Source of the DNA: Jeotgalibacillus aurantiacus
Lineage (GTDB): Bacteria > Bacillota > Bacilli > Bacillales > Jeotgalibacillaceae
DNA length: 64,000 nucleotides
Assembly: GCF_020595125.1 (NCBI RefSeq)
Contig: NZ_JACNMS010000002.1
Span: forward strand, 806,001 to 870,000
Direction: 5' to 3'
Shown here: positions 1-64,000 of the stretch, piece after piece
How the letters are laid out: every line of letters begins with the position of its first letter
How positions within the stretch are numbered: position 1 is the stretch's first letter
Translations under genes and position numbers: made by a program
Notes under the pieces: model-generated
Seen by the model: only the letters and a program-made list of their open reading frames with translations
Told to the model about the DNA's origin: nothing
Databases searched by the model: none

Positions 1-41
1 TTAAATTGTAAAGAAGATTCGCTTTACATCAGGTGTTTTCG

Positions 42-54
42 GTGGTTAAATAAA
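42..54 (+). repeat. lone copy of the 21-bp-array core
   Basis: GTGGTTAAATAAA near the left edge matches the core of the array units at 23955-24060. No second unit lies 21 bp away on the right, so it is either an isolated core, the end of an array beyond the window, or chance. The rest of 1-85 holds only the uppP leader and ribosome binding site. Confidence 0.3.
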
Positions 55-85
55 TACCATGTGACGAAAGAATGTGGAGGATTTT

Positions 86-916
86 ATGGATATTGAACAG
101 TTGTGGATCATCTTAAAATTTCTATTTTTAGGTCTGTTTCAAGGGTTAACAGAACCGATTCCGATTTCTTCGAGTGGACATCTTCTACTCGCTCAGTATT
201 TTCTTGGTGTTGAGATCGAGGGAAACTCATTTACTTTTGAATTGCTGGTCAATTCAGCTTCCTTAATTGCTGTATTGATTATTTACCGCAATGACATTGC
301 AAGACTGATTGTAAGAGGCCTCGGGTATATCAAAACAAAAAATCCGGAAGATAAAACAGAGTTCAACTTTATTATTTTCCTTATTGTCGGTACGATTCCT
401 GCCGGTTTGATCGGTGTTCTTTTCGATGATGACATCTCACGTTTATCAAGCCCTCAAACCGTTGCAATCACGCTGATGGTTACAGGGATTGCCCTATTTT
501 TAATTCGTAACCTTCGCGGAAAACGCGGGGAAAACGGGATGACCATGAAGGATGCTGTCATTATCGGTTTTGCACAGGCGGTAGCGCTGATTCCCGGGAT
601 TAGCCGAAGCGGGGCGACTATTGTCGCGGCGATGGCCAGAGGTATTCATCAGGAAACGGCACTTCGTTACTCATTCCTGTTATTTATTCCGGTAAGTTTA
701 GGCGGGACCGTTCTGAGTTTGTCTGATTTCCTTTCCGATGATAATATCGCAGAACTGTGGTTCCCATATTTATTAGCATTTCTTGGATCACTCGTCGCTT
801 CCTATTTTTCGCTGAAGTGGTTCATGAACATTATGGCTAAAGGAAACCTGATCTATTTTGCGATCTACTGTCTCGTTGTTGGGCCGATCGTATTGCTGGT
901 TCTCACATTATCGTAA
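86..916 (+). CDS. uppP: undecaprenyl-diphosphatase UppP (BacA family)
   Basis: Integral membrane enzyme that dephosphorylates undecaprenyl diphosphate, recycling the lipid carrier of cell-wall synthesis and giving low-level bacitracin tolerance. The two family signatures are present: [14 protein letters not shown] near residues 19-32 and [10 protein letters not shown] near residue 170, along with many hydrophobic segments; the length of 276 aa is normal. I chose the ATG at 86 because GGAGG lies 5 nt upstream; the longer frame opening at a GTG at 74 would put that Shine-Dalgarno inside the gene. The second residue of the usual EFLPIS motif is changed (EPIPIS), a modest variation. It is a single gene ending at a bidirectional terminator. 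Confidence 0.95.
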
Positions 917-950
917 TGAGGAATGGAAGAGATTGATTTTTCTTTACGCA

Positions 951-990
951 AAAAAGCTGGAACTGACACGAAGTCGGTTCCAGCTTTTTT
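951..990. terminator. bidirectional terminator between uppP and the DUF59 gene
   Basis: A 13-bp inverted repeat (AAAAAGCTGGAAC with GTTCCAGCTTTTT) is flanked by A and T runs, so it can end transcription of both convergent genes. Confidence 0.85.
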
Positions 991-991
991 A

Positions 992-1300
992 TCAGGTAAT
1001 CCCTAATGCAATCTTTGCATAGCGGGACATATTATCTTTGCTCCATGGCGGACTCCAGACAATATTCACATCTACTTCTTTGACTTCAGGCACGTCAGCA
1101 AGTGCTGCTTTTACCTGATCCACGATCACTGGTGCCAGCGGGCATCCCATTGATGTGAGGGTCATCTTCACTTCTGTATTTCCAGCGTCGTCCATCGTTA
1201 CATCATAGACTAGGCCAAGGTTTACGATATCAATACCAAGCTCCGGGTCAATAACCTGCTCGAGGGCGCCCATGATGCTGTCTTTTGTATCCTGATCCAT
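992..1300 (-). CDS. yitW: MIP18/DUF59 family iron-sulfur assembly factor (YitW-like)
   Basis: Small cytosolic protein of the DUF59/PaaD/SufT group, whose members help mature Fe-S proteins. The sequence shows DPELGIDIVNLGLVYDV, a LTSMGCPLAP stretch with the conserved cysteine, and WSPPWSKDNMS near the C terminus, all typical. The start is the ATG at 1300, 7 nt after AAAGGAG; an upstream in-frame extension to 1336 lacks a good ribosome binding site. It follows the yitV-like hydrolase on the same strand with a gap of about 60 bp, the order I recall for yitV-yitW in B. subtilis. The biochemical role is inferred from family. Confidence 0.88.
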   Translation of the reverse strand: MDQDTKDSIMGALEQVIDPELGIDIVNLGLVYDVTMDDAGNTEVKMTLTSMGCPLAPVIVDQVKAALADVPEVKEVDVNIVWSPPWSKDNMSRYAKIALGIT

Positions 1301-1363
1301 CGAATCACTCCTTTTGCGCTTACTTGTTTTTATCATACCAGAGTTTTCAGCTGACTGAAACCG

Positions 1364-2131
1364 TTAGGCCTGCATGTGCCTGTCAAACCACTTAACCGTC
1401 TCAAGCAACCCTTTACGTGTCACCTTATGCCCTTCCGTTTCTTCTGCAATAAAGCGCAAATGATCCGGGTTTTTACTGTAGGATGGGTAAATGGATTTAA
1501 AAAATGCATAGGTCGGCTCAAAAGGAACGACTGTATCGGCCTTGCCATGCCAGAATAGCAGGGGACGATTTTGCAGACGGTCCGGATGAAGGCTCAAATC
1601 ATACTCTTCGAGAACCTGCAGCTGCTCATCTATTTCCTCTTCACTCATCGGAAGCTTAAAGCCATTTTTCTCAAAATGCTGAATCTGTGCCTTAGCAAAA
1701 CCGACATAGGCGGGTGAGCCCATCAGACTGACACCTGTGTGGATCCAGTCATATTTCTTTAAGGCGCCAAGGGTTGAAATACCACCCATGGATGTACCTG
1801 CAACCCCGATTTTGTTTTCATCGGTCAGCCCGTCAAATAAAAGTTTTTCCTTCAGAACTTTTAATTCCTCAATCATACGGATGACAATTTGCCAGAAACG
1901 CGTACTCATCACCATTTCGTCAGATCCGTCAGACCGCTCCCCGTGATAAGGCGCATCAGGCAAAATGACTCTGAATCCCTTTTCAGCGAGCAGATATGCG
2001 TAATGCAGATTATGCTCTTTCGCACTCATAAAACCGTGAATAAAAATAACCGCCGGACGCTTTTCATCTCCTGGTTTTGTTATATGTAGATAAGGAATAC
2101 TACCCACTTTTTCATTATGTACTTCAATCAT
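1364..2131 (-). CDS. yitV: alpha/beta hydrolase (YitV-like esterase)
   Basis: Predicted cytosolic serine hydrolase of 255 aa. It has the oxyanion strand FIHGF, the nucleophile elbow GTSMGG near residue 120, an Asp in HGKADTVVPF and a C-terminal His in EGHKVTRKG, forming a plausible catalytic triad. The substrate is unknown; YitV homologues are annotated as esterases. The ATG start is preceded by AAAGGAG. It is upstream of the DUF59 gene and probably cotranscribed with it, and is divergent from the HAD phosphatase. Confidence 0.85.
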   Translation of the reverse strand: MIEVHNEKVGSIPYLHITKPGDEKRPAVIFIHGFMSAKEHNLHYAYLLAEKGFRVILPDAPYHGERSDGSDEMVMSTRFWQIVIRMIEELKVLKEKLLFDGLTDENKIGVAGTSMGGISTLGALKKYDWIHTGVSLMGSPAYVGFAKAQIQHFEKNGFKLPMSEEEIDEQLQVLEEYDLSLHPDRLQNRPLLFWHGKADTVVPFEPTYAFFKSIYPSYSKNPDHLRFIAEETEGHKVTRKGLLETVKWFDRHMQA

Positions 2132-2291
2132 TGCCGGTCTCCTTTCATTCTTTCACTATAAAATCGTATCACATATCCAAATAGTGGCACAGTGATTTGA
2201 TTGAACCTTGACGTAAAATTTATGGAACGGTCAAATAAATGTTACAATAAAAATGGAAAGTCCAACCGGGTTTAGAAGGAGCGAATATTCA
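2132..2291. promoter_or_regulatory. divergent promoter region yitV / yitU
   Basis: A 160-bp AT-rich spacer with a possible TTGACG box near 2202 on the + strand. A short stretch at 2229-2241, GGTCAAATAAATG, is identical to part of the last unit of the 21-bp array at 24045. No operator palindrome was recognised. Confidence 0.35.
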
Positions 2292-3101
2292 ATGGAGAAA
2301 CATTTAATCGTGCTTGACCTAGACGGCACACTGCTGACTGATGATAAAACCATCTCAGACAGAACGAAAAAAACTCTTCTCAAAGCAAAGCAGAATGGAC
2401 ATGAAGTAATGATCGCCACCGGGCGGCCTTACCGTGCCAGTGAAGCTTATTACAGGGAACTTTCACTTAATACACCTATTGTTAACTTTAACGGTGCATT
2501 CGTACACCACCCGCTCAATGATAAATGGGGCATTCACCACGAACCGATGGATTTAAGCGTCGTCAAAGAAATCGTTGATGCCTGCCACGATTTCGATTTT
2601 TATAACATTGTGGCTGAGATCCTGGATGATGTGTATCTGCATTACCATGATGAAAAGCTCCTGGATATATTCAGCTTCGGCGATCCTGTCATCCGGTCAG
2701 GAGATTTAAGAACCTATCTTCCTGAAAATCCGACCAGCATGCTGATCCACGCCGAAGAGTCACAGGTGGAGAAAATCAGAAAACACCTCAGCGATGTCCA
2801 CGCGGAAGTTATCGACCACAGGCGCTGGGGCGCACCATGGCACGTGATTGAGATTGTTAAAACCGGTCTTAATAAAGCCGTAGGAATCCAGAAAGTATCC
2901 GATCACTATGGAATTCCAAAAGACCGTATCATCGCTTTCGGAGACGAAGACAATGACCTGGAAATGCTCGAATTTGCCGGCACAGGCGTCGCAATGGAGA
3001 ACGGGATCAACTCCGTCCACCAGACTGCCAACTACATCACCGGCTCCAACAACGAAGACGGTATTGCCGTATTCCTTGAAGATCGTTTGAAGCTGAAATA
3101 A
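2292..3101 (+). CDS. yitU: Cof-type HAD phosphatase (YitU-like)
   Basis: HAD-superfamily IIB phosphatase of 269 aa, probably acting on small phosphorylated metabolites; several Cof-type enzymes remove phosphate from flavin or sugar phosphates. Motif I is DLDGTLL (nucleophile Asp9 and Asp11), motif II TGRP, and motif IV reads GDEDNDLEM, where most relatives have GDNxND. The cap domain lies between motifs II and III. The ATG at 2292 is 10 nt after AAGGAG; an extension to 2253 would contain that site. It is monocistronic, with a terminator directly after it. Confidence 0.88.
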   Translation: MEKHLIVLDLDGTLLTDDKTISDRTKKTLLKAKQNGHEVMIATGRPYRASEAYYRELSLNTPIVNFNGAFVHHPLNDKWGIHHEPMDLSVVKEIVDACHDFDFYNIVAEILDDVYLHYHDEKLLDIFSFGDPVIRSGDLRTYLPENPTSMLIHAEESQVEKIRKHLSDVHAEVIDHRRWGAPWHVIEIVKTGLNKAVGIQKVSDHYGIPKDRIIAFGDEDNDLEMLEFAGTGVAMENGINSVHQTANYITGSNNEDGIAVFLEDRLKLK

Positions 3102-3106
3102 ACGCA

Positions 3107-3139
3107 AAAGATCCTGTCCGGGTGGCAGGATCTTTTTTT
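3107..3139 (+). terminator. terminator of the HAD phosphatase gene
   Basis: Inverted repeat AAAGATCCTG / CAGGATCTTT followed by a run of T. Confidence 0.85.
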
Positions 3140-3183
3140 GACATTTGAAATGGATGTACTGCGGATGAAGCAGCTTTGTTAGG

Positions 3184-3303
3184 TTATTTAACCACTCTTT
3201 ATCTTGATTCAACCACTCTTTTCACTTATTTGACCACACTTTACCTTGATTCAACCACTCTTTTCACTTATTTGACCACTCCAAGAGATTATTAAACAAC
3301 TTT
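3184..3303. repeat. 21-bp tandem array 1 (six units)
   Basis: Six degenerate units carry the core ACCACTC (variants ACCACAC and ACAACTT) starting at 3191, 3212, 3233, 3254, 3275 and 3296, that is every 21 bp exactly. Each core is preceded by ATTTAA, ATTCAA or ATTTGA. Read on the minus strand this is GAGTGGTTRAATAA, the same core as the array at 23955-24060. It lies between the convergent yitU and yitT genes. I do not recognise a described function. Confidence 0.85.
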
Positions 3304-3331
3304 CCCTAACAAACCTGCGAGCAGCCTCGCA

Positions 3332-3352
3332 GGATGAGATCGGCCCGGTTTT
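3332..3352 (+). repeat. remnant right arm of a hairpin repeat
   Basis: GGATGAGATCGGCCCGG followed by TTTTA looks like the right end of the about 110-nt hairpin family. It is complementary at 14 of 15 positions to the left arm at 3549-3563, although a complete element lies between them. Confidence 0.6.
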
Positions 3353-3394
3353 ATCATTCCCATCAATAATTTGAATGATTAGGATGATAATCAG

Positions 3395-3503
3395 GGCGGC
3401 ATTCACCCGCAGACTCCTGTGGCGGAAAGGGACAGGTGAAACCATTGTGCGAAGCACAAGGGGTTCACCGCCCGGCCACGGAAAGCGGAGGGTGAATGCC
3501 GCC
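3395..3503 (+). repeat. hairpin repeat, type A, copy 1
   Basis: About 110 nt bounded by perfect 14-bp arms GGCGGCATTCACCC / GGGTGAATGCCGCC. The core begins GCAGACTCCTGTGGCGG and ends GGCCACGGAAAGCGGA. Core and arms can fold into one branched hairpin. There is no open reading frame of interest and no transposase. Confidence 0.8.
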
Positions 3504-3548
3504 GATTTCACTTTTCTCATAAAAGCAACGGGAGTCAATTTAACCAAA

Positions 3549-3665
3549 GGGCCGGTCTCATCCGGAGACTCCTGCGGCAGAGAAGCGACAGGTGAGACAG
3601 CGTAGCGCAGAGCGCTAGCTGGTTCACCGCCCGGCCACGGAAAGCGGAGGGTGAATGCCGACCGG
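3549..3665 (+). repeat. hairpin repeat, type A, copy 2 (hybrid arms)
   Basis: The core matches the family (GACTCCTGCGGCAGAGAAG and onward) but the arms do not pair: the left is GGGCCGGTCTCATCC, the right GGGTGAATGCCGACC. The last 40 nt before the arm tip are identical to copy 1, so this copy seems to have taken its right half from its neighbour. It ends 13 bp before the stop of the yitT-like gene, so it could serve as that gene's 3' structure. Confidence 0.8.
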
Positions 3666-3677
3666 TTTTACCAACAA

Positions 3678-4568
3678 TCAATCATCCTTCCTGAAAAACC
3701 CGAAAATACCCGTCGTCTGAATAATATTCGTAAACGCATACGGATCCACCTTATGAATAATCCGCTCCAACTCAAACAGCTCGTAACGCGTAATCACGAT
3801 AATAAGCATCTCCTTCGGCTCATCCGTAAACGCACCCTTCGCAGGTACAATCGTAATCCCCCGCACCAGCTTCTCATGAATCGCCTTTTTCACCTCAGCA
3901 GACTTATTCGTTACGATCATCGCCGTCAGCTTCTCATGACGTGTATGAATCGCATCGATCATACGCGTAGACACATATAAAGTTACGAGCGTATAAAGAC
4001 CTTTCTCCCATCCAAACAGCATACTCGCTGCCAGAATAATGACCGCGTTCATCATGAAGAAATAAATTCCTACGGGTTTATCATTCAGCCGAGAAAGAAT
4101 CATCGCAATAATATCCATTCCTCCGGTGGAAGCCCCCCATTTAAGTGTAAATCCGACTCCGACACCCGCAATCACTCCGCCAAAAACAGCATTCAGTAAA
4201 ATATCAGGTGAGACCTCCACAACCGGAATGATCTCCAGCGCAATCGTTGTAAATCCAACAGACAGCAGGCTGTATACCGTGAACATTTTACCAACCCTCA
4301 ACCAACCAAGAATAATCGCAGGAATATTTAAGATCAAAAGCAAAATCCCTGTGGATAAAAAAACAGGTGTGAAATCTGCCAGTATATTTGAGATCAGCTG
4401 AGCAAGCCCTGTAAAACCACTGGCAAATACATTTGCCGGAATAAGAAAAAGATTAAGTGCAATCGCATTTAGGACTGCTCCAATGATTACAATGGTGATC
4501 TTTCTTGTTTCTAACCAGAGTGTTTCATTTGATACTTTTTTTAATTGAAAAGAAGAAGCTGATGACAA
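3678..4568 (-). CDS. yitT: YitT family membrane protein with DUF2179 domain
   Basis: Five or six hydrophobic segments fill residues 20-200, then a soluble DUF2179 domain ends with the typical GIFGFFRKDD-like tail. The family is widespread in Firmicutes and its function is not settled; transport has been suggested. The start is a TTG at 4568 with GGGAGGG 6 nt upstream; no in-frame ATG has a comparable site. It is divergent from the DegV gene, consistent with a yitS-yitT neighbourhood, and its 3' end abuts hairpin repeats. Confidence 0.85.
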   Translation of the reverse strand: MSSASSFQLKKVSNETLWLETRKITIVIIGAVLNAIALNLFLIPANVFASGFTGLAQLISNILADFTPVFLSTGILLLILNIPAIILGWLRVGKMFTVYSLLSVGFTTIALEIIPVVEVSPDILLNAVFGGVIAGVGVGFTLKWGASTGGMDIIAMILSRLNDKPVGIYFFMMNAVIILAASMLFGWEKGLYTLVTLYVSTRMIDAIHTRHEKLTAMIVTNKSAEVKKAIHEKLVRGITIVPAKGAFTDEPKEMLIIVITRYELFELERIIHKVDPYAFTNIIQTTGIFGFFRKDD

Positions 4569-4722
4569 TGGATTCCCTCCCTTTTACTCAGTTATGTATG
4601 TTCATTCAGCACCTTACGTTACTTCATATCCTCTTTTCCCTTAACGTACACCAATTACATTGTAAATTCCAACTAAAATCGCTAAACTTGTACCATAAGA
4701 CTTATTTAAAAGGAGCAATCAT

Positions 4723-5589
4723 ATGACCATTCAATTATTTGCAGACAGCGCCTGTGACCTTCCTGCTTCATTTTTTGAAGAAAACCAGGTGACCCTTCTT
4801 CCTTTACATGTACATATTGGTGAAGATGACTATGAAGATCTGGTCACGATCCAGTCAAAGGAAGTGTTCGATGCGATTCGAAATGGTGCGCATCCAAAAA
4901 CATCACAGGCAAGTCCTAAGAAAATGGAGGAAGAATTCACCTCCCTCGCTAAAACGGGTAACAAAGGGCTTTATATCGCCTTTTCTTCACAGCTTTCAGG
5001 TACTTATCAGACAGCCGTCATGATCAGAGACCAGGTAAAAGAGGAGTATCCGACACTTGATTTAACGATCATTGATACGAAATGCGCTTCCCTCGGTTAT
5101 GGATTAGTCGTATACAAAGCTGCTGAGCTGTTAAAATCAGGTGCAGCCTTTGACGATGTTGTAGCTGAAAGTCAGTTTCATGCTGAGCATATGGAGCACC
5201 TGTTTACCGTAGAAGACCTTGATTACTTAGCAAAAGGTGGACGCGTCTCGAAAGCATCCGCTTTTATCGGCGGGCTTCTGAATATTAAACCGCTGCTTCA
5301 CGTTGAAGATGGAAAACTTGTCCCTCTTGAAAAGCTGCGGGGCAGAAAGAAATTGATGAAGCGTATTATAGAAGTTATGAAAGAACGCGGTGATTCTCTG
5401 GATAGCCAGCTGATCGGAATCAGTCACGGAGATGAAGAGCCTCTTGCTGAAGAAATGAAAAAGATGATTACAGAGGAGTTTGGAACTCAACATTTTTACA
5501 CTGGTATGATCGGTTCAGCTGTCGGTGCCCACGCCGGACCGGGGACGCTTGCGATCTTCTTCCTGAACAAGCAGCCAGACCGCAATTAA
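4723..5589 (+). CDS. yitS: DegV/FakB family fatty-acid-binding protein (YitS-like)
   Basis: A 288-aa protein of the DegV (EDD) fold, which binds a fatty acid and, in the FakB subgroup, presents it to the FakA kinase. Family marks are DSACDLP at the N terminus, TSQASP, IDTKCASLGYG and GGRVSKASAFIGGLLNIKPLL. The ATG is preceded by AAAGGAG at 7 nt. The CoA-disulfide reductase begins 24 bp downstream on the same strand, so the two are probably one operon. Whether it is a FakB partner or another DegV paralogue cannot be told from sequence alone. Confidence 0.88.
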   Translation: MTIQLFADSACDLPASFFEENQVTLLPLHVHIGEDDYEDLVTIQSKEVFDAIRNGAHPKTSQASPKKMEEEFTSLAKTGNKGLYIAFSSQLSGTYQTAVMIRDQVKEEYPTLDLTIIDTKCASLGYGLVVYKAAELLKSGAAFDDVVAESQFHAEHMEHLFTVEDLDYLAKGGRVSKASAFIGGLLNIKPLLHVEDGKLVPLEKLRGRKKLMKRIIEVMKERGDSLDSQLIGISHGDEEPLAEEMKKMITEEFGTQHFYTGMIGSAVGAHAGPGTLAIFFLNKQPDRN

Positions 5590-5613
5590 ACAGATAACAG
5601 GAGGCTACACATC

Positions 5614-6978
5614 ATGAAGAAAAAAGTTCTCGTAGTCGGTGGCGTAGCAGGAGGGGCAACGTTTGCTTCCCAGCTTCGTATGCTCGATAAAGAATCTGAG
5701 ATCATCGTATTCGAAAAAGACGGTACGATGTCGTTTGCCAACTGTGGTCTTCCTTATTATCTTGGAGGTTTTGTAAAAGACAAAAAGCAGTTAATCGCTG
5801 CCACTCCTGAATCCTTTCAGAAGGATAAATCCATAGAAGTCCGGATTCTTCATGAAGTGACAGGTATAAAGCGTGATGAAAAGAAAATCATCATTCAGGA
5901 CCATATTAAAAACGAACGCTATGAAGAATCCTATGATGTCCTTCTCTATTCACCTGGAGCCGTTCCCATTAAACCGGATATTAAAGGTTTGAGCAACGGG
6001 AATTGCTACAGCCTCCGTTCATTCAAAGATATGCTGAAGCTTGATGAACATATAACAAAGCGGAATTATCAGTCTGTCTGTCTGGTTGGAGGCGGTTTTA
6101 TCGGACTTGAAATGGCTGAGAACTTTAAAGCAAGAGGCCTGGATGTACATCTTGTTCAAAGAGCTGATCATGTACTGAATCTCCTTGATCAGGATTTATC
6201 AGCAATGCTCGAAGAAGAGCTTAAGGAACAAGGCGTCCATATTCATTTATCTGCAACAGTAGAAGAAATTAAAGCAGATGGCAAAATGCTTCAATTGTCT
6301 GATGGGGATGAAATTTCGGCAGATTTTCTTCTTCTCGCGACAGGCATTAAACCTAATCACTATTTAGCAGAGCAGGCCGGTCTTGTAATTGGTGAAACCG
6401 GAGGCGTAAAAGTAAACGAATTTATGCAAACAAGTGATCCTGATATTTATGCGGTTGGTGATGTCATTGAATCATTCGACTTTATTACCAAAAAACCAAA
6501 GCGCGTTCCTCTCGCCTGGGTCGCACACCGCGAGGCCTATATTGCTGCCATGCATATAACAGGCAGCCATCTTCCTTTTAAAGGCATCTTAGGCACTGCC
6601 ATCTGTAAAGTATTCGATTTAACCGCTGCCTTGACAGGTCACAGTGAAAAGTCACTGCAAAAACAGGAGATAGATTTTGAAACCGTCAGCCTGACAGCGA
6701 GACAGCACGCCGGTTATTACCCTGGTGCTGAAAAATTCACCATCAAAGTCCACTTCTGCCCCTACACCGGAAAGCTATTCGGTGCACAGGCAGTCGGAAA
6801 AGACGGCGTCGACAAGCGTATGGACGTGCTCAGCACAGCGATCTCATCAGGCCTGACGATCACAGACCTTCAGGCGCTTGAACTCTCCTACGCACCACCA
6901 TACAGCGCACCAAAAGATCCAGTCAACATGCTCGGCTACAAAGCCGTCCCAAAACTCAAAAAAACCTTCCCGCAATAA
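5614..6978 (+). CDS. cdr: CoA-disulfide reductase family flavoprotein
   Basis: FAD- and NAD(P)H-dependent oxidoreductase of 454 aa. It has an N-terminal dinucleotide fold (VVGGVAGG), the single redox cysteine in FANCGLPYYLGG at Cys44, a second dinucleotide fold VGGGFIGLEMAE near residue 155, the FAD motif YAVGDVIE, and the C-terminal SYAPPYSAPKDPVN segment whose tyrosines contact the partner active site in CoA-disulfide reductases. Related NADH oxidases share the Cys motif, so the substrate is inferred. AGGAGG precedes the ATG. The last codons form the 5' arm of its own terminator. Confidence 0.87.
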   Translation: MKKKVLVVGGVAGGATFASQLRMLDKESEIIVFEKDGTMSFANCGLPYYLGGFVKDKKQLIAATPESFQKDKSIEVRILHEVTGIKRDEKKIIIQDHIKNERYEESYDVLLYSPGAVPIKPDIKGLSNGNCYSLRSFKDMLKLDEHITKRNYQSVCLVGGGFIGLEMAENFKARGLDVHLVQRADHVLNLLDQDLSAMLEEELKEQGVHIHLSATVEEIKADGKMLQLSDGDEISADFLLLATGIKPNHYLAEQAGLVIGETGGVKVNEFMQTSDPDIYAVGDVIESFDFITKKPKRVPLAWVAHREAYIAAMHITGSHLPFKGILGTAICKVFDLTAALTGHSEKSLQKQEIDFETVSLTARQHAGYYPGAEKFTIKVHFCPYTGKLFGAQAVGKDGVDKRMDVLSTAISSGLTITDLQALELSYAPPYSAPKDPVNMLGYKAVPKLKKTFPQ

Positions 6979-6995
6979 TTCGGGAAGGTTTTTTA
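6961..6995 (+). terminator. terminator overlapping the end of the reductase gene
   Basis: AAAACCTTCCCG pairs with CGGGAAGGTTTT; the 5' arm includes the last coding triplets and the T run follows the stop codon. Confidence 0.85.
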
Positions 6996-7023
6996 CTTAT
7001 CCATTTAAAACAACTAATTGAGA

Positions 7024-7060
7024 CGGGTCGTAATCCTTAAGGATGCGACATGGTCCGGTT
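7024..7060 (+). repeat. core-less derivative of the hairpin repeat
   Basis: CGGGTCGTAATCC is followed after 4 nt by GGATGCGACATGGTCCGG. These correspond to the two arms of the complete copy 43 bp downstream, but the whole central core is missing. It looks like a deletion derivative. Confidence 0.6.
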
Positions 7061-7102
7061 GCTTCTTTCTAAAAACAAAAATAAGTGTGCAAGTATCTCA
7101 AA

Positions 7103-7219
7103 GGTCCGGGTCGCATCCGAAGACTCCTGCGGCAGTGAAGCGACAGGTGAGACAGCGTAGTGCGGAGCACTAGCTGGCTCACCGCGCGGCCGCGGAAAGC
7201 GTAGGATGCGACCCGGACC
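7103..7219 (+). repeat. hairpin repeat, type A, copy 3
   Basis: A complete element with perfect 16-bp arms GGTCCGGGTCGCATCC / GGATGCGACCCGGACC and the standard core, followed by GGTTTTA. It lies between the convergent cdr and LacI-type genes, ending 5 bp from the regulator's stop codon. Confidence 0.85.
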
Positions 7220-7223
7220 GGTT

Positions 7224-8252
7224 TTACTTCACATGCTCAGTCGAAAACCTCGACACAATCTGATGCGGCACCGTAATCCTTGTCGGCGGCTCATTCGGAT
7301 TCTCAATACGCTTAATGAGCTGACTTGAAGCCGAAAACCCAAGCTGAAAAATATTAATATCCACCGAAGTCAAAGGAGGCCTCGACATCTCAGAAAATAA
7401 CGCATTATTAAAACTGATAATCGAAATATCATCCGGAACCGCAATATCCAGCTCACTCAGTGTATTCAGCACGCCAAGAGCCAGCAGATCATCCGTCACC
7501 AGCAACGCAGTCGGCCTTTCATCCAGCGGAAGCTCCATCAGTGCGCAGACCGCTTCTTTTCCACCTTCAAGCAGGAAACTTTCATGAAGAACATACTGTT
7601 CACGATAAGGAATTCCCGCTTTTTTCAGCGCATTTTCATATCCCGATAGACGTTCAACGGTTACAACAAGCTTTGCATCTCCACCAATATAAGCAATCCG
7701 CTCATGTCCCATGCCGAGTAAAAACTCTGTTGCATCCAATCCGGCCTTGAAATTATCGTTATCAACGTGTGTAATCGCCTCAACGAAATTATACGGCTTT
7801 CCAATCATGACAAATGGAAAGTTCCGCTCGCGCAAATACTGCAAAATCCTGTCTTCCACCTTTGAATAAAGAAGGACAATTCCATCAACACGACCACCCT
7901 GAACCATCTGCACAACCCCGTTGTATATATCCTCTTCACTTTGTCCGGTCACAAGCTGGAGAGCGTATTGCCTTTCATGCGCTCCTTCACTTAACCCCCG
8001 GAGTACGGTAGGGAAAAATGGATTTTGAAAAAAGACGTCAGATGATCCAGGGGTAACAAGACCAATAACCTGTGTTGACTGATTTGCCAGGCTTCTTGCA
8101 ATAAAATTCGGATGATAACCCAAAGTATTCATTGCTTCTCTTACTTTTTCTTTCGTCCGCTCACTAATTCTCGGGTTATTGGCTATCACACGGGAAACAG
8201 TTGACGGAGCGACGTTTGCCGCTTTGGCAACATCTTTTATCGTAACGGACAA
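7224..8252 (-). CDS. mdxR: LacI family transcriptional regulator of maltodextrin genes
   Basis: DNA-binding regulator with an N-terminal LacI helix-turn-helix (VTIKDVAKAANVAPSTVSRVI), a hinge helix ending in ARSLANQ, and a periplasmic-binding-like effector domain. I place the start at the TTG at 8252, giving MSVTIKDV, because GGGGGTG lies 6 nt upstream; the GTG at 8261 would overlap that site. It sits downstream of the amylase and mdx genes on the same strand, so it is the likely local regulator (MalR/MdxR type). A LacI-type palindrome is found before mdxE. The inducer is inferred, not seen. Confidence 0.82.
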   Translation of the reverse strand: MSVTIKDVAKAANVAPSTVSRVIANNPRISERTKEKVREAMNTLGYHPNFIARSLANQSTQVIGLVTPGSSDVFFQNPFFPTVLRGLSEGAHERQYALQLVTGQSEEDIYNGVVQMVQGGRVDGIVLLYSKVEDRILQYLRERNFPFVMIGKPYNFVEAITHVDNDNFKAGLDATEFLLGMGHERIAYIGGDAKLVVTVERLSGYENALKKAGIPYREQYVLHESFLLEGGKEAVCALMELPLDERPTALLVTDDLLALGVLNTLSELDIAVPDDISIISFNNALFSEMSRPPLTSVDINIFQLGFSASSQLIKRIENPNEPPTRITVPHQIVSRFSTEHVK

Positions 8253-8296
8253 TACACTCACCCCCTATATGTTGACGCTTACACAAAAATCAGTAC

Positions 8297-8340
8297 TGTC
8301 TGTCAGCAGAGATCAAGTCCTCACACTCTGCTGACAGACA
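8297..8340 (-). terminator. 15-bp palindrome between amylase and regulator genes
   Basis: TGTCTGTCAGCAGAG pairs perfectly with CTCTGCTGACAGACA. On the minus strand it follows the amylase stop by 2 bp, with only a weak T-rich tract several bases beyond, so it may be a partial terminator or an RNA-stabilising stem. Confidence 0.6.
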
Positions 8341-8342
8341 AT

Positions 8343-9896
8343 TTATGATGCCATGCTTTCTTTCTTTTTACCCTTTTTTCTCATGAAAATAAATAATCCG
8401 ATAAAGAAAATCCAAACGGCTGCAATGGCTGCAACAAACCAGTAATTGATCCCTGTTTCATCCGCGACAACATATATTTCTGCCACTTCACGGTCCAGCG
8501 TAATCCTGAACTGATCATTTTCAGCCCGCACGAGATCTCCACCAAGAAGTCCGCGCAATTCACTTGAATCCTGATAATCAGCTGTTGCAAGATCCACAGA
8601 TTGCGTTTCACTCGTATTATTGATAGCGATGACCGTCGTCTCATCCTCATACTCTCTCTCATAGACAAGCATACCGTTATCGTTATAAAGCACTTCAAGT
8701 GTTCCACGCGTCAGTGATGGAAGCTGCTGTCTCAGTTCTCCAAGATTCCCGATATACTCCTGCAGCTCTTCATCCACATTCAGATCCATCAGTCTGCGGT
8801 TATCCGGATCCTCCCCGCCGTCCAGCGCGATTTCAGATCCGTAATAAATAATCGGGATGCCCGGTACTGTATACATAAAGGCCGTTGCCATTTCCCATCT
8901 CGTGCCTGGGAACATGTTATTTTCAGAGGCAAGTCTTGTAAAACGTGTCATATCATGATTATCAATAAACGTTCCCATTACATAAGGATCGTTAAAAAAC
9001 TGCTGATTGTAGTCCCAATAATTGAACAATCTTGACGTATTCTGATCTGTATTCTGGAAGACTGTTCTCATCTGTTCAGCCAAAGGGAAATCAACAAAAC
9101 CGTCAATCCCGGTGTCAGCGTACTCAGCGATTTTTCTTATGTCTGTATCATAGACTTCCCCTATTAAGTAGAAGTCGTCCTTCACAGATTTTACTTCCTG
9201 TGAAAATTCAGTCCAGAATTCAGCCGGAACGTGCTTAACTGTATCAAGTCTGTATCCGTCTATGTTTGTTTCTTCAATCCACCATTTAGCGGCGTCAAAT
9301 AAGTATTCCCTGACTTCCTGATTTTCAGTATTTAAATCAGGAAGACCGTAAATCCATCCGTTCTCAAGCTGCTCAGGATCATTATTATCTCTGATTGGCT
9401 GTTCTGGGTGGTACCAGTCCTCACGCTCAGGATCATTCACCCATTCATGAGTTGGTGCAGTATGATTGACGACAAAATCAAGAATCACTTTAATATCCCG
9501 TTCATGCGCCTCATCTACAAGCTGCTTAAACTCTTCAACGGTCCCAAAATGTTCTTCTGTCTCGTAAAAATCCTCGATCCAATAGCCGTGATAACCCATC
9601 TCCTGATTTTCGAAAATCGGTGTCAGCCAGATGGCAGTAAAGCCCATGTCCTTAATGTAATCGAGTTCGTTGATAATCCCCTGGAAATCACCGCCATGGT
9701 AAGCTCGCGGGTCCTGCGTGTTGACTGTGATATCATTCGACGAATCTCCATTGTTAAAACGATCCACCATCAAAAAATAAATTGTTTCATCCTGCCATTT
9801 TCTCTCTTCCTTTTCAACAGCGTCAGCCTGACCTGAAAAAACGCTATTAAAAAGGAGGATAGTGATGAGAAAAAGAGCGCTTCCGACTCTTCTCAC
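8343..9896 (-). CDS. secreted, membrane-anchored GH13 alpha-amylase
   Basis: Extracellular starch or maltodextrin hydrolase of 517 aa. The GTG at 9896, with GGAGGGG 5 nt upstream, gives a clean signal peptide ending ...SGQADA before VEKEE. All four GH13 motifs are present: DFVVNH, GYRLDTVKH (nucleophile Asp), LIGEVYD (acid/base Glu) and FIDNHDM. Unusually, the C terminus is a hydrophobic helix WFVAAIAAVWIFFIGLFIFM followed by the basic tail RKKGKKK, so the enzyme should stay tethered to the membrane, facing outward. It is the fourth gene of the mdxE-F-G operon, placed to feed oligosaccharides to the importer. Product specificity is not predictable here. Confidence 0.87.
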   Translation of the reverse strand: MRRVGSALFLITILLFNSVFSGQADAVEKEERKWQDETIYFLMVDRFNNGDSSNDITVNTQDPRAYHGGDFQGIINELDYIKDMGFTAIWLTPIFENQEMGYHGYWIEDFYETEEHFGTVEEFKQLVDEAHERDIKVILDFVVNHTAPTHEWVNDPEREDWYHPEQPIRDNNDPEQLENGWIYGLPDLNTENQEVREYLFDAAKWWIEETNIDGYRLDTVKHVPAEFWTEFSQEVKSVKDDFYLIGEVYDTDIRKIAEYADTGIDGFVDFPLAEQMRTVFQNTDQNTSRLFNYWDYNQQFFNDPYVMGTFIDNHDMTRFTRLASENNMFPGTRWEMATAFMYTVPGIPIIYYGSEIALDGGEDPDNRRLMDLNVDEELQEYIGNLGELRQQLPSLTRGTLEVLYNDNGMLVYEREYEDETTVIAINNTSETQSVDLATADYQDSSELRGLLGGDLVRAENDQFRITLDREVAEIYVVADETGINYWFVAAIAAVWIFFIGLFIFMRKKGKKKESMAS

Positions 9897-9987
9897 CTCT
9901 TCCCCTCCTCCTTTATATGGGTATATTCCATTTAACATCGTAAGCTTTCGATCTGCTGTATTCAGAGTGGCAAATCAGACAAACGGT

Positions 9988-10830
9988 TTAACCTTTTGTT
10001 CCACCGGCTGTCAGTCCTGAAATCAGGTAACGCTGGGAGAACAGATAAACGAGTGCGATTGGAACAGCAATCAGAATCGAACCTGCTGCAAATCGCGTAA
10101 AGTTATTGTCAAACTGATTGCTGATAAAGTTGAACAGCCCAAGTGCCAGCGTAAAGTTTTCAGGATCCCTGAGAATAATTCGCGGCAGCAGGAAGTCAAC
10201 GAACGGCGCCATAAAGTTAAACAGCGCTACTACTCCTAAAATCGGTTTCGCAAGCGGCAGCATAATTTTGAAGAATACGCCTAAGTGACCTGCTCCATCA
10301 ATTCTTGCAGCTTCATCTAGCTCCTTAGGTATTGTATCAAAATAACCTTTTACGAGCCAAGCATTAAACGGTATCTGACCTCCGATATAAATAAGTGTCA
10401 GACCCACCAGTGAATCAAGAAGGTTGACCATATTTAATAGAAGGTAGATGGCAACCATCGCCATTAAAGCCGGGAACATTTGCAGTAACAGGAATGCATA
10501 CAGTCCGTATTTACGCCCTGTGAATTTGTAGCGGGAAAAAGCGTAGGCTACAAATGACGTAATCACAACTGAGAAAAAGGCATTGGCAATCGCAACAATG
10601 ACGCTGTTTTTATACCATGTCAGGTAATCACTTGATGGATCCGTAAACAGCCATTTATAGTGAACGAGTGACCAGTTTTCAGGAATCAGCTGTGCAGAAT
10701 AAAGACTTGTACCCGGGTTCAGTGACATACCAACTGTCCAAAGAAGAGGATAGCCGATTACAACAGCCATAAAAGCTAAAAATAGATAAATGAGCGTGAC
10801 TTCCAGTGTAGACTTAGCTTTTTTGCTCAT
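9988..10830 (-). CDS. mdxG: maltodextrin ABC transporter permease MdxG (MalG type)
   Basis: Inner permease subunit of a carbohydrate ABC importer, 280 aa, with six predicted membrane helices. The cytoplasmic EAA loop, ELDEAARIDGAGHLGVFFKI, contacts the ATPase. The ATG overlaps the mdxF stop by one base (TAATG), and GAGGAGGGG lies upstream, so translation is coupled. No ATP-binding subunit is encoded in this cluster; a shared MsmX-like ATPase elsewhere would be expected, as in Bacillus. Confidence 0.9.
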   Translation of the reverse strand: MSKKAKSTLEVTLIYLFLAFMAVVIGYPLLWTVGMSLNPGTSLYSAQLIPENWSLVHYKWLFTDPSSDYLTWYKNSVIVAIANAFFSVVITSFVAYAFSRYKFTGRKYGLYAFLLLQMFPALMAMVAIYLLLNMVNLLDSLVGLTLIYIGGQIPFNAWLVKGYFDTIPKELDEAARIDGAGHLGVFFKIMLPLAKPILGVVALFNFMAPFVDFLLPRIILRDPENFTLALGLFNFISNQFDNNFTRFAAGSILIAVPIALVYLFSQRYLISGLTAGGTKG

Positions 10831-12140
10831 TAAATATTCCCCTCCTCTTTAAATGAACGTGTTTTTCTGAATTGATAGAACGCAAATCCTGTAACAATCA
10901 GTCCGAGAATCAGCGTAATTGCTGCAGCCATACTGTATTGGTTTAATTCAAATGTTAAGTCGTAAACCCATGAAATCAGGATATCGGTACCGCCCGCGTT
11001 TTGACCACGCACAGCAGGTCCACCTTCATTAAACAGGTAAATAATATTAAAGTTATTGAAGTTCCCAGCATACTGCATGATCAGTAATGGAGCTGTTGCA
11101 TACAGTACGTGTGGAAGTGTGATGTTTCTGAATTTCTGGAACCGGCTTGCTCCGTCCACATCCGCTGCTTCGTACCAGTCCTTTGAAATACTCTGAAGAA
11201 TACCGGTAAACAAAGCAAAGACAAATGGGAATCCAAGCCATGTCTGTATCATAATTAATGCAATGCGTGTCCAGAATGGATCCTGAAGCCACGGGATCGC
11301 AAGGTCAAACATTGCGAGAATATCCGTATTTATCGCACCGAAACGATCGTTAAACATCGCTGCAAATACAAGGATCGTTACGAATGCAGGAACTGCCCAA
11401 GGAAGAATTAAAATCGTACGGATTGTCCGCTTAAATTTAATACGCGGATCATTTACAAGTAAAGCCAGAAATAAACCTAAAGCGATTTGCAGAGTCGTTG
11501 CAACGACTGTCCAGACAATCGTCCAGGTAAATACACTGATAAATGTATCCTGCCAGATATTATTTCCTGCTCCGCCTGTCTCAAAGAACAGACGTGCAAA
11601 GTTATCAAAGCCAATCCAGCTTAACAGGCTACGTGGTGGCTGGTTGTATTGTGTGTAATCTGTAAATGCCAGTGCAATTGTAAACATCAGTGGCAAAATA
11701 ACGATAAAAGCAAGCATCACAAGCCCTGGTGTTACGAAGAAATACGGGAATCCTACATCCCATACATTACGTGCTGCTTCTTTAAATGTTGGTGTTTTTT
11801 CCCCGTTACGCAGACGGACTGCATCTCTCTTAGCATCCTTTACATTCGCTACGTAAAGAATAATAAAGAAGGCTATAAGAATCACAGAAATCAAACCATA
11901 GATTAATAGAAAAACAGAGTTATCAACACCCTCAAGTGTACCGAGTGTTCTCAGCCCCCAGATACCAGTATTAAGAAATCTCCCAAGCGTCAGGATAAAG
12001 GAAACTTCGAGGATAATGAAGAGTATTCCCTTAACGTATCTGCGGTTGTACAACTGGCCTAAGCCGGCAAGAAGAATGGATAAAATGACAGCTAGTCTGG
12101 GGTTATGTGAAGTTTTAGCTGTCGAGTTAGCAGTTGACAT
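10830..12140 (-). CDS. mdxF: maltodextrin ABC transporter permease MdxF (MalF type)
   Basis: Permease subunit of 436 aa. The N-terminal 120 residues contain extra hydrophobic segments (AVILSILLAGLGQLYNRRY and onward), a feature of MdxF-type proteins, followed by the transmembrane ABC domain with the EAA loop EAADVDGASRFQKFRNI. The ATG has GGAGG 7 nt upstream. It lies 100 bp after mdxE, with a hairpin between, and is coupled to mdxG. Confidence 0.9.
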   Translation of the reverse strand: MSTANSTAKTSHNPRLAVILSILLAGLGQLYNRRYVKGILFIILEVSFILTLGRFLNTGIWGLRTLGTLEGVDNSVFLLIYGLISVILIAFFIILYVANVKDAKRDAVRLRNGEKTPTFKEAARNVWDVGFPYFFVTPGLVMLAFIVILPLMFTIALAFTDYTQYNQPPRSLLSWIGFDNFARLFFETGGAGNNIWQDTFISVFTWTIVWTVVATTLQIALGLFLALLVNDPRIKFKRTIRTILILPWAVPAFVTILVFAAMFNDRFGAINTDILAMFDLAIPWLQDPFWTRIALIMIQTWLGFPFVFALFTGILQSISKDWYEAADVDGASRFQKFRNITLPHVLYATAPLLIMQYAGNFNNFNIIYLFNEGGPAVRGQNAGGTDILISWVYDLTFELNQYSMAAAITLILGLIVTGFAFYQFRKTRSFKEEGNI

Positions 12141-12190
12141 GTCATCGCCTCCCTAGCGAGCGTTCAGAGAACAATATCTCTATAAAGTGA

Positions 12191-12221
12191 GTGGATAGAA
12201 GGAGGGAATCCTTCTATCCAC
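12191..12221 (-). promoter_or_regulatory. intra-operon stem-loop 3' of mdxE
   Basis: A perfect 12-bp inverted repeat, GTGGATAGAAGG / CCTTCTATCCAC, lies 20-50 bp after the mdxE stop and has no T run. Such stems often protect the upstream message and allow more binding protein than permease; that role is inferred. Confidence 0.6.
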
Positions 12222-12240
12222 CATCGTCATGAATGTGAAA

Positions 12241-13527
12241 TTACTGTTGTGCAGCAGCGATATTATCCTGAATCTGCTGTACAGCTTCATCTAATACTTC
12301 CTGTACATCATCACCTTGTGCGATGAACAGAAGTGCGTTATTAATTGGCTCCCAAACCTGCTGCATTTCTGGAGCAGATGGCATTGGCGTTCCGAACTGG
12401 ATCTGCTCAGCAAATGGAGCGATCAGTTCGTTAGAAGTTACAGCTTCACCTTCAAGTGCTGCCTGGTTAGCTGGAAGCTCCCCTGCATTCTCGAAGTAGA
12501 AAGTTGAATTTTCTTCGTTTGTAAGCCAGATCGCAAGGTCAGTTGCAGCATCTTTGTTTTCTGAGTACTCAGAAACCATCCATGATTTTACCCCTACAAA
12601 TGAAGTTGCGTTGTTTCCGTCAACCGTTGGAAGGATTGCTGTTCCAAGGCTGTCACCAAGTGCTTCAGAGTAAGCAGGGATGTTCCATGGTCCAGTGATT
12701 GCAACGCCGACTTTACCATCAGAGAATAGACCGTTCATGATGTCAGGGTTGATTTCAACCGGGATATATCCATTTTCGTACCAAGACTGGATAAGCTCTC
12801 CTCCAGCTACAGCACCTTCGTTGTTAAGACCGATATCCGTTACATCATAAGATCCACCTTCGTTGTTGAATACATATGCGCCGTTAGCGCCGAAGAATGG
12901 ATATGAGAAATAGAAGTTTGCAGCTTCCATTAGGAAACCGTAAGTTTCAGATGCCTGGTCTGTCTGCTCTTCAGCAATTGCCATCAGATCATCCATTGTT
13001 GCAGGTGCTTCAGGTACAAGGTCTTTGTTGTAGAATGTTGCATACGTTTCAACTACTAGAGGAGCTCCATAAGTTTCTCCATCATAAGTGATTGCTTCGA
13101 TTGCAGTTTCTGAATAGTCACCTTCTGCTTCACCAAGATCGATTGGTGCAGCAAGTCCTTGAAGAACGATGTTTCCGATTCTGTCATGCGGCTGGAAGAA
13201 TAGATCCGGACCGTTACCTGCAGGACCGTCAAGGTTAAGCGCTTCCACCTGATCCAGCATGTTCATTGGCGTTGTTTCAATTGCAATTCCTGTTTCTTCT
13301 GTGTAACGAGCGAATAATTCATCAAGCGCAGCTTTTTGCTCTTCGCTGTCGTTTACCCATACTTTTAGTGATTCCGGCTGCTCAGAAGTTGCTTCTTCTC
13401 CATCTCCGGATGCGTTTGAGTCCCCATCGCCTGAACCTGATGTTTCTTCACGTTCAGGTGCACAAGCTGCCAGTACGCCGATTAAAAGCAGTACCATGGC
13501 AAAAATCGAAATATACTTTTTCAACAT
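12241..13527 (-). CDS. mdxE: maltodextrin-binding lipoprotein MdxE
   Basis: Extracytoplasmic solute-binding protein of 428 aa, lipid-anchored through Cys22 in the lipobox GVLAAC. An acidic, Ser/Gly-rich linker of about 25 residues follows, then the SBP family 1 fold. It captures maltodextrins and delivers them to MdxF-MdxG. AGGAGG lies 7 nt before the ATG. It is the first gene of the operon and is preceded by a LacI-type palindrome and a cre-like site. Substrate assignment rests on the neighbours. Confidence 0.9.
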   Translation of the reverse strand: MLKKYISIFAMVLLLIGVLAACAPEREETSGSGDGDSNASGDGEEATSEQPESLKVWVNDSEEQKAALDELFARYTEETGIAIETTPMNMLDQVEALNLDGPAGNGPDLFFQPHDRIGNIVLQGLAAPIDLGEAEGDYSETAIEAITYDGETYGAPLVVETYATFYNKDLVPEAPATMDDLMAIAEEQTDQASETYGFLMEAANFYFSYPFFGANGAYVFNNEGGSYDVTDIGLNNEGAVAGGELIQSWYENGYIPVEINPDIMNGLFSDGKVGVAITGPWNIPAYSEALGDSLGTAILPTVDGNNATSFVGVKSWMVSEYSENKDAATDLAIWLTNEENSTFYFENAGELPANQAALEGEAVTSNELIAPFAEQIQFGTPMPSAPEMQQVWEPINNALLFIAQGDDVQEVLDEAVQQIQDNIAAAQQ

Positions 13528-13560
13528 TGACCCCTCCTAAAGGTTGTTTTTTCTTGAGCT

Positions 13561-13578
13561 TGTACAAACGTTTGCACA
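13561..13578. promoter_or_regulatory. LacI-family operator before mdxE
   Basis: An 18-bp dyad, TGTACAAACGTTTGCACA, symmetric except at one pair, centred on CG as LacI/MalR-type operators are. It lies about 35-50 bp upstream of mdxE and is the best candidate site for the LacI-type regulator of this cluster. Confidence 0.65.
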
Positions 13579-13629
13579 CTATCTCTAAAAAAAGAGCGAT
13601 TAAAAATATAACCGCTTACATTTATATTG

Positions 13630-13643
13630 TGAAAACGATTGCA
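13630..13643. promoter_or_regulatory. cre-like CcpA site before mdxE
   Basis: TGAAAACGATTGCA matches the cre consensus TGWAANCGNTNWCA at 13 of 14 positions, suggesting carbon catabolite repression of the cluster. Confidence 0.65.
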
Positions 13644-13843
13644 CAACCTACTTTTATTATAATCAAGTTTTTTCATATTACAATAGATAAAATGCATTTT
13701 TTTAATTTTTGTTATTTTCCCATCAAGAGTTGCCAACAGTCATTGACTTTAATTCTTCTTTCGAATAAGGTTGTAAGCAATTATTCTATTAACACCGCAG
13801 TCCGTCTTATCTCTATTACATAAATACCGGACTGTAACAATGA

Positions 13844-15616
<1,773 letters not shown>

Positions 15617-15634
15617 ACAGATGCCTTTTAAATT

Positions 15635-15678
15635 GAGGGTGTGACAACTCCTAAACGGATTTGGTCCACCCTCTTTTT
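15635..15678 (+). terminator. terminator of the maltogenic amylase gene
   Basis: GAGGGTGTGAC pairs with GGTCCACCCTC (one mismatch) and is followed by TTTTT. Confidence 0.75.
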
Positions 15679-15740
15679 CCTGCGTTACGATTATTGCCAG
15701 ACAGTTGAGAACAACCGTCAGGAAAGGAGCCTCAAACACC

Positions 15741-17084
15741 ATGAGTAAACAGGCTAAAAAAATGACTCTCTTTGCACTTACCTGGCCTATTTTTATAGAA
15801 ATTTCCCTGCACATGCTGATGGGAAATGCAGACACGCTCATGCTAAGCCAGTATTCGGATGACAGTGTAGCAGCAGTTGGGGTAGCAAACCAGATACTTT
15901 CATTAATCATTGTCATGTTCGGATTTGTTGCTACAGGAACGTCTATACTCGTCGCTCAGTACCTTGGAGCTAAAAAAGACAGAAGCGCTGCAGAAATTGT
16001 GGTGATTTCAATCGTGGCGAACCTCATCTTCGGACTTGCGCTGAGTTTGGCCATTGTTATCCTGGATCAGCAATTATTAAGACTGCTCGACATTCCGGCT
16101 GAACTGCTTCCAGAGGCGACTGTCTACCTTCAGATTGTCGGTGGATTATCATTTATACAATCGGTCATCATGACAATCGGTGCGATTTTAAGAAGCTACA
16201 GTTTTACAAAAGATGCGATGTACGTAACGCTCGGAATGAACATCCTGAATGTTGCAGGTAACTACCTCGTGATTTTCGGTCCTTTCGGCTTTCCAGTACT
16301 TGGTGTTGAAGGTGTAGCCTATTCAACCGCGATCAGCCGGGTCATTGGATTATGTGCTGTTTTCTATCTTTTACTGAGAAGAACAAAGTACAGTCTTCCA
16401 TTCAGACAGTTATTCTCTCTTCCTGCCGGACATTTAAAAAACCTTCTTAAGATCGGAATTCCATCTGCAGGAGAACACTTATCTTACAACGCTTCACAGC
16501 TTGTCATCACCGCATTTATTGCAGCGATGGGGACTGAAGCACTGACGACAAAAGTGTATACACAGAACCTGATGATGTTTATTTTCCTTTTTGCCGTAGC
16601 CATTGGTCAGGGCAGCCAGATCCTGATCGGACATATGGTTGGGGCAGGTAAATTCGAAGAAGCTTATAAAAGATGTATCAAAAGTCTGAGACTGGCTATA
16701 TTAATTTCTCTGCTCATGGCCGTGATTTTTGCTATTTTCTCCAGAAATCTTCTTGGGATCTTCACATCAAATGAAGATATTTTAGCGCTCGGATCCATCT
16801 TGATCTTCCTGACCATCATTCTTGAACCGGGAAGAAGCTTTAATCTCGTTGTCATCAATGCACTGAGAGCTGCAGGAGACGTAAAATTCCCTGTATATAT
16901 CGGCATTTTATCCATGTGGGGAATTGCTGTTTTCTTTGCTTATCTGCTTGGTGTTTTTTTCGGGCTCGGTCTCATAGGAATCTGGATCGCCTTTTCTCTT
17001 GATGAGTGGATTCGGGGGATCATTATGCTGAAACGATGGAAAAAACGAGGCTGGATGGAAAAAAGTTTTGTTAAACCTGCTTAA
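15741..17084 (+). CDS. MATE family efflux transporter
   Basis: Membrane exporter of 447 aa with about 12 hydrophobic segments arranged as two MatE repeats. The first begins TWPIFIEISLHMLMGNADTLMLSQYSDDSVAAVGVANQ in spirit of the family (first-helix motif near residues 12-30), the second near residue 240 (GIPSAGEHLSYN). MATE proteins extrude cationic drugs or metabolites using Na+ or H+ gradients; the substrate is unknown. GGAAAGGAG lies 11 nt before the ATG. A TTG at 15705 in frame is unlikely because it precedes that site. It has its own terminator and is not obviously linked to its neighbours. Confidence 0.85.
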   Translation: MSKQAKKMTLFALTWPIFIEISLHMLMGNADTLMLSQYSDDSVAAVGVANQILSLIIVMFGFVATGTSILVAQYLGAKKDRSAAEIVVISIVANLIFGLALSLAIVILDQQLLRLLDIPAELLPEATVYLQIVGGLSFIQSVIMTIGAILRSYSFTKDAMYVTLGMNILNVAGNYLVIFGPFGFPVLGVEGVAYSTAISRVIGLCAVFYLLLRRTKYSLPFRQLFSLPAGHLKNLLKIGIPSAGEHLSYNASQLVITAFIAAMGTEALTTKVYTQNLMMFIFLFAVAIGQGSQILIGHMVGAGKFEEAYKRCIKSLRLAILISLLMAVIFAIFSRNLLGIFTSNEDILALGSILIFLTIILEPGRSFNLVVINALRAAGDVKFPVYIGILSMWGIAVFFAYLLGVFFGLGLIGIWIAFSLDEWIRGIIMLKRWKKRGWMEKSFVKPA

Positions 17085-17125
17085 TATTCTGAAAATAATA
17101 ATGCGCTTACATGGTTGCAATGGAA

Positions 17126-17153
17126 GGATTCGTGACACGCGAATCCTTTTTCT
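17126..17153 (+). terminator. terminator of the MATE gene
   Basis: GGATTCG / CGAATCC stem followed by TTTTTC. Confidence 0.75.
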
Positions 17154-17155
17154 TA

Positions 17156-17172
17156 TGTTATAAAACCTAACA
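17156..17172. promoter_or_regulatory. TnrA/GlnR-type box 1 upstream of glnK
   Basis: TGTTATAAAACCTAACA fits TGTNA-N7-TNACA exactly over 17 bp. It is centred about 70 bp upstream of the probable transcription start. Confidence 0.75.
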
Positions 17173-17199
17173 TGATAATCGTTTTTTTCTAAAAAACAC

Positions 17200-17228
17200 T
17201 TGCATTCTGTTAGTTTTCTGAATATTAT
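17200..17228 (+). promoter_or_regulatory. glnK-amtB promoter
   Basis: TTGCAT and TATTAT are separated by 17 bp, giving a predicted start near 17235, between the two TnrA/GlnR-type boxes. Confidence 0.55.
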
Positions 17229-17248
17229 TATATCTATAAGTTATCAAA

Positions 17249-17265
17249 TGTTAGAAAACCTAACA
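17249..17265. promoter_or_regulatory. TnrA/GlnR-type box 2 in the glnK leader
   Basis: TGTTAGAAAACCTAACA fits TGTNA-N7-TNACA exactly and ends 1 bp before AAGGAG. Its location downstream of the promoter suggests repression, whereas box 1 is in an activating position. Confidence 0.75.
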
Positions 17266-17280
17266 TAAGGAGTGGTCAAT

Positions 17281-17622
17281 GTGAAGAAGATTGAAGCAAT
17301 CGTTCGACCTGAAGTGTTTCAGGAGCTCCGTGAAAAACTCGTTCATATCGGAATAGGAGGCCTGACCGTATTTGAAGCAGCAGGCTGCGGGAACCAGAAA
17401 GGCAAGCGTGGAGCATTCAGAGGAACTTCCTATGAGCTTCCCCTCGTTTCCCGGATAAAGGTTGAAATGGTAACAGAAGAACACCGTGTAGACGAAATTG
17501 TTGATGCGATCCTGGAAGCCTGCGGAACCGGCCAGGTGGGAGACGGGAAAATCTTTATCTCTCCTATCGAAGAAGTCATCAGAATTCGCAGTGGCGAAAG
17601 AGGAAAGCAGGCTGTTTTATAA
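17281..17622 (+). CDS. glnK: PII nitrogen-regulatory protein GlnK (NrgB)
   Basis: Trimeric PII signal protein of 113 aa that binds ATP/ADP and 2-oxoglutarate and controls AmtB and, in Bacillus, TnrA. The T-loop includes GKRGAFRGTSY with Tyr51 at the usual position, and the C-terminal half has GQVGDGKIFISP. The GTG at 17281 is 8 nt from AAGGAG; the GTG at 17272 overlaps the site. It is 27 bp upstream of amtB. In B. subtilis the order is amtB (nrgA) then glnK (nrgB); here it is reversed. Confidence 0.92.
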   Translation: MKKIEAIVRPEVFQELREKLVHIGIGGLTVFEAAGCGNQKGKRGAFRGTSYELPLVSRIKVEMVTEEHRVDEIVDAILEACGTGQVGDGKIFISPIEEVIRIRSGERGKQAVL

Positions 17623-17649
17623 ACAGACTAATTTTGGAGGTGCTTCACA

Positions 17650-19029
17650 ATGAAGAAGAAAATATTATCTGTAACAGCAATTGGGAGTTTGTTTACAACA
17701 AGCGCATTTGCTGCGCCTGTCACAGCTGAAAGTGTCCAGCTGTCATTAGATACGATGTGGGTTATGATTGCAGCAATTTTAGTATTTTTTATGCACGCAG
17801 GGTTTGCCATGGTGGAATCAGGTTTCACCCGGGCTAAAAACACACTGAATATCCTCATGAAAAATATTTTGACAATCTCTATTGGTTCCGTCCTTTACTT
17901 TTTAGTCGGTTATGGCATTATGTTCGGAAATTCAAACGGATTTTTCGGCACAAGCGGCTTCGCCCTATCTGGTGTTGAAGACGTAGGGTTCTTCTTATTC
18001 CAGGCCGTGTTCGCAGCTACCTGTGCAACGATCATTTCCGGTGCCGTTGCTGAGCGCATGAAGCTGAGCAGCTACCTGATCCTTACCGTATTAATGACTG
18101 GTGCCATCTATCCTGTAGTCGGTCACTGGGTATGGGGTGGCGGCTGGATCTCCGAGCTTGGATTCGTAGACTTCGCTGGTTCAACGGTGGTTCACTTAAC
18201 CGGAGCAGTTGGTGCACTGTTTGCCGTCCTGTTTCTCGGTTCACGTATTGGAAAATATGAAGGCAAAAAAGTTAATGCGATTCCGGGACACAGCATTCCA
18301 TTAGGTGCGCTTGGGGTTTTCATTCTTTGGTTCGGATGGTTTGGATTCAACGGAGGAAGTTCTCTTGCAGCTGACCCGACACTGGTTCCGATTGTCATTT
18401 CCACAACTCTTTTATCTGCTTCTGCCGGTGTAATTTCTTCAGCATTGTATTCACGTATCCGCTTTAAAAAGATTGACCCTTCAATCACTTTGAACGGAGC
18501 ACTTGGAGGCCTTGTAGGGATCACTGCAGGCACGGCGAATGTTTCACTTGTTGGCGCAATCGTGATCGGTCTGATTGCAGGGGTCATCCTTGTAGAAGGA
18601 ATCCGTTTCATCGACGTTGTTCTGCGTGCTGATGATCCAGTTGGAGCAGTAGCGGTTCACGGAATCTGCGGGATCTGGGGAACACTCGCTGTTGGATTAT
18701 TCGACACAGCAAACGGACTGTTTTATGGTGGTGGCGCTGGATTGCTTGGTGTTCAGGCAATCGGTGTAGGTGCTGTCATCCTCTGGACCGGTCTTGCAGT
18801 AAGTGCTGTCGTATTCGCCATGAAATCACTTGGCGGAATCCGCGTTACCCGTGAAGAAGAGCTTGCAGGTCTTGACTACTCTGAGCACGGTTCAAACGCT
18901 TACGAGTTTAAAGAGTCTCTGATGTCATCAAGCTCTCCACAGACTGCTAACGCAACAGGTAACCTTGTTGAGCGTCTCAACCAGCTTGGCACAACCGTTA
19001 AACAGCCCGAAACTAGAAAAACAGTATAA
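17650..19029 (+). CDS. amtB: ammonium transporter AmtB (NrgA)
   Basis: Trimeric membrane channel that takes up ammonium under nitrogen limitation, 459 aa. An N-terminal signal-like segment ends near AFAAPVTA, then about 11 helices. The twin pore histidines are in VVHLTGAVGALF and VAVHGICGIWG. A soluble tail of about 60 residues ends the protein. GGAGGTG lies 7 nt before the ATG. It forms an operon with glnK and is followed by a strong terminator. Confidence 0.94.
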   Translation: MKKKILSVTAIGSLFTTSAFAAPVTAESVQLSLDTMWVMIAAILVFFMHAGFAMVESGFTRAKNTLNILMKNILTISIGSVLYFLVGYGIMFGNSNGFFGTSGFALSGVEDVGFFLFQAVFAATCATIISGAVAERMKLSSYLILTVLMTGAIYPVVGHWVWGGGWISELGFVDFAGSTVVHLTGAVGALFAVLFLGSRIGKYEGKKVNAIPGHSIPLGALGVFILWFGWFGFNGGSSLAADPTLVPIVISTTLLSASAGVISSALYSRIRFKKIDPSITLNGALGGLVGITAGTANVSLVGAIVIGLIAGVILVEGIRFIDVVLRADDPVGAVAVHGICGIWGTLAVGLFDTANGLFYGGGAGLLGVQAIGVGAVILWTGLAVSAVVFAMKSLGGIRVTREEELAGLDYSEHGSNAYEFKESLMSSSSPQTANATGNLVERLNQLGTTVKQPETRKTV

Positions 19030-19037
19030 CTATAAAA

Positions 19038-19068
19038 GCAGAATGTGCGGGGGCACATTCTGCTTTTT
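19038..19068 (+). terminator. terminator of glnK-amtB
   Basis: GCAGAATGTGC / GCACATTCTGC stem with a 4-nt loop, followed by TTTTT. Confidence 0.9.
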
Positions 19069-19157
19069 GCTGTTTTGGATTAACATTTCATCAGTTTTAT
19101 AAACAATGTGAAAGGTATCCAAATGATCCCGGACCGGCTCATTTTAGAAGCCCAAAT

Positions 19158-19190
19158 AAAATACCTCAGCACCTAAGCGCTGAGGTATTT
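19158..19190. terminator. terminator at the end of the carotenoid operon
   Basis: ATACCTCAGC pairs with GCTGAGGTAT and is flanked by A and T runs on both sides, so it can act on the minus-strand crt operon. Confidence 0.8.
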
Positions 19191-19207
19191 TTACCTGCCT
19201 TAATAAC

Positions 19208-20035
19208 CTATGATGATAGCAACCTGTCCTTCTCTCTCGAAGACACATAGTTTTTAACCGTAAACACATTATACTCATTTTTCCGTATTTCATCGAGAAT
19301 CGCACGATACAATACAGCAGCTCCTTTTACAGGTGGCCTGCTGTAAACCGGATAAAGGTGCATCTTCGCCATCGCAGCATCATAATGCTGCTCAGCAAGC
19401 CCCGCAAGCTCCTCCCATACAGCATTAAACTGTTCACCGCCGATACGCTCATATAACCGTTCCTCTGAATATTGATGACGGTTCATGACGTCCTTCGGCA
19501 GATATACACGATTTCGCTCCAGATCTTCTCCAACATCTCTTAAAATGTTGGTAATTTGCATCGCATATCCAAGCTGGACTGCACTTTCCCTTAACTCTTT
19601 TTCGTTGTCAGGGGCAAGCACAGGCAGGAGCATCAGCCCTACCGTACTGGCTACGTGATACGAATAATCCAGTACATCATCAATGGTTCTGTAATCCCTG
19701 TGAGCAAGGTCCATCTTCTGCCCCTTCACCATATCCTGAAAAGCCTGGACATTCATATCATATTTTGAAAATACATCAGCGAGGGCGACCCACCTGGCAT
19801 TTGAAGAATCAACGTGTCCATTCAGGAAATTGGCGAACTCCTGTTCAAAGATCCTTAACTCTTCTTCCGGGAATTCACTTTCATCCACGATGTCATCAAC
19901 CGTTCGGCAAAAGCCGTAAATGGCCCACACGGCTCTCCTCTGATCGCCGGGAAGCAGAGAAAATGCACGATGAAATGTTTTGGAATGCTCTTTTATAATG
20001 TTCTCACATTCTTTATAAGCTTTCGTCAGTTCCAT
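19208..20035 (-). CDS. crtM: dehydrosqualene/phytoene synthase CrtM
   Basis: Head-to-head prenyl synthase of 275 aa. The two aspartate-rich motifs are DDIVDE near residue 50 and DVGEDLERN near residue 160, with YLPKDVM following, as in CrtM of C30 carotenoid producers. It likely joins two farnesyl diphosphates to 4,4'-diapophytoene. The ATG at 20035 lies inside the last codons of the upstream crtN (23-nt overlap), with GGAAAGG about 11 nt upstream. Length and neighbours favour C30 rather than C40 chemistry, but this is inferred. Confidence 0.87.
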   Translation of the reverse strand: MELTKAYKECENIIKEHSKTFHRAFSLLPGDQRRAVWAIYGFCRTVDDIVDESEFPEEELRIFEQEFANFLNGHVDSSNARWVALADVFSKYDMNVQAFQDMVKGQKMDLAHRDYRTIDDVLDYSYHVASTVGLMLLPVLAPDNEKELRESAVQLGYAMQITNILRDVGEDLERNRVYLPKDVMNRHQYSEERLYERIGGEQFNAVWEELAGLAEQHYDAAMAKMHLYPVYSRPPVKGAAVLYRAILDEIRKNEYNVFTVKNYVSSREKDRLLSS

Positions 20036-21494
20036 GCTTGATCTCATCCTTTCCGTGAACCATTTTTTCGATCCCATCCGCTAATAACTTCGCTCCCTGC
20101 ATCACAATCGGCACACCGCCGCCCGGATGCACAGACGCTCCGACAGCAAACACATTTTTTAATTCCGGATACGGCTGAAACTGAGGCCTGAATGGACCCG
20201 ACTGAAACAGTGTAGGAGCAATACCAAAGCTTCCTCCTGCATACAACCCTTCCATCTTTGCCTCTTCCGGTGTCCTGATATCCAGCCAATTCAGCCGTTC
20301 TTTTAAATCTGTAAACCCCTGCTTCTCCATTCGGGACAACACCTGCTCGGCAAGTCTGTCCTTTTCCTTCTTCCAGTCAATTGTATCTCCTGACGGAACA
20401 GGGATGAGTACATAGAGAACGCTCTCGCCTTCAGGTGCCAGAGTGGCATCAACAATTGAAGGGTTGAAGACATAATAAGACGGATCTTCCGGAATCCTCT
20501 GTTCCTTAAAAATCTGGTTCATATTACGTTCAAAGTTCTCACCCATATAAAACTGGTGTATCTTCTTTTCGACATAACTCCCCTTAATTCCTGCATATAA
20601 AAGCATACAACCTGAAGATGGCTGATACTGACGCCCCTGCTGTCTGACCAGCTTTTCTGCAATTGGAAAATCACCATTTAATACAACGGCATCTGTTTGT
20701 TCAAGAGTACCGTTATATTTAATGTAGGAAGCCTTTCCAGCCTCAATAACAACCTCTTCGACATTTGCTTTTTTGACGATGCGAACACCCTGCTTATCCA
20801 TTGCACGTTCAAGAACGTCAATAAGACTCGCATAACCGCCTTTTACATAATAAATCCCGTGCTCATGTTCACTGTAGGATACGAGCGAATAAATACCCGG
20901 TGTTGCAAATGGATTGCCTCCTATATATAACGTCTGGAGTGCATAAGCCGTTTTCAGACGGTCGTCAGTAAAATACGTCTGAAGCTGTTTTGATACTGAG
21001 CGGAATGCTTTCAGTTTTCTCAGTGAGTTAAGCGTGGCTGGCTGAATGGTCTGCCATCGCGTTAAAAAGGACTGCTCCAGAAAACGCGGCTTACCCTCGT
21101 TAAATCTGTAAGTCATATCCGCCATAAACTGTTTAAAACCAGTTTCCTCTCCCGGAAATACCCTGCTGATTTCCGCCATCTGTTTGTCTTTATCACGATA
21201 TTTCGTGTAGGTCGTTCCGTCAGCGAAATGAATATCGTAAAGCGGATCGCATTCAATCAGTTCGTAGTCATTTTCATGAACGCCCGCTTCCTTTAAAATA
21301 GCTTTCAGCATATCAGGAAGCAGAACAATCGTTGGCCCCTTATCGATTTTAGCGTCACCATGATGGTGAAAAGCCAATCGCCCACCTAATGCAGCTTCCT
21401 TTTCAAAAAGCGTCACGTTAAACCCTTTAACAGACAAAAGTAACGCAGACATCATGCCGCCTATTCCGCCGCCTATAATTGATATGTTTTTCAT
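20013..21494 (-). CDS. crtN: carotenoid desaturase/oxygenase, CrtN family, second gene
   Basis: FAD-dependent enzyme of the CrtI/CrtN family, 493 aa. It has the N-terminal dinucleotide motif IIGGGIGGMMSA, GPTIVLLPDM, LYIGGNP and a C-terminal VGASVHPGGGVPIVMQGAK signature. The LYIGGNP and FGIAPTLFQS stretches resemble staphylococcal CrtN, while the VGASVHPGGG end also fits CrtP-type oxygenases, so I cannot say which step it performs. Its ATG overlaps the upstream stop as ATGA, meaning translational coupling. It is the middle gene of a three-gene operon. Confidence 0.8.
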   Translation of the reverse strand: MKNISIIGGGIGGMMSALLLSVKGFNVTLFEKEAALGGRLAFHHHGDAKIDKGPTIVLLPDMLKAILKEAGVHENDYELIECDPLYDIHFADGTTYTKYRDKDKQMAEISRVFPGEETGFKQFMADMTYRFNEGKPRFLEQSFLTRWQTIQPATLNSLRKLKAFRSVSKQLQTYFTDDRLKTAYALQTLYIGGNPFATPGIYSLVSYSEHEHGIYYVKGGYASLIDVLERAMDKQGVRIVKKANVEEVVIEAGKASYIKYNGTLEQTDAVVLNGDFPIAEKLVRQQGRQYQPSSGCMLLYAGIKGSYVEKKIHQFYMGENFERNMNQIFKEQRIPEDPSYYVFNPSIVDATLAPEGESVLYVLIPVPSGDTIDWKKEKDRLAEQVLSRMEKQGFTDLKERLNWLDIRTPEEAKMEGLYAGGSFGIAPTLFQSGPFRPQFQPYPELKNVFAVGASVHPGGGVPIVMQGAKLLADGIEKMVHGKDEIKHGTDESL

Positions 21495-23002
21495 ACAGCA
21501 CCATCCGCCACAGGTGCATGCTGTTTTCTTTCCTGTGTAAGTAAGTTTGTCGTAATTCTTGCTGACTCCAGTATGGTTGGCAGTCCGCTTCCCGGATGGG
21601 TTCCTCCACCGACAAGCCACGTGTTTCCAAGTTCCTCGAATTTGTTGTGCGGCCGTAGCGTCATCATCTGGCTTAGCTGATGGCCGAGGCTGAATGTTGC
21701 CCCTTTATACACATTAAAGTCCATTTCCCAATTGATTGGACTGATGATTCTTTCTGTTTCAATATGATCACGTAACCCTTTAAACCCTGTTTTCTTCTCA
21801 ACTGAATCAAGCACAAGATCACGGAACGTATCCTGATGCTGTTCCCAATCAAGCTTACTCATGTTATTCGGTACCGGTGCGAGAATATAAATAGCTGATT
21901 TCCCTTCCGGAGCGAGTGTAGGGTCCGTTACTGAGGCGTTTTGAATATAGATGGAAGGATCATCGGACATAACATAGTCCTGCATAATCTCATCCACATT
22001 CTTTTTATAATCCTCAGCAAAAGAAATCGTATGGTGAGGTAAATCATATGTTTTATCAACACCCAGGTAAATCATAAAAGTAGAGCAGGAGTATTTTTTG
22101 GCCTCGAGCTTTTTAGGGCTGAATTTTTTTAACTTACCTTCGTCAACGAGGTTCGTCATCACGTGCGCAAAATCCCCATTAATGACCACATCATCCGCTT
22201 CCACTTCTTTCCCGGACTCAAGAATAAGACCTGTTACATTGTTCTGATTATCAAAAAGCAGTTTTTTCACACCACTGTTCAAGTGAATGCGCGCACCATG
22301 TTCTTCAGCCACCTTCGCCATCGCCTTTGACAGCTGATTCACACCGCCAATCGGGTGGAAAATGCCGTATTCATGCTCCATAAAGGACAGGATGGAAAAT
22401 GCACCAGGGCATTCCCATGGTGACATGCCAAGATATTTAGCCTGAAAAGTAAAGCCGAGCTTCAGCTGTTCATGCTGAAAATATTTACTTAATACATCAT
22501 ACAGGCTTTTACCGAGAGACAGCTCCGGCAACGCCTTCAGCACCTTTAGCGTCAGGTAATCGGAATAACGGTCCATTTTGCTTTGAAGAATCGGGCGGAG
22601 CGCATCCATTTTCTTACGGGTATCATTCATAAATGCATCATAACCCTTTTCATCCCCGGGAAAGAAATGACGGATCTGTTCCTTCATTTTCTCGGGATCA
22701 CGATACATTTTCACCTGTTTATCAGGAAATACGAGCTCGTACATCATGTCCAGCTCCTGAAGATCCACATAATCGTGCAGATCCCTCCCAGCCTCCTGAA
22801 ATAGCTCTTCAGCGATCTCCGGCATGCTTAAAAATGTCGGACCTACATCAAATGTATAACCGTTTTGTGTAAAAGAACTGTTTCGCCCTCCTACAAACGG
22901 GTGTTTTTCATAAACATCTACTTCATATCCCTTTGAAGCAAGCAGCATGGCTGCCGCGAGACCCCCCGGTCCTGCTCCGATCACAGCGATTGAGCGGCTC
23001 AT
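21491..23002 (-). CDS. carotenoid desaturase/oxygenase, CrtN family, first gene
   Basis: FAD-dependent CrtI/CrtN family protein of 503 aa, starting at the ATG at 23002 with GGAGG 7 nt upstream. Motifs are VIGAGPGGLAAAMLLAS, VGPTFLSMPE, a central PWECPGAFSILSFMEHEYGI and the C-terminal VGGGTHPGSGLPTILESAR. It is clearly paralogous to the next gene but quite different from it, suggesting one desaturates diapophytoene and the other oxidises or desaturates further (CrtNb/CrtNc type). No glycosyl- or acyltransferase of staphyloxanthin synthesis is in the window. Confidence 0.8.
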   Translation of the reverse strand: MSRSIAVIGAGPGGLAAAMLLASKGYEVDVYEKHPFVGGRNSSFTQNGYTFDVGPTFLSMPEIAEELFQEAGRDLHDYVDLQELDMMYELVFPDKQVKMYRDPEKMKEQIRHFFPGDEKGYDAFMNDTRKKMDALRPILQSKMDRYSDYLTLKVLKALPELSLGKSLYDVLSKYFQHEQLKLGFTFQAKYLGMSPWECPGAFSILSFMEHEYGIFHPIGGVNQLSKAMAKVAEEHGARIHLNSGVKKLLFDNQNNVTGLILESGKEVEADDVVINGDFAHVMTNLVDEGKLKKFSPKKLEAKKYSCSTFMIYLGVDKTYDLPHHTISFAEDYKKNVDEIMQDYVMSDDPSIYIQNASVTDPTLAPEGKSAIYILAPVPNNMSKLDWEQHQDTFRDLVLDSVEKKTGFKGLRDHIETERIISPINWEMDFNVYKGATFSLGHQLSQMMTLRPHNKFEELGNTWLVGGGTHPGSGLPTILESARITTNLLTQERKQHAPVADGAV

Positions 23003-23042
23003 ATTTTTGCCTCCATTTCTAACGAACATTTTGTGTACATAA

Positions 23043-23104
23043 ATTATACATATGTTATACAGATAGTTGATGTTATTAGTATACACACGTGTCGGGTTGA
23101 AAAC
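23043..23104 (-). promoter_or_regulatory. crt operon promoter region with a possible SigB promoter
   Basis: On the minus strand GTTTTC (23099-23104) and GTGTAT (23081-23086) are 12 bp apart, close to the SigB pattern GTTTAA-N12-14-GGGTAT. A separate TATAAT (23043-23048) gives a possible SigA -10 with a poor -35. TATACA-like hexamers repeat around 23035-23061 and may bind a regulator that I cannot name. Confidence 0.4.
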
Positions 23105-23145
23105 AATTCTGAATGCAGGCCTTCTAAAAGTTAACAAGTATACAG

Positions 23146-23172
23146 AAAAAAGCCGCTAAATAAGCGGCTTTT
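23146..23172. terminator. bidirectional terminator after yisL
   Basis: AAAAAGCCGCT / AGCGGCTTTT stem with A and T runs; the minus-strand yisL stop codon lies at its right edge. Confidence 0.8.
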
Positions 23173-23542
23173 ACATTAAAAAGTTGAATCCTAATGGCAG
23201 GCTGAATCCAAAGTAAAGCGTCACTAAAAGCGCAACGGCAAATAGAATCCACATTACTTTTGTCGGCTTTTGCTTTTTCGTTCGTACAAGGATCATTTCC
23301 ATAAACCCAATTACAAGAATCCCCATCAGGAATTTGACGCCGTAAAGAGCAGCATCGAACTGTGAGTTCAGGAAGAATAACCATGCGCCTGTGAAAACGA
23401 TCAGAATATAAAGAAGGCGGAGAATCATATGTACAATCTTAGCGCCTTTTGCATTGGCTCCTTTATAAAGTGCTAATGCAACGAAAAATAGAATAATACC
23501 TAATACCCACGTTGTGATGTGTAAGTGTGTGTTGTCAAGCAT
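23171..23542 (-). CDS. yisL: DUF1516 membrane protein (YisL-like)
   Basis: Small integral membrane protein of 123 aa with four hydrophobic helices and a short basic loop RTKKQKPTK before the last one. It matches the DUF1516/YisL family, whose role is unknown. The ATG at 23542 has AGGAGG 7 nt upstream; the longer frame to 23674 adds a non-conserved, unsupported leader. In B. subtilis yisK and yisL are neighbours; here they are too, but separated by about 590 bp of repeats. Confidence 0.82.
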   Translation of the reverse strand: MLDNTHLHITTWVLGIILFFVALALYKGANAKGAKIVHMILRLLYILIVFTGAWLFFLNSQFDAALYGVKFLMGILVIGFMEMILVRTKKQKPTKVMWILFAVALLVTLYFGFSLPLGFNFLM

Positions 23543-23661
23543 CCCAAAACCTCCTGATACATAATAGTGAACTATCTCTATGCTACCATATTCCCTTTTT
23601 GTTTTGCTCAAAAACATTGACAGGATTTTGTCTAATGTTTTTGAGGGGATTATTGTAAACC

Positions 23662-23903
23662 GGGTCTCAGACACCCTACGCTTTCATTTGTCCAGCTCCA
23701 GCGACTAGCCCCTCGAGGTCATAAGTCAAAGCTGAACGAGGGCGAAGATCAGCCCTCTTTTCATCTTCGCCTTATGCTTGTCGGGGCTGAACGAGTCGCC
23801 TCCGCTTTTCTAAGGCCGGGCGGTGAGCCAGCTAATGCTGCGCATTACGCTGTCTCACCTGTCGCTTCTCTGCCGCAGGAGTCTTCGGATGTCTCAGCCC
23901 CTC
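23662..23903 (-). repeat. composite hairpin repeat: type A with nested module B
   Basis: Read on the minus strand, a type A element with arms GGGGCTGAGACATCC and GGGTGTCTGAGACCC (12 of 15 pair) contains a second hairpin, module B, inserted in its GAAAGCG-AGG tail. Module B spans about 23695-23800 and has its own arms GCGAC / GTCGC. The same B module, with different arms, occurs at 62995-63095. Confidence 0.75.
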
Positions 23904-23954
23904 AATAAAGTTTTAGAATGTAATTAACAATTACCGTTGTCTTATGGATTCCAG

Positions 23955-24060
23955 ACAGTGTTGTTAAATAAAGCCACAGAGTGGTTAAATAATCGAAAAG
24001 AGTGGTTAAATACTGCGAAAGAGTGGTTAAATAACCACAAAAAGTGGTCAAATAAATGCG
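23955..24060 (+). repeat. 21-bp tandem array 2 (five units)
   Basis: Cores GTTAAATA or GTCAAATA start at 23963, 23984, 24005, 24026 and 24047, exactly 21 bp apart, most preceded by GAGTG. It lies 3' of the yisK-like gene. The array is open in two frames, giving seven-residue repeats such as KEWLNNH, but without a ribosome binding site. Confidence 0.88.
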
Positions 24061-24093
24061 TGCGTACCCTCTCAGGTATACTTATCATTACCA

Positions 24094-24130
24094 AAAAAAC
24101 AGACACCCCATCACGGAGTGTCTGTTTTTT
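24094..24130 (-). terminator. terminator of the yisK-like gene
   Basis: AAAAAACAGACAC is paired with GTGTCTGTTTTTT; it lies 6 bp from the yisK stop codon and works in either direction. Confidence 0.85.
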
Positions 24131-24135
24131 ACTCA

Positions 24136-25044
24136 TTATTCACCAATTTCATTTGTCAGTGTCCCGATACCCTGGACAGACACTTTGACAACATCGCCCT
24201 GTTTAAGGAATTTAGGCGGGTTGAAGCCTTTTCCTACTCCTGCAGGTGTTCCTGTTGCGATGACGTCTCCTGGCTCAAGTGTCATCCCTCTTGAAAGAGT
24301 AGAGATGATGTTTTCGACTGAGAAGATCATGTCTGATGTGTTGCCGTCCTGGCGGATTTCGTCGTTTACTTTTGTGACGATGCTCAGTTTGTTTGGATTT
24401 GGAATTTCATCCTTTGATACAAGGAATGGTCCCATCGGGCATGTTTCATCCAGGCTTTTGCCGAGGAAGAATTGTTTATGTTTTTTCTGAAGGTCGCGGG
24501 CTGTTACGTCGTTTACGATGGTGTAACCAAATACGTAATCAATGGCCTGCTTTTCAGGAATGTTTTTCCCTCTTTTACCGATGACGATGGCCAGTTCACC
24601 TTCGTAATCCAGCTCATTCGTCAATTCCTCGTAGGAAGGAATCAGGCTGCTGTCGCCTGTGATGGATGTTGATGCTTTTGTGAAGACCACAAGATCCTCC
24701 GGCAGATCGCTTTCCAATCCCATTTCAAGCACATGGTCACGGTAGTTTTTGCCGATACACATCACGTTTTTCGGGGTGCGCGGTACTGGCGCTTCCCATA
24801 CGAGGTCATCAAATTTCACTTTATAGCGGGAAACATGATCGCTTTCTTCTGCTGCACGGATGCATTTTCTCACTGTTTCCTGCAGTTCCATTCCGCTTTG
24901 AATACCTTCTAAAAGAGTTGCAGGCACCTGTTCGTTTGGCAGCAGTTCTTTATGAATGCGGACAATATTCCAGGCAGCTTCCTCTCGCTTTACTTTTACT
25001 CCGTAGAGCAGTTTGTCTTCAAAACGGAAAGATAAAAATTTCAT
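24136..25044 (-). CDS. yisK: fumarylacetoacetate hydrolase family protein (YisK-like)
   Basis: FAH-superfamily enzyme of 302 aa. An N-terminal domain of about 90 residues is followed by the catalytic barrel with CIGKNYRDH, the metal-binding glutamates in DYEGELAIVIG, NDVTARD and GDVIATGTPAGVG. B. subtilis YisK is reported to decarboxylate oxaloacetate and to associate with the cell-shape protein Mbl; I carry that over only as a likely activity. TAAGGAG lies 10 nt before the ATG. It has its own terminator. Confidence 0.85.
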   Translation of the reverse strand: MKFLSFRFEDKLLYGVKVKREEAAWNIVRIHKELLPNEQVPATLLEGIQSGMELQETVRKCIRAAEESDHVSRYKVKFDDLVWEAPVPRTPKNVMCIGKNYRDHVLEMGLESDLPEDLVVFTKASTSITGDSSLIPSYEELTNELDYEGELAIVIGKRGKNIPEKQAIDYVFGYTIVNDVTARDLQKKHKQFFLGKSLDETCPMGPFLVSKDEIPNPNKLSIVTKVNDEIRQDGNTSDMIFSVENIISTLSRGMTLEPGDVIATGTPAGVGKGFNPPKFLKQGDVVKVSVQGIGTLTNEIGE

Positions 25045-25112
25045 TTGGTGTACACTCCTTAAAAGTCTGAATTGTTCTTCTATTATACATGCTTTCTATT
25101 ATACTGGCAGAA

Positions 25113-26288
25113 CTATTTTGAGATTTTTTGAGTTTTCGGATATGTTAATTTCCTCCAGAGACTTTCCATTGGTCCCTGTTTAAATTTAGAGAGCCAGATT
25201 TCAGACAGAATGACCTGCATAATAAAGATCCCAAGGGCCATTAATGTCCCTGTCAAAAGCGTCACTTCGCCGTATAAACCGAGTCCATAATTGTAAAAAA
25301 TCAAGGTTCCGAGCACAGACTGCAACAGGTAGTTCGTCAATGACATTCTGCCGGTTTTAGCAAGCGGGCTCAGAAGCTTCGCCACCAGACTGCTTGTCAC
25401 AGCCAGTGCAATAATCGCCATATAAGCAAGAGAAAGCAGCGGTCCTCCTACAAAGTCCTGCATAAAGTCATAGGCGAGATTTGTCTCTGCCCAGTAAGGA
25501 ATTGTTTTAACTGCAAGACCTGCTGCCAAAAAGACAACCGCAAGAACCGCAATCCATTTTTTATTCTCTGAAACTCTCCGAAGCAGTCCCGTTTTGGCAA
25601 TACCCGCACCAATCATCATAAGCGGCAGGATCGCAATGACGATGGAAACAAATCCAGTCGTATTGTTGGCAACCAGCCAGTCATCCATTCTCTGATTGAA
25701 AATCTCACCAAAGGTTCCTGCACCGTAACTGTTGATAGAAGATTCAATCCCCTGAACCGAGCTGAAGTTCGTCACCGTTGTAGGATCAACGGCCGAAGCG
25801 AAAATCAGAATAACTGCCAGCAGTGTCTGCGGCAGAAAATAAATGATAAAACCTAAAATCAGCAGCATTTTACCGCTTAAAGTCAGCATCCAGATTAAAA
25901 AGAATCCCGTCACTGCATAAGTAATCAGAATATCTCCCGACCATACAAGAAAGGCGTGGATGATTCCGATGACCAGTAATACAGCGAGTCTTTTTATGGC
26001 AAAGCCGGTAAAACTCTGCCCCTTCTCTTTCATCCGGTAGTACTGAATGGCAAGACCCGCTCCGAACATCATCGCGAAAATCGGATAAAAGCTCGCCTGG
26101 ACAAACACATTGATAAACCAGTAAGTCTGTGCATTTACCGAATCTCCCCACCATGAGTATGGATCATAATAATAAATCGGTGAGTGAAATGAAATCATGT
26201 TAACGATAAAAATCCCGAGCAGTGAAAATCCTCTCATGACGTCAAGCGCCTGAATTCTGCCCTGCTGTTCCAGTGGCTGAATGCTCAC
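25113..26288 (-). CDS. DUF418 / YeiB-like membrane protein
   Basis: Polytopic membrane protein of 391 aa with about ten helices and the family's opening RIQALDVMRGFSLLGIFIVN, as well as the C-terminal DUF418 block GRMSLTNYLLQS. The function of the family is unknown. I start it at the GTG at 26288, 6 nt after GGAGGG; the ATG at 26294 touches that site. It follows addA by about 90 bp on the same strand and may be read through from it. Confidence 0.82.
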   Translation of the reverse strand: MSIQPLEQQGRIQALDVMRGFSLLGIFIVNMISFHSPIYYYDPYSWWGDSVNAQTYWFINVFVQASFYPIFAMMFGAGLAIQYYRMKEKGQSFTGFAIKRLAVLLVIGIIHAFLVWSGDILITYAVTGFFLIWMLTLSGKMLLILGFIIYFLPQTLLAVILIFASAVDPTTVTNFSSVQGIESSINSYGAGTFGEIFNQRMDDWLVANNTTGFVSIVIAILPLMMIGAGIAKTGLLRRVSENKKWIAVLAVVFLAAGLAVKTIPYWAETNLAYDFMQDFVGGPLLSLAYMAIIALAVTSSLVAKLLSPLAKTGRMSLTNYLLQSVLGTLIFYNYGLGLYGEVTLLTGTLMALGIFIMQVILSEIWLSKFKQGPMESLWRKLTYPKTQKISK

Positions 26289-26378
26289 TTTCATCCCTCC
26301 GCTTTCTCTATTTCAGCTTTGCCTGATGCCCTGTCCCTACGCATGACAAGACTTAACTCGGCGCCGCTCAACCTGACA

Positions 26379-29300
26379 TTATTCCTCCATTTTAATAACC
26401 ATTTCAGAATGGAAGAAATATAAATACGACTCATTAATGTTCCTGTTCAGGCTTTTTTCGAGAGCCTTTTTATATAAGTCAACCTGAACCCGGTATCGCG
26501 CTGCAAGTTTTTCCTCTTCTAAAGGATTGCTGCGGTCTGTAAAATCCGTTTTGTAATCCAGTAATACCAAGCCCTGTTCATCCTCAAACAGACAGTCGGC
26601 AATCCCTTGAATAATAATGTGGTCATTCACTTTACCTTTAAGCCCTGCTTCTTCAGGAGAGGCAGCGATCGTAAATGGAACCTCCCTGCTGACACTTTTA
26701 GCAGATAACAGCCGCTTGCCAAGAGGACTGTCAAAAAAGCCGAGCAGCTGGTTGATTCTGACTGACTTTGCCTGTTCCTCTGTCAAAATCTCTTTTAACA
26801 CGAGTTCGCTTAATAGTGTTTGCACAGACTCCCGATCAGGCTTTTGCGTTAAAGGTATTTGCTGCATAACTGCGTGCATGACCGTTCCTCTTTCTGCAGC
26901 AGTCATTTTTTCTTCCTGCATAAATGCCGGTCTGTCATACAGTTTTTTTCGATCTTTTTTCACGACCTGATCCACACTGTATTCGTCACGGACTTCATTT
27001 TGCCTTTTAATATCAGACACAGACTGTTTTGACCGGGTGACAGACGCATTCTCATACGCATAGTGCCAGGTCAGTCGGTTAAGTACCTCTTCTTTATAAG
27101 AGCTATCCACATGAAGCGGCTCATGTTTTTGCACATGCTCAAGGTCGGCAGAAGCCTGCTCATCTTTTTTCTCATTTTGCTGAAGTTCTTCCTTTAAGAT
27201 CCGGTTTACTTTCCATTTCGATGAATCCGGCAGAACGCGATCCGACTGGACTTCATGAAAATCCTGATGGCGGACGAGTGCAGCCCCGACCCAGTCAAGG
27301 TAAGAGCGCGCTCCTTTTCTCGTATAATCCGGCAGCAGCCAGTCCGCATGATTTCCTGAAGCGGACCACTTTTCAAATGCTTTTTCCGCATCGGCTACCG
27401 TACCGATCAGGATGAGCTCTTCTTTTGCCCGCGTCATCGCCACATATAGAATTCGCATTTCCTCTGCCAGGTTCTCCAGACGCTTCTTCTCCTTAAACGC
27501 CATTTGAGGAAGTGTATCATAGCTTAATCTGGCCGTTGTATTTACATAAGGCATGGCAAGTCCAAATTCCTTATCGAGGAAAAACCTGCCCCTAAGATCC
27601 ATTTCATTAAACTGCCTTGCCATTCCGGAAATAAAGACAACCGGAAACTCAAGCCCTTTGCTGGAATGAATGGTCATCAGTCTGACCACATCTTCCTGCT
27701 CGCTGATCGCACGTGCTGTTCCAAGGTCATTTCCCCGATCACGCATTCTTTCAATAAAGCGCAGAAAACGGAACAGCCCCCTGAAGGAAGTCGACTCATA
27801 TTGACGGGCACGGTCATAAAGCGCACGCAGATTCGCCTGGCGCTGCTTTCCACCAGGCAGACCTCCGACAAAATCGTAAAATTGTGTATCGCGGAACAAT
27901 TGCCAGACGAGCGCTGATACGGATCCCATCCGCGCTATTGACCGCCACTTTTTCAAATTCTCCAAAAATCTGCCCAGCTTATCGTGAAGCCCTTCATCCT
28001 TCGCTCTCCCACCCTGGTGATAAAACGCCTGCAGTGCATCCCAGAACGTTCCTGATGAGGCAAAGGTGCGTATCGTTGCAAGCTGCTCCTCTGTACATCG
28101 CATCACCGGTGACCGGAGAACGGACGCAAGGGGAATGTCCTGCATCGGGTTATCAATCACCTTCAGTAAAGACATCATAATCGCTACTTCTGTTGCGTCA
28201 AAATACCCCGTTGATAAATTGGCATACAAAGGGATACCGGCCTGTCTGAATTCATCCATAATGTCCGGTGTCCATGTCATCGATCTCGTCAAAATCACAA
28301 TATCCCTGTACGCAAGGGGACGGTACCTTTTTTGTTTTACATCATATACCTGTCTGTTTTCATCAATCATCTGACGGATTTCACGGATCATGTATCTCGC
28401 TTCAAGTACGGACCGCTCAAGCTCTCGCTCATCCATCACCTCTTCGGCCGTTTCCTCAGGCACATCCGGGTCTGCCTGATCAATCAGCGCAAGCTTTACC
28501 GGTGTCGTTTGTTCCTTCGGATAAGGAGCACCATTGACAAGCTCTGCATCCTGATCGTAATCGATTTCCCCGACCATTTCACCCATGATCTGACGGAAAA
28601 TAAAGTTGACCCCGTCAAGCACTTCAGGACGGCTTCTGAAGTTCATGGAAAGGTCAATTTTCAGTCCGCTGTCAGGCTGCTGAAAGCTTCTGTATTTCCC
28701 TAAAAACAAGTTCGGCTCTGCCAGGCGGAAACGGTAAATGGACTGCTTCACATCACCAACCATAAACAGATTCCCGTTCTTTTCAGTTCCTGTTTTGACA
28801 AGCTGGAGAATCGTTTCCTGCACCATATTTGTATCCTGATACTCATCCACCAGCACTTCTTTAAATTGATTGCGGTAATGGATCGCTGCCTGGGACGGAT
28901 CATTTGTTCCGGGCTCCCTTAAGATATCAAGACAAAAATGCTCCAGGTCATTAAAGTCCACAAGTCCACGCTCTTCTTTCGCTTCACGAAATCCGTGTTC
29001 AAATTCCTTCACGAGCTCAATCAGCGTTGAAAGCTGCCCGGTCATTTTATTCATGTCCTGCAGCAGCCGGTCTGGCGCTCTTGAAAAAAAGCTATCTTTG
29101 AGTGCATCGATCATTTTTTTCGCCTGATCGCGCCATTTTTTTGCCTGCTCCACAAGATCTTCGTTATAGTCGTCTCCTTTACACGGCTTCAGCCTTGTAA
29201 AAGAAATCGCTTGTAAAGCTGTTTCTGTTTCTGCCCATCCTGATGCGCTTTTCAGCATCATCAGCTGTCTGAGATCATCGTCATAGTTCACCGCTCTTGG

Positions 29301-30053
29301 TGCCGGTCCGCCAGGCTCACGGGAAGATTGCAATGCCATTTCAATCAGCTGAATCGCCCCTTCTATTTCAAGCTGGACATGAAACAAAATATACCCGGCA
29401 AGCGGATGATCATCGATGTCCATTCCGTCAGTCTGGTGTAGTTCAATAATCCGGTCCAGCCACTCATCCGGATTGGCGTGAGATCTCGAGAAGGTGTGGA
29501 GCCTTCTGATCAGCTGGTGAAGTGCATCGTCACTGCGATCATTTGTGACCGCTTCGACAAGTTCATAAAAAGAATCATTTTCAGGTATTCCGTACTCTCT
29601 TTCAAGAAGCTCTTCGATCACTTCATCTTTTAACAGCTCAGCTTCTGTATCATCCGCGATTCGAAATCCGGGATCGATATCAATCAGATAATAATATTTA
29701 CGGATCACATCAAGACAAAATGAGTGCAGCGTTGAGATGGAGGCTTTATTTAACAGACTCATCTGGCGTCTGAGACGTCGTGATTCAGGATTTTCAGCAA
29801 GCGCCTTTTCGAGCGCTTCCCCGACTCTATGCTTCATTTCAGCTGCTGAGGCATTGGTAAAGGTTACGACAAGCAGCTGATCAATATCTGCCGGGTCATC
29901 CGGGTTCAGCACTTTTTGAATGAGCCGCTCAACCAGGACAGCTGTTTTTCCTGATCCTGCTGCCGCTGCAACGAGAATATCCCGGTCTTTTTCCCATATT
30001 GCCTTCCACTGATCATCGGTCCACGTGGCTTCAGCGGGTTTCACTGGAATCAT
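26379..30053 (-). CDS. addA: ATP-dependent helicase/nuclease subunit AddA
   Basis: Helicase-nuclease subunit of the AddAB enzyme, which resects double-strand breaks to a Chi-like site for recombination. At 1224 aa it has the expected length. UvrD-type motifs appear in order: Walker A AAAAGSGKT, TFTNASAAEMK, DEYQDTN, GDVKQSIYRFR, IHSSKGLEFPVV and YVAMTRAKEEL. The C-terminal PD-(D/E)XK nuclease has VLLDYKTD. The ATG overlaps the addB end by 23 nt and has AAGGAGG upstream, so the subunits are coupled. Confidence 0.96.
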   Translation of the reverse strand: MIPVKPAEATWTDDQWKAIWEKDRDILVAAAAGSGKTAVLVERLIQKVLNPDDPADIDQLLVVTFTNASAAEMKHRVGEALEKALAENPESRRLRRQMSLLNKASISTLHSFCLDVIRKYYYLIDIDPGFRIADDTEAELLKDEVIEELLEREYGIPENDSFYELVEAVTNDRSDDALHQLIRRLHTFSRSHANPDEWLDRIIELHQTDGMDIDDHPLAGYILFHVQLEIEGAIQLIEMALQSSREPGGPAPRAVNYDDDLRQLMMLKSASGWAETETALQAISFTRLKPCKGDDYNEDLVEQAKKWRDQAKKMIDALKDSFFSRAPDRLLQDMNKMTGQLSTLIELVKEFEHGFREAKEERGLVDFNDLEHFCLDILREPGTNDPSQAAIHYRNQFKEVLVDEYQDTNMVQETILQLVKTGTEKNGNLFMVGDVKQSIYRFRLAEPNLFLGKYRSFQQPDSGLKIDLSMNFRSRPEVLDGVNFIFRQIMGEMVGEIDYDQDAELVNGAPYPKEQTTPVKLALIDQADPDVPEETAEEVMDERELERSVLEARYMIREIRQMIDENRQVYDVKQKRYRPLAYRDIVILTRSMTWTPDIMDEFRQAGIPLYANLSTGYFDATEVAIMMSLLKVIDNPMQDIPLASVLRSPVMRCTEEQLATIRTFASSGTFWDALQAFYHQGGRAKDEGLHDKLGRFLENLKKWRSIARMGSVSALVWQLFRDTQFYDFVGGLPGGKQRQANLRALYDRARQYESTSFRGLFRFLRFIERMRDRGNDLGTARAISEQEDVVRLMTIHSSKGLEFPVVFISGMARQFNEMDLRGRFFLDKEFGLAMPYVNTTARLSYDTLPQMAFKEKKRLENLAEEMRILYVAMTRAKEELILIGTVADAEKAFEKWSASGNHADWLLPDYTRKGARSYLDWVGAALVRHQDFHEVQSDRVLPDSSKWKVNRILKEELQQNEKKDEQASADLEHVQKHEPLHVDSSYKEEVLNRLTWHYAYENASVTRSKQSVSDIKRQNEVRDEYSVDQVVKKDRKKLYDRPAFMQEEKMTAAERGTVMHAVMQQIPLTQKPDRESVQTLLSELVLKEILTEEQAKSVRINQLLGFFDSPLGKRLLSAKSVSREVPFTIAASPEEAGLKGKVNDHIIIQGIADCLFEDEQGLVLLDYKTDFTDRSNPLEEEKLAARYRVQVDLYKKALEKSLNRNINESYLYFFHSEMVIKMEE

Positions 30054-33000
30054 GTGTATCCTCCTTCATGGCACTGAATAAATCTTCTGCTTTTTTCGGC
30101 TTAAGCGACCGGTACCGGTTTTCCTCAAGTCCAGTATCAAACTGGCATACAGAACGATAGGAACAAAACTGGCACGGCGTCCGCTTTTTATATTCATAAG
30201 GATCAATCGACACATCCCCGTTTACAATCCTGTTCCCGGAATGTTTGAACATGTTGCGAGTATGTTTTCTCATAAATTCAAACTGTGAGCGGCTTGCTGT
30301 TTTTGAATCTGAACGAAGCTTTCCGTCCTTTTTAAAGCCCGCAGAGATAATGGAAGAGTTCCCCTGTTCAAGTGTCAGGTCCATTAATTGAACGACTTCT
30401 TCATCACCGAGTATCAGGCCTTTCATTTTATATTTTTTCAACATCTCCTGTTGAAGTTCCTCATCGCTTAACGGCTTCTTCGTTTTAATCAGCGGATTAT
30501 GAAGATGGAAATATAAAACCCCGGCTGGCTCCGCCTTCTGCTTAACAAGCCGGTCGGCATTTTCAAGGGCGACATCGAGATACGTCATCATCTGAAGTGA
30601 CAAACCATAATAAATCTCAGTGAAATCAAGGTCCTTGACGCTTGATTTATAATCAATCACTCTCAGGTAAACGCGATCCCCTGCCCTTGCCTGATCGACG
30701 CGGTCAATCCGTCCCTGCAGCGCCATTTCACTGCCGCCATCCAGTTGAACGTGAAGTGGCGGAAGCTCCTGACGCGGACCAAATCCAAGCTCTACTCTCA
30801 ACGGTTCAAAATCGCCAGCCCGCGCATGCTCACTTAGAATATAAGATGCCTGACTGATCACTCCCTGAAGCTTTCTTGCAATATAACGATGCTTATTGGA
30901 GCTGTTTAAAATGTCATGCTGAAGCTGAGGGCCAATATGTGTGACTGCAGCCTGTGCAAGCTCTGCACATTCGTTACGGCTGAGTGATTTCCAGCTGACT
31001 CCTTTTTTCAAAAGCTCTTCAGAAATCCATTTTAATGCCGCGTGGAACAGCTCTCCGATATTAGGCGCTTCAAGCCTGTAGATACTCCGCTCCTGAAGCT
31101 TCAGACCGTGACTTGAAAAATGGGAAAAGGCACAGCTGTTGAGCCGCTCCATTCTCGACACACTTGCAAGAATCGATGATCCGTAAAGTTCCTTTGCCGC
31201 TTCCATTGACAGTGGATTCGCGCGATTTTCATAAAATAATCCTGACAAAATGGTTCTGCTTTTCTCTTTCCATCCGTGATCACGCACATAGAAATTGTAC
31301 GTTTCACGCCAGCTGTCGTGGATCGGATAATCCTTTCTCAGCTGCTGAAGCTGAGATGTCAAAAAGGAAGCGGTCGGAACAGGATGACAAATATAGTCAA
31401 TCTGCTCCGCTGTGGTGATTTCAACCGGATCATTAACGGCAAGCTTCTGTTTATGATCGGGCAGTATATCCGTTACTTTTTTGATATACGGCGATACAAT
31501 CAATGACTTTCCTTCCTCATCGGCAATCGGGTAGCTCATGATCAGCTTTTCAGATGGTGAAGTAAATGCTCTGTAGGCAAGAAAATCCTCACCGGAAAGA
31601 CGCTCTCTCACACCGGGAGCAAGCTTCATTCCTGCCCTTTCCAAAAATACACGATCGTCCTCAGCCAGGATTCCGTCATCCTGAATACGGGCAGGCAGTA
31701 CGCCATCATTAACACCCATCACAAATGACGCTTTGACTGCAGGCAGCCTCGAGAGTTCCATATCTGCCACAATTACCTGATCAATGGCTGGCGGCACGAG
31801 CGAAAACTCAAGCGCTTCAATTCCTGCATCAAGCACACTGCTGAACTCATTCACTGTCATCTTTTCGTCACCGGAGATTTCCACAAACTGATTCAACAGG
31901 TCCATGACAGCATCCCACGCCTGATCATGCTCTCTTGCAGATGCAACATCACCCTCGCCTTCTGCCTTGACTGACATGGCTTCGAGCTTCTCCGGCACCT
32001 GGAGATGTTCCAGGTATAAAAACAGCGATTCGCAAAAACCTCGAATGGTTTTTGCCTGAGACAGCTGACTGATCAGCTGTTTAAGCGGCTCAGTGACGAG
32101 CTCTCTCATGTCATTCAGCTCGTCCTGAATCATTCTCTCATCATCCGTCTGTGGCAGGTGCACAAAATCGAGTCCCTTAAACCGTTTATAATAAAATCCT
32201 TTTTCATTCAGCCAGCGGTCTCCCTGAATCCCCTGCGCAAGAACGAAATTCTCCAGGCGGTCCATTTTCCCGCGGAGTATTTCTGCATCCGCTTCAGGCG
32301 GGAAGAACATCTCCGTCTTGATTGCTCTGAAAACCGCTTCATATCGCCAATGTTTTGTGACGATTTCAAGCGTTGAGCGGATAAATTCAATCAGCGGATG
32401 ATTCAGCATCGTCCGTTTTTTATCTATGAAATACGGAATTTCATAATCATTAAATACAGGTTCGATGACCTCATGATAGGCTTCTCCATTACGAAGCAGA
32501 ACGGCTATATCCTTATAACGGTATTGTTCATCTCTTGCAAGTCTGCGGATCTCACGCGCAACCGCTTCAGCCTCTGCCCGGCGGTTGGCCGATTCAATTA
32601 CCAGCAGATCTGCCTGTTCTTCAAATGACTTCAGCGGCTGATCAAAAAACCGCTCCAGAAATTCAAGACCGCTGCCCCGATACTTTTCGTTTTCGGTAAA
32701 GCGCTCCATTTTAAATGAGGATCCCATTTCCTCTGCAATGTTTTTTAATGTATAAAACGTTTCTGTTGTTTGTCTGAACAGTGCAGGATCTTTAAAATCG
32801 GCATCGACAGTGAGTGCCGCTGTCACCTGTTCCGACTGTTTGATCAATTTTTCAATAACCAGATACTCCTGAGGTGTAAAGCTGTGAAATCCATCTATGT
32901 ATATCGTTGAACGTCTGATCAGATCCGACTGTTCTATTTTTTGAGCCAGAAGCTGTAAATAGTCCTCGGAATCTATATATTTATCTTTTAAGTGGCGATC

Positions 33001-33504
33001 GTAACCCTCGTAAATACGTTCAATATCCTTCAGCTTATCCACCAGTGATTTCGGGGCAGATTCAGCAGAAAGTTCAGCTGTTTTTTCAAGCAGTTCAGAA
33101 GGACGCACGCAATACCGTCTCAATTCCGTCAGCATTTTTTCAACATGCCCGGTAAATCCGTGTTTACGTGCGGCTTTATTAAACATCACGAGATGATCTT
33201 TTTCTTCTGAGATTAATTTTCTCACGAGCATATTCGTCCCGGTACGGTTAATATGCTGCCGCGCCGCTCCTCCCGTCTCCTGCAGCACCCGCCACGCCAG
33301 CCGGGTAAAGCTCATCACCTGAACCCTTACCATACCGCCCGTCTCGAGTGCAAGCCGGTATTCAGACTGAAACGTCATTTGCTCAGGTACAATCAGGAAA
33401 ATCGGTTGTCCGGACGGATCTGCTTTTACAGCAGATGTAATATCCCGAATAATCGAATCCGTTTTTCCCGTTCCCGAACGTCCCATTCTTATCTCCATTT
33501 CCAT
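30031..33504 (-). CDS. addB: ATP-dependent helicase/deoxyribonuclease subunit AddB
   Basis: Partner subunit of AddA, 1157 aa. It has a degenerate helicase half with Walker A GRSGTGKT, and a C-terminal nuclease with RVIDYKSS. The iron-sulfur cluster ligands are visible: one Cys in LNSCAFSHF and a C-x2-C-x5-C cluster in PCQFCSYRSVC near the end. The start at 33504 follows a GGGGGG-type site; the frame to 33645 runs into the GNAT gene and is not supported. Confidence 0.95.
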   Translation of the reverse strand: MEMEIRMGRSGTGKTDSIIRDITSAVKADPSGQPIFLIVPEQMTFQSEYRLALETGGMVRVQVMSFTRLAWRVLQETGGAARQHINRTGTNMLVRKLISEEKDHLVMFNKAARKHGFTGHVEKMLTELRRYCVRPSELLEKTAELSAESAPKSLVDKLKDIERIYEGYDRHLKDKYIDSEDYLQLLAQKIEQSDLIRRSTIYIDGFHSFTPQEYLVIEKLIKQSEQVTAALTVDADFKDPALFRQTTETFYTLKNIAEEMGSSFKMERFTENEKYRGSGLEFLERFFDQPLKSFEEQADLLVIESANRRAEAEAVAREIRRLARDEQYRYKDIAVLLRNGEAYHEVIEPVFNDYEIPYFIDKKRTMLNHPLIEFIRSTLEIVTKHWRYEAVFRAIKTEMFFPPEADAEILRGKMDRLENFVLAQGIQGDRWLNEKGFYYKRFKGLDFVHLPQTDDERMIQDELNDMRELVTEPLKQLISQLSQAKTIRGFCESLFLYLEHLQVPEKLEAMSVKAEGEGDVASAREHDQAWDAVMDLLNQFVEISGDEKMTVNEFSSVLDAGIEALEFSLVPPAIDQVIVADMELSRLPAVKASFVMGVNDGVLPARIQDDGILAEDDRVFLERAGMKLAPGVRERLSGEDFLAYRAFTSPSEKLIMSYPIADEEGKSLIVSPYIKKVTDILPDHKQKLAVNDPVEITTAEQIDYICHPVPTASFLTSQLQQLRKDYPIHDSWRETYNFYVRDHGWKEKSRTILSGLFYENRANPLSMEAAKELYGSSILASVSRMERLNSCAFSHFSSHGLKLQERSIYRLEAPNIGELFHAALKWISEELLKKGVSWKSLSRNECAELAQAAVTHIGPQLQHDILNSSNKHRYIARKLQGVISQASYILSEHARAGDFEPLRVELGFGPRQELPPLHVQLDGGSEMALQGRIDRVDQARAGDRVYLRVIDYKSSVKDLDFTEIYYGLSLQMMTYLDVALENADRLVKQKAEPAGVLYFHLHNPLIKTKKPLSDEELQQEMLKKYKMKGLILGDEEVVQLMDLTLEQGNSSIISAGFKKDGKLRSDSKTASRSQFEFMRKHTRNMFKHSGNRIVNGDVSIDPYEYKKRTPCQFCSYRSVCQFDTGLEENRYRSLKPKKAEDLFSAMKEDTHDSSETR

Positions 33505-33529
33505 GACAAAGCCCCCCTTTATTTTGTCA

Positions 33530-34069
33530 TTATGACATATGAATTGATCTCCACTCACGGCGCAACAAACCGTATAAATGCATATCGTAGTGTTTTCCAT
33601 CACGTTCAATAAATTCCCTGTATGATCCTTCCTTCGTGAAGCCAAGTGCAGCGTACAGGCGGATGGCGGGCTCGTTATAAGAGAATACCGTCAGCTGAAT
33701 ACGATGGAGATTCAATTCTTCGAATGCATAATGCAGACAACACTCCATCGCCTCTTTTCCATAGCCTTTTCCCCATTCTGACGATTCACCGATCGCAATG
33801 GAGATCCACCCGTTACGCTGATTCCATAAAATGCCGTCCAGCACAACGAATCCGATTAATTTGTGACTGTCCTTCATCCTGATACCAAACTTATAGGACG
33901 TATGTTTTTCACCCTGCCACCATTTTTTGATTTCATCTTCTGTTTCAAAATAATAAGGTCTTGCGTTTAATCTCCTGACAAGTGTTTCATGGCGATACCA
34001 GTCTGAAACCTCACTGAATTCATTTTCTTTAACAGGACCGAGATAAATATGATCATTTTCCAGCAGCAT
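33530..34069 (-). CDS. GNAT family N-acetyltransferase (RimJ/RimL type)
   Basis: Acetyltransferase of 179 aa of the Acetyltransf_3 group. The acetyl-CoA loop is GKGYGKEAME, and a downstream NEPAIRLYAALGFTKEG stretch is typical. The substrate is unknown; relatives modify protein N termini, antibiotics or small amines. AAAGGAGGGG lies before the ATG. The addB start is only 25 bp downstream, so it probably leads the addBA transcript. No promoter was firmly identified. Confidence 0.85.
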   Translation of the reverse strand: MLLENDHIYLGPVKENEFSEVSDWYRHETLVRRLNARPYYFETEDEIKKWWQGEKHTSYKFGIRMKDSHKLIGFVVLDGILWNQRNGWISIAIGESSEWGKGYGKEAMECCLHYAFEELNLHRIQLTVFSYNEPAIRLYAALGFTKEGSYREFIERDGKHYDMHLYGLLRREWRSIHMS

Positions 34070-34108
34070 ACCTTCCCCTCCTTTTACTCATTTCGCATTC
34101 TATTGTAA

Positions 34109-34140
34109 AAAAAGCTGTCCTGTGTTCAGGACAGCTTTCT
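34109..34140 (-). terminator. terminator of the signal peptidase operon
   Basis: AAAGCTGTCCTG / CAGGACAGCTTT stem with a T run on the minus strand. Confidence 0.85.
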
Positions 34141-34146
34141 TATTGA

Positions 34147-34704
34147 TCAGTCATAAAACCGGACATCAAGTTCATCTAAAGGCCAATAGCGAAGGTCCAC
34201 TTTTCCAACTACAGATTCCTGATCAACGAATCCGAAAATACGGCTGTCCAGGCTTTCCTGTCTGTTATCTCCAAGAACAAAAATCATTCCTTCAGGGACT
34301 GTTGTCTGACCCGTCAGCTCCTCAAGTGTAAAATCACCTGTCAGACGGCCATCCGCATTTTCTGCATGGAATTCATCCAGATACGGCTCTTCATAATACT
34401 CACCGTTTATATACAGTTTATCGTCTTCATAGGTCACCTCATCACCAGGCAGCCCAATCACACGCTTTACATAATCTTCTGACTCGTTGGCATGAAAGAC
34501 AATTACATCAAAACGGTCAAGTTCACCAATCTGATAACCAATTTTATTAATAACAAGCTTATTTCCATCCTGTAAAGTCGGCTGCATTGATACTCCTTCT
34601 ACTACATAATTCGAGAAAAGGAAAATGCGTACGATCAATACGATCACCACACCAACAGCTAGTGCTTTGAGCCATTCGAAGCCTTCTTTTTTCCACGATT
34701 CCAT
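34147..34704 (-). CDS. lepB: type I signal peptidase
   Basis: Membrane-bound protease of 185 aa that removes signal peptides on the outer face of the membrane. One N-terminal helix (residues 12-32) is followed by the catalytic Ser39 in GVSMQPTL and Lys80 in YVKRVIGLPGDE, and the box GDNRQESLDSR. It resembles SipS/SipT/SipV of Bacillus. Its start overlaps the end of the TVP38 gene by 46 nt, matching the yhjE-sipV arrangement that I recall from B. subtilis. Confidence 0.93.
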   Translation of the reverse strand: MESWKKEGFEWLKALAVGVVIVLIVRIFLFSNYVVEGVSMQPTLQDGNKLVINKIGYQIGELDRFDVIVFHANESEDYVKRVIGLPGDEVTYEDDKLYINGEYYEEPYLDEFHAENADGRLTGDFTLEELTGQTTVPEGMIFVLGDNRQESLDSRIFGFVDQESVVGKVDLRYWPLDELDVRFYD

Positions 34705-35366
34705 TCATTCTCCAACCTTTCATTTCCTGCGGAAGATCGCTTGCGATTCTGGGTGTCATGAATCATGATATCCCGTTCCATTTTTTTATTAATCCGTGCT
34801 TCCACTCGTTTTCCTACAATCCATAACACAACTATAACACCTAACACAATCGCCGTCTTGACTGGTTCCCTGATCAGGGATACAAGATCAGCTCCAATAA
34901 ATGAAATTGTCGAGATCATGACAAGTTTTCCTGTTATAACAGCAAGCATATACTGCATAATACTGATTCTCGATAAACCCGCCACCACATTCACAACAGC
35001 AGAAGGGGTAAATGGAAAACACAGAAGAAGGAATAATGGACCAAATCCGTGTCTCTCCACCCAGTTTGTCAATTTATTAATCTGTTTCTGATTACGGAGA
35101 AAGGCCAGAAATTTTCTGTCCCCATATTTACGAATCAGCAGAAACACAAGCAGAGCACCTGTTACAGCACCTGCCCATGACAGCAGAATACCAAATAAAA
35201 TTCCATATGCGTTTGCATTCGCCACTACAAATGCTACAAGCGGCAAAAATGGAAGAAACGCTTCTAAAATCGGGAGTATAAATCCAATGATTGGTCCGAA
35301 TGACCGGTATTCCTGAATAATCTCCCTCAAATTTTCTACCGTCAGCCAATCCAAAAGAGTTTCCAA
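34659..35366 (-). CDS. TVP38/TMEM64 (SNARE-associated, DedA-like) membrane protein
   Basis: Integral membrane protein of 235 aa with five or six hydrophobic segments and the family stretches FLPLVAFVVANA and CFPFTPSAVVNVVAGLS. Relatives may act in lipid movement across membranes; the role in bacteria is unsettled. The start is uncertain: the TTG at 35366 is the first possible codon after a stop and lacks a strong ribosome binding site. The C-terminal tail is highly charged, and its codons overlap the signal peptidase gene. Confidence 0.8.
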   Translation of the reverse strand: METLLDWLTVENLREIIQEYRSFGPIIGFILPILEAFLPFLPLVAFVVANANAYGILFGILLSWAGAVTGALLVFLLIRKYGDRKFLAFLRNQKQINKLTNWVERHGFGPLFLLLCFPFTPSAVVNVVAGLSRISIMQYMLAVITGKLVMISTISFIGADLVSLIREPVKTAIVLGVIVVLWIVGKRVEARINKKMERDIMIHDTQNRKRSSAGNERLENEWNRGKKKASNGSKH

Positions 35367-35399
35367 CGTTATTCCAACGCCTCTCTGTTCATGATCACC

Positions 35400-35449
35400 A
35401 ATGTGCGGTTACTGTATCAGTATAGCATATCCTGACAATTCCGCACATT
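35400..35449. promoter_or_regulatory. extended -10 promoter framed by an inverted repeat
   Basis: On the minus strand TGCTATACT forms an extended -10 for the TVP38-signal peptidase operon. It is flanked by a perfect 9-bp inverted repeat AATGTGCGG / CCGCACATT with 32 bp between the arms. Confidence 0.4.
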
Positions 35450-35546
35450 TAGCGTGCCTATATTTTTCCCTTTTTGACGTTTGATTAAACGATGGATTTT
35501 TCCCGTACCCATTCATCAGGTATTCACAAACCGCGTCCATAAATAC

Positions 35547-35586
35547 AAAATCCCCGTAAAATCAGTTTTGATTTTACGGGGATTTT
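35547..35586 (-). terminator. terminator of the S9 peptidase gene
   Basis: AAAATCCCCGTAAAATCA pairs with its perfect complement across a 4-nt loop; T-rich on both ends. Confidence 0.85.
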
Positions 35587-35609
35587 CCTGTCATTCAAAT
35601 CATAGTTGA

Positions 35610-37592
35610 TTACAGATATTCTGAAAACCAGCCTGTAATATGATTCAGCCTTTCCAGTCTTAAATGAGGTTTTCCTGTCCGGGAAAGGTTGTGATCTGAT
35701 TCAGGGAACCGTACGAGCCTCGTTGTTTTTTCTTTTCGCTTAAGTGCAATATACAGCTGCTCTGCCTGTTCAATTGGACAACGGTAATCCTTTTCACTGT
35801 GCAATATCAAGAGCGGCGTTTTAATATTGTCGGCATAAGCCAGCGGAGAATGCTTCCAAAGCGTGTCGATATCGCCAAGGTCCGCCTGGATCTGCCATTC
35901 ACTGAAATAATAACCAATATCGCTGACTCCGTAAAAACTGATCCAGTTACTGATACAGCGCTGGGTAACAGCAGCCTTAAAGCGGTCCGTCTGTCCTGTA
36001 ATCCAGTTTGTCATAAACCCGCCATAGCTTCCACCTGTCACGCCAAGACGCGTTTGATCGATAAAATCAAATTGCTCAAGTGCACCGTCCACCGCAGCCA
36101 TCAGATCACGGTAATCTCCCCCGCCGTAATCGCCGCGTACGGCATCAACAAAGGTTTGTCCATAGCCGTGACTCCCGCGTGGGTTAACGTACAACACGGC
36201 ATAGCCCCGTGCCGCCAGAAGCTGCATTTCATGGAAAAAGGTATTAGCGTACATCGCATGCGGACCACCGTGAATTTCAAGAATAAGCGGATACTTTTTC
36301 CCTTCCTCAAAACCGGCAGGCTTCATCATCCAGCCTTTTACGGTAAACCCGTCTGTACTTTCATACTGTACGTCCTCCGGCTGGACAATTTCCACTTCGT
36401 TAAGAAGCTTTTCATTTACGTCAGTCACTTTTTCATTTTTACCATTTGGGATATGCAAAATATGCAGATCTCCCGGATTTGTATTCGTACTGATCGCGGC
36501 TGCCACCTGCTGAGTTGGACCATGCACATCAAAGCCGTATACGTGATGGCTTCCTTCCAGAGCCGGATATACCTCTCCTTCCAGAGAGCCGTAGTACAGC
36601 GCGACATTTCCCTGGTCACTCAGTACAAAATAAAAACTGTTGTTATCGTTCCACACAAGCCCCGGAACACCAGCACCCTGTTGAATGTCAGCTACTGCAT
36701 AATCTCCAACTGGTGCATCAATTCCTTCAGTCAGGCACTGCGATGTTTTCAGTGATGGGTCATATACCCAGATTTCAGAATGAGTGGCATTTTCATACGT
36801 ACGTCCACTTGCTGTATAAGCAAACTTACTTCCATCAGGTGACCATTTCCCAAAACCTGTATATCCTTCTGCTGTTTTCACTTTCTGCTTTTCACCGTTT
36901 TTAAGCGAATGCAGATATAGTTCATTATTAAAAGAGAAGTCCTTGTTTTTTTCATCAGCGTCCGTTACATAAGCGAGCCATTCACCCTCAGGAGACCAGT
37001 CCAGCAGACTGTAGCTGTTTTCACCTTCTGTTATTAGCTCTGCTTCTTCTGTTTTAAGATCCAAAACAGCAATCTGTCTTTCCTTCTCATCAAGAAGCCC
37101 TGCCCCGTCCGCTTTATATTTCATCGTATCTGCCACATAAGGTTTCAGTTTTTTATCTTCTTTTTCATCCTTCTTTTCCGCTTTCAGTGAATCACCGGGT
37201 TTAACCGATACGTTAAAAGCAATTTTCGTTCCGCACGGAGCCCATACAGGATTTGAAACGCCATGATCCGTATCAGTCAGCTTTCTGGCCTCTCCTCCGG
37301 ATTTTGAGAGCACATAAAGCTCGTTCTTTCCGCTGCGGCTTGAAAGGAAAACGATCTTCTTTCCATCCGGGGACCAGCGCGGTGAAGACACTCTTTTATC
37401 CCCATATGTCCATTGGGTTGACTCTCCTGATTCCACATCAAAATGAAATAAATTAGAAACGTATGTATGCTCACCCTGATCAATATGTGTTTTTACATAA
37501 AGAACTTCTTTTCCATCCGGCGACCAGCGTGGATCGGTAAGCGATTCAATTAAATACAAATCCTCTGCCGTCATTTTTCTTTTTTCACTCAT
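35610..37592 (-). CDS. yuxL: S9 family peptidase (YuxL-like acylaminoacyl peptidase)
   Basis: Cytosolic serine peptidase of 660 aa. The N-terminal 370 residues form a beta-propeller with repeated PRWSPDGK-type blades (PD40). The C-terminal alpha/beta hydrolase domain has the nucleophile in GVTGGSYGGF, Asp in HSEKDYRCP and His in ESDHNLSR. It probably trims short or N-blocked peptides. An insertion of lysine- and glutamate-rich residues sits near residue 140. GGAGGGTC precedes the ATG. It is monocistronic. Confidence 0.9.
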   Translation of the reverse strand: MSEKRKMTAEDLYLIESLTDPRWSPDGKEVLYVKTHIDQGEHTYVSNLFHFDVESGESTQWTYGDKRVSSPRWSPDGKKIVFLSSRSGKNELYVLSKSGGEARKLTDTDHGVSNPVWAPCGTKIAFNVSVKPGDSLKAEKKDEKEDKKLKPYVADTMKYKADGAGLLDEKERQIAVLDLKTEEAELITEGENSYSLLDWSPEGEWLAYVTDADEKNKDFSFNNELYLHSLKNGEKQKVKTAEGYTGFGKWSPDGSKFAYTASGRTYENATHSEIWVYDPSLKTSQCLTEGIDAPVGDYAVADIQQGAGVPGLVWNDNNSFYFVLSDQGNVALYYGSLEGEVYPALEGSHHVYGFDVHGPTQQVAAAISTNTNPGDLHILHIPNGKNEKVTDVNEKLLNEVEIVQPEDVQYESTDGFTVKGWMMKPAGFEEGKKYPLILEIHGGPHAMYANTFFHEMQLLAARGYAVLYVNPRGSHGYGQTFVDAVRGDYGGGDYRDLMAAVDGALEQFDFIDQTRLGVTGGSYGGFMTNWITGQTDRFKAAVTQRCISNWISFYGVSDIGYYFSEWQIQADLGDIDTLWKHSPLAYADNIKTPLLILHSEKDYRCPIEQAEQLYIALKRKEKTTRLVRFPESDHNLSRTGKPHLRLERLNHITGWFSEYL

Positions 37593-37799
37593 GATTGACC
37601 CTCCACCTCATTATTTCGGCTATCGAGATAACCAACTTGTTCTATTATCAGATTTTTTTGTGAATAATGCAAATAATGTTAGATTCAATCTGCCTCTGAA
37701 GAGCACATAAAAAAAGAGCCGAAAACCGTGATCAGCGTTTTCCATGTTCTCATTTATAATCTCAGATCGTGAAAATCCTCAATTGGAAATAAATTTGTA

Positions 37800-37827
37800 T
37801 TGTAACTTTTTAAAATCTGTGTAAAAT
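37800..37827 (+). promoter_or_regulatory. promoter of the yhjD-like gene
   Basis: TTGTAA and TAAAAT are spaced by 16 bp, giving a predicted start at about 37834, at the edge of the LexA box. Confidence 0.55.
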
Positions 37828-37833
37828 AAAATA

Positions 37834-37845
37834 GAACATATGTTC
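37834..37845. promoter_or_regulatory. LexA (SOS) box
   Basis: GAACATATGTTC is a perfect 12-bp palindrome and, followed by G, matches the Bacillus SOS consensus CGAAC-N4-GTTCG at 13 of 14 positions. It covers the predicted transcription start of the yhjD-like gene, a position suited to repression. Confidence 0.8.
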
Positions 37846-37865
37846 GTTTAAAGGAGGAATTGCTT

Positions 37866-38276
37866 ATGTCAAAAATTCCACCGGATGATCGTGACTGTCT
37901 GGAAAATGCCTTTTATCTCCCTATGGTACTCCAGGTGCTTGAGCGTGACAGGCTTATTATTGAAAAGAGTCCCTTTAAACTCCCAAGACCTTACCTTGAG
38001 CTTTTGGAAGGGACCATGATGGCTGTTCAAAAGGATCTTGCCGCTGTGAAAAAACAAATGAAAAACGAGAACATGAAGGTCATCAGAGTGAATCAGGATG
38101 ATGCATTTACTACTTACTTATTTATTTATAAAGGATATGAAGAAAAACATAATTATTTTAATCCGCGACTGCGAAATCATGTTGAAAAACTGCTTCGCTA
38201 TTACTTATTCGATCGCCTGATGTCCCGCTCATCTGATACCTCCAGACCGCCTTCTGCCGGCTTGACAGGCTCCTGA
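37866..38276 (+). CDS. yhjD: YhjD-like protein of unknown function
   Basis: A soluble protein of 136 aa whose N terminus DRDCLENAFYLPMVLQVLERDR and KLPRPYLELLEG resemble the YhjD family; no enzymatic motif is seen. The rest is rich in charged residues with helix-forming character. The ATG at 37866 is 8 nt from AAGGAGG. A LexA box overlaps its promoter, so it is probably SOS-induced. Its last 76 nt overlap the 3' end of comK on the opposite strand, and no terminator separates them. Confidence 0.7.
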   Translation: MSKIPPDDRDCLENAFYLPMVLQVLERDRLIIEKSPFKLPRPYLELLEGTMMAVQKDLAAVKKQMKNENMKVIRVNQDDAFTTYLFIYKGYEEKHNYFNPRLRNHVEKLLRYYLFDRLMSRSSDTSRPPSAGLTGS

Positions 38277-38869
38277 GCATCGGCCTGTTCGATTCTGTTT
38301 AAATACTCCACAAATAAGTATCGTTTCTGATGCTGCGTTGCTTTATAGGAATCCTCGGACTTTTCCCTGATCTGATCCAGGTTTTGAGTCAGCTTCCATG
38401 AAAGTACAGCGGCCTTCAGATACTGCTGATGCATGGCGTTGCGTGACAACGGCAGCTTTATTTCCACGTTACCCGACAGCGTCACAAGCGCTTCGGCACT
38501 TGAATTGCTGGAACCTACTGCAATGACATGTGTAAGTGAGATCCAGTGGTTGGACGGGTTGGAATCTGCATGGGTTGAAAAGAAATAGACGCTTGTAACG
38601 GGGTCAATCACAATGGGAGGTTTGTGGCTGATTTGAGTGAGGATTCTGGATGAGGTTTTGCGTCCTTCGTACGTTGAAAAATAATAAAGACAGGAATGCT
38701 CGATAATACTGATCGGAGTCTGATCCACTTCGAAGGGTGGAGATCCCTTTTCATAGACCACGGTGCCCGTTAACGCCCCTTCTTTTATAACAGGTGAAAG
38801 CATCATGGTCGCCGCATTAATGGTATACATGACTGCTTCTTTTTGAAGCTTCATCTTTCTGATTTCCAT
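38201..38869 (-). CDS. comK: competence transcription factor ComK
   Basis: DNA-binding master activator of competence genes. The 222-aa product matches ComK in its central part: STYEGRK, ISHKPPIVIDP and HWISLTHV, then IKLPLSRNAMHQQYL. It is about 30 residues longer than B. subtilis ComK, mostly from an acidic/basic C-terminal tail encoded where the gene overlaps the yhjD-like gene. The ATG at 38869 follows AAAGGAG. The tail is not expected to be needed for DNA binding. Whether this strain is competent cannot be told here. Confidence 0.88.
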   Translation of the reverse strand: MEIRKMKLQKEAVMYTINAATMMLSPVIKEGALTGTVVYEKGSPPFEVDQTPISIIEHSCLYYFSTYEGRKTSSRILTQISHKPPIVIDPVTSVYFFSTHADSNPSNHWISLTHVIAVGSSNSSAEALVTLSGNVEIKLPLSRNAMHQQYLKAAVLSWKLTQNLDQIREKSEDSYKATQHQKRYLFVEYLNRIEQADAQEPVKPAEGGLEVSDERDIRRSNK

Positions 38870-38941
38870 TTTATCACTCCTTTGATCTTTTATGGAACTA
38901 TCATACATCAAATTTCACTTCCATGTATAGAATAAAATAAG

Positions 38942-39021
38942 AAAATATTTGATATTTTAGAACCTTATAACCATTTGATAAACGGTAACAAAAGTATTAT
39001 TGTCAAAAAATTTAAAAATTT
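38942..39021. promoter_or_regulatory. AT-rich dyads between comK and the IDEAL gene
   Basis: Two dyads, AAAATATTTGATATTTT (38942-38958) and AAATTTAAAAATTT (39008-39021), lie in the divergent spacer. They are reminiscent of A-tract/T-tract ComK sites but do not fit AAAA-N5-TTTT exactly, so autoregulation is only a possibility. Confidence 0.35.
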
Positions 39022-39024
39022 CAG

Positions 39025-39053
39025 TTGATATTGTTCGTGATATTCTCTATAAT
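39025..39053 (+). promoter_or_regulatory. SigA promoter of the IDEAL-domain gene
   Basis: TTGATA and TATAAT separated by exactly 17 bp: a near-consensus promoter. Confidence 0.75.
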
Positions 39054-39079
39054 GAAAAAAAGCGGCAGAGGTGATGAAG

Positions 39080-39319
39080 ATGGAAAACAACAAATCGTTC
39101 GCAGAATTTATGAATGAGTCAACCGTCCCTCAGAAACAGTCAAGCGAAATGACGATGATGGAGATTTACGTAGACATGGTATTAAATGAAATTCTTGTCC
39201 GTCATCGCAAGGAAAAACTATTGAAGCTAATTAATGAAGCGTTAGACAACAAAGATCAGGACGCTTTTATGAAGTACTCTGATGAATTAAATAAGTTAGA
39301 GGATACACACGGTGTGTAG
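39080..39319 (+). CDS. IDEAL-domain small protein (YhzC-like)
   Basis: Soluble protein of 79 aa. Its second half, LVRHRKEKLLKLINEALDNKD, carries the IDEAL-domain signature (here INEALD). The N terminus is polar and methionine-rich. IDEAL proteins are small and their functions mostly unknown; I recall one beside comK in B. subtilis (yhzC). I use the ATG at 39080, 6 nt after AGAGGTG; two in-frame starts upstream (39071, 39074) overlap that site. It has a strong promoter and terminator of its own. Confidence 0.75.
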   Translation: MENNKSFAEFMNESTVPQKQSSEMTMMEIYVDMVLNEILVRHRKEKLLKLINEALDNKDQDAFMKYSDELNKLEDTHGV

Positions 39320-39321
39320 TA

Positions 39322-39370
39322 CTTGAACCCCCTGCAGAAAAGTAAAATGAATGCAGGGGGTTCAAGTTTT
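39322..39370 (+). terminator. terminator of the IDEAL gene
   Basis: 15-bp stem CTTGAACCCCCTGCA / TGCAGGGGGTTCAAG followed by TTTTG. Confidence 0.88.
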
Positions 39371-39466
39371 GTTGTCAGAAAATCGTCAGCGATTGAGAGT
39401 GGCAATCCTGTCCATTATCGTGAATAATGAAAGTAGTAAATTTACGTATTAAGGAGCCGTCTCAAT

Positions 39467-39832
39467 ATGATTTCTGATTTAAATCCGACTTTTTTATTTT
39501 TTATGGAATGGGGATTTGTCCTGGCAGCTGCTGTTGTCATTTTATTTCTCGTACTGGCAATCAGACGTGCCCCCCGGATGAAAGCAGCTTTTCTATGGCT
39601 GATTGGCCACTTAACTCTGACGATCATTGCCTACCTCACTTTCTGGGCAGGACTGGGTGCAGAGCCAGGTTCATCCTCTATTGAGAACATTTCTGATCAG
39701 GTCCAATTCCTGTTCGGCGTGGCAGGACTCGTCTGGTTGACCGGCATGCTCTGTTTTGTATTAGGTGTTCAGATGCTGAAGGATCAATTTTCAACGAAAA
39801 AATATACACCAATCCAAAAAGAAGAAGGCTGA
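39467..39832 (+). CDS. small integral membrane protein, unknown
   Basis: I do not recognise this 121-aa protein. Three hydrophobic helices are visible: residues 10-33 (FFMEWGFVLAAAVVILFLVL), about 42-62 and about 84-104. There is a short extracytoplasmic loop GAEPGSSSIENISDQ between the second and third. AAGGAG lies 10 nt before the ATG. The coding 3' end forms the arm of a terminator, and the gene is convergent with the DCC gene. Confidence 0.65.
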   Translation: MISDLNPTFLFFMEWGFVLAAAVVILFLVLAIRRAPRMKAAFLWLIGHLTLTIIAYLTFWAGLGAEPGSSSIENISDQVQFLFGVAGLVWLTGMLCFVLGVQMLKDQFSTKKYTPIQKEEG

Positions 39833-39850
39833 TGTGCCTTCTTCTTTTTT
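39819..39850. terminator. bidirectional terminator
   Basis: GAAGAAGGC / GCCTTCTTC stem with A run on the left and T run on the right, overlapping the last codons of the upstream gene. Confidence 0.8.
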
Positions 39851-39866
39851 GCATGGCTGTAGAAAA

Positions 39867-40259
39867 TCAATCCAGCATTCTTCTTCTCTCTTCCACAGTA
39901 GGAATACCGCAGGCCTGTTTTTTACCAAACCAGTGAAAACGATTTTTAGCAATGAAGCCGTACACGAGATCTCTTAAAGGCTTCGGCACTGCAAGAAAAA
40001 CGGGAAGGAACCCTGCTGGACCTGTCAGCGATTTGCAAATCGTTAATACTGCAGTCGACTTTGTATAGACTTTATCATCCTTTATTAACATCACAGAATC
40101 AATAAGAGGGTCAATTCCGTATGACGCCCTCATCTTGCTCCCGACTTCACCCTGGAGCGAGGCAAAATGAAAATGCCCTTCCGGATCTCTTTTCATAATA
40201 AAACGTACGCTCCAGTCACAGACGTTACAATCCCCATCAAATAATACAACATCAGGCAT
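39867..40259 (-). CDS. DCC family thiol-disulfide oxidoreductase-like protein (YuxK-like)
   Basis: DUF393/DCC family protein of 130 aa. The name-giving motif is DGDCNVCDW with Cys11 and Cys14, thought to be redox active. Other members of the family show the same WSVRFIMKRD and FHFASLQ stretches. The ATG at 40259 follows GGGAGTG by 6 nt and overlaps the yihY-like stop by 8 nt, so it is coupled with that gene. Confidence 0.85.
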   Translation of the reverse strand: MPDVVLFDGDCNVCDWSVRFIMKRDPEGHFHFASLQGEVGSKMRASYGIDPLIDSVMLIKDDKVYTKSTAVLTICKSLTGPAGFLPVFLAVPKPLRDLVYGFIAKNRFHWFGKKQACGIPTVEERRRMLD

Positions 40260-41094
40260 TCTGATCACTCCCGTCTCCTTCATTTCCATATGCATTCAGT
40301 AAAGCGCCAAACAGCAGCACGAATGCGGTCAAATAAAACCAGATCATTAATACAATGACCGATCCAAGCTGTCCGTATAAACGGCTGTAATTTCCGTAGC
40401 TCACAAACACTGAGAATCCTTCTGAAATCACCTGCCAGAAAACAACGGCAAACAGTGCCCCGGGGAGAACGTCCCTCCATTTGAGCCGGTGCCTTGGAAG
40501 GTAACGGTACAGCACCCAGAAGAATAGAAACAGCACAAAGGAGCCGATCCCCCATCGTATCGGTGTCCAGATATCAATCCAGTCCACCTGAAATAAAAAT
40601 GTTTCCTCTGCAATCCGCTGTATCACTTTTTCAATTAACGGAATTAAAATCGTTAAAGGTAAAATGAATACAAAACCGATTGTTAAGAAAAAATCGCTGA
40701 ATAAACCTTTTATAAAACTTCCCGTTCTTTCTATTTTGTAAATACTGCTTAGTGAACGAACCAGAGATTGAACAGCCATTGAAGCTAGCCAGAAAGTGGA
40801 GATAAAACTGATCGATAATACCTGCCCCTGGCCTGAGTCAAGAATGGCTCTCAGGTTGGTTTCAATTAATCTGTATGTCCCCGCAGGTGCATATGGCTGA
40901 ATGATCGCAATCAGTTCTGTCGATGAGATCGGCAGAAAACTCGCGATGGAAACGACCATGAATAAAAACGGAAACATCGACAGCATAAAATAGTAAGCTG
41001 TTTGAGCCGACTGGTCATAAAAACCTTCTTTAAAAAATCTGGAGCCGGCATATTTGAAACGGCCTGTCACGCTTCTAACCCCTTTCCCTAACAT
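40252..41094 (-). CDS. YihY/BrkB family membrane protein
   Basis: Integral membrane protein of 280 aa with about six helices. Family features include QTAYYFMLSMFPFLF near residue 32, the central PRHRLKWRDVLPGALFA and the C-terminal YGNYSRLYGQLGSVIVLMIW. Earlier labelling as RNase BN is not supported for this family, and its true role is unknown. AAAGGTG lies 7 nt before the ATG. The DCC gene overlaps its end. Confidence 0.87.
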   Translation of the reverse strand: MLGKGVRSVTGRFKYAGSRFFKEGFYDQSAQTAYYFMLSMFPFLFMVVSIASFLPISSTELIAIIQPYAPAGTYRLIETNLRAILDSGQGQVLSISFISTFWLASMAVQSLVRSLSSIYKIERTGSFIKGLFSDFFLTIGFVFILPLTILIPLIEKVIQRIAEETFLFQVDWIDIWTPIRWGIGSFVLFLFFWVLYRYLPRHRLKWRDVLPGALFAVVFWQVISEGFSVFVSYGNYSRLYGQLGSVIVLMIWFYLTAFVLLFGALLNAYGNEGDGSDQNA

Positions 41095-41141
41095 TAACGC
41101 GCACCTTTTTATTCCCGCTTTTCCAAAAAGCTAATCAGCAC

Positions 41142-41444
41142 TCAGCCTATTAACATGTAGACAGACAGGACCACAATCGATCCTAAAACGACCAGCATCA
41201 CATCCGCTCCGATAGCCGCAAGAATAAATGCGGCAGCAGCACCAATTACCCCAAACAGAATATTTTCCGGCTGAATCAGAAGAATACCCGGAAAGATCAG
41301 CGCTCCGAGGACGGCGTAAGGAATATTTTTCAGGACGCCCTGAAGAAAAGGCGGCAGTTCTTTCCCCTCAAGAACCGTTAATGGCAAAACGCGTGGGATA
41401 TAAGTGACAATTGCCATGCCGACAATGATCCAGATCATACTCAT
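41142..41444 (-). CDS. azlD: AzlD family branched-chain amino acid exporter subunit
   Basis: Small membrane subunit of 100 aa with three or four helices (IWIIVGMAIVTYIPRVLPLTV at the N terminus). AzlD works with AzlC in export of branched-chain amino acids or analogues. The start overlaps the azlC stop as ATGA, a coupling typical of this pair. Confidence 0.88.
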   Translation of the reverse strand: MSMIWIIVGMAIVTYIPRVLPLTVLEGKELPPFLQGVLKNIPYAVLGALIFPGILLIQPENILFGVIGAAAAFILAAIGADVMLVVLGSIVVLSVYMLIG

Positions 41445-42160
41445 AACAGTCCAGCCCCTTTTCTGAGCCGGCCCGCTGCTTCAACCACAACAGCAGAAAG
41501 CAGTGAGGCAGCAGCAATCGCCCATCCGGTATTTAGCAATCCGGTTAACACAAACAGGCTGTTTAATGCTGCAGCGAGTCCGGCGAGATACACGACCTTC
41601 AGATCTTTTTTAGCGGAAGGAACGAGTAGTCCGATAAACATGGCATAAAGTGCAATCGACATCGCCTGTTGAAGGAAAGATGGTAGACTTGCACCTATGA
41701 GATGACCGATACCTGTGTTGATCACCCAGCTGCCATATGCGATGAGCATAACACCAAAAGCAAAACCCGTGGTCGACTTCCCTTCTTTCGTCGCAATAAC
41801 GGTGAAAGTTTCATCTGTCAGACCAAATGCATAGACAGCTTTTTTCATTCGCGTCTCTGGCTCCATTTTTTCATTCAGTGAAGCGGACATTAAAAAGTGT
41901 CTGATGTTCACAATAAATGTGTTGAAAATAATGATCGCCGCACCTGCCCCACCCGCAATGAGTGACAGCGAAATGTATTGAGCAGCTCCGGCAAAAACGA
42001 GCACACTCATCAGAACCGCCTCAATGACGGTAAGCCCTGTGGTTTTTGCAAGCAGACCAAACGTCAGGGCTACAGGCAGATAACCTACTGCAATGCTAAT
42101 TCCTGCCCGCAGTCCTTCTTTAAATCCTGCTTTTGATTCTGCTACAGCAGACATTTGCAT
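41441..42160 (-). CDS. azlC: AzlC family branched-chain amino acid exporter
   Basis: Membrane protein of 239 aa with the family's GYLPVALTFGLLA, FAGAAQYISLSLI and NIRHFLMSASL motifs. It is the main subunit of an AzlCD exporter. Two adjacent ATG codons (42163, 42160) follow AAGGAG; the second has better spacing (7 nt). No Lrp-type regulator gene is adjacent, in contrast to the azl operon of B. subtilis. Confidence 0.88.
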   Translation of the reverse strand: MQMSAVAESKAGFKEGLRAGISIAVGYLPVALTFGLLAKTTGLTVIEAVLMSVLVFAGAAQYISLSLIAGGAGAAIIIFNTFIVNIRHFLMSASLNEKMEPETRMKKAVYAFGLTDETFTVIATKEGKSTTGFAFGVMLIAYGSWVINTGIGHLIGASLPSFLQQAMSIALYAMFIGLLVPSAKKDLKVVYLAGLAAALNSLFVLTGLLNTGWAIAAASLLSAVVVEAAGRLRKGAGLL

Positions 42161-42284
42161 CATGATGCTCCTTCCTGACATGAACGAGGCTGAAAAAATC
42201 AACCTATCTGTAAACTGATTATATCTGTATAGAATTGTAGCAAAATTCTGCGGGATCCGAGTGAAAAAATTTTCCTCACAGCAT

Positions 42285-42318
42285 AAAAGCTGCCCGGAAT
42301 GAGCTCGGACAGCCTTTT
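42285..42318 (-). terminator. probable terminator of the enoyl-CoA hydratase gene
   Basis: AAAAGCTGCCCG pairs with CGGACAGCCTTTT with one G-U pair on the transcribed strand. Confidence 0.65.
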
Positions 42319-42350
42319 ATAACCTTTTATGAGTAGCGTGATTGATGATT

Positions 42351-43127
42351 CTATTTCCCTTTGAAAACCGGCTTTCTCTTTTCGCTGAAAGCGATCAGTG
42401 CTTCTACCCGGTCCTCTGTCGGAATCGTGATTTCATATGCTTTACGTTCAATTTGGAGCCCTGTCTGCAGATCCGCTTTCATTCCTGTTTTAATGGCGTA
42501 TTTCGCCTGCTGGAGGGCAATCGGACCGTTCGCAAGCATCGCATTCAAAAGAGCAGATACTTCAGAATCGAGCTCCCCTTTTTCCACTGCTTTTGTGATC
42601 AGACCGTATCCCGCTCCTTCTTCAGCTGTAAATCTTTTAGCAGTGAGGATCAGCTCAAGCGCTTTTGCTTCCCCGACAATTCTCGGCAGACGCTGCGTTC
42701 CACCTGCCCCCGGAATGATGGCCAGGCTCGTTTCCGTCAGCCCCATCAGCGTATCCTTTTCAGCAACCCGGAAATCACAGGCAAGAGCAAGCTCCATTCC
42801 CCCGCCAAAAGCATATCCGTTCATCGCAGCAATGACAGGCTGCGGCATTGCTTCAATGGCACTGAACACTTCTCCGATTTTATTAATGTTGCGTTTAACC
42901 TGCTGCTCCGTTAATGTTTTTCGTTCCTTCAAATCTGCTCCAACGCTGAACGCTTTTTCCCCGGAACCTTTAATGACAACTACCCGTACATCCGGATTAA
43001 TGCGTAATGACTCAGCTGCCTGTCCGAGCTCTGTCAGCATTTGATAATTAAAAGCATTCATCGCATCAGGGCGGTTCAATGTTACTTCCGCCCATCCCTC
43101 TTTTTGTCTGATTGTGATTGTTTCCAT
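42351..43127 (-). CDS. enoyl-CoA hydratase/isomerase family protein
   Basis: Crotonase-fold enzyme of 258 aa. The oxyanion hole segments are AFSVGADLKER and NGYAFGGGMELALACD, and both catalytic glutamates are present, in GGGMELA and in GLTETSLAIIPGAGGTQRLPR. This supports true hydratase activity on short or medium enoyl-CoAs in fatty acid or amino acid breakdown; several paralogues share this pattern. AAAGGGG is 7 nt before the ATG. It appears to be a single gene. Confidence 0.85.
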   Translation of the reverse strand: METITIRQKEGWAEVTLNRPDAMNAFNYQMLTELGQAAESLRINPDVRVVVIKGSGEKAFSVGADLKERKTLTEQQVKRNINKIGEVFSAIEAMPQPVIAAMNGYAFGGGMELALACDFRVAEKDTLMGLTETSLAIIPGAGGTQRLPRIVGEAKALELILTAKRFTAEEGAGYGLITKAVEKGELDSEVSALLNAMLANGPIALQQAKYAIKTGMKADLQTGLQIERKAYEITIPTEDRVEALIAFSEKRKPVFKGK

Positions 43128-43270
43128 CTGAAATCCCCTTTGCTCAAAAAAATTTATGTAAACCCTTTCACTATTGTATCATTGTCAAAAAACGGACGCA
43201 CATTGTTAATCGTTTAGATTCCGGGTGCGGTGGTAAACTGTAACTATGCGATGGGCAAGTATGGAAGAGG

Positions 43271-44923
43271 GTGATCAGCACGAAAAAAGTTGCCGCTTAT
43301 CGAATTTATAAAATTGTTTTTATGTCTGTTAAGTTCTTTCTTCAGGTCTACTTTTTCCAGAGGAAATATCAGGGAAGATGGGATGCAACCACCGAAAGAA
43401 AGTGGGCAGAACTCGCCGGAAAGCAGGCCAGAGAATATAAACAGACTGCCCTGAAGCTTGAAGGGCTGATGATTAAAATGGGCCAGTTCTTATCAACACG
43501 TGCTGACATTATGCCGAGGTCCTTTATTCTCGAGCTGGAAGGTCTGACCGATCGCGTGCCTCCCGTTCCGTGGGAAGAAGCTAAACGGGTGATCGAGGAT
43601 GACTGGAATACGGCATACGGAAATATCGTTCATAAAATTTCAGAAAATCCGGTCGCATCCGCCTCTATCGGCGATGTTTATCACGCCTGGCTTCACAATG
43701 GTGATTCAGTTGCGATCAAGGTTCAGCGTCCCGGCATTGAACGCATTATCCGGACTGACTTTAAAGCAATGAAAATCGTCATCTGGCTTGCCAAGCGTTT
43801 TACGCGGTTCGGCAAACAGGTGGACCTGGACGCCCTATACCGGGAAATGACGATCGTAATAGGTGATGAGCTTAATTTTAAGAAAGAACTTCAGAATGGT
43901 GTCGCATTTGGTGAGCGTTTTAAAGATACGCCGGGTGTGATCGTTCCAAGATACATTGAGGAGTATACAACCAGAAGAGTGCTCGTCATGGACTGGATCG
44001 AAGGCTCAAAAATCACTGATCAGTCATTCCTGGATAAACACGGACTGAATCGGGAAGAGCTGGCTGAAAATCTGCTGCTGCTTTTTATCGAACAGCTGCT
44101 GAATGAAGGCATGTTCCATGCAGATCCACACGGAGGCAATATTCTAATTAAAGAGGATGGAACCATTGTATTAATTGATTTCGGTATGGTAGGTGTCATT
44201 CGCAAAAAAGATGCTGAAGCTGTTCAAAGGGCGGTTGAAGGAGTTATTTTTGAACGCTACAGCGAGGTTGTTGAAGCGCTTGAACAAATGAAATTCCTTC
44301 TGCCTAAAGCAGATAAAGACATTCTTGAAGATGTTGTTGAGCGCGTAGTGCAGGTGTATAAAAGCGGGGAATGGCAGGATGGCGAGAGCCTGATGATGGA
44401 GAGCCTGCTTGAAGATATTCAGGATATTGTCCGCACCCAGCCGATCCAGCTTCCTACGGAGTTTGCGTTCTTCGGCCGGGCGATTTCCACCTTTACCGGG
44501 GTTATTTATACGATCTATCCGGAAGCCGACTTTATTGAAATGGCAAGGCCAACGATTGTGAGATGGGCTACTGCCCGTAATGACGACCGTGAAGACAGTG
44601 CACCGTGGCAAACTGCTGTACGTTACATACAGCCACTGCTTAGTGCCCCTTCAAAATTTTCAGATGCCCTTGATGAGCCGAAACGTTACAGACGGATGAT
44701 GCAGTGGAGCAATAAAAAGGACCGCACGTTGCAGGAACTGACTGCCAGACGGAGAGACATCATCATCATTACTGCAATTCCTTTTATTAGTCTCCACGCA
44801 GGTATTTTGATTGAAAACTGGCTTTTAACAGGTATAGCCGGCGCACTGACAGCTGCAGGAGCGCTGCGGTACCGATCTATATCGGGTAGAATTGCCCGTG
44901 AATCTGAGGAGGAATATTCATGA
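43271..44923 (+). CDS. UbiB/ABC1/AarF family protein kinase-like protein
   Basis: Atypical kinase of 550 aa. Hallmarks are the KxGQ motif in LMIKMGQFLSTRAD, ASIGDVYHA, the catalytic loop FHADPHGGN and IDFGMVG. A C-terminal hydrophobic hairpin of two helices (IIIITAIPFISLHAGILI and the next) likely anchors it. UbiB proteins assist quinone or isoprenoid lipid metabolism. The start is uncertain: the GTG at 43271 directly follows GGAAGAGG with no spacing. A small unknown gene is translationally coupled downstream. Confidence 0.85.
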   Translation: MISTKKVAAYRIYKIVFMSVKFFLQVYFFQRKYQGRWDATTERKWAELAGKQAREYKQTALKLEGLMIKMGQFLSTRADIMPRSFILELEGLTDRVPPVPWEEAKRVIEDDWNTAYGNIVHKISENPVASASIGDVYHAWLHNGDSVAIKVQRPGIERIIRTDFKAMKIVIWLAKRFTRFGKQVDLDALYREMTIVIGDELNFKKELQNGVAFGERFKDTPGVIVPRYIEEYTTRRVLVMDWIEGSKITDQSFLDKHGLNREELAENLLLLFIEQLLNEGMFHADPHGGNILIKEDGTIVLIDFGMVGVIRKKDAEAVQRAVEGVIFERYSEVVEALEQMKFLLPKADKDILEDVVERVVQVYKSGEWQDGESLMMESLLEDIQDIVRTQPIQLPTEFAFFGRAISTFTGVIYTIYPEADFIEMARPTIVRWATARNDDREDSAPWQTAVRYIQPLLSAPSKFSDALDEPKRYRRMMQWSNKKDRTLQELTARRRDIIIITAIPFISLHAGILIENWLLTGIAGALTAAGALRYRSISGRIARESEEEYS

Positions 44924-45174
44924 TGGAAGAACCGAAAATCGAACGCGAATATAAAACGTCAAAAGGACCGTTTGAAGCAAAATTCGAGGGACTTGAAAAT
45001 GGCTACCGTGTAACGCTTAAGGGAGATCCTGAAAAACTACGGAGAAAACGCCAGGTGAAAGCTTCTTTTGTTGATTTTCTTAAAAAAGCGGATGTTGCCG
45101 GCTATCCGATTTTGTTTCCTTTTAATCTGCTGCTCAGGTTTTTCGCCCGGTATAAAAATCCGGTAAATAAATAA
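44920..45174 (+). CDS. small protein coupled to the UbiB-like kinase, unknown
   Basis: An 84-aa protein I do not recognise. It is very rich in Lys/Glu over residues 1-55 (pattern KGPFEAKFEGLENGYRVTLKG) and ends with a hydrophobic patch YPILFPFNLLLRFFARY. The ATG overlaps the kinase stop (ATGA) with GAGGAGG 7 nt upstream, so expression is tied to the kinase. It may be a membrane-peripheral partner; that is inference from position only. Confidence 0.7.
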   Translation: MMEEPKIEREYKTSKGPFEAKFEGLENGYRVTLKGDPEKLRRKRQVKASFVDFLKKADVAGYPILFPFNLLLRFFARYKNPVNK

Positions 45175-45178
45175 AGTG

Positions 45179-45213
45179 AAGCCGTAACCCTTGTGATGGG
45201 TTACGGCTTTTTT
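45179..45213 (+). terminator. terminator after the UbiB operon
   Basis: AAGCCGTAACCC / GGGTTACGGCTT stem followed by TTTT. Confidence 0.88.
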
Positions 45214-45230
45214 GGTTGTTTTAATAAGCC

Positions 45231-45340
45231 GGGGTGGGACCATCCTTCGCTCGTGGCCGGGCGGTGAACCCATCTGCGCTTCGCACAGCCGGTTTCACCT
45301 GTCCCTTTCCGCCACAGGAGTCTACGGATGGTCCCACCCC
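45231..45340 (-). repeat. hairpin repeat, type A, copy 5
   Basis: A complete element in minus orientation with perfect 15-bp arms GGGGTGGGACCATCC / GGATGGTCCCACCCC. It lies between convergent genes. The remaining 140 bp up to the next gene (45341-45481) show nothing recognisable. Confidence 0.85.
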
Positions 45341-45481
45341 TTTAACATATTAATGATGTCGATAGCTAAAACTTTTCTGTTAATAGCCAGACAACTGCTG
45401 TCGATAGATGCCAGCAATATGATCTAAGTGTATCATGGAAGGTTTTTTGTTTAACTAAATTGTAATTTTAAGGTCAGAAAT

Positions 45482-47035
45482 CTATCCCTGACGCACTTGA
45501 TCGCGGAGTGCGCGTCTCAGGATTTTACCGGTTGTATTTTTCGGCAGTTCATCGATGAATTCGATGACGGTTGGCAGTTTGTATTTTGCCAGCTTTGTTG
45601 AGCAGAATGCCAGCAGGTCCTCTTTTGTTAAGGACGGGTCTTTGGATACGACAAAGGCATGGACGGCTTCTCCGTAGTTCATGTCCGGAACACCGACAAC
45701 AGCTGCCTCTGTGATCGCTTCGTGCTCGTAAAGTACCTCTTCAACCTCGCGTGGATAAACATTGTACCCGCCGACGATGACCATATCTTTTTTACGGTCA
45801 ACGATAAAGAAGTAGCCTTCCTCGTCCTGTTTTGCAAGGTCTCCAGTGTAAAGCCAGCCGTCACGAATGGCAGCTGCAGTTTCTTCAGGCATTTTATAAT
45901 AGCCTTTCATGACGTTCGGTCCTCTGACAATCAGCTCTCCCACTTCACCAGGCGGTACTTCTTCACCTAGCTCGTTAACGATTTTATTTTCAACATTTGT
46001 AATGGATGTTCCGATTGAGCCTGCTTTACGCTCACGGTCTAATGGGTTAAAGCATGTTACAGGTGAAGCTTCAGATAAACCGTAACCTTCAGAAACACGG
46101 ACGTTAAATTTCCCTTCAAACTGATGCAGCAGCGCAACCGGCAGTGAGGCACCGCCTGAAATGCATAGACGGACACTTTCAAAGCTTTCCCCTGTTGCCT
46201 CAGGATACTGAAGCAGGAAGTTATACATTGTTGGCACACCTGCAAACACAGTCGCTTTATGCTTTTGAACGACATCAAATACGTCTTTCGGGCTGAAGCG
46301 TGGAACGATCAGCATGGTTCCTCCATTAATTAAAGGTGCATTCAAGACAACCGTTAAGGCGAATACATGAAACATTGGAAGCGCTGTGACGACACGGTCT
46401 TCCCCTGTAATGTTCAAATACTCTGCTACGTCTTTCGCATTTGAGAAGACATTTTTATGCGACAGCATCGCCCCTTTAGGCTTTCCTGTCGTTCCTGACG
46501 TGTAAAGGATGATTGCTGTATCCTCTTCATCAATATCAGGGCCCTGATAAAGTGGACTTTGAGTGCCGATCGCATGCATAAATGCTGTTACCTTCCCCTT
46601 TACCGCTTCAGGCAGGGCAGCGATTTTCTCATGAGCATCCGGTGCTGTCTCACAAATGACGTATTGGACAATCCCCGGAAGTGCAGCGTGTGCTTTTTCA
46701 ACAAGTGGCAGCAAAAGGTCAAGTGCGACAACAACCTTTACATCACCATCACGCAATATGTAGGCAATTTCATCAGGCGTATAAATCGGGTTAATTGGAA
46801 TAACCGTAGCCCCGACTCTTAGTGCTGCATACATTGAAATCACAAAATGAGGTGAATTCCCTAGCAGCAGACCAACGTGATCCCCTTTTTTCACGCCGGC
46901 TTGTGTCAGGTAATTCGCCATTTTATTTACTGCACCATTTAATTCCGCGTATGATGCTGATTGGTCCATAAAATGATAAGCCGTTTTACCAGCGTGCTGT
47001 TCTGCTGTTTCCTGTAAACGATCTGATAAATTCAC
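45482..47035 (-). CDS. lcfB: long-chain fatty acid-CoA ligase (LcfB/YhfL-like)
   Basis: Adenylate-forming acyl-CoA synthetase of 517 aa that activates fatty acids for beta-oxidation or lipid use. It has the AMP-binding loop YTSGTTGKPKGA, the GYGLSEASP motif, YTGDLAKQDEEGYFFIVDRKKDMVIVGG in outline (hinge region near residue 405), and the C-terminal catalytic lysine in KNTTGKILRR. A FadR operator and near-consensus promoter precede it, as for fatty acid degradation genes of Bacillus. Neighbours lplJ and yhfI match the yhf region of B. subtilis. Confidence 0.9.
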   Translation of the reverse strand: MNLSDRLQETAEQHAGKTAYHFMDQSASYAELNGAVNKMANYLTQAGVKKGDHVGLLLGNSPHFVISMYAALRVGATVIPINPIYTPDEIAYILRDGDVKVVVALDLLLPLVEKAHAALPGIVQYVICETAPDAHEKIAALPEAVKGKVTAFMHAIGTQSPLYQGPDIDEEDTAIILYTSGTTGKPKGAMLSHKNVFSNAKDVAEYLNITGEDRVVTALPMFHVFALTVVLNAPLINGGTMLIVPRFSPKDVFDVVQKHKATVFAGVPTMYNFLLQYPEATGESFESVRLCISGGASLPVALLHQFEGKFNVRVSEGYGLSEASPVTCFNPLDRERKAGSIGTSITNVENKIVNELGEEVPPGEVGELIVRGPNVMKGYYKMPEETAAAIRDGWLYTGDLAKQDEEGYFFIVDRKKDMVIVGGYNVYPREVEEVLYEHEAITEAAVVGVPDMNYGEAVHAFVVSKDPSLTKEDLLAFCSTKLAKYKLPTVIEFIDELPKNTTGKILRRALRDQVRQG

Positions 47036-47075
47036 TGTTCCATCCCCCTTGATATTTTTCCTTTTTTTGCGTAAG

Positions 47076-47093
47076 TGAATGAATAGTCATTCA
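47076..47093. promoter_or_regulatory. FadR operator upstream of lcfB
   Basis: TGAATGAATAGTCATTCA fits the Bacillus FadR consensus TGAATGANTANTCATTCA at every defined position. It lies about 30-45 bp downstream of the predicted start, in the leader, so FadR would block transcription until long-chain acyl-CoA is present. Confidence 0.88.
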
Positions 47094-47128
47094 TTTACTG
47101 GTAAAAAAAGAAGCGAATATTCACACTA

Positions 47129-47157
47129 ATTATATAGGCTGTTCCAGTGATAATCAA
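47129..47157 (-). promoter_or_regulatory. SigA promoter of lcfB
   Basis: On the minus strand TTGATT and TATAAT are 17 bp apart. Confidence 0.75.
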
Positions 47158-47208
47158 GATAGCGCTTTCAAAATTCTACTATTTAAGCCATATAATTAAT
47201 ATTAAAAC

Positions 47209-47325
47209 CGGGCTGGACGAGTCGCCTCCGCTTTTCTAAGGCCGGGCGGTGAACCCCTTGTGCTTCGCACAACGGTTTCACCTGTCCCTTCTCTGCCGTT
47301 GGAGTCTTCGGGGGAATCCCGCCCT
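47209..47325 (-). repeat. hairpin repeat, type A, copy 6 (hybrid arms)
   Basis: The core is standard, but the two ends do not pair: one is GGGCGGGATTCCCCC, the other GGCGACTCGTCCAGCCC. The latter resembles the start of module B as nested at 23800, so this copy looks like a composite that lost most of B and its original arm. The further 113 bp to lplJ (47326-47438) hold only a weak stem around 47415-47440. Confidence 0.7.
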
Positions 47326-47438
47326 CAAATATAGCTTTTTTCTTGAAAATGCAAAAGAAAACAACCGTGCCAAGTAATGTTTTTTAAAAGGCATGTTTAG
47401 CAATGATGCTGCTACTTCATTAATTCGGATCTGTAGAA

Positions 47439-48428
47439 TTAATACAACAGATCAATAAATTCATCGCGTTCTACGTTACCGAAGTAGTGTTTCAGGTCTA
47501 CGCCTTCGAGTGCTTTTTCGATTTCATCTCTTTCGTAGCGGATGCCTGTGAGTTTTTGTTCGATTTCGCTTACATCACCGACACCGAAGAAATCGCCGTA
47601 GATTTTAGCATTCTGGATGGTTCCTTTTTCTACGTCGAGTCGTACGTCTACGCTTCCGACCGGGAAACGGTGTGAGTGCTGGAGATTGAATTTAGGGGAT
47701 TTCCCGTAGTTCCATTCCCAGTTCTGATAACGTTCCTCAGACAGCTTGTGGATGTTGTTCCAGTCTTCTTCTGTCAGCACATATTCCTCAATTTTCTCTT
47801 CGCTGCCGAAAATATGACGGAGAATAAGTTGCTTAAATTCTTCGATTGTGATTTTCTGGTCCATGAATTCTGAGATATTTGCGACACGGCTGCGGATTGA
47901 TTTGATTCCTTTTGACTCGATTTTGTCTTTTCGTACTTTAAGTGAGGAGACAACGTTGTCAATTTCAGAATCGAACATGAGCGTGCCGTGACTGAACATT
48001 CTTCCTTTTGTGGAGAATTGGGCATTTCCGGAGATTTTACGCTCACCGACCAGTAAATCGTTACGGCCTTTTAATTCTGCAGGAACCCCGATCTGGTTTA
48101 GCGCATCGACAACAGGTTCCGTGAACTTCTTAAAGTTGTGGAAGCTGTCACCGTCGTCCTTTGTGATAAAACTGAAGTTCAGATTTCCAAGATCATGATA
48201 AACCGCACCGCCACCTGAAAGACGGCGTACGACCTTGATGTTGTTTTTCTCCACATACTCAGTGTTGATCTCTTCGATTGTGTTCTGATTCTTCCCAATA
48301 ATGATGGAAGGCTCATTGATATAAAACAGCAGATACGTCTGATCAATATCAAGATTTTTTAGTGCATATTCTTCAATCGCAAGATTAATTTTCGGATCTG
48401 TAATGCCTTTATTATCGATAAATAACAT
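47439..48428 (-). CDS. lplJ: lipoate-protein ligase LplJ
   Basis: Ligase of 329 aa that activates scavenged lipoate with ATP and attaches it to lipoyl domains. It shows the binding loop RRLSGGGAVYHDLGN near residue 70, GRNDLLVGERKISGNAQ with the conserved Lys, and a C-terminal accessory domain after residue 250. AAAGGAGG is 8 nt before the ATG. The start overlaps the yhfI end by 17 nt, so they form an operon. Confidence 0.93.
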   Translation of the reverse strand: MLFIDNKGITDPKINLAIEEYALKNLDIDQTYLLFYINEPSIIIGKNQNTIEEINTEYVEKNNIKVVRRLSGGGAVYHDLGNLNFSFITKDDGDSFHNFKKFTEPVVDALNQIGVPAELKGRNDLLVGERKISGNAQFSTKGRMFSHGTLMFDSEIDNVVSSLKVRKDKIESKGIKSIRSRVANISEFMDQKITIEEFKQLILRHIFGSEEKIEEYVLTEEDWNNIHKLSEERYQNWEWNYGKSPKFNLQHSHRFPVGSVDVRLDVEKGTIQNAKIYGDFFGVGDVSEIEQKLTGIRYERDEIEKALEGVDLKHYFGNVERDEFIDLLY

Positions 48429-49179
48429 GCGGTTGTCCTCCTTTAGTAAATGTAATGGTCATTCCGGCAGCAGCCAGATGTGATTCCCCGGCATATACTT
48501 CCTTCGCTTCAGCAAGCAGCTGTTGAAGATCACCGAAATGAGGTAAATGCGTCAGTACCAGCATTTTCACTCCGGCATCTTTCGCAATCGTTGCAGCTTC
48601 TTCACTTGTCATATGTCCGGCACTTGATGCGTTCATCCCTTTATAAAAATTGGATTCAGCAATCAGCACATCCGTATTTTCCGCGAAATCTGTGAAAGCA
48701 TCCTGATAGGCTGAATCAGCTGTAAAAACAAAAGATCCTTCATCAGAGTCAACCCGCACAGCATAACATGGAACCGGATGCACCGTCTTTTGAAAACGAA
48801 GGGTGAACGGTCCTGCCTGAAGGGGCTGATCCGGCTGATAAGCTTCATTCAACATGAATTCCTTATAACCGAGAGATGCAAAGCCGGCTTCATCTTCATT
48901 GTGCCCATATGCCTTTACCTGAATCGGCTTTTGCTGAAGGTGATGCTGAATTAAGAGAGCATGATGTAAAACGCCGATATCTGCAATATGGTCTGCGTGG
49001 TAATGCGTAATCAAAACAGCATCCAGCTCTTCAGGAGCGATAAACTTCTGCAAAGCAGACAACACGCCGCTTCCGCAATCGATCAGCAGCTTATAATCAT
49101 CTGTTTCTACAAGATATCCTGCACTTGCTTCCCCTGCTTTAGGATATCCTCCCCAGGGGCCAATCACTGTCAACTTCAC
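48412..49179 (-). CDS. yhfI: MBL-fold metal-dependent hydrolase (YhfI-like)
   Basis: Metallo-beta-lactamase-fold protein of 255 aa. Metal ligands are in THYHADH (residues 58-64), HPVPCYA, FTADSAY and a late THLPHFG. It belongs near the RNase Z / YhfI group; the substrate is unknown. I start it at the GTG at 49179, 8 nt after AAGGAGG; the frame to 49197 has no such site. It leads the yhfI-lplJ operon. Confidence 0.85.
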   Translation of the reverse strand: MKLTVIGPWGGYPKAGEASAGYLVETDDYKLLIDCGSGVLSALQKFIAPEELDAVLITHYHADHIADIGVLHHALLIQHHLQQKPIQVKAYGHNEDEAGFASLGYKEFMLNEAYQPDQPLQAGPFTLRFQKTVHPVPCYAVRVDSDEGSFVFTADSAYQDAFTDFAENTDVLIAESNFYKGMNASSAGHMTSEEAATIAKDAGVKMLVLTHLPHFGDLQQLLAEAKEVYAGESHLAAAGMTITFTKGGQPHVIYR

Positions 49180-49285
49180 GATCAAATCCTCCTTCAAAGC
49201 CTATTCTGTCTACAATTTCTTCCCTCTCCTACTATACTTCAAATGCACTATTTTTTCACGAATGTGCTTTTTTTCAGAATATTCC

Positions 49286-49315
49286 TTGACCTTTCTGCAT
49301 CTGTTATAATACAAT
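49286..49315 (+). promoter_or_regulatory. promoter of yhfH
   Basis: TTGACC and TACAAT are 18 bp apart; an alternative TATAAT lies 5 bp earlier with too short a spacer. Confidence 0.5.
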
Positions 49316-49369
49316 ACTAATAACAAACACATAGTACTATAACAAAAAAACAGAAAGAGGTTGATCTAC

Positions 49370-49498
49370 ATGTTGGAAAACGTAATGGAATTCTTCAGAA
49401 ACCTGCCACCTAAAAAATGCGCATCCTGCGGCGAACAAATGGAAGAACAGGCAGAAGCCTACAGCACTACTTGCGAAAAGTGTGCCGGTACCCAATAA
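49370..49498 (+). CDS. yhfH: YhfH-like zinc-ribbon miniprotein
   Basis: A 42-aa protein too short for usual gene calls. It has two CxxC pairs (KKCASCGEQ and TTCEKCAGT), a likely small zinc site, after a helical start MLENVMEFFRNLPPK. It matches the YhfH family known from Bacillus, of unknown function, and sits beside yhfI as there. AAGAGG lies 9-10 nt before the ATG, there is a promoter upstream, and a strong terminator begins at its stop codon. Confidence 0.82.
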   Translation: MLENVMEFFRNLPPKKCASCGEQMEEQAEAYSTTCEKCAGTQ

Positions 49499-49526
49499 AA
49501 AAAGCGCCCCCGGGGCGCTTTTTTTA
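49497..49526 (+). terminator. terminator of yhfH
   Basis: AAAAAGCGCCCC directly apposed to GGGGCGCTTTTTTT with a minimal loop. Confidence 0.88.
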
Positions 49527-49687
49527 TTGACTCATGCTGTATCAGTACAGAATATGATGTCGAGTTTCTTTATACTTCTTACAACTAAGCTTTTTATTCT
49601 TTCTAAATAACAAGCTAGAAAGATTGATGTGCTCTGCCTGGTTTTCATTTTTCCCTAACAAAACCAAGATGAGTTGATTGAAATTAA

Positions 49688-49802
49688 GGACAGGATTCCC
49701 CCGAAGACTCCTACGGCAGAGAAGCGACAGGTGAGACAGCGTATTGCGAAGCAATAGCTGGCTCACCGCGCGGCCGTGGAAAGCGAAGGGGGAATCCTGT
49801 CC
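49688..49802 (+). repeat. hairpin repeat, type A, copy 7
   Basis: A complete element with perfect 15-bp arms GGACAGGATTCCCCC / GGGGGAATCCTGTCC followed by GATTTTT. It ends 9 bp before the hemY stop codon, between convergent genes. The preceding 160 bp (49527-49687) show only a small stem TCTTTCTA / TAGAAAGA. Confidence 0.85.
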
Positions 49803-49811
49803 GATTTTTCA

Positions 49812-51248
49812 TCAAACCCCCGGCTTCACAAAAGCCAGCGCCTTCAACGCAGCAAGCTCACCCTGATCAATACAATCCGGCAGCCCGATCCCGTCATAAG
49901 ACGCCCCGGCCAGATACACACCAGGAAACTTCTGCTCAAGCTCAGCACGGACCACACTCATCCGTTGCCTGTGTCCAACCGTATACTGTGGCATCGCGCG
50001 CTTCCACCGGGTCACAATCGTAAACTCCGGCTTTGCTTCCACATCCATAATCTTCTTCAAATCCTCCAGCACAATCTGTTCAATCTGACTGTCTGAAAGA
50101 TCCACTACTGCCTCATCACCAGCTCTGCCCACATAACAGCGAAGCAGTACTTTCCCATCAGGAACGGTGTGCGGCCATTTATTATGCGTCCAGGTACACG
50201 CTGTAATGGTATAATCACTATTTCGCGAAACAACGAATCCGGTGCCATCATGAACGTTTTTCACCTGATCCTCCGGGAACGCCATTGCGACTGTTGCCAC
50301 TGAGGTTGCCGGCACATCAGCAATTTCTTTTAGAAGATCATGCTCTTCAAAGACGGATGCGGCCGTGTAATGCGGAACGGTGAAAATAATCGTATCGGCT
50401 TCGATCACTGCCCCGCTGCTTAATTGGAGATTGTACCGGTGCGCAGAGGAAACACCTTCTGTGATGCCTTCCACCCTTACACCTTTTTGCACGGTAAAGT
50501 CTGTCAGTACTTCTTCAAGTCTTGTAATGAGTGACTCCAAACCGGTTGAAAGCGTCAAAAACAGGCTTTTTTTCCGCTGCTGATCGAGCGGTTTTTTAGG
50601 AAGTGGTGCAGCAGGCGTTGTTTTCTTAATACCGGCGATCAGGCTCCGATGCTCCTTTTCAAGCTGATGATATTGTGGAAAGGTTGACATGAGACTGATC
50701 TGGTCAATGTCTCCGGCATAAATACCTGAAAGCAGCGGTTCAATCAGATTCTCAACAATTTCATCGCCAAGTCGTCTTCTGAAGAAAGAGCCGAGTGACT
50801 GGTCACCCTCCGTTTTTGAACGCGGCAGCACAAAGTCACCAGCAGCGCGAAGCTTACCGGTAACGGAAAGCAGATCCGTTGTCATAAAGGGCTTGATTTT
50901 TGTAGGGATCCCCATGATCGAGCCACCCGGCATCGGATGGAGCTTATCATTGGTCAGGATAAAAGCCTGTCCAGTCGAATTCGGCACGAGCTGATCACCG
51001 AGACCGACTTCACGGATCAGCCGCTCCATACTTTTTTTTCGCTCCAAAAAGGAGTCGGGTCCTTTTTCGATGACGAACCCGTCTCTGACCGCCGTCTGAA
51101 TTTTGCCACCGAGACGATGGTTTGCTTCAATCAGTGTCAGATCAGCATTTATATTCTGTTCTTTTACCTGATTTTGAATCTTATAGGCAGCGGCTAATCC
51201 GGTTATCCCGCCGCCTATAATGACCACTTTCGGTTTGAACGTTGTCAC
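49812..51248 (-). CDS. hemY: coproporphyrinogen III oxidase HemY/CgoX
   Basis: FAD enzyme of 478 aa. In Firmicutes this protoporphyrinogen-oxidase homologue oxidises coproporphyrinogen III to coproporphyrin III in the coproporphyrin-dependent haem pathway. It has VIIGGGITGLAAAYKI, the GGKIQT flavin contact, EKGPDSFL and a C-terminal YLAGASYDGIGLPDCI. The GTG start at 51248 has only a weak AAGTGA-type site, as expected for the last gene of a coupled operon. It lies 22 bp after hemH. Confidence 0.92.
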   Translation of the reverse strand: MTTFKPKVVIIGGGITGLAAAYKIQNQVKEQNINADLTLIEANHRLGGKIQTAVRDGFVIEKGPDSFLERKKSMERLIREVGLGDQLVPNSTGQAFILTNDKLHPMPGGSIMGIPTKIKPFMTTDLLSVTGKLRAAGDFVLPRSKTEGDQSLGSFFRRRLGDEIVENLIEPLLSGIYAGDIDQISLMSTFPQYHQLEKEHRSLIAGIKKTTPAAPLPKKPLDQQRKKSLFLTLSTGLESLITRLEEVLTDFTVQKGVRVEGITEGVSSAHRYNLQLSSGAVIEADTIIFTVPHYTAASVFEEHDLLKEIADVPATSVATVAMAFPEDQVKNVHDGTGFVVSRNSDYTITACTWTHNKWPHTVPDGKVLLRCYVGRAGDEAVVDLSDSQIEQIVLEDLKKIMDVEAKPEFTIVTRWKRAMPQYTVGHRQRMSVVRAELEQKFPGVYLAGASYDGIGLPDCIDQGELAALKALAFVKPGV

Positions 51249-51270
51249 AGCGGATCATCACTTTCTGCTT

Positions 51271-52212
51271 CTAGTTTTTCACTTCGTTTAAATGCTTGAG
51301 TACTTTATCTGTCATAGCCTCAATGAACAGGGGCTGTGTATTCGGCATTTCCGGACGGAAGTAGTCCGCACCGATTTCATCCGTTACGACTTTACATTCA
51401 TAATCGTTGTCATACAGTACTTCAAGGTGATCTGATACAAATCCTACCGGTGTGTATACAAATGCTTTGTAACCGTGCTTTTCGTGAAGATCTCTTGTAA
51501 GGTCCTGAACATCCGGTCCAATCCATGGATCAGGTGTGTTTCCTTCACTCTGCCAGCCGATTTCATAGTTCTTCACACCGGCTGCTTCCGCAATCAGGTC
51601 AGCTGTTTCTTTCAACTGGTCTGGATAAGGGTCTCCACCTGCAAGAATTTTTTCAGGAAGGCTGTGGGCAGATACGATTAGTACTGCATCTTCACGCTGT
51701 TCATCTGTCATACCATCAAAAGTTGCTTTTACTTTTTCAGACCAGTACTGAATGAATTTCGGCTCATCGTACCAGCTTTCAATAGACGTAATAGACGGAC
51801 CGCCGATCTCATCAGAACGGTCTTTTGCACGCTTATTGTAAGATTTAACACTGTAAGAAGAGAAATGTGGTGCTAATACAATCGATACCGCTTCCTCAAT
51901 GCCATCCTTTTTCATATCGTCCACTGCATCTTCTACAAATGGTTCAATATGTTTTAAACCGAGGTACATTTTGAACTCGATGTCATCCTGAACTTCATTC
52001 AGATGATCTGTCAGTGCGTTCGCCTGCTCTTCTGTGATACGTGCAAGCGGAGAAATTCCTCCAATTGCATCATAACGTTCTCTCAAATCTTCAAGCAGTT
52101 CAGGCGAAGGCTTTCTGCCCCGTCTGATGTGAGTATAAAATCTTTCAAGGTCACCTTCTGTATAAGGTGTTCCATATGCCATTACAAGCAAGCCCATTTT
52201 CTTTTTTGCCAT
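51271..52212 (-). CDS. hemH: coproporphyrin ferrochelatase HemH/CpfC
   Basis: Inserts iron into coproporphyrin III, 313 aa. The catalytic His183 in SAHSLPEK and Glu264 in [11 protein letters not shown] fall at the same numbers as in B. subtilis. It is soluble, with no C-terminal membrane anchor. GAGGTG is 8 nt before the ATG. It is the middle gene of hemE-hemH-hemY. Confidence 0.94.
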
Positions 52213-52302
52213 TTTCCATTCACCTCATTAGCGATTAATGTCATTCTTTTTATTATTAGCATGAACATTTATATGGTTCCATTCTCATGCTTTTAAAATG
52301 TG

Positions 52303-53334
52303 TTATCGCGCAGTGTATTCATGAACAAATGATGTCAGTCGCTTCAGCGTTTCCGGTTGTACTTCCGGGAATACGCCATGTCCCAGGTTAAAAATGTGTC
52401 CAGGGTGTGCCATTCCTTCATCAAGAATCGGCTTCAGGTGCTTTTCAATCGTATCCCAGTCACAAAGTAATAAAGATGGATCCAGATTACCCTGAACCGC
52501 TTTTGTTACGCCTTTTTCACGCGCTTCCTTAATCGGCAATCTCCAGTCGAGCCCCACAACATCAAGCGGCAGGTCATTCCAGTCCTTAGCCAGATGAGCC
52601 GCTCCAACTCCATGCATAATCAGCACAGCGTCTTCCCCTCTTAATGCTGCAAAGATTTTTTCCATGTGTGGTTTGATGTATGTGCGATAGTCTGCCGTAT
52701 TTAATGTACCCACCCATGAATCAAACAGCTGGATCGCACCTGCACCGGCTTTAATCTGAGCTTTTGTGTAAAGAATCGTCATCTCAGCAAGCTTGTCCAT
52801 CAAGGCATCCCATGCCCTAGGCTCCTGATACATAAACGCCTTTGTTTTATGATAATTACGGGACGGTCCACCTTCGATCATATAGCTGGCAAGCGTAAAC
52901 GGCGCTCCTCCAAATCCGATCAGCGGTACGTTCAGCTGCTCCGTTGTCAAAAGCCTGATCGTATCTAATACATGAGGTACATCCTCTTCCGGGTTAATCA
53001 TGCCAAGCTTTTCAATATCTTTGACAGAGCGGATTGGATTATCGATCACTGGACCAATACCGGATTTGATTTCCACATCTACGCCAATTGCAGGAAGCGG
53101 TGTCATAATATCCTTGTAAAGAACCGCTGCATCCACATTGTAGTTTTCTACCGGCAGTCGGGTTACATACGCACAAAGCTCCGGCTGAAGCGTAATTTCA
53201 AACAGTGAATATTTCTCTTTAATCTTTCGGTATTCAGGCTGTGAACGTCCTGCCTGACGCATATACCAGGCCGGTGTATGTGTGACGCTCTCTCCTTTTG
53301 CTGCACGTAAGAATGTATCGTTAAATGAGGACAT
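52303..53334 (-). CDS. hemE: uroporphyrinogen decarboxylase HemE
   Basis: Removes four carboxyl groups from uroporphyrinogen III to give coproporphyrinogen III; 343 aa. Signatures are [11 protein letters not shown] near residue 21 and [16 protein letters not shown] near residue 140. AAAGGTGG lies 12 nt before the ATG, a rather long gap. It leads the hem operon and is divergent from the haem monooxygenase gene, linking synthesis and turnover of haem. Confidence 0.95.
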
Positions 53335-53518
53335 AATAAAATGAAGCCACCTTTCAGCTTTTTAAGCATGCATATAAAGCCAGCCCTCCACAGGCTAAGC
53401 TCATTCAATCGTATCATAATTTTTATAACCGTTTTAACTATAGACCTTTTCCCTATTAGTGTATACCAGACGGGTTTAAATGTCATAAAATCGTCTATTT
53501 TCACGAATGCTCTTTCTT

Positions 53519-53546
53519 TTGATTTTCTATTTGAATGGATTATCAT
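53519..53546 (+). promoter_or_regulatory. probable promoter of hmoB
   Basis: TTGATT and TATCAT separated by 16 bp. A half-site ATTATCA overlapping the -10 resembles part of a Fur box but the other half is missing. Confidence 0.45.
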
Positions 53547-53591
53547 ATTTAAAGAAAGGGTATTCATTACATACTGAAGGAGGAATCGCCA

Positions 53592-54101
53592 ATGAATATG
53601 TATATGACATTTGGAACACCGGAATTTCTTCATAAATTTACTGAAGAACATCCAAACGAGACAATGATTCAGCTGCAGGGGGATGACACCACCCTTCTTC
53701 TTCATGAAACAGAAGGAAGTACGGTATTCAGCCAGCCCCGTAAATATGAAATCTTTGATCAGACAGGTACACTGACAAATAACGGTTTCTTTGTATTCAA
53801 TAACATTCCTGTTTCCGAAGAAGGACGTCCAGTTTTTGAACACCGCTTTAAAAACCGTGCAGGATTGATTGAAGAAGAGCCTGGTTTTGTGGCAATCCGT
53901 ATTTTGCGTCCGCTCGATTCAGATACGTATGTCGTCCTGACACAATGGGAGGATGAAGAATCATTCAAGAACTGGCAAACCTCACAATCCTACAATAAAG
54001 CTCACGCTAAACGGGGGACGTCTGAAGGGATTGATCATCAGAAAAGCATTTTCCCGAGACAGTCTTTTGTCACTAAGTATGTAGGTCAGACTGAACAGTA
54101 A
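53592..54101 (+). CDS. hmoB: haem-degrading monooxygenase HmoB (YhgC-like)
   Basis: Protein of 169 aa with a C-terminal ABM (antibiotic biosynthesis monooxygenase) domain, FVAIRILRPL and TQWEDEESFKNWQTSQSYNKAHAK, as in HmoB of Bacillus, which opens haem to release iron. The N-terminal 90 residues form the extra domain of HmoB. AAGGAGG lies 8 nt before the ATG. It is divergent from hemE, as in B. subtilis. Iron control is plausible but not shown. Confidence 0.87.
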   Translation: MNMYMTFGTPEFLHKFTEEHPNETMIQLQGDDTTLLLHETEGSTVFSQPRKYEIFDQTGTLTNNGFFVFNNIPVSEEGRPVFEHRFKNRAGLIEEEPGFVAIRILRPLDSDTYVVLTQWEDEESFKNWQTSQSYNKAHAKRGTSEGIDHQKSIFPRQSFVTKYVGQTEQ

Positions 54102-54109
54102 AATGAAGA

Positions 54110-54145
54110 GGGCTGGACAACCGATAAGCGGTGTCCAGCCCTTAT
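54110..54145. terminator. bidirectional terminator hmoB / PAP2 gene
   Basis: GGGCTGGAC...ACCG pairs with CGGT...GTCCAGCCC (one bulged A), followed by TTATT. Confidence 0.75.
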
Positions 54146-54149
54146 TCAT

Positions 54150-54764
54150 TTACGTGTTTCTCTCCACTCTCCGCCTTCTCATGATTACTTCATAGATCAG
54201 GAGACAGATGACGGCGTACGTATACCCGAGCAGCCAGCCTCCAACGACATCAGAAAAATAATGTGCCTGATCCGGCATCCTGCTTAATCCGGCAAGAGCG
54301 GACAGGATCAGTGCGCCGGAAAACAGCATAATCTGCACAGCCGTCTGTCCGGATTTCTCAGTGAGCAAATAAATGATTACAACCGCAGCAATGATGCTGA
54401 CCATCGCATGGCCACTTGGAAAACTGTAGCCGGCTTCTGCCAGCGGGTCTCCCGGTCTCGGACGTTCAGTCGCTGTTTTAATCAGTTTATTCAGCACATT
54501 TCCTCCTGCAACAGCCAGCAGGATGACCATCATGCCTACATAATTATTTCTCCTGAACCATAAAAAAAGAATCGCCGCGATGCTGACTGTAGCCAGAAAA
54601 ATCTCGCCGCCAAAAAAACCGAAAAATAATAAAAAGTCCATACGTCCAAAAACGTCTTGTCCATAGCGGTCGAGATCCTCTGTTGCTCCAGACTGCAGAT
54701 TAACGATCAATAACAAAACAGCTGTCAAAGTCACCGCACCGAGCGGATAAAAAAGCTTTTTCAC
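54150..54764 (-). CDS. PAP2 family phosphatase
   Basis: Membrane phosphatase of 204 aa with about five helices. The three catalytic blocks are KTATERPRP, FPSGHAM and SRMPDQAHYFSDVVGG. It likely dephosphorylates a lipid phosphate such as undecaprenyl diphosphate or phosphatidylglycerol phosphate, overlapping in role with UppP at the left end of the window. The start is a GTG at 54764, 8 nt after AGGGGGTG. Confidence 0.87.
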   Translation of the reverse strand: MKKLFYPLGAVTLTAVLLLIVNLQSGATEDLDRYGQDVFGRMDFLLFFGFFGGEIFLATVSIAAILFLWFRRNNYVGMMVILLAVAGGNVLNKLIKTATERPRPGDPLAEAGYSFPSGHAMVSIIAAVVIIYLLTEKSGQTAVQIMLFSGALILSALAGLSRMPDQAHYFSDVVGGWLLGYTYAVICLLIYEVIMRRRRVERNT

Positions 54765-54899
54765 GCGCGATCCACCCCCTATATATCTTTATTACTTTCA
54801 TTATATAGTAACCCTTTCGTTGTCAAAAGAGTGAAAAAATTCATTCGTCATGGTATACTTTCCCGCATAATCGAAACATATTTTCAGGAGGAGATCATT

Positions 54900-56075
54900 G
54901 TGAGCACCGAAAAGCTTTTTTCACTACTCGATTCATATTACAAAGACATGGTATCTGTAAGAAGATATCTTCACCAGCATCCTGAATTATCATTTGAAGA
55001 AAAAGAAACGCCAGCCATGATTGCTGCTTTTTACAGAGAGCTTGGAGTGGAAGTCAAAACAGGCGTTGGCGGCAACGGTGTTACTGCACTCATTAAAGGC
55101 GGCAACCCGGGCAAAAGAATCGCTCTTCGCGCAGATTTCGATGCACTTCCTATTCAGGATGAAAAGGATGTTCCTTATAAATCAACCGTTCCAAATAAAA
55201 TGCATGCATGCGGACATGATGGGCACACCTCTACCCTGCTTCATTTAGCAAAGGCACTGCATGCCATCCGTGAAGACCTGCCAGGTGAATATGTCATGAT
55301 CCATCAGCACGCAGAGGAATACGCTCCAGGCGGCGCCAAGCCAATGATTGAAGACGGATGTCTCGAAGGCGTTGACGCTGTATTTGGCACTCACCTCTGG
55401 GCCACAGAGCCTACCGGAAAAATTCAATATCGTACGGGACCGATTATGGCTGCGGCAGACCGCTTCGAAATCAAAATTCAAGGAGCAGGCGGTCACGGCG
55501 CACAACCGCATAAAACAAAAGATGCACTCGTAACTGGTGCCCAGCTCGTCACGGCCCTTCAGCAGGTCGTATCGCGAAAAGTAAATCCAATTGACTCAGC
55601 TGTCGTGACCGTCGGATCGTTTGTAGCGGACAATGCCTTTAATGTCATTGCAGACTCAGCTAAGCTGATCGGAACCGCACGTACATTTAATCCTGAAGTC
55701 CGCGACCTCGTTGAAAAAGAAATCGGCCGGATCACACAGGGAATCTGTCTTGCAGCTGACTGTACATTCGACTACACCTATTTCCGCGGCTACCCTGCCG
55801 TTGTGAATCACGCAGCTGAAACAGACTATCTCGTTGAACAGGCACGCCATATCAGTGACGTCAAAGAAATCGAGGAAGCCGAAGCACAAATGGGCGGCGA
55901 AGACTTTGCCTACTACCTCGAGCATAAGCCGGGCACCTTCTTCTTCACCGGCGCCAAAGCACCACACGTCGAAAAACCATACCCTCACCACCATCCAAAA
56001 TTCGATTTCGACGAAAAAGCCATGCTCATTGCAGCCAAAACACTGGGTGCATCAGCATTGAATTATCACAACTAA
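54900..56075 (+). CDS. yhaA: M20 family amidohydrolase (YhaA-like)
   Basis: Zinc-dependent amidohydrolase of 391 aa, probably releasing amino acids from N-acyl derivatives. Metal and catalytic residues are in HACGHDGH, HQHAEE, GTHLWA and MGGEDFAYYLE; the dimerisation domain is between residues 180 and 290. The GTG at 54900 follows GGAGGAG by 6 nt; the longer frame to 54831 has no site. In B. subtilis yhaA neighbours the ecs genes, as here. Confidence 0.87.
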   Translation: MSTEKLFSLLDSYYKDMVSVRRYLHQHPELSFEEKETPAMIAAFYRELGVEVKTGVGGNGVTALIKGGNPGKRIALRADFDALPIQDEKDVPYKSTVPNKMHACGHDGHTSTLLHLAKALHAIREDLPGEYVMIHQHAEEYAPGGAKPMIEDGCLEGVDAVFGTHLWATEPTGKIQYRTGPIMAAADRFEIKIQGAGGHGAQPHKTKDALVTGAQLVTALQQVVSRKVNPIDSAVVTVGSFVADNAFNVIADSAKLIGTARTFNPEVRDLVEKEIGRITQGICLAADCTFDYTYFRGYPAVVNHAAETDYLVEQARHISDVKEIEEAEAQMGGEDFAYYLEHKPGTFFFTGAKAPHVEKPYPHHHPKFDFDEKAMLIAAKTLGASALNYHN

Positions 56076-56078
56076 AAC

Positions 56079-56111
56079 AAAGGCCCTGCACAAAATGTGC
56101 AGGGCCTTTTT
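56079..56111 (+). terminator. terminator of yhaA
   Basis: AAAGGCCCTGCAC / GTGCAGGGCCTTT stem followed by TT. Confidence 0.88.
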
Positions 56112-56159
56112 ATGTTACGTGTACAAACCATTCGGGGTATTTGAAAACTTGTTGTCATT

Positions 56160-56262
56160 ATTAAACAACTTTTTTAGTTTATTTAGCAACTCTTAATGAG
56201 TATTTAACAACTCTCTTCGCTTATTAGACAACTCTCCACGGTTATTTAACAACCGTCTGTTA
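56160..56262. repeat. 21-bp tandem array 3 (five units)
   Basis: Cores ACAACT (variants GCAACT, ACAACC) start at 56165, 56186, 56207, 56228 and 56249, all 21 bp apart and preceded by ATTTA or ATTA. On the minus strand the unit reads GAGTTGTTAAATAA, one base from the GAGTGGTTAAATAA of array 2. It lies between the convergent yhaA and ecsB genes. Confidence 0.85.
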
Positions 56263-56318
56263 AAGCGGAGAGCACTTGTTTGAAAAATCTAGGTATGCCC
56301 AGACCGTTTTTTTACACA

Positions 56319-57542
56319 TCACAAAACCTGCATCTTCTTAACCTGTGCAGGCAAATAAACAGACACAAAAGCCACAACGAACAGTACCGCAGCACCTGCC
56401 GTCAACAGCCCGTCCAGCCATGCACCGCCCCAAATACTCACCACACTGAAAACCGCCGCCTGTGCTGCCAGCGTATTCACCAGTACTTTTCTAAATGCGT
56501 CAGCCTTCATGGATGACGAAAGCGGATAAAGATCCGGCCAGATTTTCAGCTCGTGCTTTTTCATCATCGGAATGAGCTGGAATCCGGTCAAATACAGGAA
56601 CAATAAAGCAGTTCCGATCTTAATCCAGATCACACCAGAGCCGATGATAATCACAGACGCAATAATGGTCAGGCGAACCCATAATCCAAAATACTCGTCT
56701 GAGCGCAAAAATGTGCGGACGTATAAGTAATAGTAGGACATGCTCTGTCCGTATTTAGAGCGGTCCAGAATCGGATCCAGCCACTTCCTCCTTTTTGCCT
56801 GCCCTTTTAAATGAGGGACATCTGTAAACAGATTGGCAAAGCGGTAAAAACGGTGAAGGCGGAGCGTTTCAAGATCAATCAGCAGCTCCCACTTCAGCGT
56901 TTTTTCCACAGTTATGATTCTAAAGGCGATTAGATAACCTGCCAGAATAGCTGCAATTGCCACAACTACCCAAGTCGGGACCTGTGCAAAAAGAGCCCAT
57001 AAAAAAGCAAGGTTTAATACAAACCGGAAGCCTGTATCAATGTAATGATAAAACGATTCCTGATAACGCAGAATCGTCCACCTCATGACAAGATTCCAGA
57101 TTTTTAATGCCAGCACTGCGATCAACAGTAAAAAGAAATCTCCGAAAGTGGCCCCGGCCGTCTGAACATAGAGTGGCATCGCAACGGCAAGTAATACAAC
57201 CACAATGTATGCCTGAAACATAAAACTCGTCACAAGCGCATTCACAAAATACTGTTTCATCTGCCCCTCAAGTGGCGTCAGGTAGACTTTATCCGCCTCT
57301 TTTAAATAAGTGTAAACCGGGCTCATCGTCGCTGCAACTGCAAGAACGGCAGCAATGACAATCGCTGACGGGAAGCTTGAATCAAGCGTTTGGATCCAAT
57401 TGCTGTAGGCAAATCCTCCGCCACCGACAGCAAAAATAATGACGAACATCAAATGCCCGTTAAAGATGTAGCGCAAATACTTTTGCAATTCTTTATTATA
57501 GTCCTGCAGCCTGTCCTTCCAGATATCATGAACGTTTTTCAT
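56319..57542 (-). CDS. ecsB: ABC transporter permease EcsB
   Basis: Membrane subunit of the EcsAB transporter, 407 aa, with about ten helices in pairs. In B. subtilis Ecs is needed for processing of secreted proteins, competence and intramembrane proteolysis. The N-terminal WKDRLQDYNKELQKYLRYIFN is characteristic. Its start overlaps the ecsA end by 17 nt. No EcsC gene follows; an array of 21-bp repeats lies between it and yhaA. Confidence 0.9.
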   Translation of the reverse strand: MKNVHDIWKDRLQDYNKELQKYLRYIFNGHLMFVIIFAVGGGGFAYSNWIQTLDSSFPSAIVIAAVLAVAATMSPVYTYLKEADKVYLTPLEGQMKQYFVNALVTSFMFQAYIVVVLLAVAMPLYVQTAGATFGDFFLLLIAVLALKIWNLVMRWTILRYQESFYHYIDTGFRFVLNLAFLWALFAQVPTWVVVAIAAILAGYLIAFRIITVEKTLKWELLIDLETLRLHRFYRFANLFTDVPHLKGQAKRRKWLDPILDRSKYGQSMSYYYLYVRTFLRSDEYFGLWVRLTIIASVIIIGSGVIWIKIGTALLFLYLTGFQLIPMMKKHELKIWPDLYPLSSSMKADAFRKVLVNTLAAQAAVFSVVSIWGGAWLDGLLTAGAAVLFVVAFVSVYLPAQVKKMQVL

Positions 57543-58275
57543 ATGACTCTTCCTTTGTCAGCTGAATATAAATGTCATCGAGCATCGCATCGGGCATCGA
57601 AAACTCTTTTCTCAGTTTTTCAAGAGTACCCTGCGCCCGGACTTTCCCCTCATGCAGAATGATAAATGAATCACAGTACCGCTCGGCTGTTGCAAGGATG
57701 TGAGTAGACATCAGAATGCCCGCTCCTCCCTCCTTCATCTCTTCCATCAGATTGAGAAGGGACTGGATCGCAAGCGGATCGAGCCCTACAAACGGTTCAT
57801 CAATAATATACAGGCTTGGATTGATTAAAAAGGCACACATAATCATCACTTTTTGCTTCATTCCCTTGGAAAAATGCGCAGGGAACCACTTAAGCTTGCC
57901 TTCCATCCTGAATTTCTTCAGCAGATCCGGGACCCTTTCTTCCACTTCTGCTTCATTCAGGCCATACGCCATCGCTGTCAGCTTTAAATGCTCCTCAAGC
58001 GTCAGTTCATCATAAAGAATGGGTGCTTCAGGTATGTAGGAAAACTGTTTCCGGTATTGGTCAGGATCATGTTTCAGCTCCATTCCATTAATGGATACTG
58101 TTCCTGAATGAGGCTCCATCAGTCCGATAATGTGTTTGATGGTCGTACTTTTACCTGCACCATTCAGCCCGATCAGGCCGACAATCTGACCCTTGTTCAT
58201 TGAAAAGTCTATTTCATTTAAAACGGGTTTTCTCGTATATCCGCCCGTCAGTTTATTGATCTCAAGAAGTGACAT
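57526..58275 (-). CDS. ecsA: ABC transporter ATP-binding protein EcsA
   Basis: ATPase of 249 aa. Walker A is GLNGAGKST, the signature FSKGMKQKV (an atypical LSGGQ), and Walker B LYIIDEPFVGLDP with the H-loop STHILATAE. I begin it at the ATG at 58275, giving MSLLEINKLTGGY, with GGAGAGG 9 nt upstream; the longer frame to 58548 crosses the divergent hit promoter. It is coupled to ecsB. Confidence 0.93.
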   Translation of the reverse strand: MSLLEINKLTGGYTRKPVLNEIDFSMNKGQIVGLIGLNGAGKSTTIKHIIGLMEPHSGTVSINGMELKHDPDQYRKQFSYIPEAPILYDELTLEEHLKLTAMAYGLNEAEVEERVPDLLKKFRMEGKLKWFPAHFSKGMKQKVMIMCAFLINPSLYIIDEPFVGLDPLAIQSLLNLMEEMKEGGAGILMSTHILATAERYCDSFIILHEGKVRAQGTLEKLRKEFSMPDAMLDDIYIQLTKEESYEKRS

Positions 58276-58395
58276 ATTTATTTTCCTCTCCTCTGACTTT
58301 CTTGAAAGAATTGTAGCATATTCCAGCTGCGAATGCTGTCGGAGAACAGTCGCTGTGATAAAATAAGAAAAACTTACAGTGAAAGGATGTTCTAT

Positions 58396-58818
58396 ATGAG
58401 TGATTGTATTTTCTGCAAAATTATAAATGGTGAGATTCCTTCTTCCAAGGTGTATGAGGATGAGCATGTGTACGCTTTTCTTGATATCAGTCAGGTGACG
58501 AAAGGTCATACGCTTGTCATCCCAAAAACCCATAAAAAAGATCTTCATGAACTGACACCGGAAATGGCAGGCAACCTGTTCTCTGTCGTTCCTAAAATCG
58601 CAAATGCAATGAAGCAGTCGTTTGATATGAAAGGAATCAATCTTTTAAATAACAATGGTGAATATGCGGGCCAGACGGTTTTTCATTTCCACCTTCATTT
58701 GTTGCCAAGACATGGTGAAGAAGACGGATTTAAGCCTGAATGGCAGGTACATACTGAGGATTATTCCAACGAGCAGCGTGCTGAAATCGCTGCGAAAATC
58801 GCGTCAAATCTTGCCTGA
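58396..58818 (+). CDS. hit: HIT family protein Hit
   Basis: Histidine-triad nucleotide-binding protein of 140 aa, a hydrolase of purine phosphoramidates or dinucleotides. The triad is HFHLHLLPR; CIFCKI at the N terminus supplies zinc ligands. The ATG at 58396 has AAAGGAT 7 nt upstream. It is divergent from ecsA, as in B. subtilis, and the extension to 58333 is unsupported. Confidence 0.92.
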   Translation: MSDCIFCKIINGEIPSSKVYEDEHVYAFLDISQVTKGHTLVIPKTHKKDLHELTPEMAGNLFSVVPKIANAMKQSFDMKGINLLNNNGEYAGQTVFHFHLHLLPRHGEEDGFKPEWQVHTEDYSNEQRAEIAAKIASNLA

Positions 58819-58854
58819 GACAGAAACAGAAAACTGTGCATAAAGGTTCTTTCA

Positions 58855-58863
58855 TGATATAAT
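58855..58863 (+). promoter_or_regulatory. extended -10 promoter of trpP
   Basis: TGATATAAT is a consensus extended -10 element; the -35 is poor. Confidence 0.55.
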
Positions 58864-58913
58864 TGGACTACTTTTCGCTGGCAGCCACGAGGGCATGTCA
58901 GGAGAAGACTATT

Positions 58914-58936
58914 TAGTTTAGCTGAGGAGAGATGAG
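58914..58936 (+). promoter_or_regulatory. TRAP-type (G/U)AG repeats over the trpP ribosome binding site
   Basis: Five triplets TAG, TAG, GAG, GAG, GAG begin at 58914, 58919, 58924, 58929 and 58934, each separated by two bases, ending 2 nt before the ATG. Further GAG triplets lie at 58902 and 58889. This is the pattern bound by tryptophan-loaded TRAP, and it covers the Shine-Dalgarno, so translation should be blocked when tryptophan is high. Confidence 0.8.
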
Positions 58937-58938
58937 TT

Positions 58939-59457
58939 ATGAACACAAAAACACTCGTAGTATTGGCATTATTCGCAGGAATGGGAACTGCGCTTCACCT
59001 GCTTATTCCCGGAGCACTATTAATGAAACCGGATATGTCGCTGTTAATGATGTTTTTAGGTATTCTGTTATTCCCGGGTGTAAAAAATGTATTGTTGATC
59101 GGTGTTGCGACAGGCATACTGTCAGGACTGACTACAACATTTCCCGGCGGATTCCTGCCTAACCTCATTGACAAACCGATTACAGCATTTATCTTTTATG
59201 GTCTCATTTTACTTGGTGCAAAGTTTGTGAAGTCAGCAGTCGGTGCCGGTATTTTCACCGGAGTCGGCACGCTTGTGTCCGGTTTGATTTTTCTTGGTTC
59301 TGCAGCAGTATTAGTCGGACTTCCGGGTCCAATTATGGCGCTTTTCGCAAGTGCTGTATTGCCGGCTATTGCAGTTAACGGTGTGCTGATGGCCATCATG
59401 TACCCGATCGCAAAAACCATTATGAAAAGATCAAACCTTATTGAAACAGCTGCCTGA
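58939..59457 (+). CDS. trpP: tryptophan transporter TrpP (YhaG)
   Basis: Integral membrane protein of 172 aa with five or six helices, of the TrpP family (GALLMKPDMSLLMMFLGILLFPG and TTTFPGGFLPNLIDKP in outline). TrpP takes up tryptophan in B. subtilis, where TRAP controls its translation. The same kind of triplet repeats precede it here, which supports the assignment. A terminator follows. No mtrB gene for TRAP is in the window. Confidence 0.9.
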   Translation: MNTKTLVVLALFAGMGTALHLLIPGALLMKPDMSLLMMFLGILLFPGVKNVLLIGVATGILSGLTTTFPGGFLPNLIDKPITAFIFYGLILLGAKFVKSAVGAGIFTGVGTLVSGLIFLGSAAVLVGLPGPIMALFASAVLPAIAVNGVLMAIMYPIAKTIMKRSNLIETAA

Positions 59458-59469
59458 TTCCTGCAAGAC

Positions 59470-59509
59470 GCTGTCTTAACAGAGCATCCTGTTAAGGCAG
59501 CTTTTTTTA
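59470..59509 (+). terminator. terminator of trpP
   Basis: GCTGTCTTAACAG / CTGTTAAGGCAGC stem followed by a run of seven or more T. Confidence 0.85.
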
Positions 59510-59541
59510 TAGATTCCAAACGTCCCGGCAAATGTTTACCG

Positions 59542-59721
59542 CTAAAGGAAATAGGTTAAAGAAAAGAACAGAAGCACTGCTGCAGCAGTAACAATCAAAT
59601 TGCGCACTTTCGTTCTTCTTGGAGGAAAAAGATGATTGCTGATCAGCTGTATGACACTCCTCATCAAAAGCGCACAGGCCGCAACCATACATACTAAAAA
59701 GAACCAGTTAACAGCACTGAT
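59542..59721 (-). CDS. short membrane protein with a non-canonical (ATC) start
   Basis: A 59-aa open frame with two hydrophobic helices (NWFFLVCMVAACALLM and NLIVTAAAVLLFFSLTYFL) and a basic loop FPPRRTKVRN. A perfect AAGGAGG lies 8 nt upstream of an in-frame ATC; the first canonical start, an ATG, is 11 codons further in and lacks any site. Either translation begins at ATC, or the gene starts inside, or a base is wrong. I do not recognise the protein. A reading frame of 61 codons in another phase looks like noise. Confidence 0.4.
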   Translation of the reverse strand: MSAVNWFFLVCMVAACALLMRSVIQLISNHLFPPRRTKVRNLIVTAAAVLLFFSLTYFL

Positions 59722-59811
59722 TGAAAACGCCTCCTTTTTTAGGCATACTTTGGACAGTTTATGAGATAATCTATAAAATAAGAAGAAAATAAATAAAGGG
59801 ATGTGTGAGGG

Positions 59812-60192
59812 ATGAATGTAAAATCATTTTTGCTTGGGCTGACAGCCGGATTCGCTGCAGGTGCTGCCGGAACATTGCTTTCAGCACCCCAATCCGGTCA
59901 GGAATTGAGAGGGACAATCAGACATACAAAAGACCACTGGAGAGAACACGCACTTGAAATTCAGATGAATATTCAGCAAGTGAAAGAATCTATTCAGGAC
60001 GTTTCAAAGGAAGGAAAAGAGTCCATCCTCACTGTGGCCTCTGAATTAAAAGAATCCATCCAGGCTTGGAAACGTGAAGCCGACCCGGCCATTCACAACC
60101 TGCAGGAAGAACTTGCAGCCATCCAGGCTACCATGGAAGAACTCGAACGCTCCATCAAACAGGACGCCCGCGAAGAACAACCATCAACATAA
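59812..60192 (+). CDS. yhaH: YtxH domain protein (YhaH-like)
   Basis: Protein of 126 aa. A short N-terminal membrane segment FLLGLTAGFAAGAAGTLLSAPQSG, the YtxH signature, is followed by a long charged helical region rich in Glu, Lys and Gln, likely coiled coil. Function is unknown; YtxH proteins are often stress-related. GTGAGGG directly abuts the ATG and AAAGGG lies about 11 nt upstream, so initiation may be modest. It precedes scoC, as yhaH does beside hpr in B. subtilis. Confidence 0.82.
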   Translation: MNVKSFLLGLTAGFAAGAAGTLLSAPQSGQELRGTIRHTKDHWREHALEIQMNIQQVKESIQDVSKEGKESILTVASELKESIQAWKREADPAIHNLQEELAAIQATMEELERSIKQDAREEQPST

Positions 60193-60194
60193 AA

Positions 60195-60223
60195 AAACAG
60201 CTGCCTTCGTGCAGCTGTTTTTT
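60195..60223 (+). terminator. terminator of yhaH
   Basis: AAACAGCTGC / GCAGCTGTTT stem, A run before and T run after. Confidence 0.88.
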
Positions 60224-60346
60224 TATATTTTCACACTCCAGAAAATAAATAGATTCCCTCCCTTATTTTAGAAAAGAAATCAGGAAAAGTGGATGATCTT
60301 CCCTACACAGTTTCTCAAAACAATAGCTAATAGTATTCAACTCAAA

Positions 60347-60398
60347 GGGCTCGACACACCAGTAGACTCCCTGTGGCGGAAAGGGTGAGTCGATCCCG
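60347..60398 (+). repeat. core-deleted hairpin repeat
   Basis: GGGCTCGACACACC and GGGTGAGTCGATCCC pair at most positions and enclose only AGTAGACTCCCTGTGGCGG-type core remnants. It is followed by TTTTTT and looks like an internal deletion of a type A element. Confidence 0.55.
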
Positions 60399-60448
60399 TC
60401 TTTTTTAGCACAATTAACATAATGAAGATGGTTTAATATTCATTAGTG

Positions 60449-60708
60449 CCGGGGACATCCGCAGACTCCTGCGGCAGAGAAGCGACAGGTGAGACAACGC
60501 AGCGCGAAGCGCAAGTTGGCTCACCGCGCGGCCTTGGAAAAGCGGAGGCGGGCGTTTAGGGACGTACAAACTGGACTGGCTTCGACGAAGATAAAGGAAA
60601 CACGGAGAGCGTCAGCGAGCCGATGTTGACTTATCGAACGAGAGGACGGGAAGTTTGCTAGTCCCTGCCCGCCGCAGCTAGACAAAGGAAAGCGGAGGAT
60701 GTCCCCGG
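60449..60708 (+). repeat. composite hairpin repeat: type A with nested module D
   Basis: Outer arms CCGGGGACATCC / GGATGTCCCCGG are perfect. After the normal core (to GGCCTTGGAAAAGCGGAGG) comes a second hairpin of about 125 nt, module D, with its own arms GCGGGC (60548-60553) / GCCCGC (60667-60672), followed by a linker CAGCTAGACAAAGGAAAGCG. It fills most of the 660-bp gap between yhaH and scoC. Confidence 0.8.
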
Positions 60709-60789
60709 AACGGTTTCAATAAGAAAATCAACAAATTATTTTTGTGAGAAAATTTAATTAATTCCTACCTTTTATTATTTTTACTTTAT

Positions 60790-60798
60790 TGCTATAAT
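60790..60798 (+). promoter_or_regulatory. extended -10 promoter of scoC
   Basis: TGCTATAAT forms a consensus extended -10; the region upstream is AT-rich with no clear -35. Confidence 0.5.
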
Positions 60799-60855
60799 AT
60801 CTTCAACGCACTTATTTCACAATTTTAAAATAACAATAGAAAGAAGGTGACAACT

Positions 60856-61443
60856 TTGGACGATAAGCTCTATTCAATGAAAGAAGCAATGTTATTTAGT
60901 CAGCGTATGGCACAGCTCAGCAAAGCTTTATGGAAAGCAATTGAAAAAGACTGGCAAAACTGGATTAAGCCTTACGATTTAAACATTAATGAACATCACA
61001 TTTTATGGATTGCCTATCATTTAAAAGGTGCTTCTATCTCAGATGTCGCAAAGTTTGGTGTTATGCACGTATCGACTGCATTTAACTTCTCTAAAAAACT
61101 GGAAGAACGTGGATACCTTCAGTTTTCAAAAAGAGAGAATGATAAGCGGAATACGTACATTAAATTGACTGAAAAAGGTGACGCTCTTCTACTGGAGCTG
61201 ATGGAAAACTATTCACCTGAAACGCATTCAGTGTTCCAGGGCGCATCTCCTCTAAGGGAAATTTACGGAAAGTTCCCTGAAATGATGGAAATGATGGCGA
61301 TTGTAAAAAATATTTACGGCGATGATTTCATGAAGATCTTTGAAACTTCCTTTCATAATATTGAAAACGAATTCACTGAAGTGGAAGGAAAGATCCAGAA
61401 AACCCGATCAGCCGATCCGCTCAAGCAAATTGCCTCTTCATAA
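60856..61443 (+). CDS. scoC: MarR family regulator ScoC (Hpr)
   Basis: Transition-state repressor of extracellular protease and other genes, 195 aa. It shares long identical stretches with B. subtilis ScoC, for example [18 protein letters not shown] and [20 protein letters not shown], the winged helix. I start it at the TTG at 60856, 6 nt after AAGGTG; the GTG at 60847 is part of that site. The C-terminal tail after residue 175 is variable. EcsAB and PrsA nearby link this region to secretion. Confidence 0.93.
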
Positions 61444-61469
61444 CCTCCTTCAAGGGGGTTTTTCTTTTT
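61442..61469 (+). terminator. terminator of scoC
   Basis: AACCTCC / GGGGGTT stem followed by TTTCTTTTT. Confidence 0.7.
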
Positions 61470-61543
61470 AGCTCAGGCTCCCCCCTACGCTCACTCCAGA
61501 AATTTTATTACATAATTTGAATTGTAAATTTTTTATTAAGGTA

Positions 61544-61559
61544 TTGATTTTTAAATCAA
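61544..61559. promoter_or_regulatory. palindrome before the DUF3267 gene
   Basis: TTGATTTTTAAATCAA is a perfect 7-2-7 dyad about 70 bp upstream of the gene; possible operator of an unknown regulator. Confidence 0.35.
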
Positions 61560-61627
61560 AGGGGAGTAAAGTAACTCACAGGTTGAATTTAAACACCGTA
61601 ATATCGTCGAGAATGGAGGCGATGAGA

Positions 61628-62188
61628 TTGCATTGCTGGAAATCTATAAACGTTAAAAAACAGTACGGATTTTATCGGATTTTTATGCTTTCTACGATTC
61701 TTGTCCTGACTGTTTTTTCTATTTTACATGTATCCATCCAGCTGATGGTAAGTCATCCGCTTAAAGATAATCATTTTATCTGGTTCGCATTGGGATTTTT
61801 ACTTGTGTATCCTTTACACAAGATTTTTCATACTATCCCTCTTGCCGGGTTTATGAATTTAATTAATTTGAAGACCAGATTTCATTTTTACTTTGTACCG
61901 ATTATGTCTGTAAGAGTTAATAAACCTATTCCGAAAATTTATTTTATCATGGCGCTTATTTTTCCTTTTGTGATTTTAAACAGTATTTTCTTATATGCAG
62001 CTGCTTCTTTTCCGGGCTATGCCCATTATTTTACGATTCTGACCGCATATCACTGTGGTATTTGCCTTGTTGACTTTTTATATGCGAAATGCCTTTTCAA
62101 ATCTCCTCGCGGTGCTTTTATCGAAGAGGATGATGATGGCTACGAAATTCTGATTCCCGTTAAGGAATCAACCTCCTCTGGGATGTAA
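61628..62188 (+). CDS. DUF3267-like integral membrane protein
   Basis: Protein of 186 aa with four hydrophobic segments. HKIFHTIPLAG near residue 70 recalls the degenerate zincin motif of DUF3267 proteins, though a full HExxH is not present. The TTG at 61628 is 8 nt after GGAGG; the ATG at 61622 is only 2-3 nt from it. Location downstream of scoC resembles the yha genes of B. subtilis. Function unknown. Confidence 0.65.
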   Translation: MHCWKSINVKKQYGFYRIFMLSTILVLTVFSILHVSIQLMVSHPLKDNHFIWFALGFLLVYPLHKIFHTIPLAGFMNLINLKTRFHFYFVPIMSVRVNKPIPKIYFIMALIFPFVILNSIFLYAAASFPGYAHYFTILTAYHCGICLVDFLYAKCLFKSPRGAFIEEDDDGYEILIPVKESTSSGM

Positions 62189-62235
62189 AACAGACATAAA
62201 AATAGGCTCGCCCTGTTTTTTATGTCTGTTTTTTG
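62188..62235 (+). terminator. terminator of the DUF3267 gene
   Basis: AAACAGACATAAAAA pairs with TTTTTATGTCTGTTT and is followed by TTT. Confidence 0.85.
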
Positions 62236-62272
62236 GTATCTTAGTAACTAGAGGATAGGAGGATGATAGAGG

Positions 62273-62461
62273 ATGGTTGAAGTCATTGGACTGTTTATCG
62301 TATTTACTGTGTTTATACTCTATTCGATTAATCGTATGACAAATAGATTATGTGTTCAAAAGGAAATTCCAAATGAAAAACAACCGAAAGTCTTCCGGAC
62401 AATCAATATTTTAATCTTGATCCTGCTGCTTTCATCTTATGTAGAAATTCTTTATACGTAA
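62273..62461 (+). CDS. small two-helix membrane protein, unknown
   Basis: A 62-aa protein with helices at residues 4-20 (VIGLFIVFTVFILYSI) and about 42-60 (INILILILLLSSYVEIL) and a polar loop between. I do not recognise it. AGGAGG lies 10 nt before the ATG, and a terminator follows, so it is probably a real gene. Confidence 0.55.
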   Translation: MVEVIGLFIVFTVFILYSINRMTNRLCVQKEIPNEKQPKVFRTINILILILLLSSYVEILYT

Positions 62462-62469
62462 TTAAAACG

Positions 62470-62512
62470 GCGGAACGCTTCCATAGAGGAATCGTTCCGC
62501 TTTGTTTTTTCC
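62470..62512 (+). terminator. terminator after the small membrane protein gene
   Basis: GCGGAACG...TTCC pairs with GGAA...CGTTCCGC, followed by TTTGTTTTTT. Confidence 0.85.
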
Positions 62513-62544
62513 CGTTTTTATAAATATCCTCAATCCATTCCGTC

Positions 62545-62665
62545 ACAATAGCGTCCAAATTTGTGCGTAAAGTGACCAAGTTCAGGCGGAATGTGACCAA
62601 GTTCAGGCGGAATGTGACCAAGTTCGAGAAGAATGTGGCCAAGTACCAGCTGAAAGTGACCAAAT
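62545..62665. repeat. 21-bp tandem array 4 (six units)
   Basis: Cores GTGACCAA (variants GCGTCCAA, GTGGCCAA) begin at 62551, 62572, 62593, 62614, 62635 and 62656, always 21 bp apart. Two neighbouring units are identical (GTGACCAAGTTCAGGCGGAA). The spacer sequence differs from arrays 1-3, but the core RACCAM and the period agree. Confidence 0.88.
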
Positions 62666-62666
62666 G

Positions 62667-63105
62667 ATCGCCTACGCTTTTCTTTTTGGCTAGCTGCGGC
62701 TCGCAGCGGCTAGTGCGCTTCCCTCAGCTCTGTCCGATAAGTCAACATCGGTTCACTTCGTTCACCGTGTTTCCTTTATCTCCGGCGCTTCAGTCCAGCG
62801 CATACGCCGCTGAACGCTCGCCTGCGCTTTTCTTTGTCCAGCTCCACCAGGCAGGGACTAGCAAACTTCCCGTCCTCTCGTTCGATAAGTCAACATCGGT
62901 TCACTTCGTTCACCGTGTTTCCTTTATCTTCGTCGAGGACAGTCCAGTTTGTACGTCCCTATACGCCTGGTTACGCCTTTCTTTGGCTAGCTCCGGCACC
63001 TAGCCCCTCGAGGTCATAAGTCAAAGCTGAAAGAGGGCAAAAGGCAGCCCTCTTTTCATCTTCGCCTTATGCTTGTCGGGGCTGAGCAAGGTGCCTACGC
63101 TTTTC
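62667..63105 (-). repeat. chain of three hairpin modules (D, D, B)
   Basis: Three structured units in the same orientation are joined by linkers of the type CGCTTTTCTTTGTCCAGCTC. Their outer arms differ but pair: CAGCGGC / GCCGCTG (62704-62812), ACCAGGC / GCCTGGT (62846-62971) and GGCACC / GGTGCC (62995-63095). Both D units contain GATAAGTCAACATCGG, as does the nested D at 60449-60708. No type A core is present here. Confidence 0.8.
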
Positions 63106-63198
63106 TTAGAACCACGCGCTGCCGATGATGATAAGAAGTATGAAGAGGACGACGACTAGGGCGAAGCCTCCGTAGTAGTTACCGTGTTTATGTGACAT
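63106..63198 (-). CDS. YjcZ family sporulation-type miniprotein, copy 1
   Basis: A 30-aa protein, MSHKHGNYYG then GFALVVVLFILLIIIGSAWF: one hydrophobic helix with the family ending. AAGGGGG lies 8 nt before the ATG. YjcZ/SscA-type proteins are small, made in sporulation and associated with the coat in B. subtilis; the role is inferred. It lies 26 bp after its paralogue on the same strand. Confidence 0.8.
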   Translation of the reverse strand: MSHKHGNYYGGFALVVVLFILLIIIGSAWF

Positions 63199-63223
63199 TT
63201 CATTTTCCCCCTTCTGTTGGTTT

Positions 63224-63307
63224 TTAGAACCACGCTGCTCCGACAATGATCAGAAGGATGAACAGCACGACAATAAGTGCGAATCCTCCACCGTATCCAC
63301 AGGACAT
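63224..63307 (-). CDS. YjcZ family sporulation-type miniprotein, copy 2
   Basis: A 27-aa protein, MSCGYGGG then FALIVVLFILLIIVGAAWF, close to copy 1 in the helix but with a Gly-rich, Cys-containing start. AGGAGGGG precedes the ATG. On the minus strand CATACAAA about 30 bp upstream could be part of a mother-cell sigma -10, but no matching -35 was found. Confidence 0.82.
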   Translation of the reverse strand: MSCGYGGGFALIVVLFILLIIVGAAWF

Positions 63308-63442
63308 TAAAACCCCTCCTTCCTTTCTTTTGTATGCTATTCAAAGGAAATCAAAAATGGTTGGGCAAAATAGTAAATGTGAAAATTCCTTGAATGTAGA
63401 GAAAATTAAGTATTCTCTGTTGGGTAAACGTTTAAATAAGCG

Positions 63443-63471
63443 TTCACCGTAATATGGAAATGTGATATAGT
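63443..63471 (+). promoter_or_regulatory. promoter of prsA
   Basis: TTCACC and TATAGT are 17 bp apart. Just upstream an imperfect dyad AACGTTTAAATAAGCGTT (63428-63445) overlaps the -35 and may be an operator. Confidence 0.55.
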
Positions 63472-63524
63472 ATGCAGTGAAGAATTTTCACCATAGATTT
63501 CACACATATAAGGAGAGGAAATGA

Positions 63525-64000
63525 ATGAAAAAGTGGATTGCAGCAGCTTCACTTACTTTAGGTGTAGCGGCTTTAGCAGGTTGCAGTGACGAGGAATCAG
63601 CAAGTGAAGTGATCGCTTCTTCGAGTGCAGGGGACATTACGAAGGACGAGCTTTATGAAGAGATGAAGAAGACTGTTGGGGAACAGGCGCTTCAAATGAT
63701 GATGCTCGAACAGGTACTTGAAGAAAAATATCCTGTTGATCAGGAGACCATTGACGCTGAGTTTGAAGAAGCGAAAGCACAGTACGGCGAGCAGTTTGAC
63801 ATGGTCCTTTCACAGCAGGGATACGATGAGGAATCCTTCAAGGAAATGCTGAAACTGAATCGTATGCAGGAGAATGCACTCGTTGCAGACGTTGAAGTAA
63901 CAGATGAAGAAATTCAGGCTGAATACGACAAGATGAAAAAAGAAGTCAGCGCACGTCATATTCTTGTTGCTGACGAAGCAACAGCACTTGATGTGAAAAA
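63525..64000 (+). CDS. prsA: foldase lipoprotein PrsA (partial)
   Basis: The first 158 codons of an extracytoplasmic peptidyl-prolyl isomerase that helps secreted proteins fold. The signal peptide ends in the lipobox ALAGC with Cys at residue 20, then comes the N-terminal chaperone domain. The window ends where the parvulin domain begins (SARHILVADEATA). AGGAGAGG lies 6 nt before the ATG. Its position after scoC resembles the B. subtilis hpr-prsA neighbourhood. Confidence 0.92.
   Translation, partial: MKKWIAAASLTLGVAALAGCSDEESASEVIASSSAGDITKDELYEEMKKTVGEQALQMMMLEQVLEEKYPVDQETIDAEFEEAKAQYGEQFDMVLSQQGYDEESFKEMLKLNRMQENALVADVEVTDEEIQAEYDKMKKEVSARHILVADEATALDVK

What the first reader, a model, noticed from the sequence alone, without database searches (positions are those of the whole stretch)
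62667..63105. Chain of three covarying hairpin modules
D, D and B stand head to tail, joined by near-identical linkers. Arms are CAGCGGC / GCCGCTG, ACCAGGC / GCCTGGT and GGCACC / GGTGCC; with the D at 60548 (GCGGGC / GCCCGC) and the B at 23701 this makes five different but self-complementary arm pairs. Interior strands GATAAGTCAACATCGG and CCGTGTTTCCTTTATC are constant in D, and internal loops are kept while the stem beside them changes. D and B share a CATAAG/GATAAG segment and may be variants of one element. This is the strongest sign in the window of an undescribed RNA or DNA element system.
Basis: seen in the sequence. Interest (0 to 1): 0.82.

Follow-up and report, generated by a model that had tools for sequence, protein, structure and literature searches.

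The report
Chained hairpin repeats of Bacillales
The three linked hairpins belong to a large family of short folding DNA repeats, spread through many Bacillus-like bacteria, whose stems change in sequence but almost always stay paired and which stack head to tail like beads; no description was found, and neither what moves them nor what they do is known.

Summary
Confirmed. Window 62688-63108 holds three hairpin modules in tandem (D', D, B), each bounded by a constant head (GTCYAGCTNC) and tail (CGCTTTTCT). They are repeats: 49 D-type and 44 B-type matches in this genome (capped searches). A covariance model of D hits 88 of 150 genomes sampled from the order and also finds B. Across 46 diverged D copies 94.5% of pair cells are standard pairs (30-46% with partners slid); 23 of 38 pairs change on both sides, and G-U is rare outside one constant pair. 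Modules are gained, lost or reordered: seven of 12 congeners carry five arrangements beside yjcZ, and the closest relative has hairpin repeat "A" without the D and the B that sit inside it here. In 58 of 59 own-genome copies read, a T-rich tail precedes the head. No Rfam match; almost none in plasmids or phages. RAYT or reverse-transcriptase mobilisation was not supported. Best reading: a non-autonomous, BOX/BIME-like mosaic repeat family whose purine-rich-loop strand probably folds and whose modules join at tail-like sites. Shown: structure, covariation, modularity, turnover. Inferred: insertion rather than loss, folded strand, mobility. Function and mobiliser unknown.

The parts
62666..62687 (+). 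tail remnant (GATCGCCTACGCTTTTCTTTTT) of a lost upstream module
   Evidence: sequence; same tail as complete modules; in relative G004 the same place holds a longer remnant of a D' tail
62688..62835 (+). module D' (head GGCTAGCT, arms CAGCGGC/GCCGCTG, core GATAAGTCAACATC...GTGTTTCCTTTATC, tail CGCTTTTCT)
   Evidence: model R1 match 153.8 bits (this copy is also in the model's alignment); fold
62836..62984 (+). module D (arms ACCAGGC/GCCTGGT)
   Evidence: model R1 145.7 bits (also in the model's alignment); RNA fold z -7.3 (+) and -8.0 (-)
62985..63108 (+). module B (arms GGCACC/GGTGCC); its tail CTTTTCTTA includes the TTA that is the stop codon of the yjcZ-like gene on the minus strand
   Evidence: model R1 41.6 bits, E 4.7e-7, model built from D only; translation
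63106..63198 (-). 30-aa YjcZ-like peptide gene (family name recalled) whose 3' flank is the chain
   Evidence: the same CTTTTC-TTA stop-codon junction is read in the other six congeners that carry a chain
60448..60708 (+). composite: hairpin repeat A with outer arms CCGGGGACATCC/GGATGTCCCCGG and an inserted D
   Evidence: relative G004 has the same A without D
60539..60683 (-). module D inside A, arms GCGGGC/GCCCGC
   Evidence: model R1 142.1 bits
23662..23901 (-). composite: A with inserted B
   Evidence: G004 has A without B, with a differing left flank
23690..23808 (+). module B inside A, arms GCGACT/AGTCGC
   Evidence: model R1 44.5 bits, E 9.2e-8
7103..7219 (+). stand-alone A, 16-bp perfect outer arms
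   Evidence: G004 carries an internally deleted copy
49688..49802 (+). stand-alone A, 15-bp perfect outer arms
3395..3503 (+). stand-alone A, 14-bp perfect outer arms; absent from G004
3549..3663 (+). A whose right arm resembles that of its neighbour (arms unmatched here, matched in G004)
45231..45340 (-). stand-alone A, 15-bp perfect arms; G004 has only a fused palindrome at this place

Best explanation
A family of short, non-autonomous, mosaic hairpin repeats of Bacillales. Each module (B about 120 nt, D about 145 nt) is one long irregular hairpin between a constant head (GTCYAGCTNC) and a constant T-rich tail (CGCTTTTCT). Selection acts on the folded shape plus a few fixed loop and core bases, so stems drift freely as long as both arms change. 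New modules join directly 3' of a hairpin with a T-rich tail: the tail of another module, the CGCTTTCC site inside hairpin repeat A, or sometimes the T-tract of a transcription terminator. Because each module ends with such a site, chains grow head to tail. Modules are also lost, truncated and exchanged. Shown: structure, covariation, shared head and tail, composite architecture, turnover between relatives. Inferred: that the A+D and A+B states arose by insertion, the strand, the join rule as a mechanism, and an unidentified machinery acting in trans. By analogy with BOX and BIME, effects on nearby genes (3'-UTR folding, termination) are probably side effects.
For: Copy number: 49 D-type and 44 B-type matches in the own genome, partial ones included, at most 40 candidates scored per search; 88 of 150 genomes of the order with a model match. 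Covariation: 46 D copies, 38 pairs, 94.5% of cells paired against 81.5% in shuffles and 29.8-45.9% when slid; 250 double-changed cells against 73; 23 pairs with double change against 17.2. The 3-bp stem between head and tail changes in step in B (AGC/GCT, AGT/ACT, GGT/ACC). Modularity: D model finds B; D and B inside A. Turnover: seven of 12 genomes of the genus carry modules next to yjcZ, in five arrangements; G004 has A without the D of 60539-60683 (nearly identical A) and A without the B of 23690-23808 (left flank differs). Join rule: in 58 of 59 own-genome copies a C...TTT tail lies within 26 nt before the head; the other (L040) follows an A flank with a degenerate T-run. Strand: complement-strand z-score lower in 43 of 49 D and 11 of 17 B; unpaired bases on the aligned strand C 39%, T 32%; A-C mismatches 60 against G-T 9.
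Against: No mobiliser was found, and no insertion into an unmarked empty site with a target duplication was seen; the G004 states could be losses. On the 46-copy alignment the number of further pair types does not exceed the shuffles (47 against 44.7; 108 of 500 reach it), though it does on the 144 model-fitted matches (98 against 71.4). Strand asymmetry is not significant after thinning D to 20 sequences (6 against 2, P 0.14) and absent in B (9 against 10). Part of the energy difference between strands is base composition. Near absence from plasmids (two queries) and phages (one query) speaks against frequent horizontal spread. Terminator adjacency was only about twofold above background (9 of 223 by my reading, 25 of 1338 control positions).
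Confidence: 0.68

Rival explanations
1. Cis-acting RNA elements kept for the host: the complement-strand hairpins lie right behind stop codons and act as 3'-UTR stabilisers or terminators.
For: When the gene beyond the tail points towards the element (64 of 137), its stop codon lies a median 24.5 nt away, against 227 nt when it points away (73 of 137) (genes are mechanical ORFs of 100 aa or more). The yjcZ 3' side keeps some module in seven of 12 congeners. The fold is very stable.
Against: In 73 of 137 cases the gene beyond the tail does not read into the complement strand; five of 12 congeners have no module at the yjcZ site; module type and number change freely there; the copies of the own genome are dispersed over its contigs (their neighbour genes were not annotated). 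The simple scan called no terminator in the chain.
Confidence: 0.13
2. The covariation is a DNA mutation effect: template switching within quasi-palindromes copies one arm onto the other, so arms stay complementary without selection on a fold.
For: Double changes (250 cells) far outnumber one-sided standard changes (11 cells), and G-U is rare outside one constant pair, unlike stepwise RNA evolution; A at 3549-3663 shows arm exchange with its neighbour A copy.
Against: Internal loops, bulges and fixed single-stranded bases are kept over long evolutionary distances, which copying alone would erase by making arms perfect.
Confidence: 0.12
3. REP-like repeats moved by a RAYT (Y1 transposase, PF01797).
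For: Palindromic intergenic repeats in mosaic arrays; two Y1 genes in the genome; Y1 in 34 of 41 relatives, among them 10 of the 11 with D.
Against: G007 carries D copies but no Y1 match. In the 31 Y1 loci fetched, not all Y1 matches, the best module match has E 0.53. One own Y1 gene is flanked by different GGGGACGGAGC palindromes, the other by none seen within 1.5 kb.
Confidence: 0.04
4. A SINE-like structured RNA copied into T-rich sites by a reverse transcriptase.
For: Folded strand probably the complement, whose 3' end abuts A-rich DNA at the T-rich junctions.
Against: Six of the 11 D-bearing genomes (G004, G006, G008, G009, G027, G030) have no RVT_1 match; no systematic 5' truncation was demonstrated.
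Confidence: 0.03

Closest known systems
BOX elements of Streptococcus (boxA-boxB(n)-boxC)
   Same: Mosaic intergenic repeats of hairpin modules, variable number of inner modules, insertion into one another, RNA-like fold (PMC3049150, passages seen)
   Different: Other sequence and hosts; those passages report BOX from S. pneumoniae, S. mitis and S. suis and very rarely from other streptococci, whereas model matches here occur in 88 of 150 sampled genomes of an order; constant head and tail with freely changing stems. Sequences were not compared
BIME/REP with RAYT
   Same: Palindromic intergenic units arranged in mosaics; preserved pairing with complementary changes reported (PMC2817692, abstract and passages)
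   Different: Modules of 120-145 nt rather than 20-40 (abstract of PMC3733652); no GT(A/G)G head; no RAYT association found
bcr1 and other Bacillus cereus group repeats
   Same: Short repeated intergenic elements of Bacillus with mobile-element traits (seen only in the listing and passages)
   Different: Sequence not compared here
Bhal-1 of Bacillus halodurans
   Same: Stem-loop intergenic repeat, 74 nt, 36 copies (table passage of PMC2267715)
   Different: Sequence not given in the passage; identity cannot be judged

Membership tests
BOX/BIME-type mosaic repeat (as a kind, not by homology) | separable hairpin modules in varying number and order | tested here: met
   five arrangements at one locus; chains and A composites
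BOX/BIME-type mosaic repeat (as a kind, not by homology) | many intergenic copies | tested here: met
   3 of 159 D elements lay inside a long ORF
REP/RAYT | a Y1 transposase gene flanked by the repeat | tested here: not met
   31 fetched Y1 loci without module; G007 has D but no Y1
REP/RAYT | GT(A/G)G head next to a 20-40 nt palindrome | tested here: not met
   head is GTCYAGCT and modules are 120-145 nt
MITE | constant terminal inverted repeats shared with an IS | tested here: inconclusive
   arms are inverted but differ between copies; no IS with such ends was searched for
MITE | target-site duplication | tested here: inconclusive
   no clear duplication in G000/G004 junctions
Any Rfam 15 family | match at gathering score | tested here: not met
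   0 in the window; none over the modules of four further loci at E up to 5
Group II intron or other retroelement | reverse transcriptase in genomes with the element | tested here: not met
   no RVT_1 in six of 11 D-bearing genomes

The most novel reading that the evidence does not exclude
The purine-rich-loop strand of each module is a structured mobile RNA: it is recognised by its fold and copied into DNA directly 3' of hairpin-plus-T-tract sites (module tails, A, terminators), so that each insertion recreates the target and chains grow by themselves: a bacterial counterpart of SINEs.
Probability: 0.05. Interest if true: 0.92.

Novelty: new variant of a known kind. Interest (0 to 1): 0.6.

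Why it matters
An abundant, strongly covarying element with model matches in more than half of the sampled genomes of a bacterial order, yet matched by no Rfam family here, is a large gap in annotation. Near-perfect Watson-Crick covariation with little G-U makes an open question testable: is such covariation in bacterial repeats made by selection on RNA, by a single-stranded DNA intermediate, or by template copying? The self-renewing join site gives a concrete model for how mosaic repeats grow. Such repeats also lie behind many genes and could affect terminator maps and assembly.

Tried and rejected
RAYT mobilisation: tested by presence and neighbourhood; not supported. Reverse transcriptase: tested by presence; not supported as a general rule. 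Other transposase families were not tested. Known RNA family; none. Mobile replicons: two plasmid queries gave one and two records with partial matches; one phage query gave none. Arms copied from the target site: considered because G004 keeps a right-arm-like stretch where A is missing (3395-3503, 45231-45340); set aside because A arms share a loose consensus (read by eye) and the G004 states look like deletions. A sense-strand terminator role: the consensus scan found none in the chain. Insertion behind terminators as a universal rule: the scan flagged 21 of 223 copies, of which I read 9 as true terminators and 12 as module tails; background 25 of 1338 control positions, so it stays a partial rule. 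L270-L275 (G011 and G008 stretches) were fetched and not used.

Full report
What is there. The window carries three hairpin modules in tandem at 62688-63108 on the plus strand: D' (62688-62835), D (62836-62984) and B (62985-63108). A tail remnant of an earlier module lies at 62666-62687. Every module starts with GTCYAGCTNC (or GGCTAGCT) and ends with CGCTTTTCT or a close variant; between them is one long irregular hairpin. As RNA none of 200 dinucleotide shuffles folds as well as the real sequence, for five copies on both strands. As DNA the D' module is weak (z -1.4 and -1.2), D and B are strong.

Copies in the genome. A DNA search of the own genome gave 49 matches to D and 44 to B, partial ones included; only 40 candidates are scored per search, so more may exist. 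I examined the flanks of 59 fetched copies (29 D, 30 B; one further locus at a contig end left out). In 14 D and 15 B the script found a third repeat, A, on both sides; four further B whose left side it did not recognise are read by eye as A. In 58 of 59 a C...TTT tail lies within 26 nt before the head; the exception, L040, follows an A flank with a degenerate T-run.

The third repeat, A. It occurs alone in the window at 3395-3503, 7103-7219, 45231-45340 and 49688-49802 with perfect outer arms of 14-16 bp that differ between copies, and as A+D at 60448-60708 and A+B at 23662-23901. In these two composites the module sits at the same place in A, between its CGCTTTC and GGCC.

Distribution. A DNA search found D in 11 of 41 genomes, own genome included: seven of 12 in the genus and four in other families. 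A covariance model from 46 D copies has matches at E up to 1e-5 in 88 of 150 genomes drawn from the order and in 12 of 151 drawn from the class; the four positives outside the order are all in one family. The weaker matches are probably B-type, because the model finds B too; this was not checked genome by genome. Two plasmid queries gave one and two records with partial matches, one phage query none.

Covariation. From 220 pattern hits I kept 159 distinct D elements, 49 representatives differing by more than 15%, and aligned 46. RNAalifold predicts 35 pairs, 22 with double compensatory changes. With the head-tail stem added, 38 pairs: 94.5% of 1733 cells paired, shuffles 81.5%, slides by 1-3 columns 29.8-45.9%; double-changed cells 250 against 73; pairs with double change 23 against 17.2; further pair types 47 against 44.7, which 108 of 500 shuffles reach. 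On the 144 model matches, fitted to the model and so leaning to it, all five measures exceed all 500 shuffles. The core GATAAGTCAACATC / GTGTTTCCTTTATC was fixed by the search pattern, so its invariance is not evidence, and head and tail were found by regular expression; helices 2-5 and the top of helix 7 are outside both filters and carry the covariation. One core pair is a constant G-U. In B, the arms and the inner stem are exchanged between subtypes while GTC and GTCG frames stay.

B and D are one superfamily. The D-only model finds window B at 23690-23808 (E 9.2e-8) and 62985-63103 (E 4.7e-7).

Which strand folds. Thinned to 52 sequences: 29 against 5 (P 2e-5); to 20: 6 against 2 (P 0.14). 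B shows none of this (9 A-C, 10 G-T). I take the complement strand as more likely folded, not proven; a single-stranded DNA would show similar asymmetry.

Turnover. At the hpr-yjcZ-prsA locus (Hpr and PrsA; YjcZ recalled, peptide), five of 12 genomes of the genus have no module match; G000 and G004 have D'-D-B, G008 and G007 B-D, G009 D-B, G011 D, G006 a D with remnants. G011 and G008 share the same terminator, followed at once by a head, but differ by one whole B module. In the synteny of the window with G004, G004 has the A of 60448-60708 without the D, and the A of 23662-23901 without the B but with a differing left flank; G004 in turn has an A+D+B composite where G000 has a short stretch at 19114; two A copies of G000 (3395, 45231) are missing and one (7103) is internally deleted in G004. 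The G004 A lacking D reads GGCC-GC-GGAAAGCG, which is not what simple recombination between the two flanking GGAAAGCGGAGG copies would leave (GGCC-TT), so I favour insertion in the G000 line; this is inference, and loss is not excluded.

Surroundings. Of 159 D elements, 137 had an ORF of at least 100 aa on both sides: 62 and 36 codirectional, 28 convergent, 11 divergent; 3 lay in long ORFs (chain members and own-genome copies are not independent). The gene beyond the tail, when pointing at the element, ends a median 24.5 nt away (n 64), against 227 nt when pointing away (n 73). Some copies follow terminator T-tracts at once (for example L078, L129, L202, L318, L324), 9 of 223 by my reading against 25 of 1338 control positions; in many species a leader lies in between.

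Mobiliser. Y1 transposases occur in 34 of 41 genomes, but G007 has D and no Y1, and in 31 fetched Y1 loci the best module match has E 0.53. RVT_1 is missing in six of the 11 D-bearing genomes (G004, G006, G008, G009, G027, G030). Other transposase families were not tested.

Known or new. Rfam has no match. Nine paper searches and passages of two structured-RNA surveys (PMC8632094, PMC2864571) gave no description of this family; subscription papers are not held, so an earlier report may exist. The closest kinds are BOX (passages of PMC3049150) and BIME/REP (passages of PMC2817692). I file it as a new variant of mosaic, structured, non-autonomous repeats, not as a member of those families.

Noticed in passing
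window 62555-62659, 23957-24061, 3184-3303, 56137-56256: Arrays of 21-bp tandem units (GTGACCAAGTTCAGGCGGAAT; AGAGTGGTTAAATAA...; TTATTTAACCACTC...), some right beside the hairpin repeats; the 62555-62659 array is absent from relative G004.
   Followed up: partly
L064 (own genome C1:173670-177008): A RAYT-like gene flanked by GGGGACGGAGC palindromes, apparently a separate REP system of this genome.
   Followed up: partly
L296-L315 (G144) and L096, L099, L123, L124: Eleven of 20 G144 loci and several others carry a conserved leader of about 55 nt, AGGAAATTATAAAATT...TGTGTATAACT (in L096, L124 TGTGGATAACT, a DnaA-box-like word, recalled)...GCCAC, before the head and mostly end in TTTTGTTC; another leader type (GATAAGAAAGTATAAAATTTT) goes with tail CTTTTCTTAT, to which its start is complementary.
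   Followed up: partly
L091 1382-1500: A B-like module inserted in the middle of a D module.
   Followed up: no
L184, L201, L205: D modules with an additional GC-rich hairpin-like stretch inserted in the 3' half.
   Followed up: no
window 45231-45340 against G004: G004 has GGGGTGGTCCCACCCC where G000 has a 110-bp A, a possible excision scar between short repeats within the palindrome.
   Followed up: partly
window about 39852 against G004: G004 has about 145 extra bases here that do not look like a D or B module.
   Followed up: no
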